Assembly (NCBI RefSeq): GCF_034424215.1
Contig: NZ_CP139960.1
Span: 1,364,001-1,428,000, forward strand
DNA: 64,000 nucleotides
Origin: Niabella yanshanensis
GTDB taxonomy: Bacteria; Bacteroidota; Bacteroidia; Chitinophagales; Chitinophagaceae
Reading direction: 5' to 3'
Within the stretch, counting starts at the first letter, position 1, and each line of letters opens with the position of its first letter. Shown in pieces: positions 1 to 64,000 of the stretch. Both the position numbers and the translations under genes were made by a program. The notes under the pieces are model-generated. The model saw only the letters and a program-made list of their open reading frames with translations, was not told where the DNA came from and made no database searches.

Positions 1-266
1 AAACCCACGGAAATGGATGAATTTTGTTTTTCTTTCAAAGCCCTGGTGGGATGCTCATTCATCTCAATGATCTCAGTGGTAGGTATTACCTGGTATTTCT
101 CCTGCGGAACGCCCTGTTCAGCCAGCAAGGCGCTCAGTTGCAACTCATCTCCAAACAGCACCAATGATAATCCGTCAAAATCATGCGCCAGCAAATATTG
201 CTTTACGCCTTTTACTGCTTCCAAAGGTGCAAAATCACCTCCCATCATGTCTAATCCGATATTCAT
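1..266 (-). CDS. plsX: Phosphate acyltransferase PlsX, N-terminal part (cut by window edge)
   Basis: Reading the minus strand from an ATG at 266 gives MNIGLDMMGGDFAPLEAV, the unmistakable start of PlsX, and the frame stays open to base 1, so about 88 residues are visible and the rest lies outside the window. PlsX makes acyl-phosphate from acyl-ACP, the first step of phosphatidic acid synthesis in most bacteria, and acts at the inner face of the membrane. The order DUF177 - rpmF - plsX (usually followed by fabH) is a classic bacterial arrangement and supports the call. The gap to rpmF is about 190 bases, which may hold its own promoter; I see no clear -7 box there. Confidence 0.95.
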   Translation of the reverse strand, partial: MNIGLDMMGGDFAPLEAVKGVKQYLLAHDFDGLSLVLFGDELQLSALLAEQGVPQEKYQVIPTTEIIEMNEHPTRALKEKQNSSISVG

Positions 267-454
267 CCGCAGATTTTTTGCTTTTCAATTGGGGAAATCC
301 CCTTTTACTTCAACCCTCAGTATACCAGCATCCTGTGTCGAAAGTACTGCATACACTCCGTATCGGCTAAAATAAAAAAATTCCAGATACATCAGCCAAT
401 GAATAGCCGGTATGTACATGGAATTCCGAAAAAAATAATATAGAACTAAAGATA

Positions 455-649
455 CTAAGCCTTTGAAGGTGCTGTTTCAGCTACCACTTTACCTTTGTAA
501 ATCAACTTTCCTTCGCTCACGTGCGCACGGTGACGTACATGGATCTCGCCAGTAGTTGCATCTGTAGTTAAAGTTTGTGCAGTAGCTTTATAGTGTGTTC
601 TACGTTTTGCGCTTCTTTGCTGGCTGTGCCTGCGTTTAGGATTTGGCAT
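455..649 (-). CDS. rpmF: 50S ribosomal protein L32
   Basis: Sixty-four residues beginning MPNPKRRHSQQRSAKRRTHY, the typical basic N-terminus of L32, a small protein of the large ribosomal subunit. The C-terminal half has no cysteines, so this is the zinc-free form rather than the CxxC-type form. It lies 43 bases downstream of the DUF177 gene on the same strand and upstream of plsX, the usual order, so the three are probably cotranscribed at least in part. Length fits the family. Confidence 0.97.
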   Translation of the reverse strand: MPNPKRRHSQQRSAKRRTHYKATAQTLTTDATTGEIHVRHRAHVSEGKLIYKGKVVAETAPSKA

Positions 650-692
650 AACTCTTTATTTATATGCGTTAAAAATTCTGTTTATCTAAAAA

Positions 693-1244
693 TCAATCTT
701 TTTTGTTTTTGAACTGGTCCAATCCTTTCCAGATCGGGTTTACGTCCGGTTTTGCAGGTTTGTCTCCCTCTAATTTATCCAACATTTTCAGCGCTTCCTG
801 GTTGCATTGCGGTCCATCGGCATTATCATACCCACATGTTTTATGCATCGGGATGCTCAGGTTAATGAACTCGTATATCCAGTTTTCTACATTAAGGTGA
901 CTTTCGCCACGGCCGATGTAGAAAACATCCGGGTCCCCCTCTTCATCATTCATCAACTCCGGTTCTTCTACCATCTTTACGGTGATGTTGAATTCGTCCC
1001 AGAGGTCGAGTTTTAAATCATTGTTACAACGGTCGCAGGTTACCATTAAATCGCCACCAATTTCAAACTTCAACTGCATAAAACTGCTTTTTTTGTCCAA
1101 AAGCAATTTTACCTGTGCGTGGCAATTGGTAAAATCCTGTTGCTGAAATGTCTCAAAGAACTTGTCCAAGATTTCGTAGTTAAACTCATGAACACCAGGC
1201 TTTAACCCCACAAATGCAATATCGTATTCTCTCCTGTTCATCAT
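693..1244 (-). CDS. DUF177 / YceD family protein (23S rRNA accumulation protein family)
   Basis: A 183-residue protein with the DUF177 hallmarks: a central CDRC pair (about residue 75), an acidic stretch after it, and a distal GPQCN motif near residue 150, which together form the conserved cysteine set of the family. In other bacteria this gene sits immediately upstream of rpmF, as here, and homologues (YceD in E. coli) affect 23S rRNA accumulation; the molecular activity is not known to me. The start MMNRREYDIAFVGL places an ATG just after a short spacer that is shared with divergent miaB. Confidence 0.9.
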   Translation of the reverse strand: MMNRREYDIAFVGLKPGVHEFNYEILDKFFETFQQQDFTNCHAQVKLLLDKKSSFMQLKFEIGGDLMVTCDRCNNDLKLDLWDEFNITVKMVEEPELMNDEEGDPDVFYIGRGESHLNVENWIYEFINLSIPMHKTCGYDNADGPQCNQEALKMLDKLEGDKPAKPDVNPIWKGLDQFKNKKD

Positions 1245-1577
1245 AAAGACTACTTACCTCGAAATTAGAGCGTGCAAATGTACGAAGATTTTTGTAAAAA
1301 AGCAGGTTTCTTTTCAATATTATTTTAGGCTGTCAGCTTCAGTGCCCCTCTGAGCAACAGTTCCGGCTGCTCCAGGCTCCGCTTTGCTCCGGCCCTGCGG
1401 GCCATGCCTTTCACATCCGGCAGCTTCTCAACAATTTAACTATTCCAATCTTTTGCAGGCGCGTATAAAAAGACAGTTTTATACATTTCATTTTTTAACG
1501 TTTCACCCTGTCATCCTGTCATAAAGCTACTAAAATTCGCCTATCTTTGCACGCTTGAAACTAATAAAAAGAAATTA
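1245..1577. other. Divergent spacer between the DUF177 gene and miaB
   Basis: This 333-base spacer separates two divergent operons. It contains a GC-rich patch at about 1330-1425, unlike the AT-rich sequence on both sides, in which I see no open frame, hairpin terminator or RNA gene. The miaB -7 box lies near its right end. Confidence 0.6.
1542..1549 (+). promoter_or_regulatory. Bacteroidota -7 box of miaB
   Basis: TATCTTTG matches the Bacteroidota primary sigma factor -7 consensus TAnnTTTG exactly and lies 28 bases before the miaB ATG. No good -33 TTTG is present at the expected spacing, so the assignment rests on the -7 box and position. Confidence 0.6.
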
Positions 1578-3002
1578 ATGCTTGATTTGGTAGCGAATAA
1601 AACGCATGATGAACAACGGCAGGGAGAAAGTTATGCTCCTTTTTCGGTGGACCCTAATGAGTATCAAAAGAAATTCTATATCGAAAGCTATGGCTGCGCA
1701 ATGAACTTTGCCGACAGTGAAGTAGTGGCATCTATTTTAAACAAAGAAGGTTTTGGCGCTACGCGAAATGTGGAAGAAGCCAACCTTATTTTTATTAATA
1801 CCTGCTCTATACGCGAAAAAGCAGAGCAAACAGTTCGCAAGCGCCTGACAGAATTCAGGAAGCTGAAGGCCCGTAACCCCGGCACGCTGGTGGGCGTATT
1901 GGGTTGCATGGCAGAGCGTTTAAAATCCAAGTTTTTAGAAGAAGAAAAACTGGTAGATATTGTAGTAGGCCCTGATGCTTACCGCAGCCTGCCCAGGCTG
2001 GTAGATGAAGCGGCAGACGGGCACAGAAGCATTGACGTATTGCTCAGTCGCGAAGAAACTTATGCCGACATTGCACCTGTTCGTTTAAACACCAATGGGG
2101 TATCTGCTTTTGTGAGCATTATGCGCGGTTGTAACAATATGTGCTCTTTTTGTGTTGTGCCCTTTACAAGAGGCCGTGAACGCAGTCGCGATGCGGAAAG
2201 CATTATTAATGAGTGTAAGGACCTGTTTGAGAATGGCTACCGCGAGGTAACCCTGCTGGGACAAAATGTTGATAGCTATTATTACAATGCAGAAAGTAAT
2301 AGCACCGAACATGCCGTAACTTTTGCACAATTATTGGAAAAAGTGGCACTGATCTCTCCTTTGCTCAGGGTTCGTTTTTCTACCTCCCACCCTAAAGATA
2401 TTACCAGTGATGTGCTGCGTACCATGGCCGCTCACGAAAACATCTGTAAATGTATCCACCTTCCGGTGCAAAGTGGTTCTACACGCGTTTTACAGCTCAT
2501 GAACCGTACTTATACACGTGAATGGTATATGATGAAGGTGGATGAGATCAGGGCTATTTTGCCTGACTGCAGTCTTACTTCGGACATGATTGCAGGCTTC
2601 TGTACGGAAACAGAGGAAGAGCACCAGGAAACCCTTTCTATCATGGATTATACCAGATACGACTATAGCTATATGTTCTTTTACAGCGAACGCCCGGGCA
2701 CATTGGCACAACGCCGTTATAAAGACGATATTCCGGTGGAAGTGAAGAAGCGCAGGCTGCAGGAGATCATCGAAAAACAAAATGAATTATCACGCATTAA
2801 TTTTGCGCAGGACCTTGGTAAAACGTTTAAAGTGCTGATTGATGGAGACAGCAAGCGCAGCGCTGATGATTGGGTAGGACGTACCTCGCAAAATAAGGTT
2901 GTGATCTTCCCTAAAAACAATATGGACTTGCAAAAAGGTGATTATGTGGAAGTAAAAGTGAACAATTGCACACAAGCTACCCTGTTTGGAGAGATTATAT
3001 AG
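1578..3002 (+). CDS. miaB: tRNA-2-methylthio-N6-dimethylallyladenosine synthase MiaB
   Basis: A 474-residue methylthiotransferase. MiaB is a radical-SAM enzyme that adds a methylthio group to isopentenyl-A37 of tRNAs reading UNN codons. The N-terminal UPF0004 domain has its three cluster cysteines (C40 in SYGCAMN, then NTCSIR and LGCMAE), the radical SAM motif [10 protein letters not shown] sits near residue 185, and a TRAM RNA-binding domain closes the protein. The motif [16 protein letters not shown] is the form typical of MiaB rather than RimO or MtaB. The ATG is preceded by an AAAAAGAAA stretch and a good -7 box. The HEPN/MNT pair starts 23 bases after its stop. Confidence 0.97.
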
Positions 3003-3025
3003 CTATTTCATAAAATTCTGAATTT

Positions 3026-3343
3026 ATGATACCAGTTGTAAAAGAAAATATTAACGCGTTACGGGAAGTCTGCAGGAACTTATCGGTTAGTAAGTTATAC
3101 CTTTTCGGCAGTGCTGCACGTGAAAGCGACTTCAATGAATTGAGTGATATCGATTTTCTTTTCCGATTCGAAAGCGACGCAGAACATATGAAAAGTGAAA
3201 TAAAACCAGACTATCTAAATTTACTTTTTCAATTGGAAAGCGTGCTGAAAAGGAAAGTTGATCTGGTTTGGATAGATGGTATCACAAATCCATATTTTAT
3301 TCAATCAGTAAAAAAGGATTTAACACCTATATATGGAGCTTGA
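3026..3343 (+). CDS. MNT-type nucleotidyltransferase, probable antitoxin of a HEPN/MNT pair
   Basis: A 105-residue minimal nucleotidyltransferase. The active-site pattern is visible as LFGSAAR followed by LSDIDFLF (a GS motif and a DxD pair) with a further acidic residue in VDLVWID. In characterised HEPN/MNT modules this protein counteracts the HEPN toxin by transferring AMP to its active-site tyrosine. Its stop overlaps the start of the next gene by 11 bases, the usual layout of these pairs. The pair is clearly AT-richer than miaB and the sigma-54 activator on either side, which suggests acquisition by transfer. Toxin-antitoxin function is inferred from family and layout. Confidence 0.88.
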   Translation: MIPVVKENINALREVCRNLSVSKLYLFGSAARESDFNELSDIDFLFRFESDAEHMKSEIKPDYLNLLFQLESVLKRKVDLVWIDGITNPYFIQSVKKDLTPIYGA

Positions 3344-3701
3344 AGTACTAAAATATCTACATGACATTTTAGAAAGCATTGAACGATTGCTTACCTACTC
3401 ATCTCAAATAGACAAAGTAGAGCAGATTCAAAAAAGCGATATGCTAAAGGATGCTATTGAACGAAGATTAAGTGTTATAGGAGAAGCTCTCTATAAAGCT
3501 AATAAAATCAATAAAGACATTCCAATAACCAACAAAAATAAAATCATCTCATTACGACATATTATTGTGCATGATTATGACAGTGTGAATCCTGCCGGTT
3601 TGTTTATTATTTTAAAAGACCACCTGGCATTACTGCATGAAGAGGTTAAACATATATTAGAACAATTTCCTCCCGAAAAAAACATCAGCCTGGATATTTA
3701 A
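3333..3701 (+). CDS. HEPN-domain protein (HepT / DUF86 family), probable RNase toxin
   Basis: A 122-residue all-helical protein with the signature LRHIIVHDYD near residue 75, which fits the R-x4-H-x-Y motif of HepT-type HEPN RNases. The arginine and histidine form the RNase site and the tyrosine is the AMP acceptor in studied relatives. It overlaps the MNT gene by 11 bases, so the two are translationally coupled. Sixteen bases after its stop begins the sigma-54 activator gene, so transcription from miaB could pass through the pair into the lptE-secG operon. The family is also seen as uncharacterised DUF86; activity here is inferred. Confidence 0.87.
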   Translation: MELEVLKYLHDILESIERLLTYSSQIDKVEQIQKSDMLKDAIERRLSVIGEALYKANKINKDIPITNKNKIISLRHIIVHDYDSVNPAGLFIILKDHLALLHEEVKHILEQFPPEKNISLDI

Positions 3702-3717
3702 AAGACCTTAAAAATAA

Positions 3718-4989
3718 ATGGATTTACAATCAATAAAAAACCGCTTTGGCATTATTGGCAACTCGCCTGAGCTCAACTATGCGTTGCAGGTGGCAGCACA
3801 GGTCTCCAATACCGACCTTACTGTTTTAATTATAGGAGACAGTGGCGTAGGTAAAGAAGCGTTTTCTTCTATCATACACTCCTTATCATCGCGTAAACAC
3901 AACCCGTTTATTGCCGTTAACTGCGGCGCTATACCCGAGGGCACCATCGACTCTGAATTATTCGGCCACGAAAAAGGTTCTTTCACCGGAGCTGTGGATG
4001 CCCGGAAAGGCTATTTTGAAACCGTAAACGGCGGTACCATTTTCCTGGATGAAATTGGTGAAATGCCTTTAGGTACACAGGCCCGTTTATTACGGGTACT
4101 GGAAGCCGGAGAGTATATACGCGTAGGATCAAGCAAAGTGCAAAAAACGGATGTGCGGGTTATAGCAGCTACCAATAAAGACCTCCTGCAGCTGGTGCAA
4201 CAAAATAAGTTCAGGGAAGACCTTTACTACCGTTTAAGCACAGTGCCTATCAGGGTGCCCTCACTTACTCATCGTAAAGAAGATATTGTGCTGCTGTTCA
4301 GGAAATTTGCAGCCGACTTTGCAGACAAGTACAAAACACAATCGGTACAGCTGGACGAAGAGGCAAAAAACCTGTTGCTTACTTATCCCTGGCCCGGTAA
4401 TGTGCGTGAATTAAAGAATATTGCAGAGCAGATCTCCGTATTGTCGCCTGAAAAAAATATCAGCTCGAGGGAACTCAGCCGATACCTGCAGCCTTACTCA
4501 AATAACAGGTTGCCAGCCGTTGTGGTAGGCGGACAAAACCAGCAGGAATTTCAAAACGAGAGGGAGATACTCTACAAGCTTTTCTTCGATATGAAGAAGG
4601 ACGTGAATGAGTTAAAGAAGATGTTCCTGGAAGTATTACAAAACCCTTCTATTGCTGAGCAAAACCCTTCGTTTATCAACGACCTTAAAGACCTGAAGAC
4701 GGGTCCTGACAATTTCCAGCAATTACCAACGTCTTTGCAGATTGAGCTACCCAATAGTATTCCCGTATCAGCACAACAACCGATGCCCATTCATATTGGT
4801 ATGGATAATGGCATTCATGATCATGAAGAAGTAGAGGAAAGTCTGAACATTATGGATAAGGAAAAGGAGCTGATCATTAAAGCCTTAAAGAAACATAAAA
4901 GCAAGAGAAAAGATGCTGCATTGGACCTGGGCATCAGTGAACGTACACTTTACAGAAAACTAAAAGAATATGACATTGAAGAGTTATAA
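3718..4989 (+). CDS. Sigma-54-dependent transcriptional activator lacking a receiver domain
   Basis: A 423-residue enhancer-binding protein that starts directly with the AAA+ domain: Walker A GDSGVGKE near residue 40, Walker B TIFLDEIGE near residue 105, and a sigma-54 contact loop reading GSFTGA instead of the common GAFTGA. The C-terminus is a Fis-type helix-turn-helix (AALDLGISERTLYRKLKEY). Between them is a variable, Gln/Pro-rich linker of about 130 residues. With no receiver, GAF or PAS domain, there is no visible input domain. It overlaps the lptE-like gene by 20 bases, so it is the first gene of an operon leading to lptE and secG, an association I recall as common in Bacteroidota. Its targets cannot be told from the sequence. 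Confidence 0.93.
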   Translation: MDLQSIKNRFGIIGNSPELNYALQVAAQVSNTDLTVLIIGDSGVGKEAFSSIIHSLSSRKHNPFIAVNCGAIPEGTIDSELFGHEKGSFTGAVDARKGYFETVNGGTIFLDEIGEMPLGTQARLLRVLEAGEYIRVGSSKVQKTDVRVIAATNKDLLQLVQQNKFREDLYYRLSTVPIRVPSLTHRKEDIVLLFRKFAADFADKYKTQSVQLDEEAKNLLLTYPWPGNVRELKNIAEQISVLSPEKNISSRELSRYLQPYSNNRLPAVVVGGQNQQEFQNEREILYKLFFDMKKDVNELKKMFLEVLQNPSIAEQNPSFINDLKDLKTGPDNFQQLPTSLQIELPNSIPVSAQQPMPIHIGMDNGIHDHEEVEESLNIMDKEKELIIKALKKHKSKRKDAALDLGISERTLYRKLKEYDIEEL

Positions 4990-5506
4990 AGGACTATTTG
5001 TTTTCCTTTCCGTTATTGCAGTTTTCTTCCTGGCCTTCACACAAAGCAGTTGCAAAGTGCGTTACGGGTTCCAGGATGCCAAGTCCATCCCGGATTCACT
5101 GCAATACGTGAAGATCAACCCCATGACAAACAGCGCTTCCTATGTTAACCCCAGGCTGGCGCCTGAACTTACCGACAGGCTGATACAAAAAGTGATGCGT
5201 CAAACCAAATTGCAGTTGACAAGAGGAGATGACGCTCAGTGGGTTATTGATAGCAAAATCACCAGCTACTCTTTTTCTACTTCGGGTGTTTCTAACCAAC
5301 AGGTCAACTCTAACCGTTTAAATGTGGGTGTCAACATTATAATAAGAGACAACAAGACACAAAAAGTTATTGGTAAATATGATGTAAGCACACCTTTTGA
5401 TTATGCGGGAACCCTGAGTTTACAACAGGCAGAACAGGGCTTACTGGACCAAATGCTGCGGGATATACCCGACGCCCTTTTTAATAGAATTTTCTCCAAC
5501 TGGTAA
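4970..5506 (+). CDS. lptE: LptE-like LPS assembly lipoprotein
   Basis: A 178-residue exported protein with an N-terminal hydrophobic segment ending in FTQSSCKVRYGF. The cysteine is probably lipidated although the residues before it (TQSS) are not a textbook lipobox. The body fits the LptE family of Bacteroidota, the outer-membrane partner of LptD in lipopolysaccharide insertion: conserved YGF after the cysteine, an IPDSLQYVKI strand and a C-terminal helix ending in ALFNRIFSNW. It overlaps the sigma-54 activator and is followed after 9 bases by the next gene, so it is cotranscribed with secG. Function is by family and context. Confidence 0.82.
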   Translation: MTLKSYKGLFVFLSVIAVFFLAFTQSSCKVRYGFQDAKSIPDSLQYVKINPMTNSASYVNPRLAPELTDRLIQKVMRQTKLQLTRGDDAQWVIDSKITSYSFSTSGVSNQQVNSNRLNVGVNIIIRDNKTQKVIGKYDVSTPFDYAGTLSLQQAEQGLLDQMLRDIPDALFNRIFSNW

Positions 5507-5515
5507 GCAGCGCGT

Positions 5516-6454
5516 ATGAACAGTTTTATTAACACTTTATCAGACACGGTTTTATCCAAAAAACTGGAGTACTGCGATCTTGCAGAGCTTCAAAGACTTT
5601 CGGAAACACATCCCTATTCGTCGGCGATTCAATTACTGTATGTTCAAAAGCTGCAGGCTACCGGTAACGCTGATTATCAGAAACAGTTGCAAAAAACTTT
5701 ATTATACTATAACAACCCTCTTTTCATTAAATATTTAATAGAAACGGAGGAGCAACCTGCGGTTCAGCCGGTTTATATAGCAACTGTTTCAGGAGAGGAT
5801 ACTGCTCCGGCAGAAACGGATAGTGTCGACGGGGATATTCAGACAGAAGCCGCCGTCGAAACGCAACCGGCGGTGTCTGAAGAACCCGTAGCATTGGCAA
5901 CAACGGCATCGGTACAGGAAGCAGAAGAGCACCTGCCCCTTTCGACACAACAACAGGCGACTACAGGTGGTGATGAGCCGGACCTGCCGGAAGAAGCAAA
6001 TGCAGAACCCATAGAGCTGGAAGAAGACGCTACGCTCCCGCCCCTGCCGGAATTTAAGTTTGAACCCATTGATCCGGCTAAAGCAGAATTGTCATTCACG
6101 CCCTATCATACCATTGATTATTTCGCTGCCCAGGGTATTAAATTAGGAGAGGAACAAAACTCAGCAGACCGGTTTGGCACTCAATTAAAGAGTTTCACGG
6201 CCTGGCTCAAGCAAATGAAACGTTTACCGGGCGCCACAGCCAAGGGGAATATCAGCATTACCGAGGAAAAAAGTATTGAGCAAATGGCAGCGCAGTCGCT
6301 CCGCGGCGAAAACGCTGATACTGAAGCAATGGCACAGGTTTGGGCCCAACAGGGCAATCCAAAAAAAGCCATCGAGATCTATAAGAAATTAAGTTTGCAA
6401 ATTCCCGCTAAAAGCGCTTATTTTGCAGCGAAAATAGACCATTTAAAAAAATAG
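5516..6454 (+). CDS. Uncharacterised TPR-like protein of the lptE-secG operon
   Basis: A 312-residue protein with three visible parts. The first 80 residues are a helical segment with the look of a single TPR-like unit (LQRLSETHPYSSAIQLLYVQ). Residues about 80-190 are acidic, low-complexity and rich in Glu, Pro, Thr and Ala. The last 110 residues end in a TPR-like pair (GNPKKAIEIYKKLSLQIP). No signal peptide or membrane segment is present, so it is probably cytoplasmic. It lies 9 bases after lptE and 2 bases before secG. I recognise the family only as a conserved neighbour of those genes; no function can be given. Confidence 0.8.
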   Translation: MNSFINTLSDTVLSKKLEYCDLAELQRLSETHPYSSAIQLLYVQKLQATGNADYQKQLQKTLLYYNNPLFIKYLIETEEQPAVQPVYIATVSGEDTAPAETDSVDGDIQTEAAVETQPAVSEEPVALATTASVQEAEEHLPLSTQQQATTGGDEPDLPEEANAEPIELEEDATLPPLPEFKFEPIDPAKAELSFTPYHTIDYFAAQGIKLGEEQNSADRFGTQLKSFTAWLKQMKRLPGATAKGNISITEEKSIEQMAAQSLRGENADTEAMAQVWAQQGNPKKAIEIYKKLSLQIPAKSAYFAAKIDHLKK

Positions 6455-6456
6455 AC

Positions 6457-6828
6457 ATGACCATTTTATTTGTAATACTCATTATACTTGTTGCCGTGAT
6501 CCTGGGATTCTTCGTTTTGATACAGAATCCTAAAGGTGGTGGGTTATCGGGCAATTTTGCAGGTGTGAGCAGCCAGTTTATGGGTGTAAAACAAACCAAT
6601 GATATTCTGGAAAGAGGCACCTGGATATTTGCCGTTCTGATCGGTGTATTGAGCCTGTTATCTACTTTCTTTATTTCCGGTTCTAATACCGGTACAGATG
6701 GCAGATTACAGGATATCGGAAATGCCCCCATTCAGCAACCCGCTACAAAACCAGTTACTCCGCTGAATACAGTGCCGGCAACAACAGCACCTGCTACTAC
6801 AGCACCTGCTGCAGACTCTGGCAAATAA
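6457..6828 (+). CDS. secG: Preprotein translocase subunit SecG
   Basis: A 123-residue membrane protein with two transmembrane segments (residues about 3-20 and 50-70) flanking the conserved cytosolic loop with LIQNPKGGGLSG and FMGVKQTNDILERGTW, the signature of SecG. SecG assists the SecYE channel in protein export. The C-terminal 45 residues are a Thr/Pro/Ala-rich tail, longer than in E. coli and usual for Bacteroidota. It is the last gene of the operon: an intrinsic terminator begins 34 bases after its stop. Confidence 0.95.
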   Translation: MTILFVILIILVAVILGFFVLIQNPKGGGLSGNFAGVSSQFMGVKQTNDILERGTWIFAVLIGVLSLLSTFFISGSNTGTDGRLQDIGNAPIQQPATKPVTPLNTVPATTAPATTAPAADSGK

Positions 6829-6861
6829 TACAGACCGCCAATTTCTACATAAATAATTTCT

Positions 6862-6898
6862 AAAACCTGTAAAGATTATGAATCCTTACAGGTTTTTT
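6862..6898 (+). terminator. Intrinsic terminator after secG
   Basis: AAAACCTGTAA (6862-6872) pairs exactly with TTACAGGTTTT (6886-6896) around a 13-base loop, and the right arm runs into six T residues. It closes the sigma-54 activator - lptE - secG operon. It also shows that the ATG at 6878, inside this hairpin, is not the start of mltG. Confidence 0.88.
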
Positions 6899-6973
6899 CA
6901 TTTTCGCCTCTACCCTTTTTGTGTTATTTTCACCCCGTTAAATCGCTATCCAACTCATACAGCTCTAATATTA

Positions 6974-8002
6974 ATGAATAAACTCTTGAAAATAATCCTC
7001 GCGATCCTGCTATTGGCCGGCATCTTCGTTGCGTTTAAACTGTTGGGACCTGCGGCTCACCAACCGGAAGACGGATTTTTATATGTGAAGACGGGTACTA
7101 CGATGGAACAGCTAAAACAACAGCTTGTTGAGGATGAAATTCTACCTGGTTTGACCTGGTTTAATATTACAGAAAAGTTTTTAAGCTTCGACCAGGTAAA
7201 ACCCGGTAAATATAAAATCGAGGGCGGTATGAGTGTAGTAAGCCTGCTGCGGATGTTGCGTAACGGGAGTCAAACGCCGGTAAGCTTTGTTGTAACCAAA
7301 CTACGCACCCGGGAACAACTGGCGGGAAAAATGGGGAAAGCATTTGAGTTCGATTCTACAGACGCCATCCGCTTCCTGAACAATAACGACTCATTGGCAC
7401 CCTATGGCCTTGATACCAATACAGTAATGGGCGTTGTTCTTCCATTAACCTACGAAAATAGATGGAACACCACACCGGAGGCTGTTTTTAGCAAATTCAA
7501 CGACGCTTATAAAAACTTCTGGACAGCCGAAAGAAAACAAAAAGCTGCCCAAAAGGGATTGACCATAACCCAGGTAACTACGCTTGCCTCCATTGTGGAT
7601 GAAGAGACCAACGCATCAAAAGAGAAAGGTACTATAGCAAGTGTATACATGAACCGTATTGCCAAGGGAATGCCCCTACAGGCAGATCCAACGGTAAAGT
7701 TCGCACTTAAAGACTTTACTATTAAAAGAGTATTGTTTAAGCACCTGGCTACGCCGTCGCCGTTTAATACGTATCGCAATAAAGGACTTCCTCCCGGGCC
7801 GATATGTACCCCGCAGGAAGCCACGCTGGATGCTGTTTTAAACGCACCACAGACGGAATACATCTATTTTGTAGCCAGTCCGGCCTTTGACGGCACGCAC
7901 GATTTTTCTACGAATTACGAGGACCATATGAAGCTGGCGAAAAAGTACCAGGAGGCATTGAACCAAAGGTTTGGAAAAATTAAGGACTCTACTGAAAAAT
8001 AA
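6974..8002 (+). CDS. mltG: Endolytic murein transglycosylase MltG (YceG-like)
   Basis: From the ATG at 6974 the protein has 342 residues, begins MNKLLKIILAILLLAG (a single N-terminal membrane anchor) and contains the YceG domain with SIVDEETNASKEKG and the following GMPLQADPTVKF. E211 of the DEET run aligns with the catalytic glutamate of E. coli MltG by my reading. MltG cuts nascent peptidoglycan strands at the membrane and limits glycan chain length. An in-frame ATG further upstream at 6878 would lie inside the secG terminator, so I chose 6974. The stop shares one base with the start of the next gene. Confidence 0.94.
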   Translation: MNKLLKIILAILLLAGIFVAFKLLGPAAHQPEDGFLYVKTGTTMEQLKQQLVEDEILPGLTWFNITEKFLSFDQVKPGKYKIEGGMSVVSLLRMLRNGSQTPVSFVVTKLRTREQLAGKMGKAFEFDSTDAIRFLNNNDSLAPYGLDTNTVMGVVLPLTYENRWNTTPEAVFSKFNDAYKNFWTAERKQKAAQKGLTITQVTTLASIVDEETNASKEKGTIASVYMNRIAKGMPLQADPTVKFALKDFTIKRVLFKHLATPSPFNTYRNKGLPPGPICTPQEATLDAVLNAPQTEYIYFVASPAFDGTHDFSTNYEDHMKLAKKYQEALNQRFGKIKDSTEK

Positions 8003-8964
8003 TGGGCGTAGGCAAAAAAATAAAAGAGAAAGTGGAAGACTCGGGAGTCTGGCGGCAAATGGTGGCGCGAAGCCGCTCTGAAAACCTGCCGGGCTTCAGA
8101 AGCGTGTCTCTTTTCAATACCGTAAAAAAGTTTAAAGAGCATGTGGTTTGGGATGACCTGATTGAGAGGGCGTCGGCTATTTCTTTTAACTCGGCAATGG
8201 CATTGCCGCCCCTTTTGCTTTTCCTTTGCACCTTGATACCAATTATTGCACGTTTTACGTTTGTTATACAGCTCGACCTCGATGAGCAGTTATATGATTT
8301 GATCAGGGATGTAATTCCCGCAAGTAATAACAACGAACCGATTGTTGCTTTCGTACACGGTATTATCAATGAACCGAGAAACGGGCTTTTGATATTCAGT
8401 ATTTTTCTTTCTATCTTTTTTTCATCCAATGCGATGATGGGCGTCATGCGCTCTTTCGATAAGGATTACACCGGCTTCACCAAGCGAAAGGGAATCAGGA
8501 AAAGATTAACGGCTATACGAATAACGCTGGTGTTAGTTTTTCTTTTTATCCTATGCCTGGCCCTACTCATCGCACAGCAGTCTGTATTGGAATGGCTGGG
8601 TATTGAAAACGAGTGGTTAGCCGCTGCTTTAGGGAAAGTACGGTGGGTGCTTATTATCCTCCTGCTGTTTTTCATTATTTCATATATCTACCGACACGCG
8701 CCGTCAGTCCATAAGAAATGGAAAATTCTCACGCCAGGGTCTATTATCGCAACCTGCCTTGTGATAGTTTGCTCTTTAGCTTTCTCATGGTATGTAAGCA
8801 AATTCGGCACTTATAATAAATTATACGGCTCCATAGGAACGATTATCGTTTTACTGGCCCTGATGTTCTTAAACTCATTGATCCTTTTAATTGGATTTGA
8901 AATCAATGCCAGTATTTACGCATTGGCTAAAACCCGTGAAGACAAAGAAGCTCTGAAAGATTAG
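8002..8964 (+). CDS. YihY/UPF0761 (BrkB-like) inner-membrane protein
   Basis: A 320-residue integral membrane protein of the YihY family, once wrongly annotated as RNase BN. After a soluble N-terminal 60 residues it has about six hydrophobic segments, with the family features AISFNSAMALPPLLLFL, the FSSNAMMGVMRSFD stretch and the late YGSIGTIIVLLALMFLNS helix. The substrate is not established; homologues are proposed transporters. Its ATG overlaps the mltG stop by one base (TAATG), so the two are translationally coupled. Confidence 0.9.
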   Translation: MGVGKKIKEKVEDSGVWRQMVARSRSENLPGFRSVSLFNTVKKFKEHVVWDDLIERASAISFNSAMALPPLLLFLCTLIPIIARFTFVIQLDLDEQLYDLIRDVIPASNNNEPIVAFVHGIINEPRNGLLIFSIFLSIFFSSNAMMGVMRSFDKDYTGFTKRKGIRKRLTAIRITLVLVFLFILCLALLIAQQSVLEWLGIENEWLAAALGKVRWVLIILLLFFIISYIYRHAPSVHKKWKILTPGSIIATCLVIVCSLAFSWYVSKFGTYNKLYGSIGTIIVLLALMFLNSLILLIGFEINASIYALAKTREDKEALKD

Positions 8965-9072
8965 ATCTTCACTTTACCGTTTCGTATATCAACACTCTTT
9001 TGTCATACCTCATCCGGCATTCGCCGGAAATTAACTGACATAAGCCAAACCCGCTCCAACCTATCCGGCATC

Positions 9073-9147
9073 AACCACCTGTCATCCAGCATCCAGCATC
9101 TAGCCTCTATCATCTATAATCTACCATCCAGCATCTATCCTCACGTA
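9073..9147. repeat. Degenerate short tandem words in the spacer
   Basis: Within the 260-base spacer between the YihY gene and the DUF4126 gene, the words CATCCAGCATC, CATCTA and CTATC recur in imperfect succession. There are no regular spacers and no open frame. It looks like a decayed simple repeat. Confidence 0.45.
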
Positions 9148-9225
9148 TCCACGAACAGCCACTTATCCTATCCACCATTTGATTAACTTTATGCCAGGGT
9201 TTCATCCCGGTTAAACAAACAAACT

Positions 9226-9819
9226 ATGAATTTTGAGATCCAGGCAATTGCTGCCACTGCTTTGGGAATTGCATTGGCCGCCTGCTGTGGCTTCCGGGTT
9301 TTTCTCCCCATGCTGGTAGCCGGCTTAGTAAGCAGATTTCAGTTGTTTCATTTTTCAGAGAGCTTTCAATGGCTTGCGACCACTCCCGCGCTGATTTGCC
9401 TGGGCGCGGCAACCGTACTTGAAATTTCAGCTTATTATGTTCCGTTTATTGACAACCTTTTAGATACTATTGCAGCCCCGGCAGCGGCTATTGCGGGCAC
9501 TTTACTGGCAACCTCGGTGATACCTGTCGATAATGAATGGATGAAATGGATTATTGGCATTGTAGCAGGCGGCGGTGGTGCAGGACTGGTTTCTTCCGGT
9601 ACCGGCCTGCTGAGATTATTAAGCAGTAAAACCACCCTGGGCACAGGTAATGCTGTTGTAGCAACCGGGGAAAATACTGCTGCCTTAGGTGGAGCCTTGC
9701 TGAGCTTTCTCATACCAATTGTAATGGCAGTACTCTTTTTGCTGTTTTTTATATGGATCGTTAAGAAAATAGTTAACCGGTTTCGTAAGCCTCCCCTTAA
9801 ACACAACCCCGACTACTAG
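9226..9819 (+). CDS. DUF4126 family membrane protein
   Basis: A 197-residue protein with four to five hydrophobic segments and the DUF4126 signature: ALAACCGFRVFLPMLVAGL in the first helix, LEISAYYVPFIDNLLD in the middle, and a glycine-rich segment (VAGGGGAGLVSSGTGLLR). The function of the family is unknown. The last four bases overlap the convergent mnmD stop, so there is no room for a separate terminator between them. Confidence 0.88.
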   Translation: MNFEIQAIAATALGIALAACCGFRVFLPMLVAGLVSRFQLFHFSESFQWLATTPALICLGAATVLEISAYYVPFIDNLLDTIAAPAAAIAGTLLATSVIPVDNEWMKWIIGIVAGGGGAGLVSSGTGLLRLLSSKTTLGTGNAVVATGENTAALGGALLSFLIPIVMAVLFLLFFIWIVKKIVNRFRKPPLKHNPDY

Positions 9820-10490
9820 GATTTTATGGCCCGCACTATTTCTCTTTTACCCGGCGGGCCGGGTATTTTCTCTACCATAAATCCTGCTGACACCAGAGCC
9901 CTGCGTACAACACTTTTAGAGCAATAAGTAACCAGCACACCGCGGGATTCGAGTGCATCAAACATTTTTTTACAGATCGGTTCAGTCCACATTTCTTCCT
10001 GATCCTCGGGGGCAAAAGCATCGAAATAAATAATATGCTGCGGTTCTGTAAAAGTATATTGCTCCAGCCCTACCCTGATCTTTTGAAGCTTAAAGAAAGG
10101 ATTGACGTATATTAGTTGCTCCCATCCTGTTTGCATAACAGCCCTGTACAGTTCAATCTCATCCAGTATTTGAGGATAATTAAGCAGGTTAAAGATATCG
10201 CCGCCCAAAGGATAGAGGTCTACCGCTTTATACACCACCTGTTTGTTCTTTTTGCGCGCGGCTTTAGCTGTCAGTAAAGCGTTGAGTCCCGTCCCAAGCC
10301 CCACTTCGAATATTTTCACCACTTTTTCCGTGGGATTTTCCCGGGCAAAATAATCAAAGCCACTTTGTATAAAAACATGCAAGGACTCCTGTATAGCCCC
10401 TTTTTTCGAATGAAAGGTTATATCGGTATCAACCAGCTTCAGGGTATGACTACCATCTGCTGTTTCAACTATTTCATATTTTCTAATCAT
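9816..10490 (-). CDS. mnmD: tRNA (5-methylaminomethyl-2-thiouridine) methyltransferase MnmD
   Basis: A 224-residue SAM-dependent methyltransferase of the MnmC N-terminal-domain type (DUF752). The SAM-binding motif is EVGLGTGLNALL near residue 65 and the active-site strand is IIYFDAFAPEDQEEMWT near residue 155, followed by the typical VTYCSKSVVRRAL and PGPPGKREIVRA end. It completes the mnm5 modification at U34 of several tRNAs. It lacks the FAD oxidase half found in MnmC of proteobacteria, so this is the stand-alone form seen in Bacteroidota and Firmicutes. It is monocistronic and convergent with the DUF4126 gene. Confidence 0.93.
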   Translation of the reverse strand: MIRKYEIVETADGSHTLKLVDTDITFHSKKGAIQESLHVFIQSGFDYFARENPTEKVVKIFEVGLGTGLNALLTAKAARKKNKQVVYKAVDLYPLGGDIFNLLNYPQILDEIELYRAVMQTGWEQLIYVNPFFKLQKIRVGLEQYTFTEPQHIIYFDAFAPEDQEEMWTEPICKKMFDALESRGVLVTYCSKSVVRRALVSAGFMVEKIPGPPGKREIVRAIKS

Positions 10491-10696
10491 TTGCTCTTCT
10501 TTGATTATTTGAATATATTGCGTTTCTTTTGAAATAACTCCATTTCAAAAAAAGCACAAATGATTAGATTGTTTTCAAATGAATAATTTAAACCCGATTG
10601 TATAATTAAAAACCACTGGGTAAACGAGGCCTTCCGTTTGAAGTAAAAAAGATTGCAGGTCATGCGTACCCGGACTATTAAAAACAAAACTTTATA

Positions 10697-11848
10697 ATGA
10701 AAAAGTACTTTATTCTTTTCGCAGCTACTGCCTCAGTTGCTGTTTTTTCATGTAATAGCGAGCCTAAAAATGAGCCCGGTGCAGGAAGCGAAGCTACAGC
10801 CGACAGCAGCAAGGTGAAACTTGCTGACAATGATGCATTCAATGACACCCTGAACGGCAAAATGGTGAGCATCTTTTACCTGAGAAACAACGGTATTGAG
10901 GCATCGGTTACCAATTATGGCGGACGGGTGGTGAACCTGTTTGTTCCCGATAAGGACAACAATATGGTGGACGTGGTAATAGGCCCGGGTAACTATAAAG
11001 ATATGTATGAAACCAAGGATTATTTTGGCGCTACTATCGGCCGCTATGGAAATCGCATTGGCAAAGGGAAATTTAAACTGGATGGTGTAGAATATATATT
11101 GCCCCAGAATAATGGAGCCAACACATTGCACGGCGGTCCTGATGGCTTTCATAATGTAGTGTTCGATCCAAAACAATTAAGTGACAGCTCGCTTCAGTTA
11201 ACCTATTTATCAAAAGATGGAGAAATGGGTTTTCCCGGCAACCTGAATGTAAAAGTGGTATATACTTTAACTGCCAATAAAGAAGTGAAAATCGAGTATG
11301 AAGCAACAACAGATAAAACAACAGTTTGTAACCTTACCAACCATACTTATTTTAACCTGAACGGCGCCGGAACTATCAACAACCACGTACTGCAGGTAAA
11401 TGCGGACGAGTATACGCCTGTTGATTCTACTTTGATACCGTTTGGTAAAAATGAAACGGTAAAAGGCACACCTTTCGATTTCACTGCACCTACTGCAATT
11501 GGCGCGAGGGTAGATGAAAAGAACACGCAACTGGAATACGGTAAAGGATACGATCATAATTTTGTGATCAAAGGAACCGGCTTTAGAAAAGCGGCTGAGA
11601 TCAAAGGCGACCAAAGCGGTATTTTAATGGAAGTATGGTCTGAAGAGCCCGGGCTGCAGTTTTATGGCGGTAACTTTATGAAGAGTGAAAAGCCGATGAA
11701 AAATGGTACAAAGGATGATTACCGTACCGCATTTTGCCTGGAAACCCAGCACTATCCTGATTCGCCTAATATTCCTTCTTTCCCAACCACCACTTTAAAA
11801 CCCGGAGCCGTTTACAAAACTTATACAATTTACAGGTTTAGTAAATAA
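10697..11848 (+). CDS. galM: Galactose mutarotase (aldose 1-epimerase), lipoprotein form
   Basis: A 383-residue aldose 1-epimerase that interconverts alpha and beta anomers of galactose or other aldoses. Family motifs are clear: GNRIGKGKFKLDG, NTLHGGPDGFH (first active-site histidine), NLTNHTYFNLNG (second histidine) and CLETQHYPDSPN with the catalytic glutamate. The N-terminus is a lipoprotein signal ending in VFSCNSE, so the enzyme is periplasmic and membrane-anchored, as is common in Bacteroidota. It is monocistronic and ends at a strong bidirectional terminator shared with tilS. Confidence 0.95.
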   Translation: MKKYFILFAATASVAVFSCNSEPKNEPGAGSEATADSSKVKLADNDAFNDTLNGKMVSIFYLRNNGIEASVTNYGGRVVNLFVPDKDNNMVDVVIGPGNYKDMYETKDYFGATIGRYGNRIGKGKFKLDGVEYILPQNNGANTLHGGPDGFHNVVFDPKQLSDSSLQLTYLSKDGEMGFPGNLNVKVVYTLTANKEVKIEYEATTDKTTVCNLTNHTYFNLNGAGTINNHVLQVNADEYTPVDSTLIPFGKNETVKGTPFDFTAPTAIGARVDEKNTQLEYGKGYDHNFVIKGTGFRKAAEIKGDQSGILMEVWSEEPGLQFYGGNFMKSEKPMKNGTKDDYRTAFCLETQHYPDSPNIPSFPTTTLKPGAVYKTYTIYRFSK

Positions 11849-11871
11849 CTGAATCATCTAAAAATCTGATC

Positions 11872-11913
11872 AATCAAAAAAGCCCATGGTTTAATCCATG
11901 GGCTTTTTTGATT
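11872..11913. terminator. Bidirectional terminator shared by galM and tilS
   Basis: An exact 18-base inverted repeat (11872-11889 with 11896-11913) around a six-base loop, with A-runs on one arm and T-runs on the other so that it works in both directions. The tilS stop codon is in the loop, so one arm encodes the last residues of TilS (QSKKPMD). Confidence 0.92.
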
Positions 11914-13258
11914 GGCTTCGCCATTCTATCTTGAGAACAGATTTCGTTTTATCGGTCATTTTAAACCGGTCATCGATCCGGTAGCCCACCACCCATACAA
12001 TTTTACGGTTCATCTCAAGCACCCATACCTTCTCTTTATCGGCCAGCGACAGCTTTTGATCAACAAAAAATTTCGCCAGCTTCTTTTTCCCCTTCATACC
12101 TAACGGATAAAAATAATCTCCGGCCCTCCAAGGTCTCAATAACAATGGATATTGTATCAGCGCTTCGTCAAGCAAGGCCACATGCACTTCCTTTCCGGGT
12201 GTCGCCACACTTGTTTTGGTCAGCGTTATTGCGCCCTTTGCAAACTCCCAGGTACCCGTTCCCTTTTCTATAACAACTGCGGTATCGGCAACATTTTCTA
12301 ATGGAGATATGATCAGGTGTTTCCGGTCTTTTAAAATACGATGCGATGGAGCCAATGTATATCTCCCCGACTCACTACCGAGCAGCTGTATCACTTCGTT
12401 TAATTGAGTTGCCTTAAAACCATAGGGCTTGATCAGCTCCAGCAATACCGTTTTCATTGCCGGCGTTTTTTGCAGCAACAATACGGGCAAATGTATCTGT
12501 TCGCCCCTGGTTATTAACAGTTTTTTAGAAAGTCGCTTTATCTCCTGCCGATAAAGAATAGCTACGTCGTTAAAGCGGCCAATATTATCCAACAGGTTGT
12601 CCTGAACTTCGGGGTAAGTTTTGGCAACCAGGGGCAATACGGTGTTTCTGAAATAATTACGCGTATAATCATCGTGTAAGTTAGACTCATCCTGTACAAA
12701 TGATAACCCATGCCATTTCAGATAAGACTCCAGCTCATGTCTTTTAGCAAATAATAAGGGTCTGCGTACCTGCTGATGAACCGGCTGGATGCCGGTAAGT
12801 CCGTTGATGCCCGTACCCCGGAAAAAGTTCATCAACACCGTTTCAATGTTATCATCGGCATGATGAGCCGTCAGAATAAAATCATATTCGTGCTCAACAC
12901 ACACCTGCTCAAACCATTGATACCTGAGATTGCGGGCGGCTACCTGAGTAGATAGCTTTTGTTCTTCCGAATACTGTTGGGTAGCAAATTTTACTACGTG
13001 AAAAGGCACGTTCAATTGTTTACTCCATTCGCGCACAAATGCCTCATCCCGGTTGCTATCTTCCCCTCTCAGCGTAAAATTACAATGAGCAATACCAAAG
13101 TCAAAACCGGCTTCTTTACACAAGTGACACAATACCACCGAGTCCACTCCCCCACTAACCGCTACCAATAGCCGGTGTTTTTGGGTAAACAGGTGATGAC
13201 GGCTAATAAACGCTGTAAACCGATCGTTTAAGTTCCGACTTGCTTTATTTTCTTGCAT
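11891..13258 (-). CDS. tilS: tRNA(Ile)-lysidine synthetase TilS
   Basis: A 455-residue ATP-dependent ligase that converts C34 of tRNA-Ile(CAU) to lysidine, essential for reading AUA. The PP-loop motif SGGVDS is at residues 35-40, followed by HCNFTLRGEDSNRDE, AHHADDNIET and the TRNYFRNTVLP segment typical of TilS. The C-terminal TilS domain (LRPWRAGDYFYPLGM, KLAKFFVDQKL) is present, so this is the long form. Start and stop of the upstream TPR gene overlap by one base (TGATG). The extreme C-terminus is encoded inside the terminator hairpin. Confidence 0.96.
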   Translation of the reverse strand: MQENKASRNLNDRFTAFISRHHLFTQKHRLLVAVSGGVDSVVLCHLCKEAGFDFGIAHCNFTLRGEDSNRDEAFVREWSKQLNVPFHVVKFATQQYSEEQKLSTQVAARNLRYQWFEQVCVEHEYDFILTAHHADDNIETVLMNFFRGTGINGLTGIQPVHQQVRRPLLFAKRHELESYLKWHGLSFVQDESNLHDDYTRNYFRNTVLPLVAKTYPEVQDNLLDNIGRFNDVAILYRQEIKRLSKKLLITRGEQIHLPVLLLQKTPAMKTVLLELIKPYGFKATQLNEVIQLLGSESGRYTLAPSHRILKDRKHLIISPLENVADTAVVIEKGTGTWEFAKGAITLTKTSVATPGKEVHVALLDEALIQYPLLLRPWRAGDYFYPLGMKGKKKLAKFFVDQKLSLADKEKVWVLEMNRKIVWVVGYRIDDRFKMTDKTKSVLKIEWRSQSKKPMD

Positions 13259-13569
13259 CAGTAAATAAGGTATTCGTAAGCACTTTTCAATTCACCGTAG
13301 GCATGTTGCTCGCCTAACTCTTTGGCAATGTCCATTCCACGCTCATACACCTTGATCGCTTCATCATCCTGGCCCAGCCTTTCAAACAATTTGGCCAGGT
13401 GGTAATAGCTGCCCACATAATAAGGATTATCTGCCAGCAATTTTTCAAAAACACTTTTAGCGTCAGGGTCATTCCCGCTTTTTACATACTCCAAAGCCAG
13501 GGCATGCTGCAAAAAACTATCGGATGGATTCTCCTTTAATAATTCGGTTATCTGTTCAATTCTGGACAT
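13258..13569 (-). CDS. Small TPR protein coupled to tilS
   Basis: A 103-residue soluble protein made of about two to three tetratricopeptide units (SFLQHALALEYVKSGNDPDA, PYYVGSYYHLAKLFERLGQ, DEAIKVYERGMDIAKELG). Such proteins bind partners; none can be named here. Its stop overlaps the tilS start by one base, so it is the first gene of a two-gene operon. The spacer to etfB is divergent. Confidence 0.85.
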   Translation of the reverse strand: MSRIEQITELLKENPSDSFLQHALALEYVKSGNDPDAKSVFEKLLADNPYYVGSYYHLAKLFERLGQDDEAIKVYERGMDIAKELGEQHAYGELKSAYEYLIY

Positions 13570-13612
13570 GTTAATTTTTTATACGAATCTTTTTTTTATA
13601 CCAATATCCTTT

Positions 13613-13620
13613 TATCTTTG
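13613..13620 (+). promoter_or_regulatory. Bacteroidota -7 box of etfBA
   Basis: TATCTTTG matches TAnnTTTG exactly in the divergent spacer upstream of etfB, preceded by T-rich sequence. It lies about 130 bases before the etfB ATG, leaving a long leader. Confidence 0.55.
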
Positions 13621-13748
13621 TTTTAGTTGCATAAACAACCTTTTTGCTTTATTTGTCATATGAAACCAGGTCGTTATATTGCGCAGCAACAGGCCATTGA
13701 AGCAACCAGGTTCCGATCAATACTATTTATAAACCTAAATATCAACAG

Positions 13749-14492
13749 ATGAAAATACTAGTATGTATCAGTAAAACGCCTGATACCACAGCAAAAATAG
13801 CTTTCACAGATAACAACACGAAATTTGATACGGGCAGTGTACAGTGGATCATCAATCCAAACGATGAATATTACGCTTTGGTTCGCGCTATTGAACTGAA
13901 AGAAGCAGATGCGTCAACTGTTATTCACCTGGTTACGGTAGGTGCGCCTGATGCCGATGCTATCATACGTAAAGCCCTGGCTTTGGGAGGCGATGAAGCC
14001 ATACGGGTGAATACCGAAAGCCAGGACAGCTTCACCATTGCCTCGCAAATAGCTGAGGTCGCTAAACAGGGTAGTTATGACCTGGTTTTCCTGGGTAAAG
14101 AAACCATAGATTACAATGGAAGTTGTGTAGGCGGCATGGTAGCGGAACTACTCGATCTCCCGTATATTTCCCTGGCAACTAAATTTGAGCTTAACGGAAC
14201 TACAGCTACGGTTACCCGTGAAATTGAAGGCGGTGAAGAGATTTGCGAAGTAAGCTTACCGGTAGTGGTGAGTTGTAATAAGGGTATGGCGGAGCAGCGT
14301 ATTCCCAATATGAGAGGTATTATGGCGGCCAGAACCAAACCGTTGAAAGTAGTAGAGCCTGTTGCTACAGAAGCATTAACCAGCATCGCTGAATTTAGTC
14401 TTCCCCCGGCAAAAGCGGGTGTCAAGCTGGTAGATGCCGATAATGTGGCAGAACTGGTAAGACTTCTGAGAGAAGAAGCTAAAGTGATTTAA
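13749..14492 (+). CDS. etfB: Electron transfer flavoprotein, beta subunit
   Basis: A 247-residue EtfB. It pairs with EtfA to carry electrons from acyl-CoA and other dehydrogenases to the quinone pool through ETF:quinone oxidoreductase. The protein starts MKILVCISKTPDTTAKIAF, has the AMP-binding region with LALGGDEAIRV and FLGKETIDYNGSCVGGMVAELL, and ends with the partner-recognition segment. A 48-base gap separates it from etfA on the same strand, so they form one operon. Confidence 0.95.
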   Translation: MKILVCISKTPDTTAKIAFTDNNTKFDTGSVQWIINPNDEYYALVRAIELKEADASTVIHLVTVGAPDADAIIRKALALGGDEAIRVNTESQDSFTIASQIAEVAKQGSYDLVFLGKETIDYNGSCVGGMVAELLDLPYISLATKFELNGTTATVTREIEGGEEICEVSLPVVVSCNKGMAEQRIPNMRGIMAARTKPLKVVEPVATEALTSIAEFSLPPAKAGVKLVDADNVAELVRLLREEAKVI

Positions 14493-14540
14493 AGTTCAGC
14501 ATCGCAGTAACTCAATTATCTAACTTCAAATTTTTACTTT

Positions 14541-15497
14541 ATGGTTTTAATATTTATCGATATAGCTGAAGACGGCAACGTAAAAAAATCATCATTGGAA
14601 GCGCTTACTTATGGGGCACAGCTGGCAAAACAGCTAGGCGTGGAAGCGCAGGGTGTGGTATTGGCACCGGCCACGGAAGACTTAAGCGCGCTAGGGAAAT
14701 ACGGTGTAAGCAAGATCCACCAGGTAAAGAATGATTCTTTAAAGTACTTCGATGCACAGGTATATGCAAAAGTGCTTGCCCAGGCAGTGGAACAATCCGG
14801 TGCAACGGTTGTGGTATTTTCAAACAACACCGACGGTAAAGCAGTAGCGCCTCGTCTTTCAGCCCGCTTAAAAGCGGGGCTCGTTGCGGGAGCTGTCGCA
14901 CTTCCTGAGACGTCTAACGGCTTTGCAGTTAAAAAAAGTGTATTTTCAGGCAAGGCTTTCGCCAATGTAAATATCACCACTCCTGTTAAGATCATTTCAT
15001 TAAATCCCAATGCTTTTAAAATAGAAGAAGGAACCGGGACTGCGGAAGTGGTTGAATTAAATGCTACTGTAGATGCTCCCAAAGTGAAAGTAACTGCTGT
15101 TAAAAAACAGAGCGGTGAAGTTCCTTTAGCCGAAGCGGAAATTGTGGTGAGTGGTGGCCGCGGTTTAAAAGGCCCTGAGAACTGGGGCATATTAGAAGAC
15201 CTGGCCAGAGAACTGCATGCCGGACTGGCCTGTAGCCGCCCTGTAGCGGATGCACACTGGCGGCCTCATAATGAGCATGTGGGTCAAACCGGTGGCGCTA
15301 TTGCTCCCAACCTGTATATAGCAGTAGGTATTTCCGGCGCCATTCAGCACCTGGCGGGCGTTAACCGCAGCAAAGTGATTGTGGTGATCAATAAAGACGC
15401 CGAAGCACCTTTCTTTAAAGCTGCGGACTATGGCATTGTTGGTGATCTGTTTGAAGTGCTGCCTAAGTTTACTGAAGCGGTGAAACAATTAAAATAA
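14541..15497 (+). CDS. etfA: Electron transfer flavoprotein, alpha subunit
   Basis: A 318-residue EtfA with the C-terminal FAD-binding signature: VVSGGRGLKGPENW, ACSRPVADAHW, EHVGQTGGAIAPNLYIAVG and SGAIQHLAGVN. It binds the redox-active FAD of the heterodimer. The gene ends 18 bases before a perfect 34-base palindrome that probably ends the transcript. Confidence 0.96.
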   Translation: MVLIFIDIAEDGNVKKSSLEALTYGAQLAKQLGVEAQGVVLAPATEDLSALGKYGVSKIHQVKNDSLKYFDAQVYAKVLAQAVEQSGATVVVFSNNTDGKAVAPRLSARLKAGLVAGAVALPETSNGFAVKKSVFSGKAFANVNITTPVKIISLNPNAFKIEEGTGTAEVVELNATVDAPKVKVTAVKKQSGEVPLAEAEIVVSGGRGLKGPENWGILEDLARELHAGLACSRPVADAHWRPHNEHVGQTGGAIAPNLYIAVGISGAIQHLAGVNRSKVIVVINKDAEAPFFKAADYGIVGDLFEVLPKFTEAVKQLK

Positions 15498-15515
15498 TTT
15501 TTGTAATAATTAATA

Positions 15516-15549
15516 AACGAAGGCCACGATTTAAATCGTGGCCTTCGTT
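15516..15549. terminator. Perfect 34-base palindrome, probable bidirectional terminator
   Basis: The whole of 15516-15549 is self-complementary without any loop bases, centred on TTTAAA, with GC-rich arms (GAAGGCCACGATT). It lies between the convergent etfA gene and the small membrane protein gene. The trailing T-run is weak in both directions, so it may act as a terminator or as a protected 3' end of the mRNA. Confidence 0.7.
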
Positions 15550-15565
15550 GTCGTTTGATCAGGGC

Positions 15566-15847
15566 TTATACCACTTGCCAATGCTCCACAAAAAACAATA
15601 ACCAGATAAAGGTGAGAAACAACCCAATCAGATTTAAAATCAGGATGGAAGGACTCTGCATAAATTGCCGGGCAAAAGAAAATACACTGACAACTGAAAA
15701 TATACTCACGCAGATGCAAACCAAAAGTACTGCCATGTACTTCCCGCTATTACCGGTACTCAATACCCTGGTCAAAACAGGTATGTAATACACCATGTTA
15801 AAAAATACGATGAGCAGTGAACTCATCCAGTTAATATATTTTATCAT
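15566..15847 (-). CDS. Small membrane protein, unrecognised
   Basis: A 93-residue protein that is almost wholly hydrophobic, with three predicted membrane segments (about residues 8-28, 38-62 and 70-88) and no cysteine or charged active-site pattern. I do not recognise a family. It follows another small membrane-associated protein gene on the same strand by 28 bases, so they may share a transcript. A shorter reading in another frame overlaps it and is not supported. Confidence 0.55.
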   Translation of the reverse strand: MIKYINWMSSLLIVFFNMVYYIPVLTRVLSTGNSGKYMAVLLVCICVSIFSVVSVFSFARQFMQSPSILILNLIGLFLTFIWLLFFVEHWQVV

Positions 15848-15875
15848 ATTGAGGGCTTTTTAGAGGGTGTGAAAG

Positions 15876-16286
15876 TTAACGCTGCAGCGCCTTATAAACG
15901 GCGCGGGTAACAAGGGCACCTACCAGGTAATAAGAAACAGTCAATAGCTTCCTTTGAGGTGTGGCCGCCACAGGTTCATCATTCAATCCCAAATGCTGTG
16001 GAAGTTTTACCGCACCGATGCCTGCCAAAGCGCCGGATATTACGGGGCTTGTTGTGGCAGTTACTCCGTAATAGAGGGCATTGGACACGATGTCAGAAGA
16101 CAGGGTTGCCCAATAAAGTGACCGAGGATTGTCTACTGTCAGGTTAAAAGGCCGGAGTGATTTCTGAAGCGCTTCCTCTCCTAACTCGTTGATTCTCGGA
16201 GCCCCGGCGAAACGGTTCCTGACGGCTTCATGCAAAATATTTAGTACTAATGCGCCTGCGAGACCAGCTACTATTTTTTTATACAT
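15876..16286 (-). CDS. Uncharacterised membrane-associated protein
   Basis: A 136-residue protein with a hydrophobic N-terminus (KKIVAGLAGALVLNILHEAV), a middle hydrophobic segment around NALYYGVTATTSPVISGAL and a C-terminal one (YYLVGALVTRAVYKAL). I recall similar short proteins in Bacteroidota genomes but no assigned role. It is divergent from the SNF2-family helicase and upstream of another small membrane protein. Confidence 0.6.
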   Translation of the reverse strand: MYKKIVAGLAGALVLNILHEAVRNRFAGAPRINELGEEALQKSLRPFNLTVDNPRSLYWATLSSDIVSNALYYGVTATTSPVISGALAGIGAVKLPQHLGLNDEPVAATPQRKLLTVSYYLVGALVTRAVYKALQR

Positions 16287-16361
16287 AGGATAAGTTTTAT
16301 TTTTTTATACAAGAATTAAACCAATGGCTGTTTTTAGTTCGCCCGCTTTAACCTCAAATCT

Positions 16362-16369
16362 TATATTTG
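16362..16369 (+). promoter_or_regulatory. -7 box of the SNF2-family helicase gene
   Basis: TATATTTG fits TAnnTTTG exactly, 19 bases before the ATG at 16388. It overlaps the TTG at 16367, which rules that codon out as a start. Confidence 0.65.
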
Positions 16370-16387
16370 CGCGCCAGAAAGACGAAT

Positions 16388-19252
16388 ATGGCTATAGCGA
16401 ATACAAAGACCTACTTACTATTTCAACCTGCATTGTTGTTCTCGAAAAAGAGTGTAATAGCAATAAAGCAGTTGATTAAAACCCCTGACGGTATTACCAC
16501 GGGCGAACAGCCTTTAACCCGGGCACATATCAAGGCGCTTTTTAAAAGTTTCAGCGACGAGACCATTAAAGCATTAATGGCATTTAATACAGTTGACCTG
16601 GAGAAAATATCTATCGCGCTTTATCAGCAAACCAGCTATATAGTTAATAAGGAAGAACAAAAAGCTGCGGTACAGACCGCGTATGTTCGCCATATACAAT
16701 CCATTACCGGAGCACTGAGAAGGCAACCTGTTCAGGACTGGTACCACCCCGTAATATCCGGTGATAAAAGAGTACAAAACATCAAATGCAGCTTCTATCA
16801 TTATCCTGTAGAGGTAAGCTTTTATGCCGACAAAAAGAATACACATTATACTATTGATGCTTTTATTGAGATTGGGAAAGAAAGATTTCCGCTCAGTGAT
16901 TTTCACCGGCATCATTTTTTGCTGGAGCGCGGTCACTGCTACTACCAGGTTTCCCCAAAGAGCTATGAGGCGCTTGAATGGATCTGCGCACAGGATGCTG
17001 CCCAATGGATCGTTGAACAAACCGATCAATTTGAAGCCGTGCTGCTGAAACTGGCGCAATGGGACGTGAAAATAGAAAAAGGAGATCTGGCCGAAGCTGA
17101 AATGATCGTTACCGAGCCTCAATCGCAGGTAATGGTAAGCGAGTTGAGCAATACTTTTTTAAAATTGGAGCCCCAGTTTGTATATGATGGTTTTACTATC
17201 GAGGGGCCGTTTGAACCGGTTACAAAAGTAGATACGCCTAAAAAAACAGTACTTGTACAACGCAATAAAGAAAAAGAAGAAGAACTGGTACACTTCCTCC
17301 AATCTCTTCATGAAAAATTTTCCAGCCAGCATAACGGTTTTTTCTACCTGAGTTTTTCGGAAGCACAAAAGAAAGGATGGTTTTTAAAAACTTATCACCT
17401 GTTACTGGATAAAAATATAGACCTGTTAGGCATCGATTTATTAAAGCATTTCCGGTATTCGCCTCATAAAGCCGTCACTACCATTCATCAGCAAAGCTGG
17501 GAGGGTGATTTTGCGTGTATTGAGATCAGTGTAAAATTCGGTAAAGAAGAAGTTTCCTTAACCACCCTGCAGAAGTCGCTCCTCAATAACCAAAAAGCCA
17601 TTATGCTTAAGGATGGCAGCCTGGGAGTTTTAGGCGATGAGTGGTTACAACAATACGGGCTTTTATTTCGCCATGGAAAAGTTAGAAAAAATGAACTGGT
17701 TGTAGCCCGCTGGTTAACCTTAAGCGAGGGTACTGATAACGAAAATGATGGTGGCCTCATTAATACGGGAATCACTGCCGAGTGGTTTTCCCGCTGGAAA
17801 CGCTGGGAAAAGCAAGAAGAAGAATTATATACTTTGCCGGCCGGCTTACAGGTGGAGGCGCTCCGTCCCTACCAGCGCACCGGTTATGAGTGGCTCAGGC
17901 TACTGTCTGAAATAGGCGCGAGTGGCTGCCTGGCCGACGATATGGGATTGGGTAAAACGCTTCAAACGATTAGCTTTCTGTTGTATAAAATAGAAGTAAA
18001 TCCGCAAGGCAAACAGCTGGTAATTACTCCGGCGAGCCTGCTCTATAACTGGTTAAAAGAATTAGAAAAGTTTGGTCCGGATGTAAAAGCTGCGGTGCTA
18101 CATGGCTCTAAAAGAGACAAGGCGGTATTGAACGACGACGAAAACAGGATCATTATTACCAGTTATGGCACAATGCGGCAAGACCTCTCACTACTGGAAA
18201 ACATTGCATGGGAAACGATTGTTTTGGATGAAAGTCATCATATTAAAAATGCAGCTACACAAACAACGCGGGCCGTATGGCAGCTTACCGCAAAGACCAG
18301 GATAGCACTAAGTGGTACACCGATCATGAATAGCACCAGCGATCTGCATAGCCAGGTGCACTTCCTAATGCCAGGTTTGTTAGGCACCGCGGAATTCTTT
18401 AAAAAAGAATACGCCATACCTATTGAGCAGCAAGCCAACGAGGAAAAAGCCGCTGCTTTACAAAAGCTGATCCGCCCCTTCATTTTACGGCGAACCAAAG
18501 AACAGGTGGCGCAGGATCTTCCTGAAAAAACGGAGTCAATACTCTGGTGTGAAATGGACTCGGAGCAGCGTGCAGCCTATGAAACGATCAAAGAAAATAT
18601 ACGCACCAATATATTCACAGAAATAGAAAGCAATGGCTTAAATAAAGGTAAAATGAGTGTATTGGCGGGGTTAACCAAATTAAGGCAGCTTTGCAATAGT
18701 GCCGAACTGGTTACCGGCGAAGACCTGTTTACCTATGATAGTGTAAAGACCAAAGTATTGATTAACGAGCTAAAGTGTATCATTCCCCAGCATCGTGCCC
18801 TTGTTTTTAGCCAGTTCACGTCCATGCTGGATTTATTGGAACGCGATTTAAACACAGCAGGCATTTCTACCCTTCGGATAGATGGTCAAACCCAGGCCCA
18901 GAAAAGACAGGAACTGGTCAACGAGTTTCAATCAGATAATAGTAAGGCGGAAGTATTCCTGATTAGCTTAAAAGCAGGGAACACCGGCTTAACGCTTACC
19001 AAAGCCGATTACGTATTCTTATTCGATCCATGGTGGAATGCGGCTGTAGAAAGCCAGGCTATAGACCGTACGCATCGTATCGGCCAGCAGCAGCATGTAT
19101 TTGCTTATCGTATGATCTGCAGGGATAGTATTGAGGAGAAAATCATCAAACTGGCGGGTGGCAAAAGAAAGCTTGCCGAAGACCTTATTACTACGGAAGA
19201 AAGCCTGATGAAAAGTCTTTCCATTGAAGATATACAATACTTATTTGAATAA
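16388..19252 (+). CDS. SNF2-family DEAD/DEAH-box helicase
   Basis: A 954-residue Swi2/Snf2-type ATPase. The N-terminal half (to about residue 480) is divergent, as in the bacterial SNF2 group, with no clear zinc-binding SWIM motif. The motor has motif I DDMGLGKT at residues 517-524, motif II DESHH near 614, LSGTPIMN, and the C-terminal lobe with FSQFTSMLDLLE, SLKAGNTGLTL and AIDRTHRIGQ. Such proteins translocate on double-stranded DNA; bacterial relatives are linked to RNA polymerase recycling (RapA) or DNA repair, and the target here is unknown. The promoter -7 box lies just before the chosen ATG. The gene converges with a sensor kinase 9 bases away. Confidence 0.92.
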   Translation: MAIANTKTYLLFQPALLFSKKSVIAIKQLIKTPDGITTGEQPLTRAHIKALFKSFSDETIKALMAFNTVDLEKISIALYQQTSYIVNKEEQKAAVQTAYVRHIQSITGALRRQPVQDWYHPVISGDKRVQNIKCSFYHYPVEVSFYADKKNTHYTIDAFIEIGKERFPLSDFHRHHFLLERGHCYYQVSPKSYEALEWICAQDAAQWIVEQTDQFEAVLLKLAQWDVKIEKGDLAEAEMIVTEPQSQVMVSELSNTFLKLEPQFVYDGFTIEGPFEPVTKVDTPKKTVLVQRNKEKEEELVHFLQSLHEKFSSQHNGFFYLSFSEAQKKGWFLKTYHLLLDKNIDLLGIDLLKHFRYSPHKAVTTIHQQSWEGDFACIEISVKFGKEEVSLTTLQKSLLNNQKAIMLKDGSLGVLGDEWLQQYGLLFRHGKVRKNELVVARWLTLSEGTDNENDGGLINTGITAEWFSRWKRWEKQEEELYTLPAGLQVEALRPYQRTGYEWLRLLSEIGASGCLADDMGLGKTLQTISFLLYKIEVNPQGKQLVITPASLLYNWLKELEKFGPDVKAAVLHGSKRDKAVLNDDENRIIITSYGTMRQDLSLLENIAWETIVLDESHHIKNAATQTTRAVWQLTAKTRIALSGTPIMNSTSDLHSQVHFLMPGLLGTAEFFKKEYAIPIEQQANEEKAAALQKLIRPFILRRTKEQVAQDLPEKTESILWCEMDSEQRAAYETIKENIRTNIFTEIESNGLNKGKMSVLAGLTKLRQLCNSAELVTGEDLFTYDSVKTKVLINELKCIIPQHRALVFSQFTSMLDLLERDLNTAGISTLRIDGQTQAQKRQELVNEFQSDNSKAEVFLISLKAGNTGLTLTKADYVFLFDPWWNAAVESQAIDRTHRIGQQQHVFAYRMICRDSIEEKIIKLAGGKRKLAEDLITTEESLMKSLSIEDIQYLFE

Positions 19253-19261
19253 AGTAGCGTT

Positions 19262-20623
19262 TTAGCTCCTGAAAGAAACTATGAAGCTATTTTCTTCGTC
19301 CTGGTTACTATAGCTTACCTCGGCATCATTGGCGGCGAGTATTTTTTGCGTCAACACCAGGCCCAGCCCATAACCCGTTTGCCCCCTGCTGTTCTCCCCT
19401 CTGAAAAAATGTTGAAATAACATCTTTTGCTCCTCTTCTGTAATAGTTGCGCCTTTATTACTGATGTATATCTTCAAAACGCCCGTTTGTGCTGCATCCA
19501 TTTCAATACTACCCTTATTTTCAGAACTGTAAATAATGCAGTTGGACAGCAGGTTTTGAAAAGCCTGTTTCACTAAGAGTGGGTTAACGGATACTTCCAT
19601 TCGTTTTTCATCAAACTCCTGTGGGGTATACTTGATATGGAAATTAAAATCAGGATAAATAATATTGAGCTCATCAATAATATCATAGATCATTTCGTCG
19701 ATACGGGTAGTATACTTTTTCAGCTCCTGGCCGGCCTCTACTTTCGAGATCTCGAGTAATACAGTGATGATATTGCCCAGCGACTGCGCTTTTACTACCT
19801 GGCGATCCAGCTCCTGCTTTATTCCCGTGCGGTCCGCAGCCCTACTGATCCGTTCCAATTCGGACACTAAAACGGCAAGCGGTGTTTTTAACTGGTGTGA
19901 AATATGATCGATGGTACGCTTTTGAAAAAGAAACGCTTCATTAGTTCGCCTGACTAATTCATTAAACCGCTCAGTAAGATGCTCGATTTCATAAGTATTG
20001 GTCTTTATAGAGAGCGGCTCATTATTGCTGCTGAAATCGTACCGCTGTATATTATCAGCCAATAAAGCTATGGGTTTGGAGATTTTACCGGATATATACA
20101 ATGACACCAGGACAACCAGGAGGCTGAAGGCTATGAACAGTGCAATCAGCACGTTTCTCAGGTAAGAGAGCTTGTCATAGCCAAATGCATCATAGGCTTT
20201 AATAATCGCATAATAAACCTGGTGATTGCTTTCGATATAAGCGCCCAGAACATCATAGTGCTTTTCATCTGCAAAAACAGACTGCTGAGCAGGTGACAGA
20301 TCCAAAAGAACAGACCGGGCGGAATAAATCTCCAGGCTGTCAAGACTTGAAAAAATCAGATCCTTTTCCTTATCATATACCAGCAATTTTTCATCGAAAA
20401 AATCATTAATATCCTGTTCATCCAAAATAGATGATATCTCTGCACTTTGCTCCCGGTATTTCTGGATCAACTGAACCGTATAGCGGATCTTATTTTCCTG
20501 CTGCTTTCTAAAGGACTGTTCGCGGTAGGAATAGAATAATATATAGATCAGCAGGAAGGTAATAGCAGTAATACCTATGATGGTAGAGCAAACATAAATC
20601 AGTATCCTTTTTTTGATTCTCAT
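19262..20623 (-). CDS. Sensor histidine kinase (HAMP type)
   Basis: A 453-residue membrane kinase. Two transmembrane segments (about residues 8-30 and 155-178) enclose a periplasmic sensor of about 125 residues. A HAMP linker (ISGKISKPIALLADNI) leads to the HisKA motif HISHQLKTPLAVL near residue 240 and an HATPase domain with NLLSNCIIYS and GYGLGLVLTQKI. Its start overlaps the end of the response regulator gene by 4 bases. The pair is divergent from an RND heavy-metal efflux operon, so it probably senses metal in the periplasm; this is inferred from position. Confidence 0.93.
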   Translation of the reverse strand: MRIKKRILIYVCSTIIGITAITFLLIYILFYSYREQSFRKQQENKIRYTVQLIQKYREQSAEISSILDEQDINDFFDEKLLVYDKEKDLIFSSLDSLEIYSARSVLLDLSPAQQSVFADEKHYDVLGAYIESNHQVYYAIIKAYDAFGYDKLSYLRNVLIALFIAFSLLVVLVSLYISGKISKPIALLADNIQRYDFSSNNEPLSIKTNTYEIEHLTERFNELVRRTNEAFLFQKRTIDHISHQLKTPLAVLVSELERISRAADRTGIKQELDRQVVKAQSLGNIITVLLEISKVEAGQELKKYTTRIDEMIYDIIDELNIIYPDFNFHIKYTPQEFDEKRMEVSVNPLLVKQAFQNLLSNCIIYSSENKGSIEMDAAQTGVLKIYISNKGATITEEEQKMLFQHFFRGENSRGQTGYGLGLVLTQKILAANDAEVSYSNQDEENSFIVSFRS

Positions 20624-21300
20624 GACATATCCCAGTAATAACCGTACCCCACTTTTGTTTTGATAGACTTTTGTCCGAAAGGCTTGTCGATCTTATTCCT
20701 TAAGAAATTAATATACACTTCGATTGTATTGGTATTGTAATCTACATTGCCGCCCCATATTTCTTTCATCAACTCTGCCTTGGACACTACCCTGTCTTTA
20801 TTGTCGATCAGCATGTACAGTATCTGGTACTCCCTCGGCGTCAGCATTATCTCCTGCTGCCCGCGATAAACTTTCTTCTGATCATCATTAATCACCACAT
20901 CACCAGCTGCCAGATTAGACGAGACTTCTTCCTGCAATTGCCTGGACCTTTTAACCAGGTTTTGTATCCTTAGATATAACTCCCGCATATAAAAGGGCTT
21001 GGTGAGGTAATCATCGGCGCCTGCGTCAAACCCCGTTACCTTGTCCTCTAATTCAGCAAAAGCAGTCAGCATAATCACTGGTGTGCTTTTATTAAATTGC
21101 CGGTAAGCCTTACATAGCTCAAAGCCATTTTTACCCGGGAGATTGACGTCCATAATCACGCAATCGAATGCCTCTTTTCGCAGTAAGCGCTCAGCAAGCA
21201 TTCCATCATATACAACTTTTACATGGGCCTGCTCTGCTCTCAGCGCTTCCGTTATATTTTGCGCCAAAGTATGGTCATCTTCAATCAATAACAGGTTCAT
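20620..21300 (-). CDS. OmpR-family response regulator
   Basis: A 226-residue two-domain regulator. The receiver has the acidic pair IEDD near residue 8, the phospho-acceptor in VIMDVNLPG near residue 51 and the lysine in LTKPFYMREL near residue 103. The C-terminal winged helix ends in INFLRNKIDKPFG and VGYGYYWDMS. It overlaps the kinase gene by 4 bases and its 5' end lies 110 bases from the efflux operon start, so it probably controls that operon. An 11-base palindrome GGCTTTAAGCC at 21367-21377 in the shared spacer is a possible binding site. Confidence 0.94.
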   Translation of the reverse strand: MNLLLIEDDHTLAQNITEALRAEQAHVKVVYDGMLAERLLRKEAFDCVIMDVNLPGKNGFELCKAYRQFNKSTPVIMLTAFAELEDKVTGFDAGADDYLTKPFYMRELYLRIQNLVKRSRQLQEEVSSNLAAGDVVINDDQKKVYRGQQEIMLTPREYQILYMLIDNKDRVVSKAELMKEIWGGNVDYNTNTIEVYINFLRNKIDKPFGQKSIKTKVGYGYYWDMS

Positions 21301-21410
21301 ACTGTAAAGGTATTACATCTCCGGCGAAGCTTCTCATGAGCACCCGGTTTAAGGACAATTTTATCGGCTTTAAGCCTTTCTTAAGGTGTTTCATCCCAGC
21401 TTTGCCCATC

Positions 21411-22703
21411 ATGAAACGGACTCTTTTATTGAGCACAATGCTTCTTGCCTGCTGGTGGGACGCCGCAGCACAGGACACGCTGCATTTATCGCGCAGCCAA
21501 TGCGAGGCAATTTTCCTAAAGGAAAATTTATCATTGCTGGCTGAACAACTTAATATCCCGATGGCAGAAGCCGAAGTAAAACAGGCTTCTTTATGGCCTA
21601 ATCCCCAATTCACCCTCGACGAAATCAATCTCTGGGCAACGCGTCATCAAACAGGCGGACAGGAAGTATCTCCGCCGATTATAGGCAATTGGGGGCGTAA
21701 CCAACAATATGCCATATCTATAGAACAGTTGCTCTACACCGCGGGCAAACGAAAAAAGTTAATGGCATTGCAAAGTGTTGGCGTTGAAAAGGCACAACAA
21801 TTTTTTAATGAACTATTACGAAATCTAAAACTGGAATTGCGCCGCCAGATAACGGAACTGCAATATCTGCAGTTGTCGGAGCATGCTTTTCAAACACAGC
21901 TACAATCGGTAAACGACCTGCTGGGCGCCTACGAACGTCAACTCGAAAAAGGAAATATAGCGGCAACCGAGGTTACCCGATTACAAAGCAAACAATTTGA
22001 GCTCCAAAAATCACTACACGAGCTGAAACAGCAAAATAATGAAACGCAAAAAGAACTGAAACAACTGTTGCATTTGCCACCTCAGACCTTTCTGCAATTA
22101 AGCAGCGATCAGTTTGAGCGGGCCATTACTAACAATAGCATTCCCACTTACCAAACCCTGGTAACTGAAGCATCAACCCACCGCCCTGATTATAAGTTAG
22201 CATTACTGGAAAAAAGGTATTCAGAAAAAGCTTATTCCTACGAAAAAGCTTTACGCACACCAGATGTAACTATTAAAGGCAGTTACGACCGGAACGGAAG
22301 TACGATGCTGAATTTTGTTGGCTTCGGGGCATCAATAGACCTCCCCTTCTTTAATAAAAATCAGGGTAATATCCAAAAGGCGAAGCTAGGCATTCAGCAG
22401 GCAAAAACTTTGTCTCAGCAGTCCCTGCACCAGATGGAGACAGAAGTAGCTGCCAGCTATAAGTCCCTACTGAATGCCTATACTTTTCATATAAATATTG
22501 ACGCTGCTTATCTCCAAAAACTGGATCAATCTCTCGAAGCCTATACCCGTAACTTTTTATCTCGAAATATTAATATGTTAGAGTACCTGGATTTCCTGGA
22601 ATCATATCAACAGAACAAACTCTCCATTCTTGGCGCCTCCCGTGATTTGAATAATGCAGTGGAAGAGGTCAACTATGTATCGGGCACTGAGCTGATGCCC
22701 TGA
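21411..22703 (+). CDS. TolC-family outer-membrane protein of a metal efflux system
   Basis: From the ATG at 21411 the product has 430 residues and a signal peptide ending at WWDAAAQD. It is rich in long coiled helices (residues about 130-220 and 320-390), the shape of a TolC/CusC outer-membrane channel, and carries the pattern ASIDLPFFNKNQGNIQKAK typical of the metal-efflux branch. It is the first gene of a CzcCBA/CusCBA-like set. A longer frame open from 21168 would extend into the response regulator's start region and would lose the signal peptide, so I prefer the internal ATG. Confidence 0.9.
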   Translation: MKRTLLLSTMLLACWWDAAAQDTLHLSRSQCEAIFLKENLSLLAEQLNIPMAEAEVKQASLWPNPQFTLDEINLWATRHQTGGQEVSPPIIGNWGRNQQYAISIEQLLYTAGKRKKLMALQSVGVEKAQQFFNELLRNLKLELRRQITELQYLQLSEHAFQTQLQSVNDLLGAYERQLEKGNIAATEVTRLQSKQFELQKSLHELKQQNNETQKELKQLLHLPPQTFLQLSSDQFERAITNNSIPTYQTLVTEASTHRPDYKLALLEKRYSEKAYSYEKALRTPDVTIKGSYDRNGSTMLNFVGFGASIDLPFFNKNQGNIQKAKLGIQQAKTLSQQSLHQMETEVAASYKSLLNAYTFHINIDAAYLQKLDQSLEAYTRNFLSRNINMLEYLDFLESYQQNKLSILGASRDLNNAVEEVNYVSGTELMP

Positions 22704-22745
22704 TTTAAAACTATATGCTCCTAATTGATCCCATCAATATACAAT

Positions 22746-23825
22746 ATGAAAAGAATATTTACGATCGGAATAACCATCGCTCTGCTTGCAGGTTGCAGAG
22801 AAAAAAAAGCAGTGCCTGTTGAACAACAATTCTGCCTTGACAAAGAGCTTAAGTCGAAAATCAGTATTGAAGAAGCCAAAGCTGAACCTGTTGCCACCGG
22901 TGTTCATTTAATGGGTAGTGTGGAAGCCAATGCCGACAAGCAGGTCACCTATTCCAGTTTAACCAATGGTGTAGTCAACAATGTATTTTTTTCTTTGGGC
23001 GATAAAGTGCAGAAAGGGCAGGTATTGGCTGAAGTAAAAAGTGTTGAGTTAAACAGCTTACAATCAGAATCAGGCAATATCCTTCAACAGATCAGGATCG
23101 CAGAAAGAAAACTGGAAACTTTAAAAGACCTGTATGCCGACGGCATGTCATCAGGCAGGGAATTACAGGAAGCACAAAGCGAGTTAGAGATACTTAAATC
23201 AGAGCAAAGAAGAACCGGCGCCAATATGAGCCTTTATAATGCCAGTACGTCAAAAGGTGTTTTCCAGGTCAAAGCTCCTTCAAGCGGTGTTATTACTTCG
23301 AAGAATATTGCGCCTGGTACCCAACTCAATTCTGAAAGTGAATCGCTTTTCACCGTTTCTAACCTGGATGAAGTGTGGGTAATGGCTAACATCTATACCA
23401 GCAACATAGCAGAGATAAAGGAAGGCATGCCGGTAGAGATCACCACACTTTCTTACCCGGGCCAAACCTTCCGCGGAAAAGTATCGGTACTCTCACAGGT
23501 AATGGATAATGACTCGAAAGTATTGCAGGCGCGTATCGTAATGCCCAATAAGGATCTATTGCTAAAACCAGGGATGATGGTCGACATCACGGCATTAAAA
23601 AACGAAACAACCATGCAGGTATGCCTGCCTGAAGCATCCCTGGTGTTTGACAACAACGAATACTATGTGCTGATTTATAAGGAGGATTGCAGCATAGAAG
23701 TGCGTAAAATAAAGACAGGTAGCCGGAATCATAATAAGATCTACATACCGGAAGGCATCGTGCCCGGAGAAAAAATCATCACCCGAAATCACCTGCTTAT
23801 CTACCAGGCGCTTCAATCATTTTAA
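22746..23825 (+). CDS. RND efflux periplasmic adaptor (membrane fusion protein)
   Basis: A 359-residue lipoprotein (signal ending ALLAGCREK) of the CusB/CzcB type. It joins the inner-membrane RND pump to the TolC channel. A biotinyl-lipoyl segment (YSSLTNGVVNNVFFSLGDKV), a coiled-coil hairpin (residues about 105-165), a second half-motif (VKAPSSGVITSKNIAPG) and the beta-barrel domain are visible. No long histidine- or methionine-rich metal-binding N-terminus is present. The ATG at 22746 is preferred to an upstream TTG because it starts the signal peptide. It sits 42 bases after the TolC gene and 73 before the pump gene. Confidence 0.9.
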   Translation: MKRIFTIGITIALLAGCREKKAVPVEQQFCLDKELKSKISIEEAKAEPVATGVHLMGSVEANADKQVTYSSLTNGVVNNVFFSLGDKVQKGQVLAEVKSVELNSLQSESGNILQQIRIAERKLETLKDLYADGMSSGRELQEAQSELEILKSEQRRTGANMSLYNASTSKGVFQVKAPSSGVITSKNIAPGTQLNSESESLFTVSNLDEVWVMANIYTSNIAEIKEGMPVEITTLSYPGQTFRGKVSVLSQVMDNDSKVLQARIVMPNKDLLLKPGMMVDITALKNETTMQVCLPEASLVFDNNEYYVLIYKEDCSIEVRKIKTGSRNHNKIYIPEGIVPGEKIITRNHLLIYQALQSF

Positions 23826-23898
23826 TACTGTATGTATATGCAGTTAACCCGGCAACACAATTGCACCAGACCAGGTGCGAGATTAAACCCGTATCGAC

Positions 23899-26800
23899 AT
23901 GACAAAGATCGTTCAGCAAATAGTTTCGTTCTCTTTAAAAAATCACATTATTGTACTGTTTCTTACCGCCTTACTGGTGGTATCCGGAATAGTAGCTTAC
24001 CTGCACACTCCCATTGAAGCATATCCCGATGTTACCAACACCAGGGCCCGTATCATTACACAATGGCCCGGGCGGAGCGCAGAAGAAATAGAGAAATTTG
24101 TCACCCTTCCTTTAATGAAGGAGTTAAATACGATTCCCAAAAAATCGGATGTTCGTTCCATCTCTTTATTCGGGCTATCGGTAGTAACAGTTCTTTTCGA
24201 CGATGATGTAGATGACTTTTATGCGCAGCAATATGCGGCAAACCGGTTACAATCTGTTTCTCTGCCGGATGGCGCAGATGCCGGTATTGAACCGCCAGCC
24301 GGAGCAACCGGTGAGATCTTCCGGTATGTTTTAAAAAGTAAAAGAGACATTAAGGAACTCACGGCTATACACGACTGGGTAGTTGAAAGGGAATTGGTTG
24401 CAGTGCCCGGTGTATCTAATATCATCAGTTTTGGAGGGGAAGAAAAGATCTATGAGATCAAGATCAACCCCACGGAGTTGGCCAATTACGACCTATCTCC
24501 CCTGGATGTATATGATGCCGTAGCGAAGAGTAATATCAATGTAGGTGGTGATGTGATTGAAAGAGGCAGCCAGGCCTATGTAGTAAGAGGTGTAGGTTTA
24601 TTAGAACAAACAGAAGATATCGAAAATATTCTGATCAAAGTAAAAGGCAACACACCTATACTCGTGAAACATGTTGCCCGGGTAGAAGTAGCAGCTAAGC
24701 CACGGTTGGGTAAAGTAGGATTACAAGATGATACAGATCTGGTTCAGGGCATTGTGATGATGTTGCGGGGTGAAAATCCGGGAGATGTAATACCCAGGCT
24801 AAAGGATAAAATTGCCGAACTGAATAACAGTACTTTACCTGCCGATGTAACGATAGAGCCTTTTATTGACCGTACCGAACTGGTAAGTGCAACGGTGGAT
24901 ACCGTAAGTAAAAATATTATAGAAGGCATTCTCTTTGTATCGGTCATTGTTTTCATTTTTCTTTTCAACTGGCGTACCACACTAATAGTAGCATCGGTCA
25001 TCCCGCTCTCCTTCCTGTTCGCATTACTTATGTTGCGGATACAGGGATTACCGGCAAATCTCATATCGTTGGGGGCCATCGACTTTGGCCTATTGCTGGA
25101 AGGCACTCTCGTCATTGTTGAATCTGTATTTGTAACCATGGAGCTCAGGGCGCACCAGCTGGGCATGAAACGGTTTAATAAAAGCAGTAAGCTGGGGTTG
25201 ATCCGTAAAGGAGCAGGCAGCGTGGGTGGTTATATTGTATTTGCACAACTGATATTGATTGTTGCGTTAATTCCTATTTTCTCCTTCCAGAAAGTAGAAG
25301 GAAAAATGTTCCGGCCGCTTGCATTTACTTTGGGATATGCACTGTTAGGCTCACTCCTGCTCAGCATTACCTATGTACCGGCACTTTGCAGGTTAATGCT
25401 CACTAAGAACATAAAGGAGAAGGAAAATGTCATTTCAAAATTCTTTAAGAACAACCTGTTTCGCCTGTTTTTATGGAGTAATCGTCGTCGCAGGATTGTT
25501 GTTACGGGTTTTATAGTAATACTGGCCGGGTGTGCGGTAAGATTTGCATTCTACGGAACAGAATTTATTCCTAAGCTTAACGAGGGGGCGTTGTATGTAA
25601 GGGCCACACTCCCGAATAGCGTCAACCTTGAAGAATCAACGCGGTTAGCAGAGGAAATGAAAAAGAAGATCCGCGGCTTCGACGAAGTACAATTTGTGCT
25701 CAACCAGGTAGGAAGACCTAATGATGGAACCGACCCTACAGGTTTTTTCAATATAGAATTTCATATACAACTATACCCGGAAAAGGAATGGACACGACCG
25801 GTTAAAAAGGATGAGCTGGTGGAAGAAATGCGAAAGTCTTTGGATATCTATCCGGGTATCGTATTAGGCTTTAGTCAACCGATACAGGATAATGTGGAAG
25901 AATACGTGGCAGGTGTAAAAAGCTCGCTGGTAGTAAAGATCTATGGCAATAACCTTTTTGAATTGGAGAAATATGCTGACCAGGTAGCCAACAGTATACG
26001 TACGGTAAAAGGTATTGAAGACCTTAATGTATATCGCAATATTGGTCTGCCGGAATTAAGAATTCAATTGCACGATCATAAAATGTCCCGTTACGGCATT
26101 GATATCGCCGATGCCCAGGCTGTAATAGAAATGGCGATAGGCGGCCGGGCCGCTACCAAATTCTACGAAGAAGAACGCATGTTTGATGTACGGTTAAGGT
26201 TTGACAAACCCTACAGGGATAACGAGAAGAAGATCGGCGAAATGATGATCCCTGCCGAGGATGGTAAGAAAATACCTTTAAAAGAAATTGCTACCATCAG
26301 CTATATTACAGGACCTGCCTTTATTTATAGGGAAGGCAGCAGCCGTTATATAGCGGTAGGCTTCAGTATACAGGGCAGAGACCTGGGAAGTACGATTGCT
26401 GAAGCCAAAGCCAAAGTAGCTAAAGAAGTGAAAATACCGGTGAAAAATAAAATGACCTGGGCCGGTGAGTTTGAAAGTAAAGAGCGCGCTTCCCAACAAC
26501 TATCTGTTATTGTGCCGGCAGTATTGTTACTGGTATTATTTTTATTGTACTTTAATTTCGGTACCATTAAGGATACCCTTATTGCAGCCAGTACCATTCC
26601 ATTTGCATTCATAGGTGGCTTTCTTTCCTTGTGGCTTACCCAAACAGTATTTGGTATTTCTGCAGGTATTGGCTTTATTATACTTTTTGGTGTAAATACT
26701 ATCAACAGTATCATATTGATCGCCGTGATGAAAGAAAACATGCGAAAAATGAATTTAAAAGAAGCCATATCCAATGGCGTACATAGTCGTATCCGTCCTA

Positions 26801-27000
26801 TTGTAATGATCGCGTTAATGGGATCAATCGGTCTCCTCCCGGCAGCCTTATCAACCGGTATGGGATCTGAGGTTCAAAAGCCGCTGGCGATTATGATAGT
26901 GGGAGGATTACTGATTTGCATGATACTGTCGCTTACCGTGCTGCCCCAGATATTCTACTTCAGCTACCGGCGCAAAGCAGCCAGTCAGCAAACTTCATAA
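23899..27000 (+). CDS. Heavy-metal efflux RND pump (CzcA/CusA family)
   Basis: A 1033-residue inner-membrane RND transporter with 12 membrane segments and two large periplasmic loops. The N-terminus KNHIIVLFLTALLVVSG and PIEAYPDVTNTRARI are classic for the heavy-metal (HME) branch. The fourth membrane helix reads AIDFGLLLEGTLVIVE: it keeps the DFG of pumps for divalent ions, whereas Cu/Ag pumps have a different motif and methionine relays, but the second acidic position is Glu in place of the usual Asp. So divalent metal export (Zn, Co, Cd or Ni) is the better guess. It is the last gene of the operon and is controlled, by position, by the two-component system to its left. Confidence 0.92.
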   Translation: MTKIVQQIVSFSLKNHIIVLFLTALLVVSGIVAYLHTPIEAYPDVTNTRARIITQWPGRSAEEIEKFVTLPLMKELNTIPKKSDVRSISLFGLSVVTVLFDDDVDDFYAQQYAANRLQSVSLPDGADAGIEPPAGATGEIFRYVLKSKRDIKELTAIHDWVVERELVAVPGVSNIISFGGEEKIYEIKINPTELANYDLSPLDVYDAVAKSNINVGGDVIERGSQAYVVRGVGLLEQTEDIENILIKVKGNTPILVKHVARVEVAAKPRLGKVGLQDDTDLVQGIVMMLRGENPGDVIPRLKDKIAELNNSTLPADVTIEPFIDRTELVSATVDTVSKNIIEGILFVSVIVFIFLFNWRTTLIVASVIPLSFLFALLMLRIQGLPANLISLGAIDFGLLLEGTLVIVESVFVTMELRAHQLGMKRFNKSSKLGLIRKGAGSVGGYIVFAQLILIVALIPIFSFQKVEGKMFRPLAFTLGYALLGSLLLSITYVPALCRLMLTKNIKEKENVISKFFKNNLFRLFLWSNRRRRIVVTGFIVILAGCAVRFAFYGTEFIPKLNEGALYVRATLPNSVNLEESTRLAEEMKKKIRGFDEVQFVLNQVGRPNDGTDPTGFFNIEFHIQLYPEKEWTRPVKKDELVEEMRKSLDIYPGIVLGFSQPIQDNVEEYVAGVKSSLVVKIYGNNLFELEKYADQVANSIRTVKGIEDLNVYRNIGLPELRIQLHDHKMSRYGIDIADAQAVIEMAIGGRAATKFYEEERMFDVRLRFDKPYRDNEKKIGEMMIPAEDGKKIPLKEIATISYITGPAFIYREGSSRYIAVGFSIQGRDLGSTIAEAKAKVAKEVKIPVKNKMTWAGEFESKERASQQLSVIVPAVLLLVLFLLYFNFGTIKDTLIAASTIPFAFIGGFLSLWLTQTVFGISAGIGFIILFGVNTINSIILIAVMKENMRKMNLKEAISNGVHSRIRPIVMIALMGSIGLLPAALSTGMGSEVQKPLAIMIVGGLLICMILSLTVLPQIFYFSYRRKAASQQTS

Positions 27001-27128
27001 TATCAAAGGTTTCAGGTATACACAAACTAAGGATCGAAGGTAACCCGTTATAGCATGCTATCATGGGTTGCTTCATAATAGGGCTTGCCCCTCGGGCAAA
27101 TTATAGTCAGCGAATACAAATCTTACTG

Positions 27129-28976
27129 CTATAACGGAAGTTCAACTATGAATATGGATCCCCGGGGATTGTTCGGTTCAAACCACAAACGTCCCCCATG
27201 CCCTTCCACTATTTGCTTTGAAATAGCCAGCCCCATTCCATAGGTTTTCTCACCGGCAGTACCTTCTCTTTTAGACGGAGAGTATAGTTCAAATAAGCCG
27301 GACTCAAGATTTTCAGGAATGCCAATGCCGTTATCTATTACTTTTATATAAACCTTACCGGCGGCTTTTTCAGTAATAATTTCAATATGTGCTGATTCGG
27401 GACTAAATTTAATAGCATTAGTAATAAGGTTGCTGATCACTCTCCATAATTGTTCCCTGTTGGCTGGTATTTTCAACGGCAGCGCATGTAGTACCAGTTC
27501 CTGTTTCTTTGCACTTGCCCTGGGTTTAAGAATCGTAACACAATAGTGCAGAACCTCCGAAATATCCAGTAGCTCTTTTGCTATATTCTCCGTTTTAAAT
27601 TGTACCTGCAGCAGATCATCTACCAATTGAAGTGCATTGGCACCGGATGTACGGATCAAATCCAGGATCTCAATATCATCCTGCCGCCTGTGCGAACTGC
27701 TGAGCATAATACCGGCCAACGAGTAAATCGCTCCCACCGGGCTGCGCAGGTCATGCGCCACTACTCTTAATATCCTTGTATTTTCTTTATGACTATGTTC
27801 TAACGCCGAAAGCGTATCATTCAACTCCCTGTTTTTTAAGATTAATTGTTGATTAAAATAACGCGATTTCAAAAGATTTTTACGAATGAGCAACAATATT
27901 ATTATAATCATCAGAAGCGCAATAACCCCTATGACCAGTAGCTTTCTCTGATCCGACAGGTGGCGCTGCGCTGAAGCGAGCTGACTTTCCTGTATTGCAT
28001 ATCCCATGTAATCTACACCGGAAGCGTTCTCCTGCTCTCTCTGCTGATCTGCCAATGTTAAAGACAACCGGGCATAATATGCGGCCTGCTTATAATCGGT
28101 ACCTGCATAAAAATCAAATAATTTTCTCGAGATCTCCTGGCTGTATGACAGGTATCCCTGCTTTTCAGCTATTTGTAAAGCTTCCCTGTAATGCGATAAA
28201 GCCCTGGCCGTGTCGACAGGCAAGAGTTGATCACCGGCGCCAATCATCATATCCATCGACGCGTAATACAGTTTCTGTTCGTGCGCTTTCTGTATAGCTA
28301 ATTCCAGGCGCTCTACACCTTCCCGCCGGCGTCCGTCTTCAATCAGCTCGTTCGCTTCCAATTGTTCTATAGCCAATAAAACGAGACGATCTTTGTAACG
28401 GCTTGCAATTTCCTTTGCTTTTGAGAGATAATACTTTGTTGAATCTTTTCCGAAATGTTTGGGATACATCAACAGGTAATTGTACAAAAGGGGAGCCAGC
28501 ATTGAATCTTTAGCCAGTATAGCGCTCCCCATTAACGCCTCATTAAATAATTCGATAGCCCTTGCATCATTTCCTGTTTGCTGGTACACCATACCGATAT
28601 TCATTTGCATCTGTACCGAATTGGCATGATCTCCCATAGCCTGGTAGCCTTCATAAGCCTTAAAATAATACCGTAGCGCCAGTTGAGGATTACCCCGAAC
28701 ATCGAAGGATATTCCCAGGTTTTTGATCGCATCCGTTTTTCCTTTCTGATAGTTATGCCGGTCCGAAATTTCGCGGGCCAGTTTTGCAAGATTAAACGTA
28801 CTATCAATGTTGATCTCGTAAAACAATGTAGCCATTCTATTCAACCTGTCTACCTGTTGCAGGCTATCCTTAGTCACAAGTAACTGAGCTCTTATTTGTT
28901 CTATTTCAGAAGTTTGGGCAACAGCGGGTTGCGCTCCAATCATTATAAAGAGTAAAAAGAACAAGGGCTTATTCAT
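27129..28976 (-). CDS. TPR-containing sensor histidine kinase
   Basis: A 615-residue membrane kinase. After a signal peptide (AVAQTSEIEQ) come about six TPR units in the periplasm (residues 30-320), one transmembrane segment (KLLVIGVIALLMIIIILLLI, about 345-365), a coiled linker, a HisKA motif with VVAHDLRSPVGAIYS near residue 405 and an HATPase domain ending GMGLAISKQIVEGHGGRLWF. No response regulator gene is adjacent, so it is an orphan kinase. The ATG lies only 6 bases after a perfect -7 box, so the mRNA is probably leaderless. Confidence 0.92.
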   Translation of the reverse strand: MNKPLFFLLFIMIGAQPAVAQTSEIEQIRAQLLVTKDSLQQVDRLNRMATLFYEINIDSTFNLAKLAREISDRHNYQKGKTDAIKNLGISFDVRGNPQLALRYYFKAYEGYQAMGDHANSVQMQMNIGMVYQQTGNDARAIELFNEALMGSAILAKDSMLAPLLYNYLLMYPKHFGKDSTKYYLSKAKEIASRYKDRLVLLAIEQLEANELIEDGRRREGVERLELAIQKAHEQKLYYASMDMMIGAGDQLLPVDTARALSHYREALQIAEKQGYLSYSQEISRKLFDFYAGTDYKQAAYYARLSLTLADQQREQENASGVDYMGYAIQESQLASAQRHLSDQRKLLVIGVIALLMIIIILLLIRKNLLKSRYFNQQLILKNRELNDTLSALEHSHKENTRILRVVAHDLRSPVGAIYSLAGIMLSSSHRRQDDIEILDLIRTSGANALQLVDDLLQVQFKTENIAKELLDISEVLHYCVTILKPRASAKKQELVLHALPLKIPANREQLWRVISNLITNAIKFSPESAHIEIITEKAAGKVYIKVIDNGIGIPENLESGLFELYSPSKREGTAGEKTYGMGLAISKQIVEGHGGRLWFEPNNPRGSIFIVELPL

Positions 28977-28981
28977 TATTC

Positions 28982-28989
28982 CAAAGTTA
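28982..28989 (-). promoter_or_regulatory. -7 box directly before the TPR kinase ATG
   Basis: On the minus strand 28989-28982 reads TAACTTTG, matching TAnnTTTG, and the start codon is at 28976. With transcription starting about 5 bases after this box, the transcript would begin at or next to the ATG. Confidence 0.6.
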
Positions 28990-29055
28990 GCCGTTTTTTA
29001 AAAGCTGAAAAAGTGATAACCAGCCCTGTCACCGGTAAGGCCGGCAGGTTATGCG

Positions 29056-29063
29056 TATATTTG
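29056..29063 (+). promoter_or_regulatory. -7 box of map
   Basis: TATATTTG fits TAnnTTTG exactly and is 41 bases before the map ATG, leaving a normal leader. Confidence 0.6.
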
Positions 29064-29104
29064 CAATCATCCGGTTTCGAGATTATTAAAAATAAATCGA
29101 CAAC

Positions 29105-29869
29105 ATGTCCATTACAAAAGAAGCAGAACTTATTGGCTTGCAAAAGGCAAGTGAGGCAGTTGCCCTCACGTTAAAGGAAATGATCGCATATGCACAGCCC
29201 GGCATGTCGACAAAGGAATTAGATGAGTATGGAGCGATGCTCTTAAGCAGGTTCGCGGCCCAATCAGCACCTTATTTAACTTATGGCTTCCCGGGTTATA
29301 CCTGCATTAGTGTGAATAATGAGTTTTGCCACGGCATCCCTTCTGACAAAAGAATATTGAAAGAAGGTGACCTTGTGAATATTGATGTATCGGCGGAACT
29401 GGATGGATTCTGGTCTGACAATGGCAGTTCGTTTGTATTGGGGGAAGATTTAAATCAACATCAAAAACTGGTGGCGGCCTCGAAACAAATCTTACATAAA
29501 GCAATCTCCAACATAAACGACGGTGTTCGTATTTCAGACATCGGGCATCTTATTGAAACGGAAGCTAAAAAACGCGGCTACAAAGTAATTAAAAATCTTA
29601 CCGGGCATGGAGTGGGAAGAAGCCTTCATGAAGAACCGCTGGAAATAGCCAACTACCGCAACCGGCACTATAAGCGTAAATTTAAGAAGAACGAAGTGGT
29701 AGCTATTGAAACCTTTATCACCACTGCTTCAAGCTATGCCGATACTTTGCAGGATGGCTGGACGATGGTTGGTGACAAAGGAGGATATATGGCTCAACAT
29801 GAACATACTATTGTTGTTACCGACGGGCAACCGATAATACTAACAGGAATGAATGGCATCTGGAATTAA
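29105..29869 (+). CDS. map: Methionine aminopeptidase, type I
   Basis: A 254-residue metalloprotease that removes the initiator methionine. All five metal ligands are visible: the two aspartates in NIDVSAELDGFWSDN, the histidine in LTGHGVGRSLHEEP, and the glutamates in VVAIETFIT and AQHEHTIVV. The substrate-pocket NEFCHGIP motif is in place. It has no N-terminal zinc finger and matches the bacterial short form in length. It is transcribed from its own promoter. Since map genes are usually with ribosomal or secY genes, this is probably a second copy; the window shows only this one. Confidence 0.95.
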   Translation: MSITKEAELIGLQKASEAVALTLKEMIAYAQPGMSTKELDEYGAMLLSRFAAQSAPYLTYGFPGYTCISVNNEFCHGIPSDKRILKEGDLVNIDVSAELDGFWSDNGSSFVLGEDLNQHQKLVAASKQILHKAISNINDGVRISDIGHLIETEAKKRGYKVIKNLTGHGVGRSLHEEPLEIANYRNRHYKRKFKKNEVVAIETFITTASSYADTLQDGWTMVGDKGGYMAQHEHTIVVTDGQPIILTGMNGIWN

Positions 29870-30033
29870 TAGCATATTTTACCTGTCCGATTACGATTCG
29901 ACATATCATTCTCTTTTATAGTCCCCCCATCCCTATACTCCTCTCCATTACTCAGGAGAAGCAGGGCAATCGTTCTACAAACCGGGAATAAAATGTGTCG
30001 CCATTAGCATCACGTACCGCACACTTTAAGGCT

Positions 30034-30600
30034 TTAATGTTTATGAAGGGCGCTATCTGCCTTATCGACTATAACAAACTGCCGGATAATACCTTGCTCC
30101 CAGGCATTTGCTAATGAATCAACAGGCGGATCGGGAATCCCGGCTCTTTGCTCCTTAATCTTTCTTGTTTCAACTTTAAATCTTGATCCCGATCCCCCAG
30201 GAGTAAACGCTCTTCCAATTGCCCCTCTTTGTAAAGCCCATCATAATCATCGGAGCTCCGGTTGGCAGACTGCGCTGCTGATCGGTATGCAAGGTGTGGA
30301 TAGTTTTGCCGTAAGTAGATACAAGCTTTTTCATCAGCTCGGTTTCAGCTGGCTCCGGAACACCTGGTTCGATCAGCGTACCCGTTTTTAATTCATGATG
30401 ATGAGAGTGCCAAAGTAATTTCTCCTCATTGGGCAGTGTTGCAAACATGCGGGACGTAATAATATACTTCACACCCATGAATAGCAGAACATATTTTTTT
30501 GCATAACCGGTTTTTAATACGGAAACCAATTGCTATGCCGTCGTGCACAGTTACAACTAAATGACCTGTATTGATAGTAGCAATAGTTTTTAAATGGCAT
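30034..30600 (-). pseudogene. Decayed DUF1264 (OBAP-like) gene with frameshifts
   Basis: The frame 30529-30176 encodes FMGVKYIITSRMFATLP, WHSHHHELKTGTLIEPGVP, and TGAPMIMMGFT, which match the DUF1264 family (oil-body-associated-protein-like) as I know it. The expected C-terminal part continues in other frames: GQLEERLLLGDRDQDLKL in the next frame, then AGIPDPPVDSLANAWEQG with a stop at 30034-30036. So at least two frameshifts occur within about 100 bases. The N-terminal half of the family is not recognisable upstream. The family's function in bacteria is not known to me. The gene is probably dead. Confidence 0.75.
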
Positions 30601-30625
30601 CCAATTTGCATCAGGACTATTACAA

Positions 30626-32194
30626 ATGCAGACAGATTTAAGTATGACGAATTTATCCCCTAACAACCTGACCAATAGTGATAATGGACTTTATCCGTAC
30701 CAGATACGTGATCTCAACCGTTTATTCGCGGAGGTTAATTTTGCAGAGCAGGCAGCCGGTCAGCGGCTACTCTACCAGCTACCTACCGGCGCCGGCAAGA
30801 CACGTATTTTTTCGGAGATTGTAAAGCGTTATATGGGAACGATAGATGGAGATGTGGTGGTACTGACTCATCGTCTGGAATTATGTGCCCAAACGCATCG
30901 CCAGTTGAGTAAACAGGGAGTCCGGTGTAAAGTTATTTCAGGTGTGGTATCATCTCTGCGAAAAACCACCTCTGCCTATTGCTATGTTTCGATGGTCGAG
31001 ACTATGAAAAACAGGATTAAGGCCGGAAAATTCAATACCGCTTCGGTAGGCCTGTTGATTGTAGACGAAGCTCATCATAATTCCTTTGCCAAACTGATCT
31101 CTAAATTTCCCCATGCCTGCGTTATCGGTGTCACAGCCACTCCACTTAGCTCTGATCCATCCTTACCATTAAAAAAAACATACGATAAAATAGTTATTGG
31201 CGAGCCAATAGAACAGTTGATTGAAAATGGTTACCTGGCAAAACCCAGATATTACAGTTATGAAGTAGAACTTAACAGCCTGGCAACCGGTGTACGCGGA
31301 GACTTTACCATGCAATCTTCAGACGCACTATACAGTTCACAGGCCATGCTTGAATTATTACTCCATGCCTGCCAACAGCATGCAAAAGGCCTTAAAACCC
31401 TGATTTTTAACACGGGGGTATTCAGCTCTGTAAAGGTTCAGCAATTCCTGGCAGAAGCCGGCTTACCGGTTAAGCATATAGATCATAAAACCCCTTCTGA
31501 AGAGCGCACCGAAATTTTAAAATGGTTCAGAAAAACCAAATCAGCCATACTCACCTCGGTGTCTATGCTGACAACCGGATTTGATGAACCTTCTGTGAAT
31601 TGCGTAATCTTATACAGGGCTACCACTTCTCTCACCTTATACCACCAAATGATCGGGCGTGGCTCCAGAATCAAAAGCGGAAAGAAACACTTTACTATTA
31701 TTGATCTTGGTAATAATGAAGAAAGATTTGGCCCCTGGCAACAATCTATTAACTGGCAGGAGTCATTCGATTATCCCGAATTGTATACCAGCCTTTACAG
31801 CCCCTCTCAATCTGCCGGGGATAAAATGAACGTCAACCTCAGACAAAAGTTCCCTAACAGCCTGTATATCGACTTCGACGTGCAGCAAGCTTACAATGAA
31901 GCGCTGGAAATGAACAGAAAGCCACGTTATGTTATCTCACAGTCTATACATCAGCACGCATTAATGTGCCTCGATAACAGTAATGATATTCCCTCAGCTT
32001 TATTACTATCCAAAGATTTAAAGGATGTCGTTAAATATCGGGTTAAGCAATATGGTAAATGCCTGGGCAAAGTCACCCGCAGCTACCTGCAATGGTTAGC
32101 GGAAGACTACATCCTGAGATTGTCTGAACTTATTGAACGATTGGGAAAAAAGCGGTGGATGGGGAACCTTACGGAACCATTGGCAGCCGCCTGA
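30626..32194 (+). CDS. DEAD/DEAH-box helicase (SSL2/type III restriction-like superfamily 2)
   Basis: A 522-residue superfamily 2 ATPase. The motor motifs are QLPTGAGKTRIF (Walker A, near residue 55), LLIVDEAHHNSF (motif II, near 150), GVTATPLS (motif III), and, in the second RecA lobe, TGFDEPSVNCVILYRAT and HQMIGRGSR (motif VI). A C-terminal domain of about 130 residues follows and is not recognised. Relatives are often annotated as SSL2-like repair helicases and some belong to restriction or defence operons, but no partner nuclease or methylase is adjacent here. The gene stands alone between a decayed DUF1264 gene and the stressosome operon. Confidence 0.88.
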   Translation: MQTDLSMTNLSPNNLTNSDNGLYPYQIRDLNRLFAEVNFAEQAAGQRLLYQLPTGAGKTRIFSEIVKRYMGTIDGDVVVLTHRLELCAQTHRQLSKQGVRCKVISGVVSSLRKTTSAYCYVSMVETMKNRIKAGKFNTASVGLLIVDEAHHNSFAKLISKFPHACVIGVTATPLSSDPSLPLKKTYDKIVIGEPIEQLIENGYLAKPRYYSYEVELNSLATGVRGDFTMQSSDALYSSQAMLELLLHACQQHAKGLKTLIFNTGVFSSVKVQQFLAEAGLPVKHIDHKTPSEERTEILKWFRKTKSAILTSVSMLTTGFDEPSVNCVILYRATTSLTLYHQMIGRGSRIKSGKKHFTIIDLGNNEERFGPWQQSINWQESFDYPELYTSLYSPSQSAGDKMNVNLRQKFPNSLYIDFDVQQAYNEALEMNRKPRYVISQSIHQHALMCLDNSNDIPSALLLSKDLKDVVKYRVKQYGKCLGKVTRSYLQWLAEDYILRLSELIERLGKKRWMGNLTEPLAAA

Positions 32195-32475
32195 TGAAGA
32201 AAGCTGAGGTGATAACCTGATGGTGATGCGAAACTGCTGAGGGCAATGCGTCCAGTTTCTGATTTCCTGCCCTTTACTCTCCCTGGAATGATCAATACCG
32301 ATCACAATTGATTCATCGGGCTGAGGTTCATTAAATCAAAAAACAGCAGAAACTGTAGAATAAATTCCACAGTTTTTACCCTAAATAATTGTAAAAGCAA
32401 CAGAAGGGTTTTATAGCGTACTTTTTTCAACCAGCTTAACATTTTTGTTGTACTATTATGCCTTAATTATTGATT
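32195..32475. other. Spacer before the stressosome operon
   Basis: About 280 bases with no supported gene. A T-rich stretch with TTTTTGTTG and TACTATTATG upstream of the RsbR start may hold the operon's promoter, but no exact TAnnTTTG box is present. Confidence 0.4.
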
Positions 32476-33330
32476 ATGAGTATTGATATATTTAAGTTTT
32501 TACAGCAAAATCAATCCGTCATCCTGGAGAAATGGATGACTAATCAGCTTGCAGATACCGGTTTAAGAGATGACCTGATCAGCAACGAGGAACTAAGAAA
32601 TGAGTCGGAGGAACTGGTTCAGGAATTCATTAAAGGTTTATCCAAAGATAATATTGACAATCCGGAATCTCCTGACTTCGACCCTGTATTGGAGATACTG
32701 GGCGGCATCTCCATTTCCAGGGCGCAGCAGGGCTTCAGTCCCAAAGAAACAGGGCTGTTCGTAATCAGCCTGAAAGAAGCACTTATCGATCTGATATCAG
32801 AACAAAACTGGGAAGCGGCTACTGTTATGCAATCCATACGTTCACTCAATAAACTTTTTGACAGTTTTTCTATTTATACTTTTGAAACCTTTATAAAGGG
32901 AAGAGAAGAAGTTATTTTAAGACAAACGGATGAGATCACAGAAATTTCCACACCGGTCATCCGTATCTGGGATAATATCCTTGCCTTACCGATTATAGGA
33001 ACACTTGATAGTGCCCGAACGCAGGTGGTAATGGAAAGCCTTTTGACGGAAATCGTAGCATCAGGAAGTAGTATTGCGATCCTCGATATTTCGGGAGTTC
33101 CAACCGTTGATTCACTGGTAGCCCAGCACCTGTTGAAAACCGTTAGTGCCACCAGGCTGATGGGCGCTGAATGTATTATTAGTGGTATACGTCCTGAAAT
33201 AGCTCAAACGATTGTCCATTTGGGTATCGATCTTTCGGGCATCATCACCAAATCATCACTGGCGAGTGCCCTGTCTTACGCATTCAGAACACTACGCCTG
33301 GAGGTTAAAACGATTTTGAATAACAAATAA
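32476..33330 (+). CDS. RsbR-like stressosome scaffold protein
   Basis: A 284-residue protein with an N-terminal helical RsbRD-type sensor domain (ILEKWMTNQLADTGLRDD, to about residue 160) and a C-terminal STAS domain (to 284). The STAS motifs DISGVPTVDSLVAQHLL (serine at residue 213) and GIRPEIAQTIVHLGIDL (threonine 245) closely follow those of the Bacillus RsbR family, whose Ser/Thr residues in these regions are phosphorylated by RsbT. It is the first gene of a five-gene operon. The ATG at 32476 is preferred over a TTG two codons earlier. The N-terminus has no known ligand-binding motif, so the signal is unknown. Confidence 0.9.
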   Translation: MSIDIFKFLQQNQSVILEKWMTNQLADTGLRDDLISNEELRNESEELVQEFIKGLSKDNIDNPESPDFDPVLEILGGISISRAQQGFSPKETGLFVISLKEALIDLISEQNWEAATVMQSIRSLNKLFDSFSIYTFETFIKGREEVILRQTDEITEISTPVIRIWDNILALPIIGTLDSARTQVVMESLLTEIVASGSSIAILDISGVPTVDSLVAQHLLKTVSATRLMGAECIISGIRPEIAQTIVHLGIDLSGIITKSSLASALSYAFRTLRLEVKTILNNK

Positions 33331-33340
33331 GAGGAGTTTT

Positions 33341-33757
33341 ATGGATAGAATACCCATTTTACGGATGGGCAGGTATTTACTGGTAACCATCCAGGTAGAT
33401 CTTTATGACCGTTTGGCGCTTGATCTCGAAAGCGACCTCGTAAAAGCGGTTAGTGCTAATAACTCAACTGGTATTCTTATAGATATATCGGCAGTGAGCA
33501 TTGTCGATTCATTTATGGGTCGCATCATCGGAAATATAGGCACGATGGCATCACTGCTGGGAGCGGAAACAGTTGTGGTAGGCATGCAGCCCGCCGTGGC
33601 TATTACACTGGTAGAATTAGGGTTGGACCTGAAAGGCGTTTCAACCGCATTGAATGTAGAAAAAGGTATGGCATTGCTTGATTCAAAAACAGGCGGTGCA
33701 TCGGCGTCGCATCAAAATACAAATACTGATGACGACGAGATTGATCGTTCTGAATAA
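33341..33757 (+). CDS. rsbS: RsbS-like STAS antagonist
   Basis: A 138-residue single STAS-domain protein. It resembles Bacillus RsbS closely: SIVDSFMGRIIGNIG carries the conserved phosphorylatable serine (S57) and VVVGMQPAVAITLVELGLDL is near identical to the family form. RsbS holds RsbT in the stressosome until phosphorylated. A GAGGAG Shine-Dalgarno lies 6 bases before the ATG, unusually strong for this phylum. The gene's end overlaps rsbT by 29 bases. Confidence 0.92.
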   Translation: MDRIPILRMGRYLLVTIQVDLYDRLALDLESDLVKAVSANNSTGILIDISAVSIVDSFMGRIIGNIGTMASLLGAETVVVGMQPAVAITLVELGLDLKGVSTALNVEKGMALLDSKTGGASASHQNTNTDDDEIDRSE

Positions 33758-34151
33758 AGACCAGGTTCCGGTGTTGAAAGAGCAGGATGTAGTGGTCTTC
33801 AGGAACAGGTTGAAGGAAGCAGCAACTAAAATAAAAATGGGGCTGGTAAACCAAACCAAGCTGATCACTGCCGCCAGCGAATTAGTCCGTAATATGCTTC
33901 GATATGCCGGAGGGGGAAAAGTGCTGCTGGAAATCGTATCCCGCGGCCGTGATAATGGTGTGCGACTCACTTTCGCGGATGAAGGGCCGGGCATCTCGGA
34001 CATTGGCCTGGCAATGAAGGACGGATACTCTACTCAAAAAAGCCTTGGCCTGGGATTGCCCGGTGCAAAACGCCTGGTTAATGAATTTGACATACAATCT
34101 GAAGTAGGTAAAGGTACTTCAGTCACCATATTAAAATGGGCAAATGGTTGA
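33729..34151 (+). CDS. rsbT: RsbT-like serine/threonine kinase
   Basis: A 140-residue GHKL ATPase/kinase starting MTTRLIVLNKDQVPVLKE. The N-box region ELVRNMLRYAGGGKVLLE, the G1 motif DEGPGI and the G2 motif GLGLPGAKRLVNEF are all present. RsbT phosphorylates RsbR and RsbS on stress and then leaves to activate a downstream partner. I chose the ATG at 33729 because it starts the conserved domain; it lies inside rsbS, giving a 29-base overlap. An earlier in-frame ATG at 33678 is possible. The start of the next gene overlaps its end by 8 bases. Confidence 0.92.
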   Translation: MTTRLIVLNKDQVPVLKEQDVVVFRNRLKEAATKIKMGLVNQTKLITAASELVRNMLRYAGGGKVLLEIVSRGRDNGVRLTFADEGPGISDIGLAMKDGYSTQKSLGLGLPGAKRLVNEFDIQSEVGKGTSVTILKWANG

Positions 34152-35163
34152 TGCCACTCATAAATTCTTTAATGCTTCGGACAGAAGCTATTTTGCTATT
34201 ATAAAAAAAGAAGTGCATGCCCTTGCATTGCAACACCAGTTCACCGAAAAGCGGATTGCCGAAACAGATCTTATTATTGCAGAGCTTACATCCAATTTGG
34301 GTAAATATGCTACAGGAGGATATATCTTGCTTGGCTGGAATGAATGGCTGCAGGGTGGATATATAGAGATTATTTCGGTTGATAACGGACCCGGTATCAG
34401 CGACACGGGCCGTGTTATGTTCGACGGATTTTCAACTTCGAATACCCTCGGACATGGACTGGGAAGTATTAAACGGCTCTCCGACTTCTTCGACATATAT
34501 TCTCTGAAAGGTTGGGGAACCATCGTAGTAAGTCGTATTTTTAAAACTGCTCAGCCTATAACAGGCCTGAAAACATTCCCGGAAATTCAACCACTTGTAC
34601 TGGCCAAACAGGGTGAAACTACATCGGGTGATGGTTTTGTACTCCGTAAAGGAGACCGGTCTATTAAATTGATGCTGGCCGACGGCCTGGGTCACGGACC
34701 CGATGCTAATCTGGCTGTTAACGAAGCTGCCAAAGCTTTTCATAATATAGCGTCCAATTCACCGGTTGAGATCATCAGGCATATGCACAGCTCTGTCCGC
34801 AAGACACGCGGGCTGGTTGCTATGATATGCATTGCCGATCTTGTAAAAAAAACGGTGTCCTTTGCCGGTGTGGGAAATATCAGCACCAAGCTGTTCGGCG
34901 TCAACCAAACAGTCAAAAGTATCTTATGCTATAACGGGATTATCGGGCATAATATACCGGGCACGATGAATGACAATATCCTGCCCATAGATTCTTTCCA
35001 GGAGCTGATTTTATGTTCCGACGGAATCCGGTCAAGATGGGATACGGCGAAATTCACCGGCATAAATCGTTGCGACCCGATGATAAAAGCAGTAGCGCTT
35101 CTTAAAGACTTCAACCGGCTCACAGACGATAGTTCTGTAGTAGCCATAAAATTTAAAAGATGA
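34144..35163 (+). CDS. Fusion of an RsbT-like ATPase and a PP2C-type (RsbX/SpoIIE-like) phosphatase
   Basis: A 339-residue protein of two domains. Residues 1-140 are a second GHKL ATPase with ELTSNLGKYATGGYILLG (N-box) and SVDNGPGISD plus TLGHGLGSIKRLSD (G1 and G2). Residues about 165-339 are a PP2C/SpoIIE-type phosphatase with MLADGLGHGPDANLAV and SFAGVGNIST as metal-binding motifs and LILCSDGIRSRW near the end. In Bacillus RsbX is a separate protein that resets the stressosome by removing phosphates from RsbR and RsbS. Here the resetting phosphatase appears joined to a kinase-like ATPase. It overlaps rsbT by 8 bases and the next gene by 4. Confidence 0.9.
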   Translation: MVDATHKFFNASDRSYFAIIKKEVHALALQHQFTEKRIAETDLIIAELTSNLGKYATGGYILLGWNEWLQGGYIEIISVDNGPGISDTGRVMFDGFSTSNTLGHGLGSIKRLSDFFDIYSLKGWGTIVVSRIFKTAQPITGLKTFPEIQPLVLAKQGETTSGDGFVLRKGDRSIKLMLADGLGHGPDANLAVNEAAKAFHNIASNSPVEIIRHMHSSVRKTRGLVAMICIADLVKKTVSFAGVGNISTKLFGVNQTVKSILCYNGIIGHNIPGTMNDNILPIDSFQELILCSDGIRSRWDTAKFTGINRCDPMIKAVALLKDFNRLTDDSSVVAIKFKR

Positions 35164-36356
35164 CAACCCTGGGCAGTACTACATTGGAAAATGAAATGGA
35201 CCTGACATTGGCCTATAAGAAGTCCATATTGGTTGCTGATAAACTTGGGCTTACCGCTGCCACCCAAACTGCGTTCGCTACAGCAGTCTCTGAGGTTTGC
35301 AGAGATGTCATCGATAAAGCTACAGATGGACTGCTAATCATTGGCACTGCGCCAGAGGAAGGCAGGTTTGCACTGGAGGCTATTATCACTTATAACCCCA
35401 CTGATAAAATACCGCATCCTAATCCTGGCTACGAATATGCCAAGAAGCTGGTTCCCGTTTTTAACAAGGGTTTCGAAGATGGGAAGGAGCGTGTTACACT
35501 GAGCCTTACTATGCCGAGGTCGTTGAACCTGAGTGATAAAAAAATTCAGCAACTGCAAACAGATCTTCTTGGGGCTTCCCCCATTAATTCTTACGAGGAA
35601 GTAAAGCTCCGCAACAGTGAGCTACAGCAGGCTAACCTGCAGCACGAATTGGAGCTGGTCAGCATTAAGTATCTGAACGAACAAAAGAAAGAATTTCTTT
35701 CCATAGCCAGTCACGAGATCAATGGGCCGCTTACGGTAGCGCATTCCATGGCACAGATCGCATTGAAGCTGGATCCAAAGACCAACCCCGCATTAACAGG
35801 ATATCTTCAAAGGCTTCATTTACATACTACCAAGCTGGTACGGCTTACCCGGCAATTACTGGATATCTCCCGGATGGAAACAGGCAACTTCAACTATGAG
35901 CGGGAAGTCATAACCGCCCCCCTTTTTTTTGACGAGGTGATCGAAAATCTTAAATTGTTATGTCCTGATCACCATATCGCCCCTTCCCTTTCTTTAGACC
36001 TGGCGCTGTTGAATATTGACAAGATCAAAATTGAACAGGTTTTCAATAATGTAGTGGGGAATGCTGCCAAGTACTCCGATCCGGGCACTACTATCACTAT
36101 TCATGCCAACTGTACCGCAGAGCAATTAGTAGTAACTGTTAGGGATCAGGGTATCGGTATGTCTGAGGACACGCTTTCCAGGGTTTTCAGCAAATTTTAC
36201 AGAGGGAAAAATGAACGAAGCAAATTTAGTGGACTGGGTATGGGATTGTATGTTACCGCCAGGATCATAGAAGATCACAATGGCTCATTGACTGCCAGCA
36301 GTGTGCCCGGAGAGGGGTCTGCATTTACATTCAGGCTTCCGCTACACCAGGCTTAG
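35160..36356 (+). CDS. Histidine kinase with an N-terminal degenerate RsbT-like ATPase domain
   Basis: A 398-residue soluble kinase. The C-terminal part is a standard HisKA plus HATPase: FLSIASHEINGPLTVAHSMA near residue 185 (phospho-acceptor histidine, in an unusual HEINGPL context), NVVGNAAKYSDPG and GLGMGLYVTARIIEDHNGS. The first 130 residues resemble an RsbT-like GHKL fold with an N-box-like stretch (FATAVSEVCRDVID) but no clear G1 or G2 motifs, so it is probably catalytically dead and could serve as a docking domain. No membrane segment is present. It overlaps the preceding phosphatase by 4 bases (ATGA). No response regulator follows within the window. Confidence 0.88.
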   Translation: MTTLGSTTLENEMDLTLAYKKSILVADKLGLTAATQTAFATAVSEVCRDVIDKATDGLLIIGTAPEEGRFALEAIITYNPTDKIPHPNPGYEYAKKLVPVFNKGFEDGKERVTLSLTMPRSLNLSDKKIQQLQTDLLGASPINSYEEVKLRNSELQQANLQHELELVSIKYLNEQKKEFLSIASHEINGPLTVAHSMAQIALKLDPKTNPALTGYLQRLHLHTTKLVRLTRQLLDISRMETGNFNYEREVITAPLFFDEVIENLKLLCPDHHIAPSLSLDLALLNIDKIKIEQVFNNVVGNAAKYSDPGTTITIHANCTAEQLVVTVRDQGIGMSEDTLSRVFSKFYRGKNERSKFSGLGMGLYVTARIIEDHNGSLTASSVPGEGSAFTFRLPLHQA

Positions 36357-36530
36357 ATCTATTTTATAAAAGAGCTTATTTCCTGATCCGGTACGGAACA
36401 GTTTCTGCAATTGGTTTGCAGCCTTTCAAGCAGGAAGCCGGCCGAACTGGTCCATCATATTAAGGCGATCAGAAATTTGCCGGGTTAAGAGTCTGAAAAA
36501 ACAGCAGATAGTTTTACCAGTTCGTCCTGG

Positions 36531-37139
36531 CTAGACTTTATTAGGCTTACTTATATATCGATTTCCCCTTACAAAAAAACGCCAGGGCAGCAGCGCGTGG
36601 TCGCCGGCATAATCTACACCCACACGGGGCGTGGCCACTATTTCATTATCATTAAATAGAAAACCATGATCCTCTATCCATATTTCCTGGCCGGTTAAAT
36701 CCTTTGCATTCAAACTCAGATCAATTCCAAGCGCCTTACTTACCGAGCCCGGACCGGCAGAAACAGAGGCCTTATCAATGCTCCGGTTGCGCCGCTTTTC
36801 AATGATATCCTTACCCGCCAAAGGTTCCACTGCTCTTATCAATATGGCATGAGGCTCATCTTTGATAAAAGTAACCACATTAAACAAATAATGTATACCA
36901 TAACAAAGATAAACATAGGAAACGCCTCCCGCCTGATACATGATCTCTGTTCGGTTCGTGCGCCTGCCTCCATAAGCATGGGAGGCCTTATCGGTCACTC
37001 CGGCATAGGCTTCCGTCTCTGTGATGATGCCTGATGTCACCTCTCCATTGATCCGGGTCACCAACACTTTACCGAGCAGGTCTTTGGCCAGGAACAGCAC
37101 ATCCTGGTTGCTGTAATAGGTTTTATCAAGCTTTTTCAA
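36531..37139 (-). CDS. 3-methyladenine DNA glycosylase (AAG/MPG family)
   Basis: A 202-residue monofunctional DNA glycosylase of the MPG fold, which removes alkylated purines such as 3-methyladenine. Typical motifs: LAKDLLGKVLVTRI, ETEAYAGVTDKASHAYGG (with the active-site glutamate), MYQAGGVSYVYLCYGIHY (tyrosine that stacks with the flipped base) and SAGPGSVSKALGI. The length fits the family. It is convergent with the stressosome operon and probably monocistronic. Confidence 0.94.
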   Translation of the reverse strand: MKKLDKTYYSNQDVLFLAKDLLGKVLVTRINGEVTSGIITETEAYAGVTDKASHAYGGRRTNRTEIMYQAGGVSYVYLCYGIHYLFNVVTFIKDEPHAILIRAVEPLAGKDIIEKRRNRSIDKASVSAGPGSVSKALGIDLSLNAKDLTGQEIWIEDHGFLFNDNEIVATPRVGVDYAGDHALLPWRFFVRGNRYISKPNKV

Positions 37140-37321
37140 GACCCCAAATTAATTATTTTTTTATCACGGCACTGGTATATTTTCCGGTAAAGGCATCAAT
37201 ATCTATTCCATCCCTTATACTTTCTTTTATTAGCCGGATTGTCGGAAATTTCCGGGAGAGGGCTGATATAAAGCATAAGATGTCATTTTTGTTTACAGGA
37301 AAAGTCCGGCGGGCAATAATA

Positions 37322-37647
37322 ATGAACATCAAAATCTTATTATATATCATTTTCTTTTTTGCAGCTACCTGCATGGTATTGGCGCAGGCAAAAGCATTTA
37401 AAGTTAATGCACAGACATTTGTTACTCAAACTAAAAAAATTGATAACGAATGGAACACTAAAGATGAAATAAAGCCGCAATATGTCCAGCTTATTACCCC
37501 TATAAGGACGAGGGTGGCGATTGCAATAATCTCTTCCGGACTAAAGAATGGTTGACCGTGAAATCCAGCATCATTGTTGTTACAACGCGGCATTTTCAAA
37601 AGACAGGGCGGGATCCTGTTACCCAATGGACCGCTGAAGAAAAATGA
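37322..37647 (+). pseudogene. Small secreted protein gene with a probable frameshift
   Basis: From an ATG at 37322 a signal peptide is read (MNIKILLYIIFFFAATCMV, ending LAQAKAF), then 37 more residues in this frame to about 37490, after which the frame gives ITPIRTRVAIAIISSGLKNG and stops. Another frame from about 37490 reads YYPYKDEGGDCNNLFRTKEW and VTTRHFQKTGRDPVTQWTAE, stopping at 37647, and looks more like protein. A one-base change would join the two into a secreted protein of about 105 residues. The family is not recognised. A sequencing error or a true pseudogene are both possible. Confidence 0.5.
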
Positions 37648-37708
37648 GGAAACACGTTGAAAAGCTCAACACTTACTGTAATTTGATATAGACTTCCTAC
37701 CTTACAGC

Positions 37709-38095
37709 ATGAAAATTGAAAAACTGCACCATATCGCCATTATTTGTTCGGACTATGAAAGGTCTAAAAAATTCTATACAGAAGTGCTTGGATTTACAAT
37801 TGAACAAGAAGTTTTCAGAGCTGAAAGAAATTCTCATAAATTAGATCTTTCGCTGAACGGCCAATACTTAATTGAACTTTTCAGCTTTCCCGATCCGCCT
37901 GAAAGGCTAACCCGGCCTGAAGCCACCGGGCTAAGGCATATCGCCTTTAGCGTCACGAACATCGCTGATACCGTTAAATATCTGCAATCAAAGAACATTA
38001 CACCCGAGCCGGTTCGCACAGATGAATTTACCGGTAAAAAATTTACTTTTTTTACGGATCCCGACCTGTTACCGATAGAAGTTTACGAATTATAG
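37709..38095 (+). CDS. VOC-family (glyoxalase-like) metalloprotein, GloA2/YaeR type
   Basis: A 128-residue protein of two beta-alpha-beta-beta-beta halves. KLHHIAIICSDYERSKKFYTE begins the first half with the metal-binding histidine, and IELFSFP, GLRHIAFSVTNI and LLPIEVYEL supply the other metal ligands (E, H, E). Members of this group are annotated as lactoylglutathione lyase-like (YaeR); the substrate is not known. It is monocistronic. Confidence 0.9.
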   Translation: MKIEKLHHIAIICSDYERSKKFYTEVLGFTIEQEVFRAERNSHKLDLSLNGQYLIELFSFPDPPERLTRPEATGLRHIAFSVTNIADTVKYLQSKNITPEPVRTDEFTGKKFTFFTDPDLLPIEVYEL

Positions 38096-38208
38096 CTTTC
38101 TCCCGACCTGGTCTTAGCTTCAACAGGATACTTTTTGCTGAGCACGGATAAAAGAATCAACCTATGCCGCCTTCCGTTACTACGTACTTTTTACATAGAA
38201 AGGAAGGG

Positions 38209-38216
38209 TATATTTG
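38209..38216 (+). promoter_or_regulatory. -7 box before the TIM-barrel gene
   Basis: TATATTTG fits TAnnTTTG and lies 67 bases before the ATG at 38283. Confidence 0.45.
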
Positions 38217-38282
38217 CAGGTCTATCCCGTTCTTATTAACTTCGAAAGGTTATTTTCATATGAATAAAAACATTATTGCCCT

Positions 38283-39206
38283 ATGCATTCTTCTTTAAAA
38301 AATATGACGCGTCATAAACCCCTTACCTTCAAGCTTATTTTATGTCATATACTGATTCTATGCTATCTTTTTAGTTTTGGCCAGAAACCTGATTCTAAAT
38401 TTTCAGGTGTCCAGATGGGGGTGATCACTTACTCTTACCGCACTATGCCCGGTAAACTTGAACAGGTACTAGATCATATTGTAAGAAGTGGCATCAGCGC
38501 CACGGAATTAATGGGTGACCCTGTGGAAGTTTACCTGGGAAAACCTGCGGACCCCAAACAGGTAGCAGCATGGAGAACCTCTGTATCTTTGGACGGGTTT
38601 AAAAAAGTAAAAAAAATGTTTAATGATGCAGGTGTTAGCATTTATGCTTTTAAGCCCAATGCGCTCGGACCTGATAACACTGATGAAGAAATTGAATATG
38701 CTTTAAAAGCAGCAAAAGCACTGGGCGCAAAGTCTGTTACAGTAGAGCTACCTAAAGACCCTAAACAATCAGAAAGATTAGGGAAGCTTGCGGCTAAGCA
38801 CAAGGTATATGTATCTTATCATAACCACCTACAGGGTAATGACCAGGCCTGGGTAACGGCATTGGCCCAATCTCCCTACAATGCCATCAACCTGGACTGC
38901 GGCCACTATATTGCCGCGGGGGGCAATAATACCAGGGAAAGCTTACTGGCATTCATAAAGGCAAATCACAAACGGATCACCTCTATGCATCTGAAAGACA
39001 GGAAAAATAAAGAAAACGGAGGCGCTAATTTACCCTGGGGGCAGGGTGATACACCTATTGACGAAATTCTAAACCTGCTTAAATCCATGCGCTACCAGAT
39101 CCCCGTAAGCGTTGAACTTGAATACCCCATCCCGCCTGCTTCTGATGCAGTAAAAGAGGTTCAAAAATGTGTCGGATATTCTGAGAACGTACTTTCTGTA
39201 AAATAA
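38283..39206 (+). CDS. Secreted sugar phosphate isomerase/epimerase-like TIM-barrel protein
   Basis: A 307-residue AP-endonuclease-2-like TIM barrel (xylose-isomerase-like). An N-terminal hydrophobic signal (LILCHILILCYLFSFGQ) sends it out of the cytoplasm. The barrel has GVITYSYRTMPG, KSVTVELPKDPKQ, VYVSYHNHLQGND, NLDCGHYIAAGG and SMHLKDRK, with histidines and acidic residues at the usual metal site. Exported members of this family in Bacteroidota act in sugar or polyol metabolism, but the substrate is unknown. It is convergent with a SusC/SusD pair and ends at a shared hairpin. Confidence 0.88.
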   Translation: MHSSLKNMTRHKPLTFKLILCHILILCYLFSFGQKPDSKFSGVQMGVITYSYRTMPGKLEQVLDHIVRSGISATELMGDPVEVYLGKPADPKQVAAWRTSVSLDGFKKVKKMFNDAGVSIYAFKPNALGPDNTDEEIEYALKAAKALGAKSVTVELPKDPKQSERLGKLAAKHKVYVSYHNHLQGNDQAWVTALAQSPYNAINLDCGHYIAAGGNNTRESLLAFIKANHKRITSMHLKDRKNKENGGANLPWGQGDTPIDEILNLLKSMRYQIPVSVELEYPIPPASDAVKEVQKCVGYSENVLSVK

Positions 39207-39255
39207 GCCCTGGTACTGTGATCTGCATTGCAGCAAAAGATAAAAGAGTGTCAAT

Positions 39256-39292
39256 CAAAAATGCCGCGGGGTTATAAAACCGCAGCATTTTG
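39256..39292. terminator. Bidirectional hairpin between the TIM-barrel gene and SusD
   Basis: CAAAAATGCCGCGG pairs with CCGCAGCATTTTG across a loop of about 11 bases, with one C/A mismatch. A-rich and T-rich flanks on each arm suit termination from both sides. Confidence 0.7.
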
Positions 39293-39322
39293 ATAAGATC
39301 GTGCTTGGCAAACGTTCACACC

Positions 39323-40915
39323 TCAGTAGCCAGGATTCTGAATTAAATTGGGTTCGGTAGATAAGCTACTTTCATGGAAAGGCCACTTGTATTGATGATT
39401 TAAAAACCTGCGGTCTTCCACTTTAAGGCTTTCCATATTACCATTCAGCATGCGGGTATGGCCCAGCACGGGTTGATTAAGCGCCACTTCAGCGATCTTC
39501 CATCTTAGCAGATCATCATATCTTACACCCTCTCCGGCAAATTCAATACGTCTCTCATTACGTAATAATGCGATCCATTCCTGCCTGGTTTTACTGCCCA
39601 GCGTTACATCCGCAATAGTCATATCAAGACCCGCGCGCTGACGCACCTGGTTAATACAGCTTTTAGCTAAATCGTCTACATCATCCAACATAATTTTGGC
39701 TTCAGCGTAGGTAAGCAATACCTCGGCATAACGGGTCAGACCAAAATGCATATTTCCCCCGGTACGAAACAGATCTGCTTCATCAACATATTTTTTAAAC
39801 CAGTAACCGGTACGGCTGCTGCGCAGGTTTTGGTAGTAAAAAATACTTTTGGAATCGTATACATCAATTTTTTCATTATTCAGCAAGTCTCCATTACCAA
39901 AAATGCTTACTGACAGGCGTGGATCACGATTCAGTTTTGGATTTAACTCGTACTCTTGTTTGGTATGCAGCGGGCATTGATCAATGGGTCTTCCCTGCGC
40001 CGTCCAGTAAGCATCTACCAGGGCTTTTGTAGGTACACAGTACGATTGACCTCTGCCGGTACGGTATTGGGGCGCCAGGTGCTCAAACGATTGAGTAGCC
40101 GAGTTAGCATGGCTTTCCATGTCGAACTTAACAATAAACTCTTTATTCGTTTTATCTGCTTTATAGGTAAACAAGTCTCCATATTTTGCATTCAGCTGGT
40201 ATTTCTTACTGTCGATAATTTCTCTGGCCAAACGTGCTGCCAGCTCGTAGCGTCCAAAATACAGGGCATAGCGCATTACAACAGATTTAAAAGAGTATTT
40301 ATTGAACATATAAACATTAGTGGTTCCTTCATCTTCAGGTAGCCGGCTGGCCACATCCTCGCTCATTTCAAATAACTGATCCAACACCTCCGCCTGCGAT
40401 GTCAATGGAGGCGTTGATTCTTCTAAGTTTACAGGCACTAAAACAAATGGTATATCGCCCCAATAATAGGTAGTGCGGAAATAGTGCCATATCCGCAACC
40501 CTTCCAGTATCGCCTTATACCTTTGGCGGGTAGACGGATTCTCTACATAAGGTATATCAATATTTTTCAGGTAGGTATTGATACGGCCTATATGTTTCAT
40601 AAAGAGCGTCCAGTAATATTCAGAGGCGCGGCTATTGCTGGTGAGGTTTCCGTTGGCGATGATCATGTGATGATCCGTTTCGATCCTGGCATACGCATTA
40701 TCACTCCTGCCCTCCATCATATAAAACAATAGTCTGCGTTCGGTGGGATGCGTAAACGCATCTAAAAAACTACTATATACCACCCGTCGTATATCTTCTT
40801 CTGTAGTAAAAAACTCGTCAAAAGAAGTAGCAGTTGGATCTCTCTTGTCCAAAAATTTTTCGCATCCCGATAAAGAAATGATAGCAATTGCTAGCGCTAT
40901 TATGTATTTTTTCAT
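39323..40915 (-). CDS. SusD/RagB-family outer-membrane lipoprotein
   Basis: A 530-residue SusD-like protein, the surface glycan-binding lid of a TonB-dependent importer. The signal ends SLSGCEKFLDKRDP (lipid-anchored cysteine). The RagB/SusD core contains GLRIWHYFRTTYYWGDIPF, LTRYAEVLLTYAEAK and RIEFAGEGVRYDDLLRW, as usual. It is 12 bases downstream of the SusC gene. The polysaccharide or other ligand cannot be read from the sequence; the nearest enzyme is the TIM-barrel protein on the opposite strand. Confidence 0.94.
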   Translation of the reverse strand: MKKYIIALAIAIISLSGCEKFLDKRDPTATSFDEFFTTEEDIRRVVYSSFLDAFTHPTERRLLFYMMEGRSDNAYARIETDHHMIIANGNLTSNSRASEYYWTLFMKHIGRINTYLKNIDIPYVENPSTRQRYKAILEGLRIWHYFRTTYYWGDIPFVLVPVNLEESTPPLTSQAEVLDQLFEMSEDVASRLPEDEGTTNVYMFNKYSFKSVVMRYALYFGRYELAARLAREIIDSKKYQLNAKYGDLFTYKADKTNKEFIVKFDMESHANSATQSFEHLAPQYRTGRGQSYCVPTKALVDAYWTAQGRPIDQCPLHTKQEYELNPKLNRDPRLSVSIFGNGDLLNNEKIDVYDSKSIFYYQNLRSSRTGYWFKKYVDEADLFRTGGNMHFGLTRYAEVLLTYAEAKIMLDDVDDLAKSCINQVRQRAGLDMTIADVTLGSKTRQEWIALLRNERRIEFAGEGVRYDDLLRWKIAEVALNQPVLGHTRMLNGNMESLKVEDRRFLNHQYKWPFHESSLSTEPNLIQNPGY

Positions 40916-40927
40916 TAGATAGAATTT

Positions 40928-43858
40928 TTAATAGATACTTGTGCTGATTCCAAAACTGTAAGTTGCCATGCGCGGATAATTACCATTCCCGTCGTTAGTT
41001 CCCGGGCTGTCCACATCAATGCGCTCAGGATCTAACCCCTCCCACTTTGTTATGGTAAATACGTCCTGCGCGTTCAGGTATATCCTGAAATTTTTGAAGC
41101 TTCTGCCAATCTTCGGGAAGGTGTAGCCTAATTGCAGTGACTTTACCCGGAAGAAAGCAGCGTTGCTTAACCATACGTCACTTAGCAAGGTATTAGAAGT
41201 AGGGCCGGTCCAAAGCCTCGGAAAACGGCTATCGGGGTTTTCAGGCGACCAGTGACTGGCTACATATTCGACCCTGGGAGCACCTAAGTTATTACTGTTT
41301 CCATCTACATAAACAGGGTAAGCCTCCTGCCCCATCAAACGGCCCGTACGTTTTCCAATTCCCTGTCCCAATGCAGAGAAGTCCCAGCTTTTATAATGCA
41401 GATCCAAATTGATCGCATAATTAAAATGAGGCAACGGGTCTGCCAGGTAAACCCGATCCTGGTCATTGATAAGCCCGTCCCCGTTCTGGTCTACATAACG
41501 GATATCACCGGGCAAGGTATTGGGCATTTTTGCCGCTGTAGCATCAATTTCTTCACGGGTTTGAAAGAAACCATCGGTTTCAAAACCATAATAATTGTTG
41601 ATCGGAATACCTTTATACCATATACGATCATTGTTGCCTTTAAAAATAAGGCTATCCATATCGGTGTACCCGGCTTTTAGCATTTTGTTCCGGTTATCGA
41701 AAAGCATACCTCCGATCTTATAAGAAAAATCTCCCGCCTTGTCAGACCAGTTCGCAGATAGCTCCCAGCCCTTGTTTTCTACCGAGCCGATATTAACAGC
41801 AGATACCAACGTATTGGAACCGGTTAGCGGAGGTACAGAAAACTGGTCATAGATCAGGTCATAAGACATTTTGCGATACACTTCTGCTGTAAAACTCAGC
41901 CGGTCGTTAAGCGCAGTAAGGTCTAAGCCAAGGTTCCACTGTTTTTGCTTCTCCCATGAAAATTCGGGATTAGGCACCCTGATCATCCAGCCATAGTTAT
42001 TCACTGACTCCTGCCATAGATAAGGTCCGACATTTTCATTACCTATTAATCCATAAGAAGCCCTCAATTTCAGATTGGTGATGGCGCCGCTCTCTAACAG
42101 CCCCGTAAAAAAAGTTTCGTTATGTACATTCCAGGCAAAGCCCCCGGAAGGAAAAAAGCCCCACCGATGTCCCGGTGCAAATTTCGAGCTTCCATCCGAG
42201 CGGCCTGTCAACTCAAGAATATACCTGTTGTCGAATGAGTAATTCAGCTTACCAAAAAAAGAGGATTTGCTAATCTCCCTGTAATCTGTATAAGTATAGT
42301 TCATTACCTCAGATCCGGCAGTTAAATAGATCTTATCCTTATCCTTCCGCAATTTTTTATTATAATTGATCAATGCCCGGGCAGTCAATTGACTCTCGCT
42401 AACGCCTTGTGTAGCCGATACCGAATTAGTCCATATAGTTACCGGTGCATTATTTTCATCAAAAAATTTAAAAGTCTTCCGTTCGAGTTTTTCAGCAGAT
42501 TTATTGATCATATAGGATACATTGGCTTCAATATTCAGGTTCCTGCTGATATTATATTTGGGACGCAGGTTAATGGTGCTGCGATCGTACATATTATTCT
42601 GAATACCGCCACGGGTAATAGAAGCTACGGGGTTGATATTATTATGAAGAATATAGGGATCCGGGCGGTCTACATCATAAAATACAGCTTGTGTAGGGTT
42701 CATTCGCCAGGCCAGCTTATAGAGCCCGTGACCATCATCGTTAGCCATTAAGCGATCTACCTGCAGCCTGTGGGCATAAAAATCGGCCATCAGAACAAAC
42801 TTATCTGCAATATTGATATTGGTATTAAAACGTGCAGAGAATTTTTGAGTACCTTCAATATCGTTCAAGCCATTCTCTTTAATATGCCCCAGCATTAGAT
42901 TAAATGTACCTACGCCACCCCCGCCCGACACGCTGACATTATTATTTAAAGCTGTAGAATTACGCTGCATTATTTCATCCAACCAGTTAACATCCTTCCG
43001 CTCCCCGCTTTCAAACCGGGTAATTTCCTCCTGCGAGTACACGGCAGGCTGTCCCTGATGCAATAGTGTCTCATTACGTAATTTCATAAACTCGGCGCCG
43101 CCCACAAACTTCGGCAGGTCAATGGGCTTGTTCAAGGCATACCAGTTATTGGTATATACTTTAAACTGCCCGGTTTGGCCACGATCCGTTTCAATAATAA
43201 TAACACCATTGGCTCCGCGGGATCCGTACATAGAAGCGGAAGCAGCATCTTTTAAAACGGTGATGCTTTTTACCTGGTTAGGATCAATATCGTGAATACT
43301 TTGCTCCATACCATCTACTATTACCAAAGGATCGGCCGCCCCCAAAGTACTGATACCGCGGATGGAAATAGTGCCCGGCACACTTCCGGGCAGACTGCTT
43401 CCCCGCATCATGGTAACGCCCGGAATAGTGCCAGAAAAAGCATCCTGCATTTTGAATATGGGTCGATTCTTAATTTTTTCCATATCCATTTGTGAAACCG
43501 AAGAAGCAATATGTTTCCGATCTACTTCCGAAAACCCCATTACTACTACCTCTTCCAAACCCACATCGTTGGCCTCCAGAATCACATTAATTTCTGTTCT
43601 GTTGTTGATCGATATATCAGTTTGCTTGTAGCCGATGCCCGAAAAAATAAGTGTCCCGGCCTTTGCAGTCTCCGATAGGGTTAGCGTATAAGCACCATCA
43701 GCATTTGTTGAGGTACCGATATTTGAACCTTTAACCAGAATACTGATACCAGATAGCGGAGCGCCCTTGTTGTCACGCACCGTACCTTTGATGGTTTGAG
43801 CATACAATTGAGTTACCGACATTGCAATCAGGATGATCGCAATAAATGTTCCTTTCAT
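40928..43858 (-). CDS. SusC/RagA-family TonB-linked outer-membrane transporter
   Basis: A 976-residue beta-barrel importer. After a signal peptide (SVTQLYAQTIKGTVRD) comes a carboxypeptidase-regulatory-like domain (GTVRDNKGAPLSGISI), the TonB box region (VVMGFSEVDRK), the plug with VIVDGMEQSIHDIDP and LKDAASASMYGSRGANG, and the barrel to the C-terminal YSFGISTSIY. It pulls substrate through the outer membrane using TonB energy, with SusD as lid. No extracytoplasmic sigma factor or hybrid regulator is adjacent, so control is not obvious. The pair forms a two-gene operon on the minus strand. Confidence 0.95.
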   Translation of the reverse strand: MKGTFIAIILIAMSVTQLYAQTIKGTVRDNKGAPLSGISILVKGSNIGTSTNADGAYTLTLSETAKAGTLIFSGIGYKQTDISINNRTEINVILEANDVGLEEVVVMGFSEVDRKHIASSVSQMDMEKIKNRPIFKMQDAFSGTIPGVTMMRGSSLPGSVPGTISIRGISTLGAADPLVIVDGMEQSIHDIDPNQVKSITVLKDAASASMYGSRGANGVIIIETDRGQTGQFKVYTNNWYALNKPIDLPKFVGGAEFMKLRNETLLHQGQPAVYSQEEITRFESGERKDVNWLDEIMQRNSTALNNNVSVSGGGGVGTFNLMLGHIKENGLNDIEGTQKFSARFNTNINIADKFVLMADFYAHRLQVDRLMANDDGHGLYKLAWRMNPTQAVFYDVDRPDPYILHNNINPVASITRGGIQNNMYDRSTINLRPKYNISRNLNIEANVSYMINKSAEKLERKTFKFFDENNAPVTIWTNSVSATQGVSESQLTARALINYNKKLRKDKDKIYLTAGSEVMNYTYTDYREISKSSFFGKLNYSFDNRYILELTGRSDGSSKFAPGHRWGFFPSGGFAWNVHNETFFTGLLESGAITNLKLRASYGLIGNENVGPYLWQESVNNYGWMIRVPNPEFSWEKQKQWNLGLDLTALNDRLSFTAEVYRKMSYDLIYDQFSVPPLTGSNTLVSAVNIGSVENKGWELSANWSDKAGDFSYKIGGMLFDNRNKMLKAGYTDMDSLIFKGNNDRIWYKGIPINNYYGFETDGFFQTREEIDATAAKMPNTLPGDIRYVDQNGDGLINDQDRVYLADPLPHFNYAINLDLHYKSWDFSALGQGIGKRTGRLMGQEAYPVYVDGNSNNLGAPRVEYVASHWSPENPDSRFPRLWTGPTSNTLLSDVWLSNAAFFRVKSLQLGYTFPKIGRSFKNFRIYLNAQDVFTITKWEGLDPERIDVDSPGTNDGNGNYPRMATYSFGISTSIY

Positions 43859-44189
43859 ATAAAATAAAGTTTAAAGGGAGATTATACACTCATAAGCAAG
43901 TTCAACGCAAATGGGAAAATCATTTGTCAAAAATACTTTTATGAGATTACGCCAATGTTACCGATTCATTTACTTTATATTAACATCCATAAGCAATATA
44001 GCCACCACATTAAAGTGAAGTCGATAGTACGTGAAAGCTTTTTTACGTAGCAGGTTTATTCAAGTGCTCATCAGGATGGCATCAGGTATACGGTTTCCCC
44101 AATCTGCAAAAATGTTTGCAGAAGGGTGCAACAAGTGTAAATTATCTTACTCTGAAGCGGATGGATTATCTTTCATTTATCCTCAGCCC
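43859..44189. promoter_or_regulatory. Upstream region of the SusC/SusD operon with candidate promoter
   Basis: On the minus strand, 43935-43928 reads TATTTTTG, matching the -7 consensus TAnnTTTG, with a TTG (43955-43953) upstream at a 17-base gap, slightly short for a -33 element. This leaves a leader of about 65 bases before the SusC ATG. The rest of this spacer holds no convincing gene. Confidence 0.5.
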
Positions 44190-44265
44190 GGCCCGGCCGC
44201 AACCGGCAAAACCGGACACAAATGTGACCTTCCTTATTATGAGCGGGAAAACAGGATTCGAACCT
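44190..44265. repeat. Direct repeat of the tRNA-Pro 3' end and flank (candidate att site)
   Basis: 44190-44215 is an exact 26-base match to 56771-56796, and 44244-44265 matches 56841-56862, the acceptor 3' strand and T-arm of tRNA-Pro, with one mismatch in 22 bases. The order and orientation of the two blocks are the same as at the intact tRNA. One arm of the tRNA's terminator is missing here. This is what the far end of an element integrated into the tRNA would look like. Confidence 0.65.
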
Positions 44266-44697
44266 CTATCCTGATTGTTCTGTTTATACACTATCTGAAA
44301 AAGCTTACGTAGAAATGAACAGGATCAGGAATGAGATCTTTATAGCTATACAAAGGATAGGTCCAAGCTTACATTTAAGGCTATAGGAGGAGGAGCCTAT
44401 TATGGAGTAAATTTTTAGATTCATATCGTTGCTGACACATTCCTGCCCATATGGCCCTTCGTATCAAAGCTTTTATATTTTTCTTGGAATGTAGATTTCA
44501 TCCATCTCGCTAACGACAATTTCAACCCGGTATTTTCAATCCTAAGCCGGCCTTCTTCCCAATAAAAAAATCTGCATACGACATCAAACCGGCGTTTTAC
44601 CTTACCCAACCCGCTGTTTACCGACCTTTCATTTACAATAGTGCAAATCTTTGTTTCCTTTGAAGCTGCCGACCTTTTAACACTGAATTCTTTTATT
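44266..44697. other. Spacer with possible gene remnants
   Basis: About 430 bases without a supported gene. Two frames on the plus strand look like protein but do not connect: VYTLSEKAYVEMNRIRNEIF at about 44277-44340, and KLTFKAIGGGAYYGVNF with a stop near 44412, which has the look of an outer-membrane barrel C-terminus. They may be a broken gene; I cannot name it. An open frame on the minus strand at 44421-44705 has no recognised features. Confidence 0.35.
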
Positions 44698-45837
44698 ATG
44701 CGCAAGAACCTCTTTTTTTTACTACCCGTCCTACTTTGGGCCTGCCATCATAAAGCAGATCAGCCAGACACACCGAAGTTACCTGAGAGCAAATACATTT
44801 TTACCCCCGTAGCAGAAATGCCCGTATTGCCGGTTACGGATCAATGCAGTTCCGGCACTTGCTGGAGTTTCTCAACAGCCTCGTTCCTGGAAACGGAGAT
44901 TGTGCGTATTAAAGGCGAAAAGATAAAGCTGTCCGAAATGTATTTTGTCCGGGGTGCTTATCTTTTGAAAGCTCAGAATTATATACTACGGCAGGGAACA
45001 GCCCGCTTTACCGAGGGCGGCCTCAATCATGATCCGGTTATAAGCGCTTCAGTCTTTGGACTGCTTCCTGAATCCGGTTACACCGGCCTGATCAATGGCC
45101 AGACGCGGCATAACCACTTTAAAATGTTTGAAGAATTGGAAGATTCTGTAAAAAGATATGCGAATCCCTCCAATAAGCTGGGAACAGCATGGAAACAGAC
45201 GGTACCACATATTTTAGATAAATATATGGGGAGCGTACCCGATTCGTTTCGCTATAACAATAACATGTATACTGCAAAAAGCTTCCTGGCCTATACGAAT
45301 TTGAACCCTGCCGATTACATCACGATCACCTCGTTTTCAAATGTTCCTTTTTTCAAGCCATTTGTATTAAGTATACCCGCAAACTGGGCCAACCAGCAGT
45401 ACCTGAATCTTCCGCTGGATGAATTTATCGCCAACATCAACCATGCGATTCATACAGGTTATTCTTTAGCATTGGATATAGATGGCACGGAACCCACATT
45501 TCCTTCCGAACAGGGGGTCACTTTGCTTCCTAATGATACCGCAAATAACCGACTTATACTTACTGAATACAGGCCCGAAAAACAGGTAACTCAGCAAATG
45601 CGGCAGGACGCCTTTGAAAATTTTCAAACCACCGATGATCACCTGATGCACATTACGGGTCTTGTTCAGGATCAGAACGGGCATCTTTATTATAAATGTA
45701 AAAACTCCTGGGGGCCCGGAGCCGGCAGGAATGGCTATATGTATCTTAGCACTGCCTATATAAGAATGAAAGGGATTTCGGTATTACTGCATAAAAAAGG
45801 GTTGGCAGATACTACCCGTTTGAAGTTGTCTTTGTAA
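44698..45837 (+). CDS. Papain-like (C1B, bleomycin hydrolase/PepC type) cysteine peptidase lipoprotein
   Basis: A 379-residue exported cysteine protease. The signal ends VLLWACHHK, so it is a lipoprotein. The catalytic cysteine is in DQCSSGTCWSFSTASFLETE, the histidine in DHLMHITGLVQD, and the asparagine in KCKNSWGPGAGRNGYMYLS, an intact C1 triad. The spacing and the NSWGP ending fit the C1B (aminopeptidase C) branch more than classical papain; no pro-domain is apparent. An earlier in-frame start at 44641 would precede the signal peptide with an odd extension. It is the first gene inside the candidate island. Confidence 0.87.
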   Translation: MRKNLFFLLPVLLWACHHKADQPDTPKLPESKYIFTPVAEMPVLPVTDQCSSGTCWSFSTASFLETEIVRIKGEKIKLSEMYFVRGAYLLKAQNYILRQGTARFTEGGLNHDPVISASVFGLLPESGYTGLINGQTRHNHFKMFEELEDSVKRYANPSNKLGTAWKQTVPHILDKYMGSVPDSFRYNNNMYTAKSFLAYTNLNPADYITITSFSNVPFFKPFVLSIPANWANQQYLNLPLDEFIANINHAIHTGYSLALDIDGTEPTFPSEQGVTLLPNDTANNRLILTEYRPEKQVTQQMRQDAFENFQTTDDHLMHITGLVQDQNGHLYYKCKNSWGPGAGRNGYMYLSTAYIRMKGISVLLHKKGLADTTRLKLSL

Positions 45838-45977
45838 CACACAATTTAGACAGATTAGGACAAGAAGATGCCTGTATGGCTTAAGACGGTATTTAAGAAT
45901 TTTTCTAACACAGTTCACCGGTTCGAGGACGGTAGAGATAAAAGACTTCGCGATTCATTGCCAACACCGGCGCATTA

Positions 45978-47093
45978 TTAATAGAACGTAAGCAGATAAC
46001 CGCATGCAGCACCAATAATTATTACCGCCACTGTGGTTATTTTTTTCACAAAAAGAGTTAAACAAAGACAAAGTAAAAGGATAAAGCTGTTTCTCCAATC
46101 TCCCAATGTGGTTCGAGTAAGATTAACGCCGACTATGGCGATGACTGCGATAGAAGCAGCACTCAACCCGTCGAGAAACAAGCGTAAGGTTTTGCTCCTA
46201 CGGGCATAGGATAGCAGCCGATGCAGGAAAAGAGATATAAAGAACGATGGAAGGAATATAGCTGTTGTTGCCAGCACGCCTCCGGACACACCACTAACAA
46301 GATAACCTGCAAAAGTGGCACTTGATAAAATAGGCCCGGGCGTAAGTTGTCCAACCGCGATCGCGTCCATCAGTTGCTGCCTGGTCAACCAATGATTTCT
46401 TTGCACAAGATCAGCGTCCATATAAGCGAACAATACATAGCCACTGCCATATAAAATTGCACCTATTTTTAAGAAAATAAGAAAGAGCTTTCCCAATGTA
46501 AAGTTCGATCCGTCCTGGACAAACAGTGGTAAAAATGGTGCAAGCACCACAGACCTAATGCGATCTCTTGAAGAGTGGAAAAGGCAGTTAACTATGCCTG
46601 CCCCAAGGATGAGTAGTATCTCGCTGATCCCTGCTAGACCACCTATAAAAACAAGGATGCAAAGTCCTATTAACCAGTAACTCTTTTTTAATGTGCCGCT
46701 CAACCTGAACAAGGTACCGATTACCAATGCTGTTGTAGCCGGACGTATGCCTGATATAAATCGCTGTACATTGGGTAATGCACTATACTGTTTATAAAAA
46801 AACGCAAACACAAGACATATTAAGGTGGCCGGAAGAATGTAACAGATACCAGCAGTAATCAATCCTGCGCGACCTCCTCTCTCCTTACCACAATGCATCA
46901 TAATTTCAACTGAATTGGGGCCGGGAATAATGTAAGATGCACTTAATACATCCATAAAATGCTGGTGGTCGATCCATTTACGCTTTACTACCAATTCTTT
47001 TTCGATAGTTGATATCATACCAGCGATGCCTCCGAAGCCTATACATCCAAGTTTGAACGAAATTTTTGCTATTTCCTTTAATGAATCAGACAT
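45978..47093 (-). CDS. chrA: Chromate transporter (CHR family, two-domain form)
   Basis: A 371-residue membrane protein with two homologous CHR halves. The first has FKLGCIGFGGIAGMISTIEK and YIIPGPNSVEIMMHCG, the second YGSGYVLFAYMDADLV and GQLTPGPILSSATFAGYL, which are the conserved motifs of chromate/sulfate antiporters. Proteins of this family export chromate, often as part of accessory regions. About ten membrane segments are present. The ATG at 47093 begins the conserved domain; a TTG further upstream is less likely. Confidence 0.9.
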   Translation of the reverse strand: MSDSLKEIAKISFKLGCIGFGGIAGMISTIEKELVVKRKWIDHQHFMDVLSASYIIPGPNSVEIMMHCGKERGGRAGLITAGICYILPATLICLVFAFFYKQYSALPNVQRFISGIRPATTALVIGTLFRLSGTLKKSYWLIGLCILVFIGGLAGISEILLILGAGIVNCLFHSSRDRIRSVVLAPFLPLFVQDGSNFTLGKLFLIFLKIGAILYGSGYVLFAYMDADLVQRNHWLTRQQLMDAIAVGQLTPGPILSSATFAGYLVSGVSGGVLATTAIFLPSFFISLFLHRLLSYARRSKTLRLFLDGLSAASIAVIAIVGVNLTRTTLGDWRNSFILLLCLCLTLFVKKITTVAVIIIGAACGYLLTFY

Positions 47094-47464
47094 AATATGT
47101 TGATCTGCCAAACATCTTGACAATGTTTTGAATTATGAAAAGCTCTATTAGCGCTGGCAAATATACCAAGACCAGTCTTTTACCTACACACAGTATGCTG
47201 TATGATTATGTCAAAAACTGGTACTTTTCGGAACTCGAAAAGGTCAACGATATCACAGGTCATATTTGGGCAGTGTTCGACGAAGAAAGAAAGAACCATT
47301 AAGCAGGAAGATCTTTGTGACTTCGTTCAATACGTTCCGAGCGTCAACGGTGAAATCATACTACGTCAATATCAGGGATGGGCTATATTCCATCCGTAAT
47401 CTTTCTAAGAAAATAAAACCGGGGGACAAAGCCATTCAGCACCTGTCACCCGGTCAATATTCAG

Positions 47465-47563
47465 CTAAAACGACTTACTTAAAAGCTCTTCCAGTGCTTT
47501 TGTCAATCCAGTAACCGGTAAGAGGCCTGTTTCCCGTACCAGCATTTCATTATAATGCTGCTT
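47465..47563 (-). pseudogene. C-terminal remnant of an unrecognised protein
   Basis: The minus strand reads HYNEMLVRETGLLPVTGLTK then ALEELLSKSF with a stop at 47467-47465, a regular protein-like ending of about 32 codons. An in-frame stop cuts it upstream. I cannot place the family. Confidence 0.4.
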
Positions 47564-47676
47564 TTATTTGTTACGGGTCGATGACTTCTTCGCTCGAAGC
47601 TGTAGAGTGCGAGCGGAGCGTTGTTGCAGGTTGCGGCCTAGCCCCTGACCGGTATCGTGATTTAACAATAAAGTTG

Positions 47677-47713
47677 AAAGAAAGCATTGCCCTCCCGGTC
47701 AGACGGCAATGCT
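47677..47713 (-). terminator. Hairpin after the ABM gene
   Basis: AGCATTGCC (47683-47691) pairs with GGCAATGCT (47705-47713) across 13 bases; on the minus strand the 3' flank is TTTCTTTC. It lies 16 bases after the ABM stop. Confidence 0.6.
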
Positions 47714-47728
47714 GATAAAGAAATCCCG

Positions 47729-48016
47729 TTACACCACGTTATAAATCCTGATATCCGGCTGTCTTTTAAGATAGGGTTTCAGGGCTTCCACTACATCTTT
47801 ATTGAACAGTTCGCTGGTCAGGTAGGCCTGCGCTGCTTCAACGCTTTCAAAACCATGTAACACCTGTACACCCTGAATATGTACCAGTAGTTCTTTGGAT
47901 AGTGCGCCCGGGACTGATTCCAGGAAAGATGATCTGTATTTCTGGTATATACCGGCTGCATTTGCCCTGTCGGTCTCGTCGATCTGTAAGGTGATCTGTA
48001 AATATGCCTTTGTCAT
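47729..48016 (-). CDS. ABM-family (antibiotic biosynthesis monooxygenase-like) small protein
   Basis: A 95-residue dimeric alpha/beta barrel protein. The pattern YLQITLQIDETDRANAAGIY at the start, SKELLVHIQGVQVLHGFES in the middle and VEALKPYLKRQPDIRIYN at the end fits the ABM fold. Members range from quinol monooxygenases to heme degraders and signalling proteins; no catalytic residue set singles out one activity. The ATG at 48016 begins the first strand. It is 83 bases downstream of the AraC regulator on the same strand and ends at a hairpin. Confidence 0.7.
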   Translation of the reverse strand: MTKAYLQITLQIDETDRANAAGIYQKYRSSFLESVPGALSKELLVHIQGVQVLHGFESVEAAQAYLTSELFNKDVVEALKPYLKRQPDIRIYNVV

Positions 48017-48099
48017 AGTATCAATTTTTTGTTGATCATGCAAAGGTCCGACGCATCAGATTCATGAGAAATGGGCAGAAAGGAAAATGGATGGTAATT

Positions 48100-48990
48100 T
48101 TAGGAAATAGCCTTCCGGAATTCGGTGGGAGATATATTGGTGTGCTTCTTAAAGTACTTTACAAAGTAAGACGGATCATCAAATCCGAGCCGGTATCCAA
48201 TCTGGTTAATGTTGAGCCCCGAATGTAACAACAAGCGTTGCGCCTCTAATACAATTCGTTCCTGTATTAACTGAGAAGGTGTTTTGCCTAGCGCATGCTG
48301 TGTTAAATCAGATAAGGTGCGTGTAGAAACAAGCAGTATACTAGCGTACTCAGAAACTGAATATCCTTTGCTATAATGCTCATCTACCAGGTTTACAAAT
48401 TTCACGAGCTGCAAGCGCTTTTCATCTAAAACCTGGACCTGCTTATCTCCCTCTGCTTGCCTGCGACGCTGCAACTGAATAAGGAATGCTTTCAAATAAA
48501 TGCGCAAAAGCTCTTCTTTCCCAAATCCCGCCGTTGCCGCCAGCTCCTCTTTCATCTGTTTTATATAGACATTCAAAAGACCATCCATTCCGTCACCCGA
48601 ACAGTAAGCGGGCTGATCATAAGGATTGTTAAACAAATTACACTTAAGGCAAAAGTCAGTCTCATTCTCCTGCTGTACAAGGAATGATTCATTGAAATGA
48701 ATTAAGATACCTTCATAATGGGTATTACTATCAAAATAATGCACCTGATTTTTAGCGATAAAAAAGATAGTATTGTTCGCCACATCGTAGGATTTAAAAT
48801 CAATGAAATGCTTACCCTTTCCACGCGTGAACCAGATCACCTGGTAATAGCTATGGATATGGGGCCGGGTGGTATCACCGCTGTGCTGGTTGATGTAATG
48901 GTTCAAATCATGAAGGGCCAGCTGCGGACGGTCTGGCTGGTACCGGTTAAGATGATACTCATTGATCTTGCTTGCTTTATCTTTTGCCAT
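48100..48990 (-). CDS. AraC-family transcriptional regulator
   Basis: A 296-residue regulator. The N-terminal cupin-like half (RPHIHSYYQVIWFTRGKGKH, then FFIAKNQVHYFDSNTHYEG) is typical of Bacteroidota AraC proteins that bind a small effector. The C-terminal two-helix-turn-helix domain reads GYSVSEYASILLVSTRTLS and NINQIGYRLGFDDPSYFVKY, ending SPTEFRKAIS. It lies upstream of the ABM gene on the same strand and is divergent from the amine oxidase-like gene, so one of these is the likely target; this is inferred. Confidence 0.92.
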   Translation of the reverse strand: MAKDKASKINEYHLNRYQPDRPQLALHDLNHYINQHSGDTTRPHIHSYYQVIWFTRGKGKHFIDFKSYDVANNTIFFIAKNQVHYFDSNTHYEGILIHFNESFLVQQENETDFCLKCNLFNNPYDQPAYCSGDGMDGLLNVYIKQMKEELAATAGFGKEELLRIYLKAFLIQLQRRRQAEGDKQVQVLDEKRLQLVKFVNLVDEHYSKGYSVSEYASILLVSTRTLSDLTQHALGKTPSQLIQERIVLEAQRLLLHSGLNINQIGYRLGFDDPSYFVKYFKKHTNISPTEFRKAIS

Positions 48991-49171
48991 AGCATTTCCT
49001 CTAAATGCACAACCGGATAACTATGCGTTTATGCAAGGCTAAAGTACAAAAAAACAGAGCCGGGTGGGAACTTTGCTTAAAATTACCATTGTGCCGCTGA
49101 TTGTTACACTATTCGAGTTGTATGTTTACCGAATTTTGCATCTTCATAATCGACTCATTTATTTTTTTTAC

Positions 49172-50239
49172 ATGAAATACGAGAAACAAGTAGTTATCAT
49201 TGGGGGAGGCCTCAGTGGATTAACGCTCGCTTATTTGCTTTCCAAACAAAATATTAAGGCAACTATTTTAGAAGCTGCTCAAAGATGGGGCGGTCGTATA
49301 CAAACAGTTAGGGGAAAAAATGATACACCTCTCGAGCTTGGTGCCACCTGGTTTTCTGATATGCACCCCAATTTAATTTCTCTCATCGATGATCTGGGCT
49401 TGAAACGGTTTCCTCAATTCTCAAAAGGAATTTCTTTATTCCAAACCAAATCGTTTGAACCTCCTCAAGAGTTTTTTGTGCCGGAGGCAGAAACGCCTTC
49501 GTACAGAATAGCCGGTGGAACTCAAATGCTTACCGATTCGTTAGTAGCTAAGTTATCTCAGGAGAATCTACAACTTAACACCAAAGCCGTTTCTATTAAA
49601 CAGACCGAGAGAGCACTTGTAGTGGAAACAGAGGATGGTACGCTCCTATCTGCCAGCCATGTGGCTATTTGCATTCCGCCACAATTAGCCGCCCAAACAA
49701 TTCGCTTCGATCCGGTACTGCCCTTTAACCTTTGCGAAGTGCTGCCAACAGTTCAGACCTGGATGGCAGGCGCTATTAAATTTGTGCTGGAATATGACAC
49801 ACCCTTCTGGCGCAACAATGGCTACTCCGGTATGTTGTATAGCCACGCAGGGATCATTGTGGAAATGTACGATCATACCAATGCAGAGCAAAACAGGTTC
49901 GGATTTACCGGGTTTCTTAACGCATCAGCGGCCGCCTATACTTATGAAGTTCGCAGAGAGTATACTTTAAGGCAATTAACGGAGTTGATGGGAGAAAATG
50001 CTTCAAACCCACTAACCTATCATGACAAAATATGGAATGAAGAGTATCTCATTGCCGGCAATCCAATAATCATGCGCCCTCACCAGAACAATGGGCATCC
50101 GTTCTTACAGGAAAGTTATATGGAAGACAGGCTTCACTTTTGCAACACGGAAACAGCGACTGAATTTGCAGGATATATGGAAGGTGCGGTAGTAGCAGCT
50201 CGGAGCTTATCCGAAAAGATGCCTGCTCAATACAATTAA
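49172..50239 (+). CDS. Flavin amine oxidase-like FAD-dependent oxidoreductase
   Basis: A 355-residue flavoprotein of the monoamine oxidase family. The dinucleotide-binding motif VVIIGGGLSGLTLAYLL opens the protein, followed by ILEAAQRWGGRIQTV, the LELGATWFSDMHPNL segment and, near the end, FCNTETATEFAGYMEGAVVA, the FAD-contacting C-terminal motif. Substrate cannot be told. The ATG at 49172 is preferred because the upstream extension from 49064 is hydrophobic and unlike the family. It is divergent from an AraC regulator. Confidence 0.9.
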   Translation: MKYEKQVVIIGGGLSGLTLAYLLSKQNIKATILEAAQRWGGRIQTVRGKNDTPLELGATWFSDMHPNLISLIDDLGLKRFPQFSKGISLFQTKSFEPPQEFFVPEAETPSYRIAGGTQMLTDSLVAKLSQENLQLNTKAVSIKQTERALVVETEDGTLLSASHVAICIPPQLAAQTIRFDPVLPFNLCEVLPTVQTWMAGAIKFVLEYDTPFWRNNGYSGMLYSHAGIIVEMYDHTNAEQNRFGFTGFLNASAAAYTYEVRREYTLRQLTELMGENASNPLTYHDKIWNEEYLIAGNPIIMRPHQNNGHPFLQESYMEDRLHFCNTETATEFAGYMEGAVVAARSLSEKMPAQYN

Positions 50240-50359
50240 CTGGTGTTGCAAGGTAAACGCTTAACTTTAGAATGTTGACATACCGGTCTAAATGCATTTT
50301 CGGGAAGTTTAGACAACTTTACGGGAAAAACCGGCGCCTTCCCCGGCTACCTCCTAACC

Positions 50360-50367
50360 TACTTTTG
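50360..50367 (+). promoter_or_regulatory. -7 box of the spondin gene
   Basis: TACTTTTG fits TAnnTTTG and is 25 bases before the ATG at 50392, supporting that start over one at 50272. Confidence 0.55.
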
Positions 50368-50391
50368 TCGTACAACAAACGTAATGAAATC

Positions 50392-51690
50392 ATGAAACCT
50401 AAAAATTCAGCATGGCTTCCGGTCTTTGCATTCCCTCTTTTAGTTTCGGCATGCAACAAGGATAATGAAAATATGCCGCAAACATCGGCAGCCACCATCA
50501 CTATAGAGAATGTTTTAGATTCCCGGCCACTGGTGGAATCGGGGACTTTTAAGAATAATGGCGCATCGCCATTGATTGTGCCGGGCGAATCTGTATCTTT
50601 TCAATTTTCAGCTGCCAAAGGACAAGCATTGACGTTTGCAACAATGTATGGCTGGTCCAATGACCTCTTTTTTGCACCTGCAAATCCGGGAATAGAACTG
50701 TATCAGGATAACGGCACTCCCATTGAAGGCGAAGTGTCTTCTCAAATCAGGCTATGGGACAATGGTACCCGGATCAACCAGATGCCGGGCGCTTCTGTTT
50801 CGCATCCCGGTACCGCGTCGGGCGCCCAAAACGTCACTGAAGTGAACGGAACAGACGCTCAGGGCAATAGCTATGCCAGTGCTGCTTCTTTAATGAAGGT
50901 AAGCTTGCACTATGAGGGAAATTCAACCTTCACAGTGACTATTACCAATACCTCGGGATCGACATCCAATCCAACCCCTTTTAGTCCTGGTGTTTGGGCG
51001 ATCTCGTATATCGCCGGAGGAAACCTGCTGTACCCCAACCCTCTTTATGAAGCAGGCAAACCCACCGCCAATGGGTTGACAAACATTGCTGAAATGGGCG
51101 ACAATAGCGTTCTCAGCACCTACCTAACCGGACAAACAGGCATCTTCACTCCTTTATCGCCCGTGCTGGTAGTAGTCTATAGTGGCAGCGAAAACCCAAT
51201 CTATAAAACCGGCCAAATGGATCAGGGCAAAGGGTTGAAGGAGCTTGCTCAGAAAGGCGATGCAAGCGGATTGGCAGCTTATCTGAAGACCGTTCAAGCT
51301 GTGAAAGAAGTATATATTCTGCCTGCTGCAAGCACCACAGTCCTACTCCCGAAAGTTGGAGGTCAAGCTGGCAGTAGTGTTTCTCAATCAGTAAATGTTA
51401 CCCAGGGTGATCGCATAGCAATTGCAACGATGTATGGATTTTCCAATGACTGGTTCTTTGCCTCAAAAGACAACGGTGTAGATGCAATGCAGAAAGGCGA
51501 CGTTTCATCCTCAATAGGCTTATTCGACAATGGCACCGCAATTAACCAATTTCCCGGTGCAGGTATTACACAATTTAATTTATCTGGAACCCCTTTGGAA
51601 GAAAACAAAGACATTGAAGCCGTACCTAACCCCAATGCTTTTACGACGCTGCCGGCAATATCTCAGATAATTAAAGTTACCCTTAATTAA
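50392..51690 (+). CDS. Lipoprotein with two spondin-type domains
   Basis: A 432-residue lipoprotein (signal ending LLVSACNKDNENM). Two homologous beta-rich domains are visible. The first has SFQFSAAKGQALTFATMYGW and SNDLFFAP followed by IRLWDNGTRINQMPG; the second has VNVTQGDRIAIATMYGFSN, DWFFASKDNG and IGLFDNGTAINQFPGAG. These repeated phrases (TMYGxSNDxFFA and DNGTxINQxPG) mark the bacterial spondin_N-like domain. The domain is extracellular and related to adhesion modules; ligand unknown. A -7 box sits just before it and an inverted-repeat terminator just after it. Confidence 0.88.
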   Translation: MKPKNSAWLPVFAFPLLVSACNKDNENMPQTSAATITIENVLDSRPLVESGTFKNNGASPLIVPGESVSFQFSAAKGQALTFATMYGWSNDLFFAPANPGIELYQDNGTPIEGEVSSQIRLWDNGTRINQMPGASVSHPGTASGAQNVTEVNGTDAQGNSYASAASLMKVSLHYEGNSTFTVTITNTSGSTSNPTPFSPGVWAISYIAGGNLLYPNPLYEAGKPTANGLTNIAEMGDNSVLSTYLTGQTGIFTPLSPVLVVVYSGSENPIYKTGQMDQGKGLKELAQKGDASGLAAYLKTVQAVKEVYILPAASTTVLLPKVGGQAGSSVSQSVNVTQGDRIAIATMYGFSNDWFFASKDNGVDAMQKGDVSSSIGLFDNGTAINQFPGAGITQFNLSGTPLEENKDIEAVPNPNAFTTLPAISQIIKVTLN

Positions 51691-51696
51691 CTTCAG

Positions 51697-51735
51697 GCGG
51701 GAAGTATGGACTCAATGTCATACTTCCCGCTTTCA
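51697..51735 (+). terminator. Terminator after the spondin gene
   Basis: GCGGGAAGTATG (51697-51708) pairs exactly with CATACTTCCCGC (51719-51730) around a 10-base loop; a short TTT follows. Confidence 0.8.
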
Positions 51736-51772
51736 TTAATCATTTGGCAATAAATACAGATCAAAAATTAAA

Positions 51773-52462
51773 ATGAACGCAATGCTTAAACATATCACTA
51801 TAGCTATCTGCCTAGTCTTTTCGATGGGTGTAATTCACGGCCAGGAAATAAACAACTCATCAGCATCATCCACGACGGTGCACGGTGGCGAAGGTAAAGA
51901 AATCCAGTACGTCATTCCTCAAAAACCCGAGGATATTAGCCCATTGTTAATTGGAGAAAAAATACCTATGGCCATGCTGCCCGATGCTTCAGGCAAGCAA
52001 GTTGATCTAAATAAAATGGTTTCGGAAATGCCGACAATCTTAATATTTTATCGGGGTGGGTGGTGTCCATATTGTTCCAAGCAACTTGCAGGTCTGCAAC
52101 AAGCAGCACCGCAACTGAAAAAACTAGGTTATCAATTAATTGCCGTTAGCACGGACGCACCCGGAGGTTTGGCCGAATCCGTAAAAAAAGAGAGCCTGGG
52201 CTATACTTTGTTGTCGGATGCAGATCTGGATCTTTCTAAGAAATTTGGAATCGCATTTAAAGCTCCGAAAGGGTACTGGGACATGTTATCAAAAACAACG
52301 GAGGCGAAAAACAAGGATATGTTACTTCCCGTTCCATCCGTATTTATCCTGGATCGAACCGGCGTTATTCAATTTGAATACATCAATCCTGATTTCAAAC
52401 AGCGGCTTAACCCCGAACTTTTAAAAACCGTTGCTACCACCATTAAAAAAGATATTAAGTAA
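51773..52462 (+). CDS. Exported peroxiredoxin-like (AhpC/TSA) protein
   Basis: A 229-residue thioredoxin-fold protein with a signal peptide (AICLVFSMGVIHGQEI). The active-site segment is FYRGGWCPYCSKQLAGLQQ near residue 100, a CxxC instead of the single peroxidatic cysteine, which is the pattern of the AhpC/TSA subgroup common in Bacteroidota. It is followed by VSTDAPGGLAES and SVFILDRTGVIQFEYI. It probably reduces peroxides or thiols in the periplasm. It lies 5 bases before a thioredoxin-like gene, so the two form an operon and probably work together. Confidence 0.9.
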   Translation: MNAMLKHITIAICLVFSMGVIHGQEINNSSASSTTVHGGEGKEIQYVIPQKPEDISPLLIGEKIPMAMLPDASGKQVDLNKMVSEMPTILIFYRGGWCPYCSKQLAGLQQAAPQLKKLGYQLIAVSTDAPGGLAESVKKESLGYTLLSDADLDLSKKFGIAFKAPKGYWDMLSKTTEAKNKDMLLPVPSVFILDRTGVIQFEYINPDFKQRLNPELLKTVATTIKKDIK

Positions 52463-52467
52463 AGATT

Positions 52468-52950
52468 ATGGAGAATACCAAGGTCTTTTCAAAGTGGGTG
52501 TCGATGGCCCTGTTTTTGATAATAACGGGAACATCAACAATATCCTTTTGTCAAATCGAAAAATCCGGACAGGAGCTTGCGAAACCCAGGGAGATTAAAT
52601 TTGCGGATGGAAAATGGAAAGATATCGCAGCCAGGGCAAAAAAAGAAAATAAATACATTTTTGTAGACGCTTTTACTACCTGGTGCGCACCGTGCCGGCA
52701 GCTTAAAGAGGTTACGTTTAAGGACGAAGCTGCAGCAGCTTATTTCAACACCCATTTTATCAACTACACTGTTGACATGGAAAAAGGCGAAGGAACAGAC
52801 TTAGCAGAAAAATGGATTGTCAATGAATATCCTACGCTGTTATTCTTTTCCCCGGAAGGTGACCTGATCAAAAAACAGATTGGCTATATAGATAGCAATA
52901 AGTTGATTAATCTCGGCAAAGAAGTGCGGACAGAAGGCAGCAAGAAATGA
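52468..52950 (+). CDS. Exported thioredoxin-like protein
   Basis: A 160-residue protein with a hydrophobic N-terminus (MALFLIITGTSTISFCQ) and a thioredoxin fold. The active site is FVDAFTTWCAPCRQLKEV (CAPC) and the cis-proline region is NEYPTLLFFSPEG. It most likely supplies electrons to, or shares substrates with, the peroxiredoxin-like protein 5 bases upstream. Length and motifs fit the DUF255/thioredoxin_7-like branch. Confidence 0.88.
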   Translation: MENTKVFSKWVSMALFLIITGTSTISFCQIEKSGQELAKPREIKFADGKWKDIAARAKKENKYIFVDAFTTWCAPCRQLKEVTFKDEAAAAYFNTHFINYTVDMEKGEGTDLAEKWIVNEYPTLLFFSPEGDLIKKQIGYIDSNKLINLGKEVRTEGSKK

Positions 52951-52968
52951 TTTCTTAAATTTAACAAG

Positions 52969-53194
52969 ATGGAAAAGTGGAGTTTAAAAGGTAAGAAGGC
53001 ATTGGTAACCGGTGGGTCGAAAGGGATTGGAGAAGCGGTGGTCAGGGAACTTAGATTTGGGTGCGGAGGTTTTATTTTCTGGTAGAAATGTAGAGATTGC
53101 GGCGGCAATTGCGTTTTTGGCCATGGATAAAGCATCGTTTATTACCGGCCACAACCTGGTCGTTGATGGTGGAGTGACGATCAGTGCACTTTGA
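52969..53194 (+). pseudogene. Short-chain dehydrogenase remnant with a large internal deletion
   Basis: From an ATG at 52969 the frame gives [18 protein letters not shown], the NAD(P)-binding start of an SDR, and stops after about 38 codons. In another frame [20 protein letters not shown] and DGGVTISAL, the C-terminus of an SDR, follows to a stop at 53194. About 150 residues, including the catalytic YxxxK, are missing between them. The remnant shows a gene deleted internally and frameshifted. Confidence 0.85.
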
Positions 53195-53249
53195 CAGCGG
53201 GAGGCATTCATCATCCACCCGGGTTATCCCGTCAGAAATAACACTAGAT

Positions 53250-54092
53250 ATGATCAAAGAATATAGCGAAAACTCGACATCGGCGCGTTTTGTCATGCAC
53301 AGTGGCAATAAATTCTTCGGAGGCCATGGCCTAAGTAGGCTCAGTACGTACCCCATCAATACTTTTGTTTACAATAAGGGGGCAGCTCAGCAAGTCGTTA
53401 TAGACGAAATAACCTACACAATGCCCGGAGGCTGTATTCTCCCCCTGGTTTCCAATCAGCATTTCCGATTTAAACATCCCGAAACCTTGACTGCATGGCA
53501 GTTTAATCGTGAATTTTACTGCATCGTTGAACACGATACCGAGGTCGGCTGTGTAGGCTTTCTCTTTTATGGAATCAGGCATCCCATGTTCATCATGCTG
53601 GATAAGGATGAAACGGAGGAAATGTTGCATCTTGAAAAAGTGTTTTCTAGTGAGATGGTGATAAAAGACAATTACCAGGGAGAAATGCTGCGCACGTTGC
53701 TAAAACGAGTTATAATAAAAGCGACCAGGATGGCTAAGGCTCAATGTGAGAGTTATTCGGAATTTCCGGACGAAAGAATGGATATCATCAGGAAGTTCTC
53801 CTTGCTACTGGAAGGCAATTTTAAAGAACAGCATGAGGTTAAGTTTTACGCTGCTGCTCTTAACAAGTCACCAAAAACGCTGAGCAATGTCTTTGCGCTA
53901 TTAAAACAACGGCCGCCGTCGGTCCTGATTCGAAACCGAATTATACTGGAAGCCAAACGGTACCTGTATTACACGGAAAAGTCTGCGAAAGAAATTGCAT
54001 TTGAGCTAGGGTTTGAAAGTCATGCGCATTTTAGTAAGTTTTTCAAAGCTTACTCGGGGACAAATATTTCAGAATTCAAGAATCAGCGATAA
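53250..54092 (+). CDS. AraC-family transcriptional regulator
   Basis: A 280-residue AraC protein. The N-terminal half is not the common arabinose-type cupin but keeps strands such as TYTMPGGCILPLVSNQHF. The C-terminal helix-turn-helix pair is intact: IRNRIILEAKRYLYYTEKS, AKEIAFELGFESHAHFSKFF and AYSGTNISEFKNQR. I chose the ATG at 53250, since the one at 53184 would overlap the dehydrogenase remnant and add unconserved residues; either is possible. Next on the same strand is a DoxX gene, a common pairing, which is a likely target. Confidence 0.85.
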   Translation: MIKEYSENSTSARFVMHSGNKFFGGHGLSRLSTYPINTFVYNKGAAQQVVIDEITYTMPGGCILPLVSNQHFRFKHPETLTAWQFNREFYCIVEHDTEVGCVGFLFYGIRHPMFIMLDKDETEEMLHLEKVFSSEMVIKDNYQGEMLRTLLKRVIIKATRMAKAQCESYSEFPDERMDIIRKFSLLLEGNFKEQHEVKFYAAALNKSPKTLSNVFALLKQRPPSVLIRNRIILEAKRYLYYTEKSAKEIAFELGFESHAHFSKFFKAYSGTNISEFKNQR

Positions 54093-54188
54093 TGTTTGTT
54101 AACGAACAAAACGGGGGCATGAAATAATTTCTTGTAGTTGAGTGAGTAATAAACAATTACCTAAGCGCTGGAAAATTAAAAAAATAAG

Positions 54189-54707
54189 ATGAAAAACGTA
54201 ATCAAAATATTCAGCCCCAACCAAAAAGCTTATGATAGCTGGGCGCCTGCCATCCTGCGAATTGTCGTTGGATTCGGCTTTTTTGCGCATGGAATCGCGA
54301 AGATGATTAAGGGCCCCGAAGGCTTTGCAAAACTATTGAGCCAGATAAAAGTCCCTGCACCGGAAGTTTTGGCCTGGATGGCGATTACAGTCGAAGTTCT
54401 TGGGGGATTGGCGCTCATTCTTGGAATTCTCGTAAGCATAGTATCGATACCATTAATTATAACCATGCTTACTGCGTTATTTACGATCCATTACAAATTC
54501 GGATACAGCTCCGTAAAAACCATCAGCCTGGATGAAAATGGGCCAAAGTTTGGCCCTCCCGGATACGAGATTAATTTGCTTTATATCGCCACACTGTTGA
54601 TCTTGATAGAATTTGGGGCAGGTAAGTTGTCGGTTGACTCTTTGACAGTCAAACGTAACGGGGCCAGAGAAGAACCGCTCCAGCCGGATATTCAGGATTG
54701 CAATTAA
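54189..54707 (+). CDS. DoxX-family membrane protein
   Basis: A 172-residue protein with four membrane segments (about residues 18-38, 62-84, 90-105 and 125-145). ILRIVVGFGFFAHGIAKM and VEVLGGLALILGILVSI are the conserved motifs of DoxX/SURF4-like proteins. Homologues are linked to thiosulfate or quinone chemistry and oxidative stress. It follows the AraC gene by about 95 bases. The family is clear; the role here is not. Confidence 0.88.
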   Translation: MKNVIKIFSPNQKAYDSWAPAILRIVVGFGFFAHGIAKMIKGPEGFAKLLSQIKVPAPEVLAWMAITVEVLGGLALILGILVSIVSIPLIITMLTALFTIHYKFGYSSVKTISLDENGPKFGPPGYEINLLYIATLLILIEFGAGKLSVDSLTVKRNGAREEPLQPDIQDCN

Positions 54708-54797
54708 TGGTAATCAAAAAATGTCAATACAGGCTATATCAACTTTTCCAAGCAATAATATTCCGATTGATCTTGCGAATGGCCCAGTTGAAGCTAC

Positions 54798-55233
54798 TTA
54801 CACTGTAGCGGACAGGAAAATTATTTGAGGCAGGCCAATAAGTTCCGCTTCATTTACCTGTTCACCCATCAGGTCAAACCACTTTGTTTGCGGATTAAGT
54901 AGTAACAGTTCAGGCCCTTCAGCTTCTTCGAAATGCCTGAACTTCCCGCGTTTCAGAATCCGAAGATTTTTATCCTGTACACTTTTGCGAAGGAAAAAGT
55001 CGCCATCTGAAATATCAGTTTTGACACCGCTGCGCTTTTGCAGGTCGCTTTCGAAGCTCATGAGTTTTTACCCATCGTTTGTCAGGCTCTCCCACTATCT
55101 CTTTCAACAGAAGCTTTACTCCTGCGAGTAGTACAAGCTTAAAATCTGCAAGATCAGAGAGTACTATTAACCGATTAGCTGAATTTGATTGGTTTTGTAC
55201 GCCGGTAGGGAAAATTGAATGATCATCTTTCAT
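54798..55233 (-). pseudogene. Remnants of a helix-turn-helix (excisionase-like) gene and an attached frame
   Basis: On the minus strand 55233-55015 reads DLADFKLVLLAGVKLLLKEI and GEPDKRWVKTHELRK, which resembles the N-terminal part of the short HTH_17-type proteins common on Bacteroidota mobile elements, but the DNA-binding helices that should follow are absent. In the overlapping frame 55061-54798 an 87-residue open frame (SFESDLQKRSGVKTDISDGD and LILLLNPQTKWFDLMGEQ-like text) continues without a recognised family. They may be two genes fused by a deletion. Confidence in the HTH reading is moderate. Confidence 0.5.
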
Positions 55234-55350
55234 GTTATTTTATAAGTTCAAAATTGAAAGACGATGAGGCTTGTAAATCACAACCTATACGAGTGGGGTA
55301 TGATGGAAACGAAAGAAGCCAGCCTCCTGGCCACTAGTTTTGAACCGGTG

Positions 55351-55378
55351 AAAGCCCGGCATGAAGGCCGGGCTTTTT
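55351..55378 (+). terminator. Terminator-like hairpin
   Basis: AAAGCCCGGC (55351-55360) pairs exactly with GCCGGGCTTT (55367-55376) around a six-base loop and is followed by TT on the plus strand. It lies just past the end of the minus-strand NmrA-like remnant and may serve either strand. Confidence 0.7.
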
Positions 55379-55387
55379 AAGATGTAT

Positions 55388-56039
55388 TTATACGCTGATA
55401 CTATTCCCGTTCGCGATAAAGGGTGCCTGTTGCCTATATTGCCCGTTCTGCAACAGGGCAATGGCAAACGGGCCAACCGGCCGGCGCTGATCTGTTCGCC
55501 CGGATAGTCTGCAAGGCTTACTGCAAGCAGACCTTCTTCATTGCTTTGTGCAATCATAGGTAACCGCATCATCGTCCAGTCTACGCTACTGTTACTTAAT
55601 ACCTCGTACTCCACTTGTTTATCAGCCGTGGTCTGCGGATAACAGGTTTTCATCCACTCTGTAGCTGCTTGTACACGGTCGCTTTTATAGTCGGCAGGCG
55701 TGTCAACATTTAAACCTGTGGTTACGATGTACCGGCCAATATTATATTGCTGTATGGCAGCCAGTACATTGCCGGTAGCCTGGCTGAAGATAGGTGGTTC
55801 GCCCGCGGGCTGGCCCAGCATACTGATTACGGCATCGCAACCTTGTAACAACCGCAATATAGCATCGCCATTTCTGGCATCGCCCTGCACGACGGTTGCC
55901 AGCGGGCTCTTGATATCAAACGTTGGGGATTGCGTAACAGGATGCGAAAAGGAATTTCCTGCCTGATGAGTTCCCGGGTCAGGTACTGGCCTGATTTGCC
56001 GGTTCCGCCGATTACGGCGATCTTAGAAATAGATATCAT
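55388..56039 (-). pseudogene. NAD(P)-binding (NmrA-like/atypical SDR) gene broken by two frameshifts
   Basis: The start MISISKIAVIGGTGKSGQYL, with the GGTGxxG nucleotide-binding motif, is in one frame. The body (QGDARNGDAILRLLQGCDAV, VISMLGQPAGEPP, YIVTTGLNVDTP) continues in a second frame from about 55920. The end returns to a third reading, FAIALLQNGQYRQQAPFIAN, with a stop at 55388. One-base deletions near 55930 and 55480 explain this. The intact protein would be about 215 residues. Confidence 0.85.
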
Positions 56040-56113
56040 GAGTTTTGTTTTATAAATAGGAATAATAATCTCCGGGACACCTGCGGGTATGGCCGTGTCT
56101 TATACAAAAGCTG

Positions 56114-56515
56114 TTAATAGCTTTTGTTTCGGGTAGCCATATATTTATAAAACAATTTGAATGCTGTAAAGCTAGTAAAAAATCCCGGATGCTGGCTGTA
56201 AAACAACAGGGTTAATAGACAAAACCGCTCAAGCCGGTCGCGGGTATATAGGGATACTTGTTGCAATTCCTCCTTTTCCTTGTTCTTACCCCGCCTGCAG
56301 CCTGCTCTCAACTCCTGACATGCCTTCGATAATTTTTCTTCATCTACTTCAGCATAAATTTTGGTCGTGCTATATTTTTATGTCCGGGCAATGCTTTGAC
56401 AGTTTCCATAGGAACCTGGTTCTTTAAGGTAACAGTTGTAGCAAATGTATGACGCGCAAAATGAAATGTAAGTTCTTTAAGAATGCCGCAAATCTCTTGA
56501 ATAATCTTTAAAGAG
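56114..56515 (-). pseudogene. Tyrosine recombinase C-terminal remnant
   Basis: On the minus strand ICGILKELTFHFARHTFATT is the HxxR box of a phage-type integrase, PMETVKALPGHKNIA the following GHK motif, and, after a one-base shift, TTKIYAEVDEEKLSKACQEL carries the catalytic tyrosine. The N-terminal arm-binding and core parts are missing and the tail runs to a stop at 56114. The remnant is 325 bases from the intact tRNA-Pro, where an integrase would be expected. It is clearly nonfunctional. Confidence 0.85.
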
Positions 56516-56770
56516 GGTCACTATTTTTTTCAAAAGTCGATGCTAAATATTGTTTCCGTTTACATACAAAATGATTTAATTCCTGATGATTAAAATCGCT
56601 CTCCGAAACACAATTATTGATTAAAACATCAGTTCAAATAGCGTCAAACTAATTAAAAAAACAGAATATTCTCAAATGGTAATCAAATAATTGGACCATC
56701 TTCTCATTATGAAGCAGACGGATATTTTTTTCAATTCTCCCGATCCGATATTTTTTCATTTTTTTGGCCT
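56516..56770. other. AT-rich spacer between integrase remnant and tRNA flank
   Basis: About 255 bases, strongly AT-rich, without a supported gene; possibly the eroded start of the integrase gene. Confidence 0.4.
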
Positions 56771-56862
56771 GGCCCGGCCGCAACCGGCAAAACCGGCCAC
56801 AAAAAAAGCCCACAAAAATGTGAGCTTTATTATTTTTAGTCGGGAAGACAGGATTCGAACCT
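56771..56862. repeat. Second copy of the direct repeat at tRNA-Pro
   Basis: 56771-56796 is identical to 44190-44215 and 56841-56862 matches 44244-44265 with one mismatch. This copy includes the complete tRNA terminator that the left copy lacks. Confidence 0.65.
56801..56828 (-). terminator. Intrinsic terminator of tRNA-Pro
   Basis: On the minus strand AAAGCTCACA pairs with TGTGGGCTTT (one G-U pair) and is followed by a run of seven T, directly after the tRNA. Confidence 0.85.
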
Positions 56863-56913
56863 GCGACCCCCTGGTCCCAAACCAGGTGCGCTACCGGCCT
56901 GCGCTACTTCCCG
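56840..56913 (-). tRNA. tRNA-Pro(UGG)
   Basis: The minus strand folds as a complete tRNA: acceptor CGGGAAG with CTTCCCG, T-arm with GGTTCGAATCC, and anticodon arm CCTGG-TTTGGGA-CCAGG giving anticodon UGG (proline). The 3' CCA is not encoded. A terminator follows. The 3' half is duplicated at 44244-44265. Confidence 0.95.
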
Positions 56914-57002
56914 GATCCGCTACGCTTTATGCGAATGGGTTGCAAATGTAAAGGAAATATTTTTAATAATCAAAGAGAACGGTAAAAATTATTGAATAAT
57001 TC

Positions 57003-58046
57003 TTACCGGGCAGAAAAAACCGGCTCCTTCTCTAAAAGACGCTGCAATAGAATGCTTTGATTGGTGGCTCTGACAAGATTATGCCCGGGATAACGGGCTC
57101 CATAGTATACATCATTATTGATATAGTCGGTAATGAAACGTAATGCCTGCATGTAGATCATAAATTTACCGGCATAAAAGAAATATTGTTTTTCTGTATC
57201 AGTAAGCTCAGTCTCCATAAAAGTTTTGTAACCATTTACTATAGCGAAGTAAAATTCTTCCCTGATCTCTATTTTACTATAGTCTTTTTCCTCTTCACTA
57301 ACCGGACATAAATAGGTGCGCATCATATCCCCTACATCACTTATAAAATAACCAGGCATTACTGTATCCAGGTCAATCACACAAAGCCCTTTATTTTCTT
57401 CATCAAATAACACATTACTGATCTTGGTATCATGATGGGTTACCCGTAATCTAAATGCATTATCATGAAGTATATGATTGTACTCATCAACAATATGAGC
57501 CTGCTCTTTTAACTGTTGAACCAGACCGGCCACTTCTGCTATCCGCGCCGCATTGCCTTTCACCAGTGCCTCTAAAAACTGATTGTACCGTAAAGCCAGA
57601 TCATGAAAAGCAGGGAGGGTAATATTAATTGAATGAATATCCATTCCCGATAGCACACGGGTAAATTGACCAAATTGAGCTGCAGCTTCAAAAGCCTGCT
57701 GAGGTGTCTGTACTACATCTATGGTATGACTACCGCTTACGAAAGGAAACATCCTGTAATAGCCATCTTCGACACAAACAATACTGTCACCGGCCAAGGT
57801 TTTGCAGGGTGTAGTAAAAAAATAAGAGGTATTAATTTTTGCCAGATAAGCTCCTATTTTCTCAATATTTTCTGCTATAAGCAAAGGGTTACTAAAAACA
57901 GCTTTATTGATTCGCTGAAGAATATACCTGTCACCCTCCTTTTTTACAAGGCAGGTGTCATTAATAAGGCCGTTCCCAAAGCGTTCGATGGTATAGCTAT
58001 CTCTATTAAAACCATAGCTGGCAAGCACACTATGCATGATATCCAT
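57003..58046 (-). CDS. Phosphotransferase (N-acetylhexosamine 1-kinase/NahK-like)
   Basis: A 347-residue aminoglycoside-phosphotransferase-fold kinase. GNGLINDTCLVKKEGDRYIL is the nucleotide-binding loop, VTHHDTKISNVLFDEENKG is the Brenner-type catalytic motif (D and N) and CVIDLDTVMPGYFISDVGDM carries the metal-binding aspartate. The pattern closely follows NahK, which phosphorylates N-acetylhexosamines at C1. A sugar kinase role fits the neighbours: a LacI regulator, a sodium/solute symporter and an FAD oxidoreductase. A LacI-type operator lies 55 bases upstream. Confidence 0.85.
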   Translation of the reverse strand: MDIMHSVLASYGFNRDSYTIERFGNGLINDTCLVKKEGDRYILQRINKAVFSNPLLIAENIEKIGAYLAKINTSYFFTTPCKTLAGDSIVCVEDGYYRMFPFVSGSHTIDVVQTPQQAFEAAAQFGQFTRVLSGMDIHSINITLPAFHDLALRYNQFLEALVKGNAARIAEVAGLVQQLKEQAHIVDEYNHILHDNAFRLRVTHHDTKISNVLFDEENKGLCVIDLDTVMPGYFISDVGDMMRTYLCPVSEEEKDYSKIEIREEFYFAIVNGYKTFMETELTDTEKQYFFYAGKFMIYMQALRFITDYINNDVYYGARYPGHNLVRATNQSILLQRLLEKEPVFSAR

Positions 58047-58100
58047 ATCTCCGGTTACATTTCAGATAAAGGTATACTATACAGAGATAGTAAAATTGCG

Positions 58101-58110
58101 CAAACGATTG
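58101..58110. promoter_or_regulatory. LacI-type operator
   Basis: CAAACGATTG is a near-perfect palindrome with central CG, the usual core of LacI/GalR-family operators. It lies between the LacI gene and the kinase, upstream of the kinase start, so it is probably where the adjacent regulator binds. Confidence 0.6.
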
Positions 58111-58123
58111 TATAAGTTTAACA

Positions 58124-59140
58124 TCAGCTATATACCAGCGAAACCGGCACTTCAACCTGCTCAAATGATGCCTGGGAAGCGCCCTCCAATTGCTTTTTAT
58201 TGAGAATATCGATTAGCATGTTCATAGCAGTTTGCCCCTGTTGATACGGGAACTGATCCAACGATACAACCGGTGGATAAGCGGCATGTTTATTGGCAGA
58301 TATGTTCGCATAACTGGCGAAAAGGATATCCTCGTTAACAACTACGCCTTTCTGCAAAGCAAACTTAACCGCATCAAGGTGTACATAGTCGTTAAAACTA
58401 ATGATAGCATCTGGTGGTCTTTTTAAGTTCAGCAGCTTATTCACAGCAAGTTGGGTGCCTGCCTCCGACAAATCTGTTTTCTCTACCATCTGCATATCAA
58501 TCTTAAGCTTCTTTTTAGACACCCCATCCATATACCCTTTTAAACGTTCCCGGCTGGCAGCAATTTCATCGGGGCCGTTAATAAAAGCAATACGCTTTCT
58601 CCCCTGCCTGAACAGCCATTCAATCATTTGTTCCGTACCCTTGTATACACTGCAAAATACTTTGCTGGCCCTTTCAAAAGGCGGTACCCGGTCGAAATAT
58701 ACTACGGGTATATTATACTTATCCAATGCCTCCAGGTGATTGTATTTATTGGTTTCTTTTGAAAGTGAGATCAGCAATCCGTCTATACGCTGCTTTACCA
58801 TTGCTTCTATCACCGTCTGCTCCTTGGTTATGCTGTCGTGACTTTGCCCGAATAATATGGTATATCCGTGCTCCATCGCCACATCTTCAATGCCGCTGAT
58901 ACTTTTGGAAAAAAAGTCCTCAGCAATGAGTGGAAGAATTACCCCAATTACAAAGCTTTTCTTTTGCTTAAAGAAAATGGCTTTAGGATTAGGCTCATAA
59001 TTCAACTCTTTTGCGAGATTCTGAATGGCTTGCTTCGTCTTCAAACCGATTCTCGGATGATCGTTTAAAGCCCGGGAAACCGTTGATACAGAAACATTCA
59101 ATCTTTTTGCTATTTCTTTTATAGTAGGTATATCACTCAT
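58124..59140 (-). CDS. LacI-family transcriptional regulator
   Basis: A 338-residue repressor. The N-terminal DNA-binding helix-turn-helix reads TIKEIAKRLNVSVSTVSRAL with hinge residues NYEPNP, and the rest is a periplasmic-binding-protein-like sugar-binding domain (GVILPLIAEDFFSKSISGIE, VVYFDRVPPFERASKVFCSV, INGPDEIAASRERLKGYMDG). It lies upstream of the kinase on the same strand. It probably controls this sugar-use region in response to a sugar or sugar phosphate. Confidence 0.94.
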   Translation of the reverse strand: MSDIPTIKEIAKRLNVSVSTVSRALNDHPRIGLKTKQAIQNLAKELNYEPNPKAIFFKQKKSFVIGVILPLIAEDFFSKSISGIEDVAMEHGYTILFGQSHDSITKEQTVIEAMVKQRIDGLLISLSKETNKYNHLEALDKYNIPVVYFDRVPPFERASKVFCSVYKGTEQMIEWLFRQGRKRIAFINGPDEIAASRERLKGYMDGVSKKKLKIDMQMVEKTDLSEAGTQLAVNKLLNLKRPPDAIISFNDYVHLDAVKFALQKGVVVNEDILFASYANISANKHAAYPPVVSLDQFPYQQGQTAMNMLIDILNKKQLEGASQASFEQVEVPVSLVYS

Positions 59141-59263
59141 AAACAGGACGGATGACTAGACACAATAAAGATAGAAAAAAACTAAAGGTTCCAACAATAA
59201 AAAACGATCCCATATCCGTCAGCGTCCACAGCATTAATCTGTCAGAAAAAAACAGGCACTTAT

Positions 59264-59284
59264 CCATTCCATTCTTTGGAATGG
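59264..59284. repeat. 21-base inverted repeat between LacI and nei genes
   Basis: CCATTCCA pairs exactly with TGGAATGG around a TTCTT loop, 32 bases before the Fpg/Nei ATG. No T-run follows, so it is more likely an operator or leader hairpin than a terminator. Confidence 0.6.
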
Positions 59285-59315
59285 CATTCTTTTGGTAATT
59301 ACTTCCTAAAAAGCA

Positions 59316-60047
59316 ATGCCCGAAGGTCCATCTATCATCATTCTTAAAGAGCTGGTTACTCCGTTTGCCGGACAAAAAGTTATAGCCGTATCCGGCAATA
59401 GTACTCTACCCATTGACCGGGCCACAGGAAAAAAGATCATTGACTTTAAAAGCTGGGGAAAGCATTTCCTTATTTGTTTTAAAGATTTTAGTATTCGTAT
59501 TCACTTCCTCCTTTTTGGCTCTTACCGTATTAATGAAGAAAAAGAGGGCACGCCCCGACTGCGGCTAAGCTTTAAAAATGGCTTTATTAATTTTTATGCC
59601 TGCTCGGTAAAAATAATTGAAGAGCCGCTTGATGATACCTATGATTGGAGCGCAGATGTAATGTCAGAAGACTGGGACCCAAAGAGTGCGCGAAAAAAAT
59701 TAAAAAGAGCACCTGCTATGCTTGCCTGTGATGCATTGTTAAACCAGGATATTTTCTCAGGATCAGGAAACATTATCAAAAATGAAGTGCTCTACCGTAC
59801 CAAAATACATCCGCTCAGTAAAATTGGTAGTTTACCACCCCAAAAGTTGAGCGAGTTAATTGATGAGGTGCGGAATTACAGTTTTGATTTCCTGAAATGG
59901 AAGAAAGCGTATGTGTTAAAAAAACACTGGCTTGCGCATACCAAAAAAACATGCACCCGCTGCAAAGGCCCTATGCAAAAGGAGTACCTTGGAACAACCC
60001 GGCGGCGAACCTTTTTTTGTCCCGTATGTCAAAAGCTTTACGACTGA
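59316..60047 (+). CDS. Fpg/Nei-family DNA glycosylase (endonuclease VIII-like)
   Basis: A 243-residue DNA glycosylase/AP lyase. The start MPEGPSIIILKELVTP gives the catalytic proline and glutamate of the family (Pro2, Glu3 after Met removal). DIFSGSGNIIKNEVLYRTKI is the helix-two-turns-helix DNA-binding segment. The C-terminal zinc finger is complete (CTRCKGPMQKEYL and TRRRTFFCPVCQKLYD, four cysteines). It removes oxidised bases; the start PEGPS points to the Nei side of the family. It stands alone, divergent from LacI and convergent with the symporter gene. Confidence 0.93.
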   Translation: MPEGPSIIILKELVTPFAGQKVIAVSGNSTLPIDRATGKKIIDFKSWGKHFLICFKDFSIRIHFLLFGSYRINEEKEGTPRLRLSFKNGFINFYACSVKIIEEPLDDTYDWSADVMSEDWDPKSARKKLKRAPAMLACDALLNQDIFSGSGNIIKNEVLYRTKIHPLSKIGSLPPQKLSELIDEVRNYSFDFLKWKKAYVLKKHWLAHTKKTCTRCKGPMQKEYLGTTRRRTFFCPVCQKLYD

Positions 60048-60103
60048 TACATGAGGTTGGCTATGGGGATCAAAGACAAAACCACCTGTTTTAGGTCCTG
60101 CAA

Positions 60104-61771
60104 TTACGACCGCTTTGACGCCCGCCACGGTATAATAGCACCCAGCATAATGGCAATGGCTATACCAACCACCAGGCCAGTGGCTTTTGAAGTAATAAAA
60201 GCCAATACCAGCATTAGCACCGACATAAACAGCAGGGAAAAACTGATCATCTTTAAACCAAATACATTTTGCTTTTTAATAGCCAGCCTCTCTTCTGCGT
60301 CTATTTGCACCGCGGCTGCTTTTTTTGCCGCTTTGTACGCCAGGTACTCATTATAATCGGCGCTGGTGGCTATTTTTTTCCTGGCCCATAATTCATAAAT
60401 CACTAACATTACCAGTGGCAATAATACACCCAACAGCATCTCGTTGGCCCGAGAAAGCTTATAACCGTTGATCAACGGCAGGAGCATTTTAAATACAAGA
60501 TTGATGGTGAGTGATACAGAAGTTATACAAAGGGTGGCTTTTCCGCTAAGACGTTTAGAGACTAAAGCCCATATAGGTGGCAATAACAGCGGCCCGCCGG
60601 TTATAGCCCCCACACTTAAAGTAAACTCTACGATACCTCCAATATAGGGCACTCCCAAAGCAATCACTATCATGAATAAGCCAAAAAACCAGGAAGAGGC
60701 CCGCGCTACAAACATCAGTTTCCTATCGCTGGCCTGGGGATTGATAGAGCCTTTATAGATATCATTGGTAAATACAGCCGAAACCACATTCAACGCCGTG
60801 TTAGCCGATGCCGATGTAGAAAAGTACATACCCGTTAACATCAGACCTAACAAACCCGCCGGCAATACCTGCTTGCACACCATGATGTAAGCATTCTCGG
60901 CATCAATGCCATTTAAGCCAGGGTTTATAACCTGGTAAGTCATGGGGGGAAGCATCCATAGTATAGGGCTCAGTATATACAAGGCGGCAAAAAGGTAAGC
61001 CACTTTAGAAGCGCTTTTAGGCGCATCCACACTGGTATAACGCTGCACAAAGGTCCAGTTGCCACCTATATAAAAAATATGATAGATGGCAAATGCAAAG
61101 ATGAAGCCCCAGGTATACTCCCCGTTAGTCAAACTGAAAAAATCTTCCGGCGCTTTGGCCAGAAAACGATCTATTCCTCCTACTTCGTTAAACACCAATG
61201 GCAAAATAATCAATACAGCGGCCGTAAGCACCACAAATTGTAAAATATCTGTTACCATCACGGCCCAGAGCCCGCCCACTGCAGTATAAGAGATCATTAA
61301 TATACCCAGTATGATGGTAACCGGTACCAAAGGATAATCGAGCGATGCAGACACCAGTTTCGACACAGAGTATAATACGGAGCCCTTAATAAATACCGAT
61401 ACAATAGTAAAAATGTAGATGTAGATCTTCTGCACTTTACTACCCAATCTTGCTTTGATAAACTCTGCAGCTGTCAGGTTACCTGTAGCCTTCCACCTGG
61501 GAGCCAGGTAAAGGCCGGTAATCAGGGCGCCAATACACATAGTCCACTGGATGGTAACCGCTACCCAACCATGTTGATAAGCAATGGCTCCCCAGGCTAC
61601 AAATGTACCTGCCGAAAAAAAGCTCATAAACAGCGAAAGGCCACCTATAAACCAGGGAACAGATTCCCCCCCGGCAAAAAATGATTTCAGGTTTCTGCCG
61701 GTTTTAGAAAAGCTAATTCCCACCAGCAGTATAAAAACAGAAAATACGATTACGACAATTGTATCAGTCAT
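60104..61771 (-). CDS. Sodium:solute symporter (SSS family)
   Basis: A 555-residue membrane protein with 13-14 membrane segments. The family start SFSKTGRNLKSFFAGGESVP and WFIGGLSLFMSFFSAGTFVA, and the later GGLWAVMVTDILQFVVL and MYFSTSASANTALN, are typical of the SSS group, which takes up sugars, sialic acid or similar compounds with sodium. It lies 12 bases after the FAD oxidoreductase gene, so the two are cotranscribed. The substrate is probably the same as that handled by the nearby NahK-like kinase and LacI regulator. Confidence 0.92.
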   Translation of the reverse strand: MTDTIVVIVFSVFILLVGISFSKTGRNLKSFFAGGESVPWFIGGLSLFMSFFSAGTFVAWGAIAYQHGWVAVTIQWTMCIGALITGLYLAPRWKATGNLTAAEFIKARLGSKVQKIYIYIFTIVSVFIKGSVLYSVSKLVSASLDYPLVPVTIILGILMISYTAVGGLWAVMVTDILQFVVLTAAVLIILPLVFNEVGGIDRFLAKAPEDFFSLTNGEYTWGFIFAFAIYHIFYIGGNWTFVQRYTSVDAPKSASKVAYLFAALYILSPILWMLPPMTYQVINPGLNGIDAENAYIMVCKQVLPAGLLGLMLTGMYFSTSASANTALNVVSAVFTNDIYKGSINPQASDRKLMFVARASSWFFGLFMIVIALGVPYIGGIVEFTLSVGAITGGPLLLPPIWALVSKRLSGKATLCITSVSLTINLVFKMLLPLINGYKLSRANEMLLGVLLPLVMLVIYELWARKKIATSADYNEYLAYKAAKKAAAVQIDAEERLAIKKQNVFGLKMISFSLLFMSVLMLVLAFITSKATGLVVGIAIAIMLGAIIPWRASKRS

Positions 61772-61783
61772 TGTTCAATATAT

Positions 61784-64000
61784 TTATGCATAACACCTTA
61801 TTGAAAAAACAGAAGCAGCAACCTGCTCCGAAGGATGTTCCAATACCACTTTAAGCTTTGTAGTAATAACAGGTTCATCCAGGATAATTTCATTAATGGT
61901 ATGAAAATTACCTTGCCTCTGGTAAATCTTATTACCCTTATCATCCTCAATATAATAGTTCCTCACACAAAAAGGCATTACTGTTTCAGGATGTGTCATT
62001 AAAACCGACTCCATGGGGTGATCGGTATCGGTATCAAAAACCAGATGGATTTTCTTAATTGATTGAGGCTCTTCCCAGGATAATTGCAAAGCGGGTTCCG
62101 GGTCTGCGATATCCGCTACCCAGGCGTTGGGCTGTATGGTAGGGCGATTGACCCCATTCCTGATATTGCCGGTATTAAAAGAAATAACCGTATCCAGCTG
62201 TAATGCCAGGTTATGCCCTTCGGGGCGTCTCTGCGGGCACCAGAATTCGAAACTATCTACCGCCGACCCTGCAGGCGCTTCCTGCTTCCCGTGATTGGAG
62301 ACGGCTTTATTGGTTCCATTAAATACTGATACCATCCCGGTAATACGTTGTGTAGAATAAGCCAGTTGCAGCTGCTCATTGGCCTGAAAACAAATAAAGA
62401 CATACTGATCCTTATCGATAATGGTATCAAAATCAAGCTCCATATAATGAGCGCCCTGATCTACACCAATTTCAAGCTCCTTTAATGTCAGGTCGGGAGT
62501 AAAAGATCCATACCGGCTACTGATCCTTAATGCTGCTTTTAACACGGTTCTTTCAAAAGCATGCACCAATAAATTGGAAACGGGCACTTTGCCGGCCTGT
62601 ACAGGCAACATTTGCGCTGCAGATACCGACAAGGTTTTAAGCTGGTATCCTTCTTCATTGAAACCTACAAATTGCAAATCTGAACTGGCCCTTATATCAC
62701 TGTGCTGCACCAGGTCATCAGCATCATCCAGGAGTAATCCCGGAATAAATTGTCCTGTGCGAATCAGTTGCATTTGCAATTCCGGCAGAAGACTGTCATT
62801 AAATAAAGCCGCTGGCATTTTATGATATCTTAGACACAGCGCTGCTGCTACCGCAACAGCCTGCGCCGCATAACCACAGGTGGCCATTACTCTGGTAGCT
62901 CCGAAAGCTACATGACTTACACTAATAATACGGCCCGCCAGGAACAGGTTTTTAATATTACGGCTATACAAACAACGATAGGGTATTTGAAAAACACCTT
63001 TGCTGTGCCATTGATTACAGGGCGACCGGTTGCTGAATACGCCATCAGCAGGGTGCAGGTCGATGGACCACCCTCCATATGCTACTGCATCTTCATGTAC
63101 CCTCTGTTCTATCAGATCCATTTGAGACAATATATAATCTCCTTCAAACCTGCGACTCTCGCGTTTGCCCGGGATCATACCTACCCACTCCAGCGTATAG
63201 TTCGCCGCTTCCGGAAAATTGCCGGAATTTTTAATATAATCCCAAACCCCGTAGATCACTTTCCATAACTCCCATTTTATTTTTTCGGTATCATGAACGG
63301 TATCCAAACGTCCACCATATTCTACCCACCACAACTTACATCCATGCTCACGTGCATTGAAACTTTTATAGCGTGGCACATTAGCCTGTACATCCATCGC
63401 AAAAGAAGGCGCGGAAAAATGCACGGGCTTGCCGGTATCCTTGGTATAAAAATATAAAGAGTGTCCAAGCAGTTCTCCATAACTTAAGTCCGGCGCCATA
63501 GGCTCGTTAAATTCTTCCCGACTCTCCGCTCCCATCCTAAAAGCAGCTCCTGCCAGGAAGCCCAGTATACCGTCCCCGGAAGCATCACAAAACAAAGGTG
63601 CGCCGATCAAATATTCGGTTGAATTCTGACTACAAAAAGCCTTAACACTTTCAATTTTATCATCACTCACTTTTACCACTTCATATACAGCAGTGTTGAG
63701 CAGCAACTGAATATTGGCCTCCTGCATCACCTTATCTAAAATGATCATATCGAGTATAACAGGATTTCCCTCCGGGTTTCTATACGTATTCTCAACCAGT
63801 ATTTCATCTATCACACCGCCCTCCCTGCTCCACCGGTTATTATTACCCAGGTGAGAAGTAGCACCTAATATCCACAAACGCACTTCACTAGAGGCATTAC
63901 CACCTAACACCGGCCGGTCTTGTACCAGTATTACCTGGAGCCCCTGCCTTGCAGCGGTTATTGCCGCGCACACGCCCGACATGCCGCCACCAATGATAGC
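61784..64000 (-). CDS. Large FAD-dependent oxidoreductase, start lies outside the window
   Basis: At least 738 codons are visible and the frame runs off the right edge, since the FAD-binding GGGMSGVCAAITAARQG at the very end is only the beginning of the Rossmann fold. FAD-binding parts VLGGNASSEVRLWILG, LFCDASGDGILGFLAGAAFR and RNIKNLFLAGRIISVSHVAF fit the PF12831 (FAD_oxidored) family. The last 200 residues form a beta-sandwich domain. Proteins of this kind are found in carbohydrate-use loci of Bacteroidota. It is the first visible gene of an operon with the symporter. The reaction is unknown. Confidence 0.9.
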   Translation of the reverse strand, partial: AIIGGGMSGVCAAITAARQGLQVILVQDRPVLGGNASSEVRLWILGATSHLGNNNRWSREGGVIDEILVENTYRNPEGNPVILDMIILDKVMQEANIQLLLNTAVYEVVKVSDDKIESVKAFCSQNSTEYLIGAPLFCDASGDGILGFLAGAAFRMGAESREEFNEPMAPDLSYGELLGHSLYFYTKDTGKPVHFSAPSFAMDVQANVPRYKSFNAREHGCKLWWVEYGGRLDTVHDTEKIKWELWKVIYGVWDYIKNSGNFPEAANYTLEWVGMIPGKRESRRFEGDYILSQMDLIEQRVHEDAVAYGGWSIDLHPADGVFSNRSPCNQWHSKGVFQIPYRCLYSRNIKNLFLAGRIISVSHVAFGATRVMATCGYAAQAVAVAAALCLRYHKMPAALFNDSLLPELQMQLIRTGQFIPGLLLDDADDLVQHSDIRASSDLQFVGFNEEGYQLKTLSVSAAQMLPVQAGKVPVSNLLVHAFERTVLKAALRISSRYGSFTPDLTLKELEIGVDQGAHYMELDFDTIIDKDQYVFICFQANEQLQLAYSTQRITGMVSVFNGTNKAVSNHGKQEAPAGSAVDSFEFWCPQRRPEGHNLALQLDTVISFNTGNIRNGVNRPTIQPNAWVADIADPEPALQLSWEEPQSIKKIHLVFDTDTDHPMESVLMTHPETVMPFCVRNYYIEDDKGNKIYQRQGNFHTINEIILDEPVITTKLKVVLEHPSEQVAASVFSIRCYA

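Follow-up and report, generated by a model that had tools for sequence, protein, structure and literature searches.

How a signal leaves a stressosome that works without sigma-B is an intriguing question. The proteins encoded downstream of the RsbR–RsbS–RsbT–RsbX (RSTX) modules analysed in section 10 of PMC9237108, which have a globin-type RsbR, are reported there as mostly lacking RsbU_N, and the exit route of the signal is therefore open. The window analysed here (64,000 nucleotides of Niabella yanshanensis contig NZ_CP139960.1) contains a stressosome operon at positions 32476–36356 that bears on this question. A preliminary description had claimed an overlapping five-gene operon without sigma-B and with a histidine kinase as its last gene, and we confirm it: all five ORFs are present, encoding RsbR, RsbS, RsbT, a fusion protein referred to here as X, and a soluble histidine kinase.

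32476..33330, + strand: RsbR-like co-antagonist, RsbRD_N sensor domain and STAS domain
33341..33757, + strand: RsbS scaffold, STAS domain with acceptor serine S57
33729..34151, + strand: RsbT switch kinase, HATPase, ATG start, ATP-binding boxes intact
34144..35163, + strand: X, whole ORF, RsbT-like HATPase and SpoIIE/PP2C
34144..34560, + strand: XN, the RsbT-like N-terminal domain of X, ATP-binding boxes intact
34561..35163, + strand: RsbX-type PP2C (SpoIIE family) phosphatase domain of X, SpoIIE match
35160..36356, + strand: histidine kinase, whole ORF, HisKA and HATPase_c (Pfam)
35160..35510, + strand: degenerate RsbT-derived domain of the kinase, residues 1–117 (hhalign, AF2, Foldseek)
35535..35771, + strand: kinase linker (AF2 helices)
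35682..36347, + strand: kinase catalytic core, HisKA (H185) and HATPase_c (Pfam)

Genes two to five overlap, with successive spacings of +10, −29, −8 and −4 nt; rsbT thus shares 29 nt with rsbS and 8 nt with X, and the exact 8-nt overlap recurs in 55 of 78 tabulated loci. These overlaps suggest translational coupling. Overlap does not imply fixed stoichiometry, and the earlier proposal that all of the genes are made in a fixed ratio is unsupported. A promoter scan (11 found, 8.5 expected) led nowhere.

The first three genes encode a recognizable stressosome core, namely two STAS proteins with Ser/Thr acceptors, one of them with an N-terminal sensor, and a switch kinase. RsbR matches RsbRD_N (1e-24) and STAS (3e-14) in Pfam and RsbR in the PDB (E 1e-31); its candidate phospho-acceptors are S179 (87/87), S213 (82 Ser and 5 Thr) and T245 (84/87). 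RsbS matches RsbS in the PDB (E 1e-27), contains the motif quoted in the preliminary description and has Ser at the S57 position in 80 of 80 loci. The closest solved sequence relatives of RsbT are SpoIIAB chains, and the N, D and G boxes of this GHKL kinase are intact in 81 of 81 sequences. RsbR and RsbS are predicted to assemble into a megadalton particle that RsbT phosphorylates.

Besides RsbT itself, X and the kinase also contain an RsbT-derived domain, which makes three such proteins in the operon. X is an RsbX-type PP2C phosphatase encoded directly 3′ of rsbT, as in RSTX modules, but fused to an RsbT-like domain. Its phosphatase part matches SpoIIE (2e-8) and the PDB entries 3zt9 (4e-14) and 3w40, an RsbX (2e-7), and its metal aspartates 163, 180, 293, 328 and 329 are conserved in 87 of 87 sequences. 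XN is 46% identical to RsbT of the same genome across 90 aa, retains its ATP-binding boxes in 80–81 of 81 copies, and forms a single clade with its relatives (support 100/100).

The resemblance of the kinase N terminus to RsbT, noted earlier, proves to reflect derivation from RsbT, although the domain is degenerate. In profile-to-profile comparison with hhalign, the first ~117 residues match the RsbT profile at E 3e-12 and the RsbT-like domain of X at 4e-4, with no match to RsbS. The AlphaFold (AF2) model of this domain has a pLDDT of 94, and all 18 Foldseek matches in the PDB at E ≤ 1e-3 are anti-sigma-kinase entries (RsbV/RsbW, SpoIIAB and UsfX); searching PDB sequences with the profile of the kinase domain gave E 0.49 at best. 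By fold and sequence descent, the domain belongs to the RsbT/RsbW (GHKL anti-sigma kinase) family. The RsbT-like kinase copies form one group in trees (96/94, and 100/98 with other phyla included), and the sequences establish common descent with RsbT and later decay. In the window the N, D and first G boxes are lost, and in its lineage the ATP lid is deleted and two conserved helices are retained. Across 79 kinase copies, the ATP-box residues are found in 22 (N53), 36 (D82), 13 (G84/G86), 10 (G105) and 58 (G107). D18, T45, E49 and R52 (P0003 numbering) are present in 80–81 of 81 RsbT sequences and in 79 of 79 kinase copies; X retains E49 only. By inference, E49 is equivalent to Glu45 of Listeria RsbT, for which alignment with the acceptor serine has been proposed (PMC9237128).

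The remainder of the protein has the make-up of an orthodox histidine kinase, that is, HisKA (1e-10) with its His and HATPase_c (7e-28) with N, G1 and G2 boxes; H185, N297, D329, G331 and G360, among others, are invariant in 42 sequences. In the AF2 model, which treats the kinase as a monomer (mean pLDDT 88), the linker forms a helix at 126–138 and then a continuous helix (144–204) that runs into the phospho-acceptor helix carrying H185, the path through H185 being of moderate model confidence (pLDDT 70–74 across residues 181–240).

To what extent is this arrangement conserved? Our sample comprised 80 of at least 571 loci from one scan, plus 5 annotated plasmid loci. The order R-S-T-X-kinase is kept in 78 of the 80 fetched relatives and the remaining two are contig ends, so a chance neighbourhood of the kinase and RsbRSTX is rejected. 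The co-occurrence of kinase and RsbRST in related genomes, the absence of which had been set as grounds for abandoning the preliminary description, is therefore observed. Among 395 genomes of the phylum, 8 have a strong match to the kinase domain, and each of these belongs to the 14 that have RsbS. A search of 16 same-genus genomes detected X in none of them; restriction of the module to a genus or family is nevertheless rejected, as it recurs across the class. Plasmids of Deinococcus, Sphingomonas, Paraburkholderia and Variovorax likewise encode the X fusion, and the opened plasmid loci have X in 5 of 5 cases and an RsbT-kinase in 4 of 5 (Deinococcota and Proteobacteria). The module is thus not a Bacteroidota oddity. 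When plasmids were queried with the kinase domain of the window itself, there was no match. The Deinococcus, Sphingomonas and Paraburkholderia kinases have an intact RsbT domain together with HisKA-HATPase, with a receiver (REC) fused or encoded by the next gene; Variovorax keeps R-S-T-X, with a kinase that has no RsbT-like domain. Together, the lineages form a natural series from intact through partly decayed to lid-deleted RsbT-kinases. In trees, R and X of the window nest inside Sphingobacteriaceae, modules of the window's own family are mostly of the long type, and the electron-transfer-like genes of the window match only Chitinophaga among 80 named loci; horizontal acquisition of the module was considered, and the evidence is suggestive only.

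We then asked where the signal goes. A REC gene immediately follows in 32 of 76 relatives, compared with 21 of 666 background positions; in the other 44 loci the next gene is not a receiver. The Mucilaginibacter loci L074 and L114 have such an adjacent REC. The sequences establish the gene order, the domain composition, the intactness of the active sites and this receiver association, and the output of the module is likely to be a receiver protein. In the window genome, the candidate is an unlinked single-domain REC outside the window (genome position 898758–899120), and the evidence for it is mixed: it is also present at 73–86% identity in three same-genus genomes without detected X (72–91% complete). 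The earlier suggestion of an unlinked response regulator is thus backed by the relatives with respect to the type of output, with the unlinked protein itself only a candidate.

The operon lacks RsbU_N, RsbV, RsbW and sigma genes, and queries with the RsbT and STAS families revealed no RsbV/RsbW-like pair in the genome, in agreement with the claimed lack of a sigma-B partner switch. Of four STAS matches in the genome, the sole further stand-alone one lies between RNase Z-like and ClpC-like genes (named by eye), with no kinase gene there, and the RsbT query yields no additional small ORF of this kind at E ≤ 1. The genome has 36 Sigma70_r2 matches, unsorted by sigma class; one further sigma gene (251 aa), considered as a SigB-type output, looked by eye like an ordinary ECF-type ORF. 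Most likely, the signal passes to the histidine kinase and not to a sigma factor.

We consider it reasonably probable, from the sequences, that this is a self-contained stressosome with a two-component kinase as its output, in which RsbT-derived domains dock the enzymes on the scaffold. RsbR and RsbS would build the STAS scaffold, RsbT would phosphorylate it upon stress, and X would strip the phosphates and reset it, the RsbT-derived domains acting as docking tags that bring RsbT, X and the kinase to one scaffold. Because each enzyme would be docked in this way, scaffold phosphorylation would set the amount of kinase that is held or free, as well as the state of the kinase; the change would travel along the continuous helix into the dimerization helix and alter phosphotransfer to the receiver. 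The kinase copy of the window lineage would do this without an ATP site, one of its two retained helices bearing the proposed scaffold-facing residue. The docking surface, direction of control and signal flow are predictions. In SpoIIAB-type complexes the ATP lid forms part of the STAS-binding side, so the lid deletion could impair docking of the kinase on STAS, and the Variovorax kinase beside R-S-T-X indicates that the RsbT-like domain is not indispensable. More tentatively, and with our doubts outweighing our confidence, all three enzymes may sit on the scaffold through three RsbT-domain copies as a cytoplasmic kinase array that governs a two-component pathway in at least three phyla, with the Bacteroidota kinase copy a pure pseudokinase docking tag.

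SpoIIAB pairs with itself, and the kinase domain might likewise pair with free RsbT in a GHKL–GHKL heterodimer, such that released RsbT activates the kinase as it does RsbU. This would preserve the established role of released RsbT as messenger (as set out in PMC12143880), GHKL pairing presumably need not use the ATP lid, and D18, T45, E49 and R52 are common to both partners. These residues may be merely structural, however, and we found no report of RsbT–RsbT pairing in the literature sampled; we regard this alternative as rather unlikely. Direct Ser/Thr phosphorylation of the kinase by RsbT, an idea put forward for Vibrio vulnificus D1 and for outputs without RsbU_N (PMC9237108, section 10), would reduce the N-terminal domain to a dimerization module; it leaves unexplained both the RsbT ancestry of that domain and its signature residues in 79 of 79 copies, and is improbable. 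Although the protein has every component of a complete soluble histidine kinase, the linkage (78/80, the other two being contig ends), genome co-occurrence and RsbT-derived N-terminal domain make it very unlikely to be an independent sensor kinase that is co-transcribed only by coincidence.

RSTX modules with two-component outputs have already been published. The RSTX-D1-D2 operon of V. vulnificus (PMC9237108, PMC10014275) likewise has RsbR, RsbS, RsbT and an RsbX-type phosphatase with kinase and receiver genes downstream, and is without RsbU/V/W/SigB; in those accounts, RsbX has a single domain, the phosphatase, and RsbR has a globin sensor, and section 10 of PMC9237108 does not describe an RsbT-derived kinase domain. 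The Bacillus and Listeria SigB stressosome shares the RsbR/RsbS/RsbT core and its phosphosites, whereas its RsbU-RsbV-RsbW-SigB output is missing from the window operon. In RsbU_N histidine kinases (discussed in PMC12143880 and in PMC9237108, section 10), which are also outputs of stressosome operons, the RsbT-binding RsbU_N (PF08673) replaces the RsbT-derived domain; PF08673 is above the Pfam cut-off in the kinases of L043, L046 and L047, slightly below it in L044, and undetected at E ≤ 1 in the window kinase. We found no literature report of RsbT-derived domains on a stressosome-linked kinase. A close counterpart is DR_B0024–DR_B0029 of Deinococcus radiodurans (locus numbers inferred from order; RsbT is DR_B0026 according to PMC7143949), with the same order of R, S, T, X fusion and RsbT-like kinase, but with the RsbT-like domain intact, REC fused C-terminally and a second REC-kinase next. 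A 2019 paper (PMC6501615) links both kinases to an antisigma-factor-regulation operon, citing Hecker and Volker 1998 and Makarova 2001, and reports one of the two, DR_B0028, as higher in recovery after vacuum exposure; D. radiodurans is a laboratory strain that is used for gene disruptions (PMC8363230). A downstream kinase with an RsbT-derived domain, an arrangement present in Bacteroidota, Deinococcota and Proteobacteria, would offer a concrete, testable output route for stressosomes without sigma-B.

The operon lies at 32476-36356 on the + strand, where five genes follow one another in a run with intergenic spacings, in gene order, of +10, -29, -8 and -4 nt; upstream there is a gap of 281 nt, and the downstream gene is on the opposite strand. 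RsbT residues are numbered on P0003, an RsbT sequence whose first residue is two after the ATG.

Genes of the operon at 32476-36356, in order
RsbR, + strand, 284 aa: RsbRD_N sensor domain, then STAS domain
RsbS, + strand, 138 aa: STAS protein
RsbT, + strand, 140 aa: small GHKL kinase
X, + strand, 339 aa: SpoIIE/PP2C phosphatase with a fused RsbT-like domain
Kinase (fifth gene), + strand, 398 aa: soluble histidine kinase

The preliminary description read this as a stressosome operon without sigma-B that ends in a kinase with an RsbT-like N terminus, and its outline is correct: the linkage recurs in relatives and the N terminus is RsbT-derived. The five-gene module is real and widespread. A profile scan of genome contigs with an RsbS alignment gave at least 571 relatives, and among the best 80, which we fetched, the kinase follows RsbR, RsbS, RsbT and X (R-S-T-X) in 78; the other two, L062 and L105, are contig ends. 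Automatic labelling recovered the complete five-gene order at 75 of these 78 loci, and the genes that it missed (S in L052 and L094, T in L071) are present. The kinase is truncated by a contig end in L102 and L128 and occupies two open reading frames in L084, and X is split in L077. Thirty-nine kinases are without PAS (including truncated L128), 36 have PAS and three score higher with RsbT; T and X overlap by exactly 8 nt in 55 of the 78 tabulated loci. Among 395 genomes of the phylum, RsbS occurs in 14 and a strong kinase-domain match in eight, all within those 14 and precisely the RsbS-bearing genomes of the window's class. The remaining six have other kinases, and four weaker profile matches are RsbT itself or the kinase of L042, a locus from another class. 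Sediminibacterium roseum carries a tandem duplication, R-S-T-R-S-T-X-kinase-receiver (L054 9130-15572), possibly two sensor inputs onto one output. A module from a metagenome-assembled genome labelled Williamsia (Actinomycetota; L067) falls among Chitinophagaceae in the tree and is probably from a mislabelled or mixed bin.

The active sites are conserved. The RsbS acceptor serine S57 is kept, with Ser in all 80 loci. RsbR has Ser/Thr at three sites that, counted along the alignment, match positions 175, 209 and 241 of the solved RsbR chain 9o3o: S179 is Ser in 87/87, S213 is Ser/Thr in 87/87 and T245 is Thr in 84/87. Position 175 is Ala in 9o3o and in Listeria RsbR is presumably a Thr phospho-site. 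The account of Listeria innocua RsbR in PMC9237128 names T209 and phospho-T241. The checked ATP-box residues of RsbT are kept in 81/81, N53, D82, G84, G86, G105 and G107 of the RsbT-like domain of X in 80-81 of 81, and all five checked PP2C aspartates of X in 87/87. The kinase has H185 together with its N, G1 and G2 residues, all invariant among 42 aligned kinases. Elsewhere in the window's own genome (G000:C1:2129356-2129739), a stand-alone STAS protein of 127 aa lies between genes that by eye resemble RNase Z and ClpC, with no kinase gene adjoining.

Residues 1-174 of the kinase have no Pfam match at E<=1. Profile comparison matched the N terminus to a 15-sequence RsbT profile (E 3e-12, probability 97.6%) and to the RsbT-like domain of X (E 4e-4, probability 37%), with no match to RsbS. 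An AlphaFold model of the domain from 64 sequences has pLDDT 94 and pTM 0.89, and the 18 Foldseek PDB matches with E<=1e-3 all belong to RsbV/RsbW, SpoIIAB or UsfX entries, the table giving entry names and not in every case the molecule of the matched chain. When 81 RsbT, 81 X and 79 kinase domains are aligned together, RsbT and the kinase copies (79/79 of the latter) have D18, T45, E49 and R52 in common, and X retains E49 alone of the four. The ATP boxes have decayed in the kinase copies, of which 22 of 79 keep N53, 36 D82 (it adjoins a gap, which makes its placement uncertain), 13 G84 and G86, 10 G105 and 58 G107, with gaps across the lid region in 65-66. The window's copy is without N53, D82, G84, G86 and G105, so it is an RsbT copy that should have lost the usual mode of ATP binding. 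In the full-length model, the N-domain is followed by a helix at 126-138 and then by a single continuous helix at 144-204 that passes through H185; pLDDT is 70-74 at residues 181-240.

Decay of the kinase copy is graded: it is still a Pfam HATPase in L042 and in the Cytophagales Cesiribacter (L059) and Pontibacter (L125). Searching plasmids with RsbS yielded 98 records, of which six were opened, five with annotation (Deinococcus sp., D. radiodurans, Sphingomonas aliaeris, Paraburkholderia sp. and Variovorax paradoxus); a second record of the D. radiodurans operon was also opened. The X fusion occurs in all five annotated loci and an intact RsbT domain, with N, D and G motifs, at the kinase start in four (E 1e-35 to 5e-30 against the RsbT profile; 2.6e-27 for Paraburkholderia). 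The kinases of D. radiodurans, Sphingomonas and Paraburkholderia have a C-terminal receiver fusion, both Deinococcus records have a receiver-kinase next, and the Variovorax kinase has no RsbT-like domain and a receiver hybrid next. In a midpoint-rooted 67-row tree, the kinase copies of all these groups form one group (100/98), with the lid-deleted copies a nested set, and the X copies form a separate group (100/100). Modules of a different Bacteroidota lineage (L043, L044, L046 and L047) carry RsbU_N-PAS-kinases, L044 falling slightly below the RsbU_N cut-off, and the gene next to these kinases resembles by eye a NarL-like regulator; they bear RsbU_N, whereas the kinase of the window bears an RsbT-derived domain. 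RsbT-like genes also occur on haloarchaeal plasmids of Halobaculum and Halanaeroarchaeum (NZ_CP058531.1 and NZ_CP087725.1), and RsbS-like matches on 58 Phaeobacter plasmid records.

Known stressosomes combine a scaffold, an RsbT-type kinase and a phosphatase in a phosphorylation cycle. The RsbR-RsbS scaffold, RsbT and X would form such a cycle here, like that described in PMC9237108 and PMC9237128, and three RsbT domains on three enzymes of one operon suggest a common docking surface. E49 is present in 79/79 kinase copies despite lost ATP binding; by N-box position, we infer that it corresponds to Listeria RsbT Glu45, proposed in PMC9237128 to align with the RsbS acceptor serine. Because E49 is kept and three enzymes of the operon carry RsbT domains, docking of the kinase N-domain on the scaffold is the likelier reading, roughly twice as probable as its pairing with RsbT. 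From the docked N-domain, the signal would pass through helix 144-204, which is compatible with the coiled-coil linker mechanism that PMC12143880 puts forward for RsbU and related kinases.

A receiver is the first gene past the kinase in 32/76 loci, against 21/666 at positions 3-8 either side (Fisher 1.7e-21), and the first gene upstream in 7/76 (p 0.018), p-values that overstate independence because the loci are mutually related. Of the 32, 19 lie on the same strand after PAS-type kinases and three after short kinases; 10 are convergent (nine short, one RsbT-like kinase). The window has no receiver near the operon. In Mucilaginibacter L074, a receiver shares an operon with a short kinase, and its single clear homologue in the window's genome lies at 898758-899120 (55% identity, E 2e-42; next best 35%). 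Of 26 named short-kinase Sphingobacteriaceae genomes, picked by organism name out of 39 short loci, 22 have a homologue at E<=1e-33 (misses L052, L057, L072 and L097). In the window's family, homologues at E<=1e-30 occur in 4/5 genomes with a short kinase (shortness being read from the length of the open frame), 0/39 other kinase-domain genomes and 12/350 without the kinase domain (p 9e-6; genus-level 2.4e-4). Against this candidate, G002, G003 and G012 of the same genus have the receiver (73-86% identity), and X was not found in them; these assemblies are incomplete (91, 72 and 83%), and the module could therefore be absent from the assembly alone. They are evidently outside the 394-genome sample, so including them turns 12/350 into 15/353. 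We regard the receiver at 898758-899120 as a candidate for the operon's output. The surrounding region (G000:C1:898316-899120; L143, L162; outside the window) holds a divergent pair of single-domain receivers that by eye have no kinase gene adjoining; receiver matches paired in this divergent way recur in G003 and G012. One of the two is the output candidate and the other may be its partner. Within the window, at 19262-27000, an ordinary-looking two-component pair adjoins three genes that by eye resemble an RND efflux set, and similar genes are present in Mucilaginibacter L078.

The window's R and X (32476-35163) nest with Mucilaginibacter, Parapedobacter and Olivibacter in the tree, X was found in 0/16 same-genus genomes searched, and module-bearing members of the window's family are mostly of the long type; horizontal gain of R and X is possible.

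None of the literature that we searched described a histidine kinase with an RsbT-derived domain; Pane-Farre 2005/2017 and Makarova 2001 may include parts of this. Such a domain allows a direct test of how a stressosome produces an output without SigB or RsbU_N. According to PMC6501615, which cites Hecker and Volker 1998 and Makarova 2001, the D. radiodurans kinases DR_B0028/29 are believed to share their regulation with an antisigma-factor operon, and DR_B0028 is one of the proteins raised in recovery from vacuum; DR_B0029 is reported as more abundant following space exposure (PMC7597052) and DR_B0026 as RsbT (PMC7143949). For globin-type RsbR, PMC9237108 describes RSTX modules from a range of phyla, Bacteroidetes included, with eleven downstream architectures, HisKA/REC phosphorelays among them and most without RsbU_N. 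D1-D2 of V. vulnificus is described as a two-component output (PMC10014275).
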